Shown here in pieces: positions 1 to 7,275 of a stretch of 7,275 nt of DNA. A program made the position numbers and the translations under genes. Positions within the stretch are counted from its first letter, which is position 1. Every line of letters begins with the position of its first letter. The stretch is from Fidelibacterota bacterium (GTDB taxonomy: Bacteria; Fidelibacterota; UBA8477). Where the stretch lies: the NCBI GenBank assembly GCA_021734045.1, contig JAIPJR010000103.1, positions 1-7,275 of the forward strand, written 5' to 3'. The notes beneath the pieces were generated by a model that saw nothing but the letters and a program-made list of their open reading frames with translations, was not told where the DNA came from and made no database searches.

Positions 1-516
1 TTGATGAATGGAAATAGGTACACCACTTTTATAGCGCTTACTAAAATCGTCCCGTTCAAGCATCTGAGCCACAGTGTATTGCGCTGAAAGTTCGATAACA
101 TCCCGGAAGGTCATCTGTGACAGCCAACTGGAATTATGCACCACTTCCAAATCATTCTCATCAAGAATGAGCGTGGCTTGTTCCACATAAGTCTTCCCGT
201 GCTCCTGCGCTTCTTGCAACGAAATATGGGGCCGAGTTTTATTCCGCCCCGTGGGGTCACCAATGGCAGCAGTAAAATCACCGATTATCAGAATAGCGTG
301 ATGGCCCAGATCCTGAAATTGGCGCATCTTTCGTAAGACAACAGCATGTCCGATGTGCAAATCGGGCCGGCTTGGGTCGGCACCCAGTTTCACTTTAAGG
401 GGTTGGCCCATCTTCGCGCAGCGTGCTAGTCTCTGTTCCAAATCTTCAGGATTGACAAATTTTTCCACACCCCTGCTGAGGATATCCATTTGTTCATTTA
501 TGGGAGGGAATTTCAT
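1..516 (-). CDS. tyrS: Tyrosyl-tRNA synthetase, N-terminal part (3' end outside window)
   Basis: Cytoplasmic class I aminoacyl-tRNA synthetase that charges tRNA-Tyr with tyrosine using ATP. The 172 visible codons hold the start of the catalytic Rossmann fold: the HIGH signature at residues 54-57 in the context [20 protein letters not shown], and [13 protein letters not shown] at residues 79-91. The wording of these motifs and the ISIHQ near the visible end resemble the TyrZ-type (second bacterial form) more than E. coli TyrS. The KMSKS loop and the tRNA-binding C-terminus lie beyond base 1, so integrity of the gene cannot be judged. The ATG at 516 begins MKFPPINEQ; an AGGA lies about 11 bases upstream, a long spacing. 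It sits 43 bases after smpB on the same strand with no terminator between, so co-transcription is likely. Identification is firm; subtype is inference. Confidence 0.95.
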
Positions 517-559
517 AGGTAATCTATTCCTGCTTTCAGCGGTTTCTGGTGCGTGTGAA

Positions 560-1030
560 TCATGAATATTTGCGGGAACGGGCGCGTGCCATTTCGCGCT
601 CTGCTTCCCGTTTGGCTACGGTCTCCCGTTTATCGTGCTGGCGTTTACCCTTGGCCAACCCCAGCTCCACCTTCAATTTCCCTCGTTTAAAGTAAAGCAT
701 TAGCGGTACCAGGGTCATCCCGCCCTGCTCAACCTGCTCTGAAATCTTGCGAATTTCCCGCTTATGTAGCAATAATTGTCGGGTGCGGGCGGCATCATGC
801 TGGTCGTAATCGCTGGCTCCCTGCCAAGGTGAGACATGCATTCCTACCAGAAAAACATTACCATCAATGTACCGGGCATACGCTTCCTGCAAATGCACTT
901 TTCCTTCCCGGATGGATTTTACCTCCGTACCTCTCAGGGAAATTCCGGCTTCGAATTTTTCCAAAATATGGAAATCATGAAAGGCTTTACGGTTTTTAAT
1001 AACAATCTTAATTCCGTCAGATTCTACCAT
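560..1030 (-). CDS. smpB: SsrA-binding protein SmpB
   Basis: Small basic protein that binds tmRNA (SsrA) and delivers it to stalled ribosomes for trans-translation, tagging incomplete proteins for degradation. The 156 residues match the family along their whole length and have the usual size: [10 protein letters not shown] near residues 11-20, the oligonucleotide-binding fold core [19 protein letters not shown] around 28-46, the block [30 protein letters not shown], then the DKRET motif followed by the basic tail that becomes ordered in the ribosome. The ATG at 1030 is used because family homology starts within its first ten residues and no upstream start exists nearby. No Shine-Dalgarno sequence is visible before it (the preceding bases read AATTTCGCCC), so initiation is weak or SD-independent. 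The tmRNA gene itself is not seen in this window. Lead gene of the smpB-tyrS unit. Confidence 0.97.
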
Positions 1031-1305
1031 GGGCGAAATTAAATGGTAACGCGGATTTTAAGCAAGGCAGGTTTCGGTTAATTACAGTTTCGAGTAACAG
1101 AATGAACAGGTTGCCAAAAGCCTGATTCTCAAGGGTGAATTTGTACTTAGCCGCACGAGAGCAATTATTTGATATTTCTATAAAGCTACCTGTATAAGGG
1201 AGTTACACAATTTCCTTAACTATTTACTTGAAAATTTAAATCGGAAACCCTAAGATTGAAGTAATGCTTGAAGTGACATAATGTTGACATGAAGGATTTC
1301 GGGGA
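1031..1305. other. Divergent intergenic region between smpB and the MerR gene
   Basis: This 275-base, AT-rich stretch carries the promoters for both directions and no gene I can support. On the minus strand a TAAAAT (plus positions 1055-1060) lies about 25 bases before the smpB ATG, but I see no good -35 partner. On the plus strand the candidate promoter is listed separately. No convincing terminator, palindromic operator or RNA gene was found. Confidence 0.5.
1228..1256 (+). promoter_or_regulatory. Candidate sigma70-type promoter for the MerR gene and tRNA-Pro
   Basis: TTGAAA (1228-1233), 17-base spacer, TAAGAT (1251-1256), about 50 bases before the ATG. An overlapping alternative is TTGAAG (1256-1261), 15 bases, CATAAT (1277-1282). 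MerR-type autoregulators typically bind between promoter elements, but no clear dyad is visible here. Both promoters are read by eye. Confidence 0.35.
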
Positions 1306-1713
1306 ATGACGGAATTTGGAATTAAGAAGCTTTATTACTCCATAGGAGAGGTGAGCAAGATTACCGATTTAAAGCAGTATGTTTTGCGGTATTGGGAATC
1401 AGAATTTCCCCAGCTCTCACCTGCCAAGAATCGCGCCGGGAATCGTATATATCGCGATAAAGACATTGAATTAATCTTATTCGTTAAATCGCTATTATAC
1501 GATCGAAAATACACGATTGAGGGTGCTCGGCAGAAGTTGAAAGAGATTCATGACGCGGGATTACCCTACACCGATCAGAGTTTAGGTGAAACGCAACAGG
1601 CAGAGCCAAAACCGAAAGAACCGCAGAATACGGATGAAACAAGCCGAACAGAATCCGTACTAAAAAATATTCGCCAGGAGCTCGTTCAGCTCTTGAAAAT
1701 CCTTGAATCATAG
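1306..1713 (+). CDS. MerR-family HTH transcriptional regulator
   Basis: Predicted DNA-binding regulator of 135 residues. The N-terminal winged helix-turn-helix of the MerR superfamily spans about residues 10-82: YYSIGEVSKIT is the recognition helix region, VLRYWESEFPQLSPAKNRAGNRIYRDKDIE covers the second helix and wing, and YTIEGARQKLKEI closes the domain. A polar linker rich in Q, E, P, K and T (about 88-113) leads to a short amphipathic helix (about 114-135) that probably dimerises as a coiled coil. There is no effector-binding domain and no cysteine set for metal sensing, so it belongs with the short MerR_1-like proteins of unknown ligand. The ATG at 1306 has AAGGA at 1292-1296. The gene ends 23 bases before tRNA-Pro with no terminator between them. 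The regulated genes are unknown; a role at its own promoter is only the usual expectation. Confidence 0.88.
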   Translation: MTEFGIKKLYYSIGEVSKITDLKQYVLRYWESEFPQLSPAKNRAGNRIYRDKDIELILFVKSLLYDRKYTIEGARQKLKEIHDAGLPYTDQSLGETQQAEPKPKEPQNTDETSRTESVLKNIRQELVQLLKILES

Positions 1714-1736
1714 GTTTAATTACGCGGCTTGAAAAA

Positions 1737-1811
1737 CGGAACGTAGCGCAGCCCGGTTAGCGCGCCACTTTGGGGTAGTGGAGGTCGGCAGTTCAAATCT
1801 GCCCGTTCCGA
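1737..1811 (+). tRNA. tRNA-Pro, anticodon GGG
   Basis: Complete cloverleaf of 75 bases. The acceptor stem pairs CGGAACG (1737-1743) with CGTTCCG (1804-1810), with A as discriminator base at 1811. The D arm contains GCGC AGCCCGGTTA GCGC. The anticodon stem CCACT/AGTGG encloses the loop TTGGGGT, which places GGG at positions 34-36, reading CCC and CCU proline codons. The T arm is GGCAG TTCAAAT CTGCC. The next bases are CAA, so the 3' CCA is not encoded and must be added by the nucleotidyltransferase. The unusual C at position 1 is typical of bacterial proline tRNAs. Confidence 0.97.
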
Positions 1812-1817
1812 CAAGAC

Positions 1818-1846
1818 AAACCCGGTCTTCAGGATCGGGTTTTTTT
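1818..1846 (+). terminator. Rho-independent terminator after tRNA-Pro
   Basis: Stem ACCCGGTC (1820-1827) pairs with GATCGGGT (1833-1840) through one G-U, with a 5-base loop TTCAG, and flanking A/T pairs extend it. A run of T from 1840 to 1846 follows. It starts 6 bases after the mature tRNA end and should end the MerR-tRNA transcript. Confidence 0.93.
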
Positions 1847-2078
1847 ATTCTCCCCTCCCGAATGAAAAGAGAAGGACTGTTCATTCTGTTCCGATCCGAA
1901 TGGTTTGATTTTTGTTATATGCCCCCACCCATGCAACCGACTTTAAAAATATTTGCTGGAAAGTCATGGGGGTTCAATTAAGTTTATTTCACATGAAATC
2001 CATAGATATTACGATTGGAAAACTCAGTTTGATCAACAGTACAATGGTTTTCCTACCTAAGGAAAAGGAGTATTGGGT
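1847..2078 (+). other. Intergenic region / leader of the symporter operon
   Basis: These 232 bases hold no supported gene. They must carry the promoter of the downstream three-gene operon. The best candidate I can see is TTGGAA (2015-2020), 19 bases, TACAAT (2040-2045), which is weak because the spacer is long. Upstream lie two sets of inverted repeats: GAATGAA (1860-1866) with TTCATTC (1880-1886), where part of the second arm could instead pair with GAATG at 1898-1902; and the hairpin at 1922-1972 listed separately. Whether these are transcribed depends on where the promoter really is. Confidence 0.4.
1922..1972 (+). promoter_or_regulatory. Two-part inverted repeat upstream of the symporter operon
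   Basis: CCCCCA (1922-1927) pairs with TGGGGG (1967-1972), and inside it GACTTT (1939-1944) pairs with AAAGTC (1960-1965). An asymmetric internal loop of 11 bases against 1 separates the two helices, and the apical loop is 15 bases. No T tract follows, so it is not a standard terminator. It resembles no riboswitch class I recognise. It could be a structured leader, a protein-binding site, or chance. Confidence 0.3.
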
Positions 2079-2315
2079 ATGTTTGACACAGCCATGACTG
2101 AACTCACCTTCGGTCGCGTATGGGGGCCGTTGATTTATTTGTATGGTGTGGGAGGCATCTTTTTTCTAGCCGGGATGATTATCTCTACCCGGAGTAAATC
2201 GCTCAATATCAAGACACGAAACGGCAAAAAGTGGTTTAAGCTGCTTTTATTTGGCTATGGTTGGTACCTGTTCATTCACACATCGCTGACCCTGGCAGCG
2301 CTCTACCTGAAATAG
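2079..2315 (+). CDS. Small two-helix membrane protein, putative symporter partner
   Basis: A 78-residue predicted inner-membrane protein with no family I can name. Two hydrophobic segments are clear: about residues 14-35 (starting VWGPLIYLYGVGGIFFLAG) and about 53-77 (starting FKLLLFGYGWYLFIHTSL). The connecting loop, residues 36-52, is strongly basic (R38, K40, K45, R47, K50, K51), so by the positive-inside rule both termini face the periplasm. The start is taken as ATG 2079 because AAGGAG (2065-2070) is 8 bases upstream; an in-frame TTG at 2073 is too close to that site. It ends 13 bases before the symporter ATG. SSS transporters are known to be encoded next to small membrane proteins (YjcH with ActP, YhdT with PanF), so a partner role is a reasonable inference, but the sequence shows no specific resemblance to those that I can establish. 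Confidence 0.82.
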   Translation: MFDTAMTELTFGRVWGPLIYLYGVGGIFFLAGMIISTRSKSLNIKTRNGKKWFKLLLFGYGWYLFIHTSLTLAALYLK

Positions 2316-2328
2316 TGAGGTTGATTCC

Positions 2329-4251
2329 ATGTCTATGACAATACCCTGGATAGTAATGGTGCTGTACTTCATTCTGGTAATGGGGTTCGGCAGCATGTTC
2401 GGTCGCTATACAAAATCCACAGCAGATTTCTTTTTCGGCGGAAGACGCTTTGCCTGGTGGCTTATTGCCATGTCCATTCTGGCCACCGGCGTAGGCTCTC
2501 ATTCATTTGTGAAATACTCCGCCAAAGCTTTTCAGCACGGTTTTTCATCCACCATGACCTACATGAATGACTGGTTTTTCATGCCATTTTTTATGTTTGG
2601 CTGGTTGCCGTTAATCTATTACTCCCGCGTCTCCTCAGTGCCGGAATATTTCCAGCGCCGGTTTAACTATAAAGCCCGTTTTCTGGCCACTGTAGCGCTT
2701 TTCTTTTACATGATTGGCTACATTTCAATCGGATTCCTGACGATTGGAAAAGCACTGCAGCCCATGCTGCCCGATTTCCTGAATCTATTCGGTTTACATA
2801 TTACCCTGATTGGTGATACCGGGCTTATGAATATCATCATATTTGTCGCCATTATTACCGGTATCTATATCACCTACGGCGGTCAGACAGCGGTAATATT
2901 TACTGACCTGTTGCAGGGTTTTATCCTCATTTTTGCGGGACTGCTGGTCTTGTTTCTGGGATTTTCCTACCTGGGAGGTTTTGCCAACTTTTGGCATCAT
3001 TTACCAGAACATTTCAAATTACCTCTGGCGCACTTTAATCAACCGGCAGGCTTTAATTTCGTGGGCATATTCTGGCAGGATGGCATTGCCGGTTCAATTG
3101 GATTCCTGTTCATGAATCAGGGCTTGATCATGCGTTTCCTAGCCACCCGTTCAGTGGAAGATGGCAAGAAAGCGGCTGCATTTAACGTGCTTGTTATTCT
3201 ACCGATTTCAGCCATTGTTGTGAGCGGCGCCGGCTGGATTGGCCACGCCATTTACCAGGGACAGGGGATCGTTCCCGGCATTCCCGCGGGTATTATCCCC
3301 CCCACGCTGGATGTGGATGAAATTTTCACCATCGCTGCCCGGATTGTCGCCACGCCCATTGTGTTTGGCTTTATCATGGCTGCAGTGACAGCAGCCTTAA
3401 TGTCCACGGTGGATACATTAATTAACGCAACCGCAGCGATTTTTATAAATGACATCTGGCTGCCGGCAGAACGTGTCCTCATCAGACGGAGCAACGGCTC
3501 TCGCTTGCAGAAGGACGATCGTTATTACCTGAAAGTTGCCCGATGGGCATCCATGGTGATTACAACGGTTGGCGTGCTGGGGGTGCTCGCCTTCAAGAAC
3601 TTTGCCACGCTGTATGAGGCGCATGGCTTTTTCCACTCCACCCTGACGCCGCCGCTCATCGTAGCTATATTCCTGGGTATTTTCTGGCGCCGATTCACTG
3701 ATCATGCGGTCATCTGGACATTTCTGGGCGGTGCAACCCTCATGATTGTGGGTGCAACCTGGCCGAGTATTTTTATCACACCATTCGCTCAGGGAAGCGC
3801 CATGTCCGGTGGCAAATACATCTACATCTCTGCACTCTATAATATCGTGGTCTGCGTGGGTGTGGGCGTGATTGTCTCTCTTTTGACAAAGCCGAAAACC
3901 GATAAAGAACTGGAGGGGCTCACCATATGGACGGTGGATCGTGCCCGCTGGCGTTTTAAAGGCGGTAAACCAAATGATCGTCCTGGTGAAAAAGTCAATT
4001 TAAAGTATAAAATTGACGATACCGGTGAGTTTGCCCGTTTCGCGAGAGAGGATATGGAAAAGATGTCGCTGGATGAGGGTGATCTGGTCTATCTGTGTGA
4101 CTCTCGCGCTTGGATGGGTGGCTTGAAATCGGTCCACTCCAAGGCGGGTAAACCCCACAGCGAACCGGGTGTGGTTTACATTACACCGGAGATGGAAGAG
4201 TCGGCGCTATTCACAAAGAAAACCCGCGTCGTGGCCGAGAAGGAGTTGTAA
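2329..4251 (+). CDS. Sodium:solute symporter (SSS family) with soluble C-terminal tail
   Basis: Inner-membrane secondary transporter of the SSS family (TC 2.A.21), expected to couple sodium entry to uptake of an organic solute; the substrate cannot be read from sequence. About thirteen hydrophobic segments occupy residues 5-519, as in the LeuT-fold SSS core. Family signs are the early stretch TADFFFGGRRFAWWLIAMS, SVPEYFQRRFN before the fourth segment, ITYGGQTAVIFTDLLQGF, and AALMSTVDTLINATAAIF with Ser359-Thr360 in the place that forms the Na2 sodium site in characterised members. From Lys521 on, 120 residues are hydrophilic: a region with ITIWTVDRARWRF-like character, then a compact segment EGDLVYLCDSRAWMGGLKSV (about 583-602) and PGVVYI. 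This tail is longer than in a typical bacterial SSS protein. TGAGGT (2315-2320 region) is 8 bases before ATG 2329; ATG 2335 is a possible alternative. The stop codon abuts the next start, implying translational coupling. Confidence 0.93.
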   Translation: MSMTIPWIVMVLYFILVMGFGSMFGRYTKSTADFFFGGRRFAWWLIAMSILATGVGSHSFVKYSAKAFQHGFSSTMTYMNDWFFMPFFMFGWLPLIYYSRVSSVPEYFQRRFNYKARFLATVALFFYMIGYISIGFLTIGKALQPMLPDFLNLFGLHITLIGDTGLMNIIIFVAIITGIYITYGGQTAVIFTDLLQGFILIFAGLLVLFLGFSYLGGFANFWHHLPEHFKLPLAHFNQPAGFNFVGIFWQDGIAGSIGFLFMNQGLIMRFLATRSVEDGKKAAAFNVLVILPISAIVVSGAGWIGHAIYQGQGIVPGIPAGIIPPTLDVDEIFTIAARIVATPIVFGFIMAAVTAALMSTVDTLINATAAIFINDIWLPAERVLIRRSNGSRLQKDDRYYLKVARWASMVITTVGVLGVLAFKNFATLYEAHGFFHSTLTPPLIVAIFLGIFWRRFTDHAVIWTFLGGATLMIVGATWPSIFITPFAQGSAMSGGKYIYISALYNIVVCVGVGVIVSLLTKPKTDKELEGLTIWTVDRARWRFKGGKPNDRPGEKVNLKYKIDDTGEFARFAREDMEKMSLDEGDLVYLCDSRAWMGGLKSVHSKAGKPHSEPGVVYITPEMEESALFTKKTRVVAEKEL

Positions 4252-5253
4252 ATGTTAAATCGCATCCTGCTGATATCCCTGCTGGCAGTGGTATCCATAT
4301 GGTCAGCGGACCGCCAATTCTTCACCACATTCTGGAATGTAGAGAATCTATTTGATACAGTGGACGATCCGCAAACTCGCGATGAGGATTTTACACCAAC
4401 CGAGTCCTATGAATGGACCACCATCCGCCTGCAAACCAAATATCAGATGTTGGCCCAGGTCATCAATCAGATGAACGAAGATCGGGGACCCGACATTCTG
4501 GGTTTGGCCGAGGTAGAACATCGTGGATTAACGGAAGCGCTGGTACGTGGCCACCTGAGGCGGAACTATAAGGTGATTCAGCAGGACTCCCCGGACGAGC
4601 GGGGAATTGACTGTGCCTTATTGTATGATCCGGAAGTAATTCAGTTGAAACGGTACCAGTTCATTCCTATTCCCCTGCCGAATAATGACAAAACCCGGGA
4701 AATCGTGGAAGGTGAGTTTGATGTTGATGGGAATTCCCTGTTTGTCTTCATCAACCACTGGCCATCCCGCTGGGGCGGCACTGCCGAAACCGATCCGAAA
4801 CGACGTTTAGCTGCAGCGACACTTCGTGAAAGGATTGACCTGATTTTGAAAACTAATCCTGCCGCTGATATCCTGATTATGGGTGATTTGAATGACTACC
4901 CGGATAACGGCTCCGTTTTGGAGGTTCTGGCTGCAAAACCAACTCCCAACGCGCTGATTCCGGGGGAATTGTATAACAGCACCTGGCCGATATTTGAGGC
5001 GCAGGGTCAAGGGACATACATGTATCGGGGTGAATGGAATGTGATTGATCATGTGATTGTGTCACAAGGTTTGTTGGATAAAGAACATTTTGTCTGGATG
5101 CCTGGTTCCACTGACCGCTTTCTCCAGCCGTATCAATTACAGCGCTCCGGGAAGTACGCCGGCTATCCATTTCGCATGTATGCCGGCGGAAAATACCTGG
5201 GCGGCTATTCAGACCATTTACCGGTTTTTTGTAAAATCAGATACAACGATTAG
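4252..5253 (+). CDS. Exported endonuclease/exonuclease/phosphatase-family hydrolase
   Basis: A 333-residue metal-dependent phosphoesterase of the EEP (DNase I-like) superfamily. Residues 1-19 form a signal peptide: Asn-Arg, a hydrophobic core LLISLLAVVSI, then a likely SWSA-type cut near residue 19, so the enzyme should work outside the cytoplasm. The catalytic set is complete: WNVENLFD with Asn29, Glu87 in GLAEVE (metal ligand), His169 in FINHWPSRWGG, Asp212 and Asn214 in GDLNDYP, Asp266 in IDHVIVS, and Asp321-His322 in GYSDHLPV. The variant NVENLFD/HWPSR/GDLNDYP is typical of the extracellular-nuclease-like branch, but phosphodiester substrate (DNA, RNA, lipid head group, other) cannot be settled from sequence. 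AAGGAG at 4240-4245 lies inside the end of the symporter gene, 6 bases before this ATG, and the symporter stop TAA directly touches the start, so the two are made together. A terminator follows. Confidence 0.92.
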   Translation: MLNRILLISLLAVVSIWSADRQFFTTFWNVENLFDTVDDPQTRDEDFTPTESYEWTTIRLQTKYQMLAQVINQMNEDRGPDILGLAEVEHRGLTEALVRGHLRRNYKVIQQDSPDERGIDCALLYDPEVIQLKRYQFIPIPLPNNDKTREIVEGEFDVDGNSLFVFINHWPSRWGGTAETDPKRRLAAATLRERIDLILKTNPAADILIMGDLNDYPDNGSVLEVLAAKPTPNALIPGELYNSTWPIFEAQGQGTYMYRGEWNVIDHVIVSQGLLDKEHFVWMPGSTDRFLQPYQLQRSGKYAGYPFRMYAGGKYLGGYSDHLPVFCKIRYND

Positions 5254-5275
5254 TTCGCGTTTATTGTGAAGAATT

Positions 5276-5303
5276 AAAAAAGGCGGATCTCCCGCCTTTT
5301 TTT
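5276..5303. terminator. Bidirectional intrinsic terminator between convergent operons
   Basis: Stem GGCGG (5282-5286) pairs with CCGCC (5292-5296) around the loop ATCTC. Six A (5276-5281) precede and seven T (5297-5303) follow, so the structure ends transcripts on either strand. It lies 22 bases after the hydrolase stop and 29 bases beyond the stop of the minus-strand reductase gene, and can serve both. Confidence 0.93.
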
Positions 5304-5332
5304 ATATCGTCCACAGCTGTAAACCCTACTGG

Positions 5333-6169
5333 CTACCAATAGCGCTCATAGTGAATCTCACCAGGTTCTTTGCGCGTGTGTTCTTTGAATCCATCCGTCG
5401 TGAGCATTCCATTTACATCGTCAATCATTTTAGGATTCCCACAGAGAAATACATGGGTATTCTCAGGTGTAGGCTGAAACCCCCACGCTTCCGTTAAATG
5501 TCCCTGGGACCAAATATCTTGTACATAACCTGTGAGCCCTCCCCACTTCACCTTCTCCAGTTCCGGCCGTGAAATGATGTTGAAATAGGTGAAGTTAGAG
5601 CAGATACGCTCGATGGTTATCAATTCAGACCGATACCCCAAATCCCACGAGTGCCGGGCACCGTGGATTACCGCAAACTGCCGGTCGGTCCCACAGGGTA
5701 GTGCCGTACGCAACATACTCATGTATGGCGCCAGGCCGGTGCCGGTAGAAATCATCACGATATGTTTATCTTGTGGTGTCTTATCCAGTGTAAACATGCC
5801 GGTGAATTTTGGAGATAGATAAATGGGGTCACCGGGCGTGAGATGAAATATCCGCGGAGTTAGAGCGCCGGAGGTTACCAGCGTGATATAAAATTCAATA
5901 TACTCTTTATTCACGGAGCTGGAGGCAATCGAGTAAGCACGACGAATCATTTTTTCCGGATCTCGTGTTGCCTCTTCCGGGTCGGGATCTGAATAGGTGT
6001 AGCGCGGTGCCGAACCTGGCAGGCCGATTACAGCAAATTGCCCTGGTTCAAAATCGGGTAACTCCCACCCATCGGGAACTATTCGTAAAATGATGAGTCC
6101 AGGTGTAACCTCAATTTTTTGCGAAATGTGAGCATTCAATTCAAGCTTTTTTTTCTTTGGTGTGGTCAT
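5333..6169 (-). CDS. Ferredoxin-NADP+ reductase-like flavoprotein
   Basis: Cytoplasmic FAD enzyme of 278 residues that exchanges electrons between NADP(H) and a small carrier such as ferredoxin or flavodoxin. The N-terminal FAD barrel (about 10-130) has FEPGQFAVIGLP and the RxYS flavin motif at Arg77-Ser80 (RRAYSIASS), then TSGALTPRI around 99-107 for the pyrophosphate. The NADP domain follows: ISTGTGLAPYMSML (GTGLAP at 143-148), YRSEL at 179-183 and the VFLCGNPKMIDDV block at 240-252. The protein ends GEIHYERYW; a terminal aromatic residue stacking on the flavin is usual in bacterial Fpr-type enzymes. An insertion of about 20 acidic residues (57-75) precedes the RxYS motif. The ATG at 6169 has AGGAAG 8 bases upstream. 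It is last in the CDGSH-GNAT-reductase operon, 15 bases after the acetyltransferase stop. Exact partner is unknown; other FNR-superfamily reductases remain possible. Confidence 0.92.
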   Translation of the reverse strand: MTTPKKKKLELNAHISQKIEVTPGLIILRIVPDGWELPDFEPGQFAVIGLPGSAPRYTYSDPDPEEATRDPEKMIRRAYSIASSSVNKEYIEFYITLVTSGALTPRIFHLTPGDPIYLSPKFTGMFTLDKTPQDKHIVMISTGTGLAPYMSMLRTALPCGTDRQFAVIHGARHSWDLGYRSELITIERICSNFTYFNIISRPELEKVKWGGLTGYVQDIWSQGHLTEAWGFQPTPENTHVFLCGNPKMIDDVNGMLTTDGFKEHTRKEPGEIHYERYW

Positions 6170-6184
6170 ACAAAATGCTTCCTG

Positions 6185-6769
6185 TCAATTGTTAGGTTTC
6201 ATGGCATACTCTCCAGACAGCAAGCTATATACCATCAAGTCTCGATACTGATTCTTATTATGGCGCTGGTAATGGCGCAGGGTCCCTTCCAGGGTAAAGC
6301 CAAGCCGCTCCGGAATAGCACGACTTCTGGTGTTATCAGGCACGACACAAATTTCTATACGTTCCAGCTGTAATTTCATAAAGCCATAGCGTATCAATGC
6401 CTCTACCGCTCGTGTCATGATTCCCAGACCTTCATATTGTTTACCCAGCCAGTAACCAATTGAAGCATGTTTATTGGTGGTGTCTATCGCGTGCAAATCA
6501 ACCAGACCGGCGATTTCATTTTCGACGAATATCACCGTACAGACGACCGTTTCTTTTTCCCGAGCCGCATCCATTCGCTCGATAAACGCCTGAGTGTCTT
6601 CCACAGTAAGGGATATGTCCACCCAGGGTAACCATGGCTGCAGGTGCTGTCTGTTTGTGTCTATTAGCTTAAAAATATCCTGGGCATACTGGTGCCTGAT
6701 ACAATCGAGATGGATTCCAGGCGCAATATCCATACGCTCAAACGGATGACTCAATTGAGATTCACCCAC
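6185..6769 (-). CDS. GNAT acetyltransferase, RimJ/RimL (YdaF-like) type
   Basis: Acetyl-CoA-dependent N-acetyltransferase of 194 residues, predicted cytoplasmic. It carries the layout of the RimL/YdaF group: LIDTNRQHLQPWLPWVD at about 35-51, IAGLVDLHAID at 86-96, the acetyl-CoA pyrophosphate loop with Gln111-x-x-Gly114-x-Gly116 in GYWLGKQYEGLGIMT, then CVVPDNTRSRAIPERLGF at 141-158 and EGTLRHYQR. Family members acetylate ribosomal protein N-termini or small amines, but the acceptor here cannot be named. The start is GTG at 6769, supported by GAGG (GAGGGGG at 6774-6780 on the plus map) 7 bases upstream; the next start, ATG 6733, lacks a comparable site and would remove 12 residues. It lies 35 bases after the CDGSH gene and 15 before the reductase, so it is the middle gene of that operon. 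A role linked to redox metabolism is not evident. Confidence 0.92.
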   Translation of the reverse strand: MGESQLSHPFERMDIAPGIHLDCIRHQYAQDIFKLIDTNRQHLQPWLPWVDISLTVEDTQAFIERMDAAREKETVVCTVIFVENEIAGLVDLHAIDTTNKHASIGYWLGKQYEGLGIMTRAVEALIRYGFMKLQLERIEICVVPDNTRSRAIPERLGFTLEGTLRHYQRHNKNQYRDLMVYSLLSGEYAMKPNN

Positions 6770-6804
6770 GATACCCCCTCACCTGTTAGCAGAGAAATTT
6801 TTAT

Positions 6805-7047
6805 TTATACTTTGCGATGAGTCCCGTCGCAAAACGGTTTGGTGCCGGAGTGCTTGCAACCGCACCAGGAAACTTCACGAGCTTCAGCAAAACGCTGAAT
6901 GATCGGTTTAATATCGGTAATCTTATGGGAGCCATCACAGAAGGGTTGATTTTCGGAACGACCGCATGCACACCAAGCATAGGTCTTAGCTTCCACCTTC
7001 ATTTTATAGGGGCCTCTTTGAGCAACTTTAGGTTCTGTCGTAGCCAT
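6805..7047 (-). CDS. Tandem CDGSH iron-sulfur domain protein (CISD3/MiNT-like)
   Basis: An 80-residue protein predicted to bind two [2Fe-2S] clusters. It has two perfect copies of the CDGSH cluster motif C-x-C-x2-S-x3-P-x-C-D-G-(S/T)-H: Cys26, Cys28, Cys37 and His41 in the first, Cys62, Cys64, Cys73 and His77 in the second. Each cluster is held by three cysteines and one histidine, which in known members makes it redox active and pH sensitive. The two-domain order and small size match the MiNT (CISD3) class rather than single-domain mitoNEET. There is no signal peptide or membrane helix, so it is soluble. ATG 7047 has GGGAGG 5 bases upstream and a consensus -10 further up. As first gene of the operon it precedes an acetyltransferase and an NADP(H)-dependent flavoprotein reductase, a possible electron donor. 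Confidence 0.95.
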   Translation of the reverse strand: MATTEPKVAQRGPYKMKVEAKTYAWCACGRSENQPFCDGSHKITDIKPIIQRFAEAREVSWCGCKHSGTKPFCDGTHRKV

Positions 7048-7083
7048 TGTAACCTCCCGTATCAGATTCTAAACTACGCCCGC

Positions 7084-7111
7084 ATTATAATCCGGATTGG
7101 GTCGTTTGCAA
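7084..7111 (-). promoter_or_regulatory. Sigma70-type promoter of the CDGSH-GNAT-reductase operon
   Basis: Read on the minus strand: TTGCAA (7111-7106), 16-base spacer, TATAAT (7089-7084), a perfect -10. Transcription would begin near 7077, about 30 bases before the CDGSH ATG, leaving a short leader that contains the GGGAGG ribosome site. No operator dyad is evident. Confidence 0.7.
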
Positions 7112-7153
7112 TATTTTTAACAGGATAATTCTGACTACGCATTGACTCAAAAT

Positions 7154-7208
7154 TAATGTAACCCTGGCGATCTTAGAAAAAGGTCGTTGCCTCATAAATA
7201 ATGTAACC
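7154..7208 (+). repeat. Direct repeats TAATGTAACC, likely IS-end motifs
   Basis: The 10-base sequence TAATGTAACC occurs at 7154-7163 and again, unchanged, at 7199-7208, 45 bases apart, just before the partial transposase-like gene. Repeated sites of this kind near an element end are often transposase binding sites. Only two copies are visible. Confidence 0.6.
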
Positions 7209-7220
7209 GCAAATGAGGTA
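7188..7220 (+). promoter_or_regulatory. Inverted repeat overlapping the transposase ribosome site
   Basis: CCTCAT (7190-7195) can pair with ATGAGG (7213-7218), extended by one G-U and one T-A pair, around a 17-base loop. The 3' arm contains the GAGG Shine-Dalgarno sequence for ATG 7228, so the hairpin could limit translation if transcribed. It is equally explained as part of a transposase binding site. Confidence 0.35.
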
Positions 7221-7227
7221 CATGAAT

Positions 7228-7275
7228 ATGAGCAAAAGATCACGCAAAGAATACCAGGAGACGATCCGAGAGCGT
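7228..7275 (+). CDS. Probable transposase (integrase-type), N-terminal fragment
   Basis: Only the first 16 codons are visible, beginning MSKRSRKEYQETIRER and running off the window. This very basic opening, with the R-K-E-Y and I-R-E-R pattern, resembles the N-termini of insertion-sequence transposases with an rve-type (DDE) integrase core, but the catalytic residues are out of view. ATG 7228 is preferred because GAGGT (7215-7219) is 8 bases upstream; an in-frame ATG at 7222 would add Met-Asn but lies only 3 bases from GAGG. The repeats just upstream support an insertion-sequence context. Function stays tentative with so few residues. Confidence 0.5.
   Translation, partial: MSKRSRKEYQETIRER

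Follow-up and report, generated by a model that had tools for sequence, protein, structure and literature searches.

A two-helix membrane protein constantly paired with a sodium:solute symporter that carries a C-terminal double-psi beta-barrel

Sodium:solute symporters of the SSS/SLC5 family are mostly viewed as single-protein machines, though several of them have small companions. In E. coli, the gene for the small membrane protein YhdT (DUF997) lies just upstream of that for the pantothenate symporter PanF. YjcH (DUF485) likewise adjoins the acetate symporter ActP. In human SGLT2 the small partner is MAP17, which has one membrane helix. Another small companion gene, coding for a DUF3311 protein, adjoins the SSS symporter gene mctP (PMC9100948, figure 1). 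Additions at the other end of the symporter are also known: in the SSS-STAC sensor kinases (CbrA, CrbS/MxtR) the SSS domain is followed by a C-terminal cytoplasmic STAC-PAS-kinase extension (PMC7918813).

The locus analyzed here encodes a small membrane protein, an SSS symporter with a barrel-shaped tail and a hydrolase. The small protein gene is positioned as in YhdT-PanF, just upstream of the symporter gene, but the two small proteins are unrelated by hhalign, the symporters are 23% identical and a barrel tail is missing from E. coli PanF. The likeness to YjcH-ActP also ends with gene order, as YjcH has no detectable sequence relation to our small protein and ActP is only distantly related to our symporter. 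DUF3311-MctP differs in that the small protein of our locus has no DUF3311 or DUF485 Pfam match. The fold of the symporter is matched best by SGLT1/2 chains whose structures include MAP17, yet the sugar-site residues are not retained, and the small protein has two membrane helices where MAP17 has one. With vSGLT and SiaT it shares the LeuT fold and the Na2-site residues, but it has the added barrel tail, and the sugar ligands of vSGLT are replaced. A C-terminal cytoplasmic extension is common to the symporter and the SSS-STAC kinases, but here it is a lone double-psi barrel. The same fold is found in the VCP/Cdc48 N-domain (Z 12-12.7, about 80 residues at about 2 A), although with only 8-19% identity and on an AAA ATPase rather than a transporter. 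Finally, the hydrolase has the DNase I fold and export in common with the extracellular nucleases ExeM/NucH, but scores 50.7 against the NF033681 cut-off of 300. Two features of this SSS transporter are new: its putative companion subunit belongs to a family with no Pfam entry, and its tail is a double-psi barrel. In open-licence papers we found neither the small protein-symporter pair nor a symporter with a double-psi barrel; within the reach of these searches, such a barrel on a secondary transporter is undescribed.

The window (the whole stretch of DNA analyzed, 7275 nucleotides, on contig C81) comes from a 2.5-Mb genome of Marinimicrobia (Neomarinimicrobiota). Its three ORFs of interest, all on the plus strand, code for the small protein (78 aa, 2079-2315), the symporter (640 aa, 2329-4251) and the hydrolase (333 aa, 4252-5253). 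The first-pass annotation had described them as a module of a two-helix protein, an SSS symporter and an exported phosphoesterase, with gaps of 13 and 0 bases, a good ribosome site for each gene and a strong terminator at the end. All three product assignments are borne out by the analyses below, and the ORF coordinates give the same gaps (13 bases between small protein and symporter, 0 between symporter and hydrolase). The terminator is also there: a hairpin followed by a T run at 5276-5302 (+) folds at -15.7 kcal/mol, where shuffled sequences average -6.4 (z -4.0). The upstream boundary of the unit is a terminator after tRNA-Pro (1818-1842, +). As for ribosome sites, AAGGAG precedes both the small protein gene (2065-2070, +; 8 nt ahead) and the hydrolase gene (6 nt ahead), and a moderate site, GAGG, lies ahead of the symporter gene. 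Substitutions relative to the closest relative of the window are mostly synonymous in each gene (23 synonymous and 4 nonsynonymous in the small gene, 259 and 23 in the symporter gene, 137 and 51 in the hydrolase gene). All three ORFs are real genes. A riboswitch search with Rfam in 14 loci matched tRNAs alone. Elsewhere in the window, 6808-7047 on the minus strand codes for a small protein that contains two CDGSH iron-binding stretches; next to it lie a GNAT acetyltransferase gene and one for a ferredoxin reductase-like protein.

We then asked how constant this arrangement is across genomes. A scan of GTDB genomes retained 80 symporter loci from Marinimicrobia, Ignavibacteria/Chlorobiota and Planctomycetes. 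A second, partly overlapping sample of 60 Marinimicrobia relatives, half of them with the symporter and half without, added 30 loci. The small gene lies directly upstream of the symporter gene in 106 of the 110 loci, representing at least three phyla, and in the other four the contig stops just upstream of the symporter. Some of the gaps appear negative because ORFs were called from the first possible start codon. Among the relatives, the small protein is present in 29 of the 30 symporter-bearing genomes and in none of the 30 symporter-lacking ones; in the single exception, again, the contig breaks off shortly before the symporter gene. Small-protein and symporter distances are correlated (r 0.75, relatedness included), a correlation that shared descent alone predicts. 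The gene-neighbourhood check proposed with the initial annotation therefore gives a split answer. The small protein adjoins the symporter wherever upstream sequence is available (106 loci), while the hydrolase, as detailed below, lies beside the symporter in only one of the orders sampled. Of the proposed three-gene module, it is thus the first two genes that form the conserved unit; the hydrolase gene adjoins them in a limited lineage.

The hydrolase itself is a clear member of the endonuclease/exonuclease/phosphatase fold (PF19580, Exo_endo_phos_3; 1.3e-94, 317 bits against a cut-off of 27). Among PDB sequences, phmmer found no relatives and a profile search only a weak partial match. Hydropathy places an N-terminal hydrophobic segment at residues 5-19, and N29, E31, E87, H169, D212, N214, D321 and H322, as well as D266, are invariant in 15 homologues. 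The protein is thus predicted to be exported with a full DNase I-type active site. Within the window's order (G000-G021), its gene adjoins that of the symporter in every one of the 22 genomes that have the symporter. Outside that order, none of the eight relatives with a symporter shows this adjacency; in the GTDB scan, 15 of 80 loci do. Conversely, some genomes that lack the symporter have hydrolase homologues. The symporter does not depend on the hydrolase.

These data bear on the proposal that the locus is a scavenging module: a phosphorylated or nucleic-acid source would be cleaved by the exported hydrolase, and the solute set free would enter the cell through the symporter. The complete adjacency within the order makes a local functional link possible, and the export segment and intact active site suit such a role. 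The phosphate ABC operon that adjoins the pair in several Ignavibacteria is loosely compatible with it. However, with the hydrolase confined to one order and also occurring without the symporter, the idea that it feeds the symporter is left weak. In addition, the operon of a sister family (L057, L058, L061 and L099), which has the same small protein, symporter and hydrolase genes, continues directly into glgA and glgC-like genes, for glycogen synthase and glucose-1-phosphate adenylyltransferase, and glycogen synthesis is a different theme. As an account of the locus we consider scavenging unlikely.

The small protein has two hydrophobic segments by hydropathy (18-36 and 55-73) and the family motif F..xWlPxxYLYGvGGxxFxxG ... 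HxxWxxxLxFG ... H ... AAL. It matches no Pfam family, and none of 34 homologues has a Pfam match to DUF997/YhdT, DUF485/YjcH, DUF4212 or DUF3311; DUF4212 was also absent from 20 relatives in which it was sought. Homology to YhdT or YjcH was considered and rejected, with hhalign negative for both. Because the loop between the helices is basic and would stay inside, both ends of the protein are predicted to be outside. Extra copies without an intact symporter of their own occur beside a complete pair in several loci (L064:8201-8413, L075:8281-8493, L089:8769-8996 and L088:5284-5789).

Natural fusions of the two proteins were also detected. The first came to light as a weak genome-wide match of the small protein (7e-6) within the reading frame of a second symporter paralogue in genome G048, where a 590-aa ORF has the hairpin at its N-terminus and the SSS domain behind it. 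We searched 245 Marinimicrobia genomes with a second fused protein as a query. The hairpin and the symporter share one open frame of about 590-719 aa in six genomes, which represent at least four families. Profile comparison by hhalign relates the fused N-terminus to the small-protein family (E 2.5e-6, probability 89%). Two further candidates were rejected, as the ORF in L046 is an unrelated distant symporter and the small gene in L178 is separate. The C-terminal barrel is kept in five of the six fused proteins. The exception, L176:2216-3988 (-), indicates that the barrel is dispensable in the clade of fused paralogues; a glycerophosphodiester phosphodiesterase-like ORF, annotated by eye, lies convergent to this gene at 1183-2199.

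Fusions of this kind are classical evidence of a physical complex and would argue for one here, with the caveat that the fused genes all fall in a single, diverged clade of paralogues (about 40-45% identity to the symporter of the window) and so may go back to one event. The N-terminus of SSS proteins is external, and the outward ends predicted for the small protein would therefore suit fusion at this point. A small hydrophobic hairpin made just ahead of the symporter could instead be a transient insertion or folding factor, a co-translational helper leaving no lasting subunit, and the gene order fits. We regard this reading as very unlikely, since the in-frame fusions fix the hairpin permanently on the symporter. 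Taken together, pairing, co-occurrence and fusions provide strong comparative evidence that the small protein and the symporter would form a two-subunit transporter. Their constant pairing across phyla and the fusions also make them a clean system for asking what SSS companions do.

The symporter matches the Pfam SSF family well above the gathering score (3.4e-39, 135.3 bits against 22.8). Its AF2 model (pLDDT 88) has a LeuT-type fold matching SGLT, SiaT, NIS, CHT1 and SMCT1. In a pairwise alignment with vSGLT, S359 and T360 fall on the Na2 hydroxyls S364 and S365, and D193 on D189. Across 44 diverse members S359 is invariant and T360 at least 90% conserved. By contrast, the sugar ligands Q69, E88, K294 and Q428 of vSGLT correspond to S59, D81, L288 and G433 (one pairwise alignment), and the solute is predicted not to be bound as vSGLT binds sugar. 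About 100 alignment columns are invariant in the 44 members, so a single specialised substrate is likely. The symporter was found in 134 of the 245 Marinimicrobia genomes sampled, among them strongly reduced genomes (about 0.7-1 Mb). Its solute therefore probably matters to abundant uncultured marine bacteria.

The C-terminal region of the symporter (residues ~556-640; 3994-4248, +) is predicted to be cytoplasmic and, by AF2 strand order, is made of two interlocked beta-beta-alpha-beta units; modelled alone it also reaches a pLDDT of 88. Both Foldseek and VIA match it to double-psi barrels of the VCP type, the best match being 7dww (VIA Z 12.7, rmsd 1.8 A, 79 residues), and weak CDC48_N Pfam matches are detected in 9 of 30 members. 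A domain-profile search of the 60 genomes located the barrel solely on this symporter, in all 30 genomes that have it. Strongly conserved polar positions suggest that the barrel may bind a ligand or contact the transporter. Most likely, we infer, it is a regulatory or ligand-sensing domain.

Overall, the locus is probably best explained as coding for a two-subunit, sodium-driven SSS/SLC5 transporter that has a small partner and a barrel tail, with the hydrolase as an order-specific addition. The LeuT-fold symporter would import a small polar solute on the sodium gradient. The dedicated two-helix protein may pack against the N-terminal side of the symporter and would be needed for its assembly, stability or activity, while the cytoplasmic barrel would regulate the symporter or sense a ligand. 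The order to which the window belongs has gained an exported phosphodiesterase of the DNase I fold downstream of the pair; it is probably co-transcribed and may be linked to transport. A more specific version, in which the barrel senses the solute or a metabolite derived from it and thereby gates sodium symport, making the pair with its obligate two-helix subunit a feedback-controlled SLC5 transporter, is offered tentatively.

As for the identity of the solute, one lead was that the pair transports pantothenate, or a related vitamin, with sodium and is analogous to PanF and its small partner YhdT. PanC is encoded in 4 of the 30 symporter-bearing and 25 of the 30 symporter-lacking Marinimicrobia (Fisher 7e-8). 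Furthermore, the symporter gene of Planctomycetes (L083, L084, L087 and L093) is followed 3-7 bases downstream by a convergent PanB gene, and CoaD neighbours the pair in Ignavibacteria. The lead failed its controls, though. In the same 60 genomes NadA shows nearly the same pattern (3 of 30 against 20 of 30), so that the PanC pattern is a sign of vitamin auxotrophy in general. PanB, PanC and NadA are also all retained in many Ignavibacteria and Planctomycetes that have the symporter. Both controls used single E. coli sequences joined in one query, which is less sensitive than profiles. The symporter also scores 55.1 bits against the TIGR02119 (PanF) cut-off of 328, and its identity to E. coli PanF is 23%. 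Pantothenate was thus demoted to a weak lead, and we consider it highly improbable. Among the Marinimicrobia genomes G000-G059, the joint lack of PanB, PanC and NadA in the symporter-bearing families is an observation of its own that points to multiple vitamin auxotrophy.

The least probable reading, phosphate-linked nutrition or sensing with the barrel sensing a phosphorylated metabolite, draws on a pst operon divergent beside the pair in at least seven Ignavibacteria-type loci (L044, L064, L066, L078, L088, L090, L091, L105), on the phosphodiesterase downstream in the window and on the phosphodiesterase-like ORF beside the one fused paralogue, but this theme is suggestive only, as the pair has different neighbours in different phyla (oceanic Marinimicrobia have HIT and EF-G-like genes there, Planctomycetes PanB) and a coarse PhoB-box-like pattern was absent upstream in eight pst-linked loci. 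In four marine loci (L067-L069 and L071), a tryptophan 2,3-dioxygenase gene lies about 45 bases downstream of the symporter gene.
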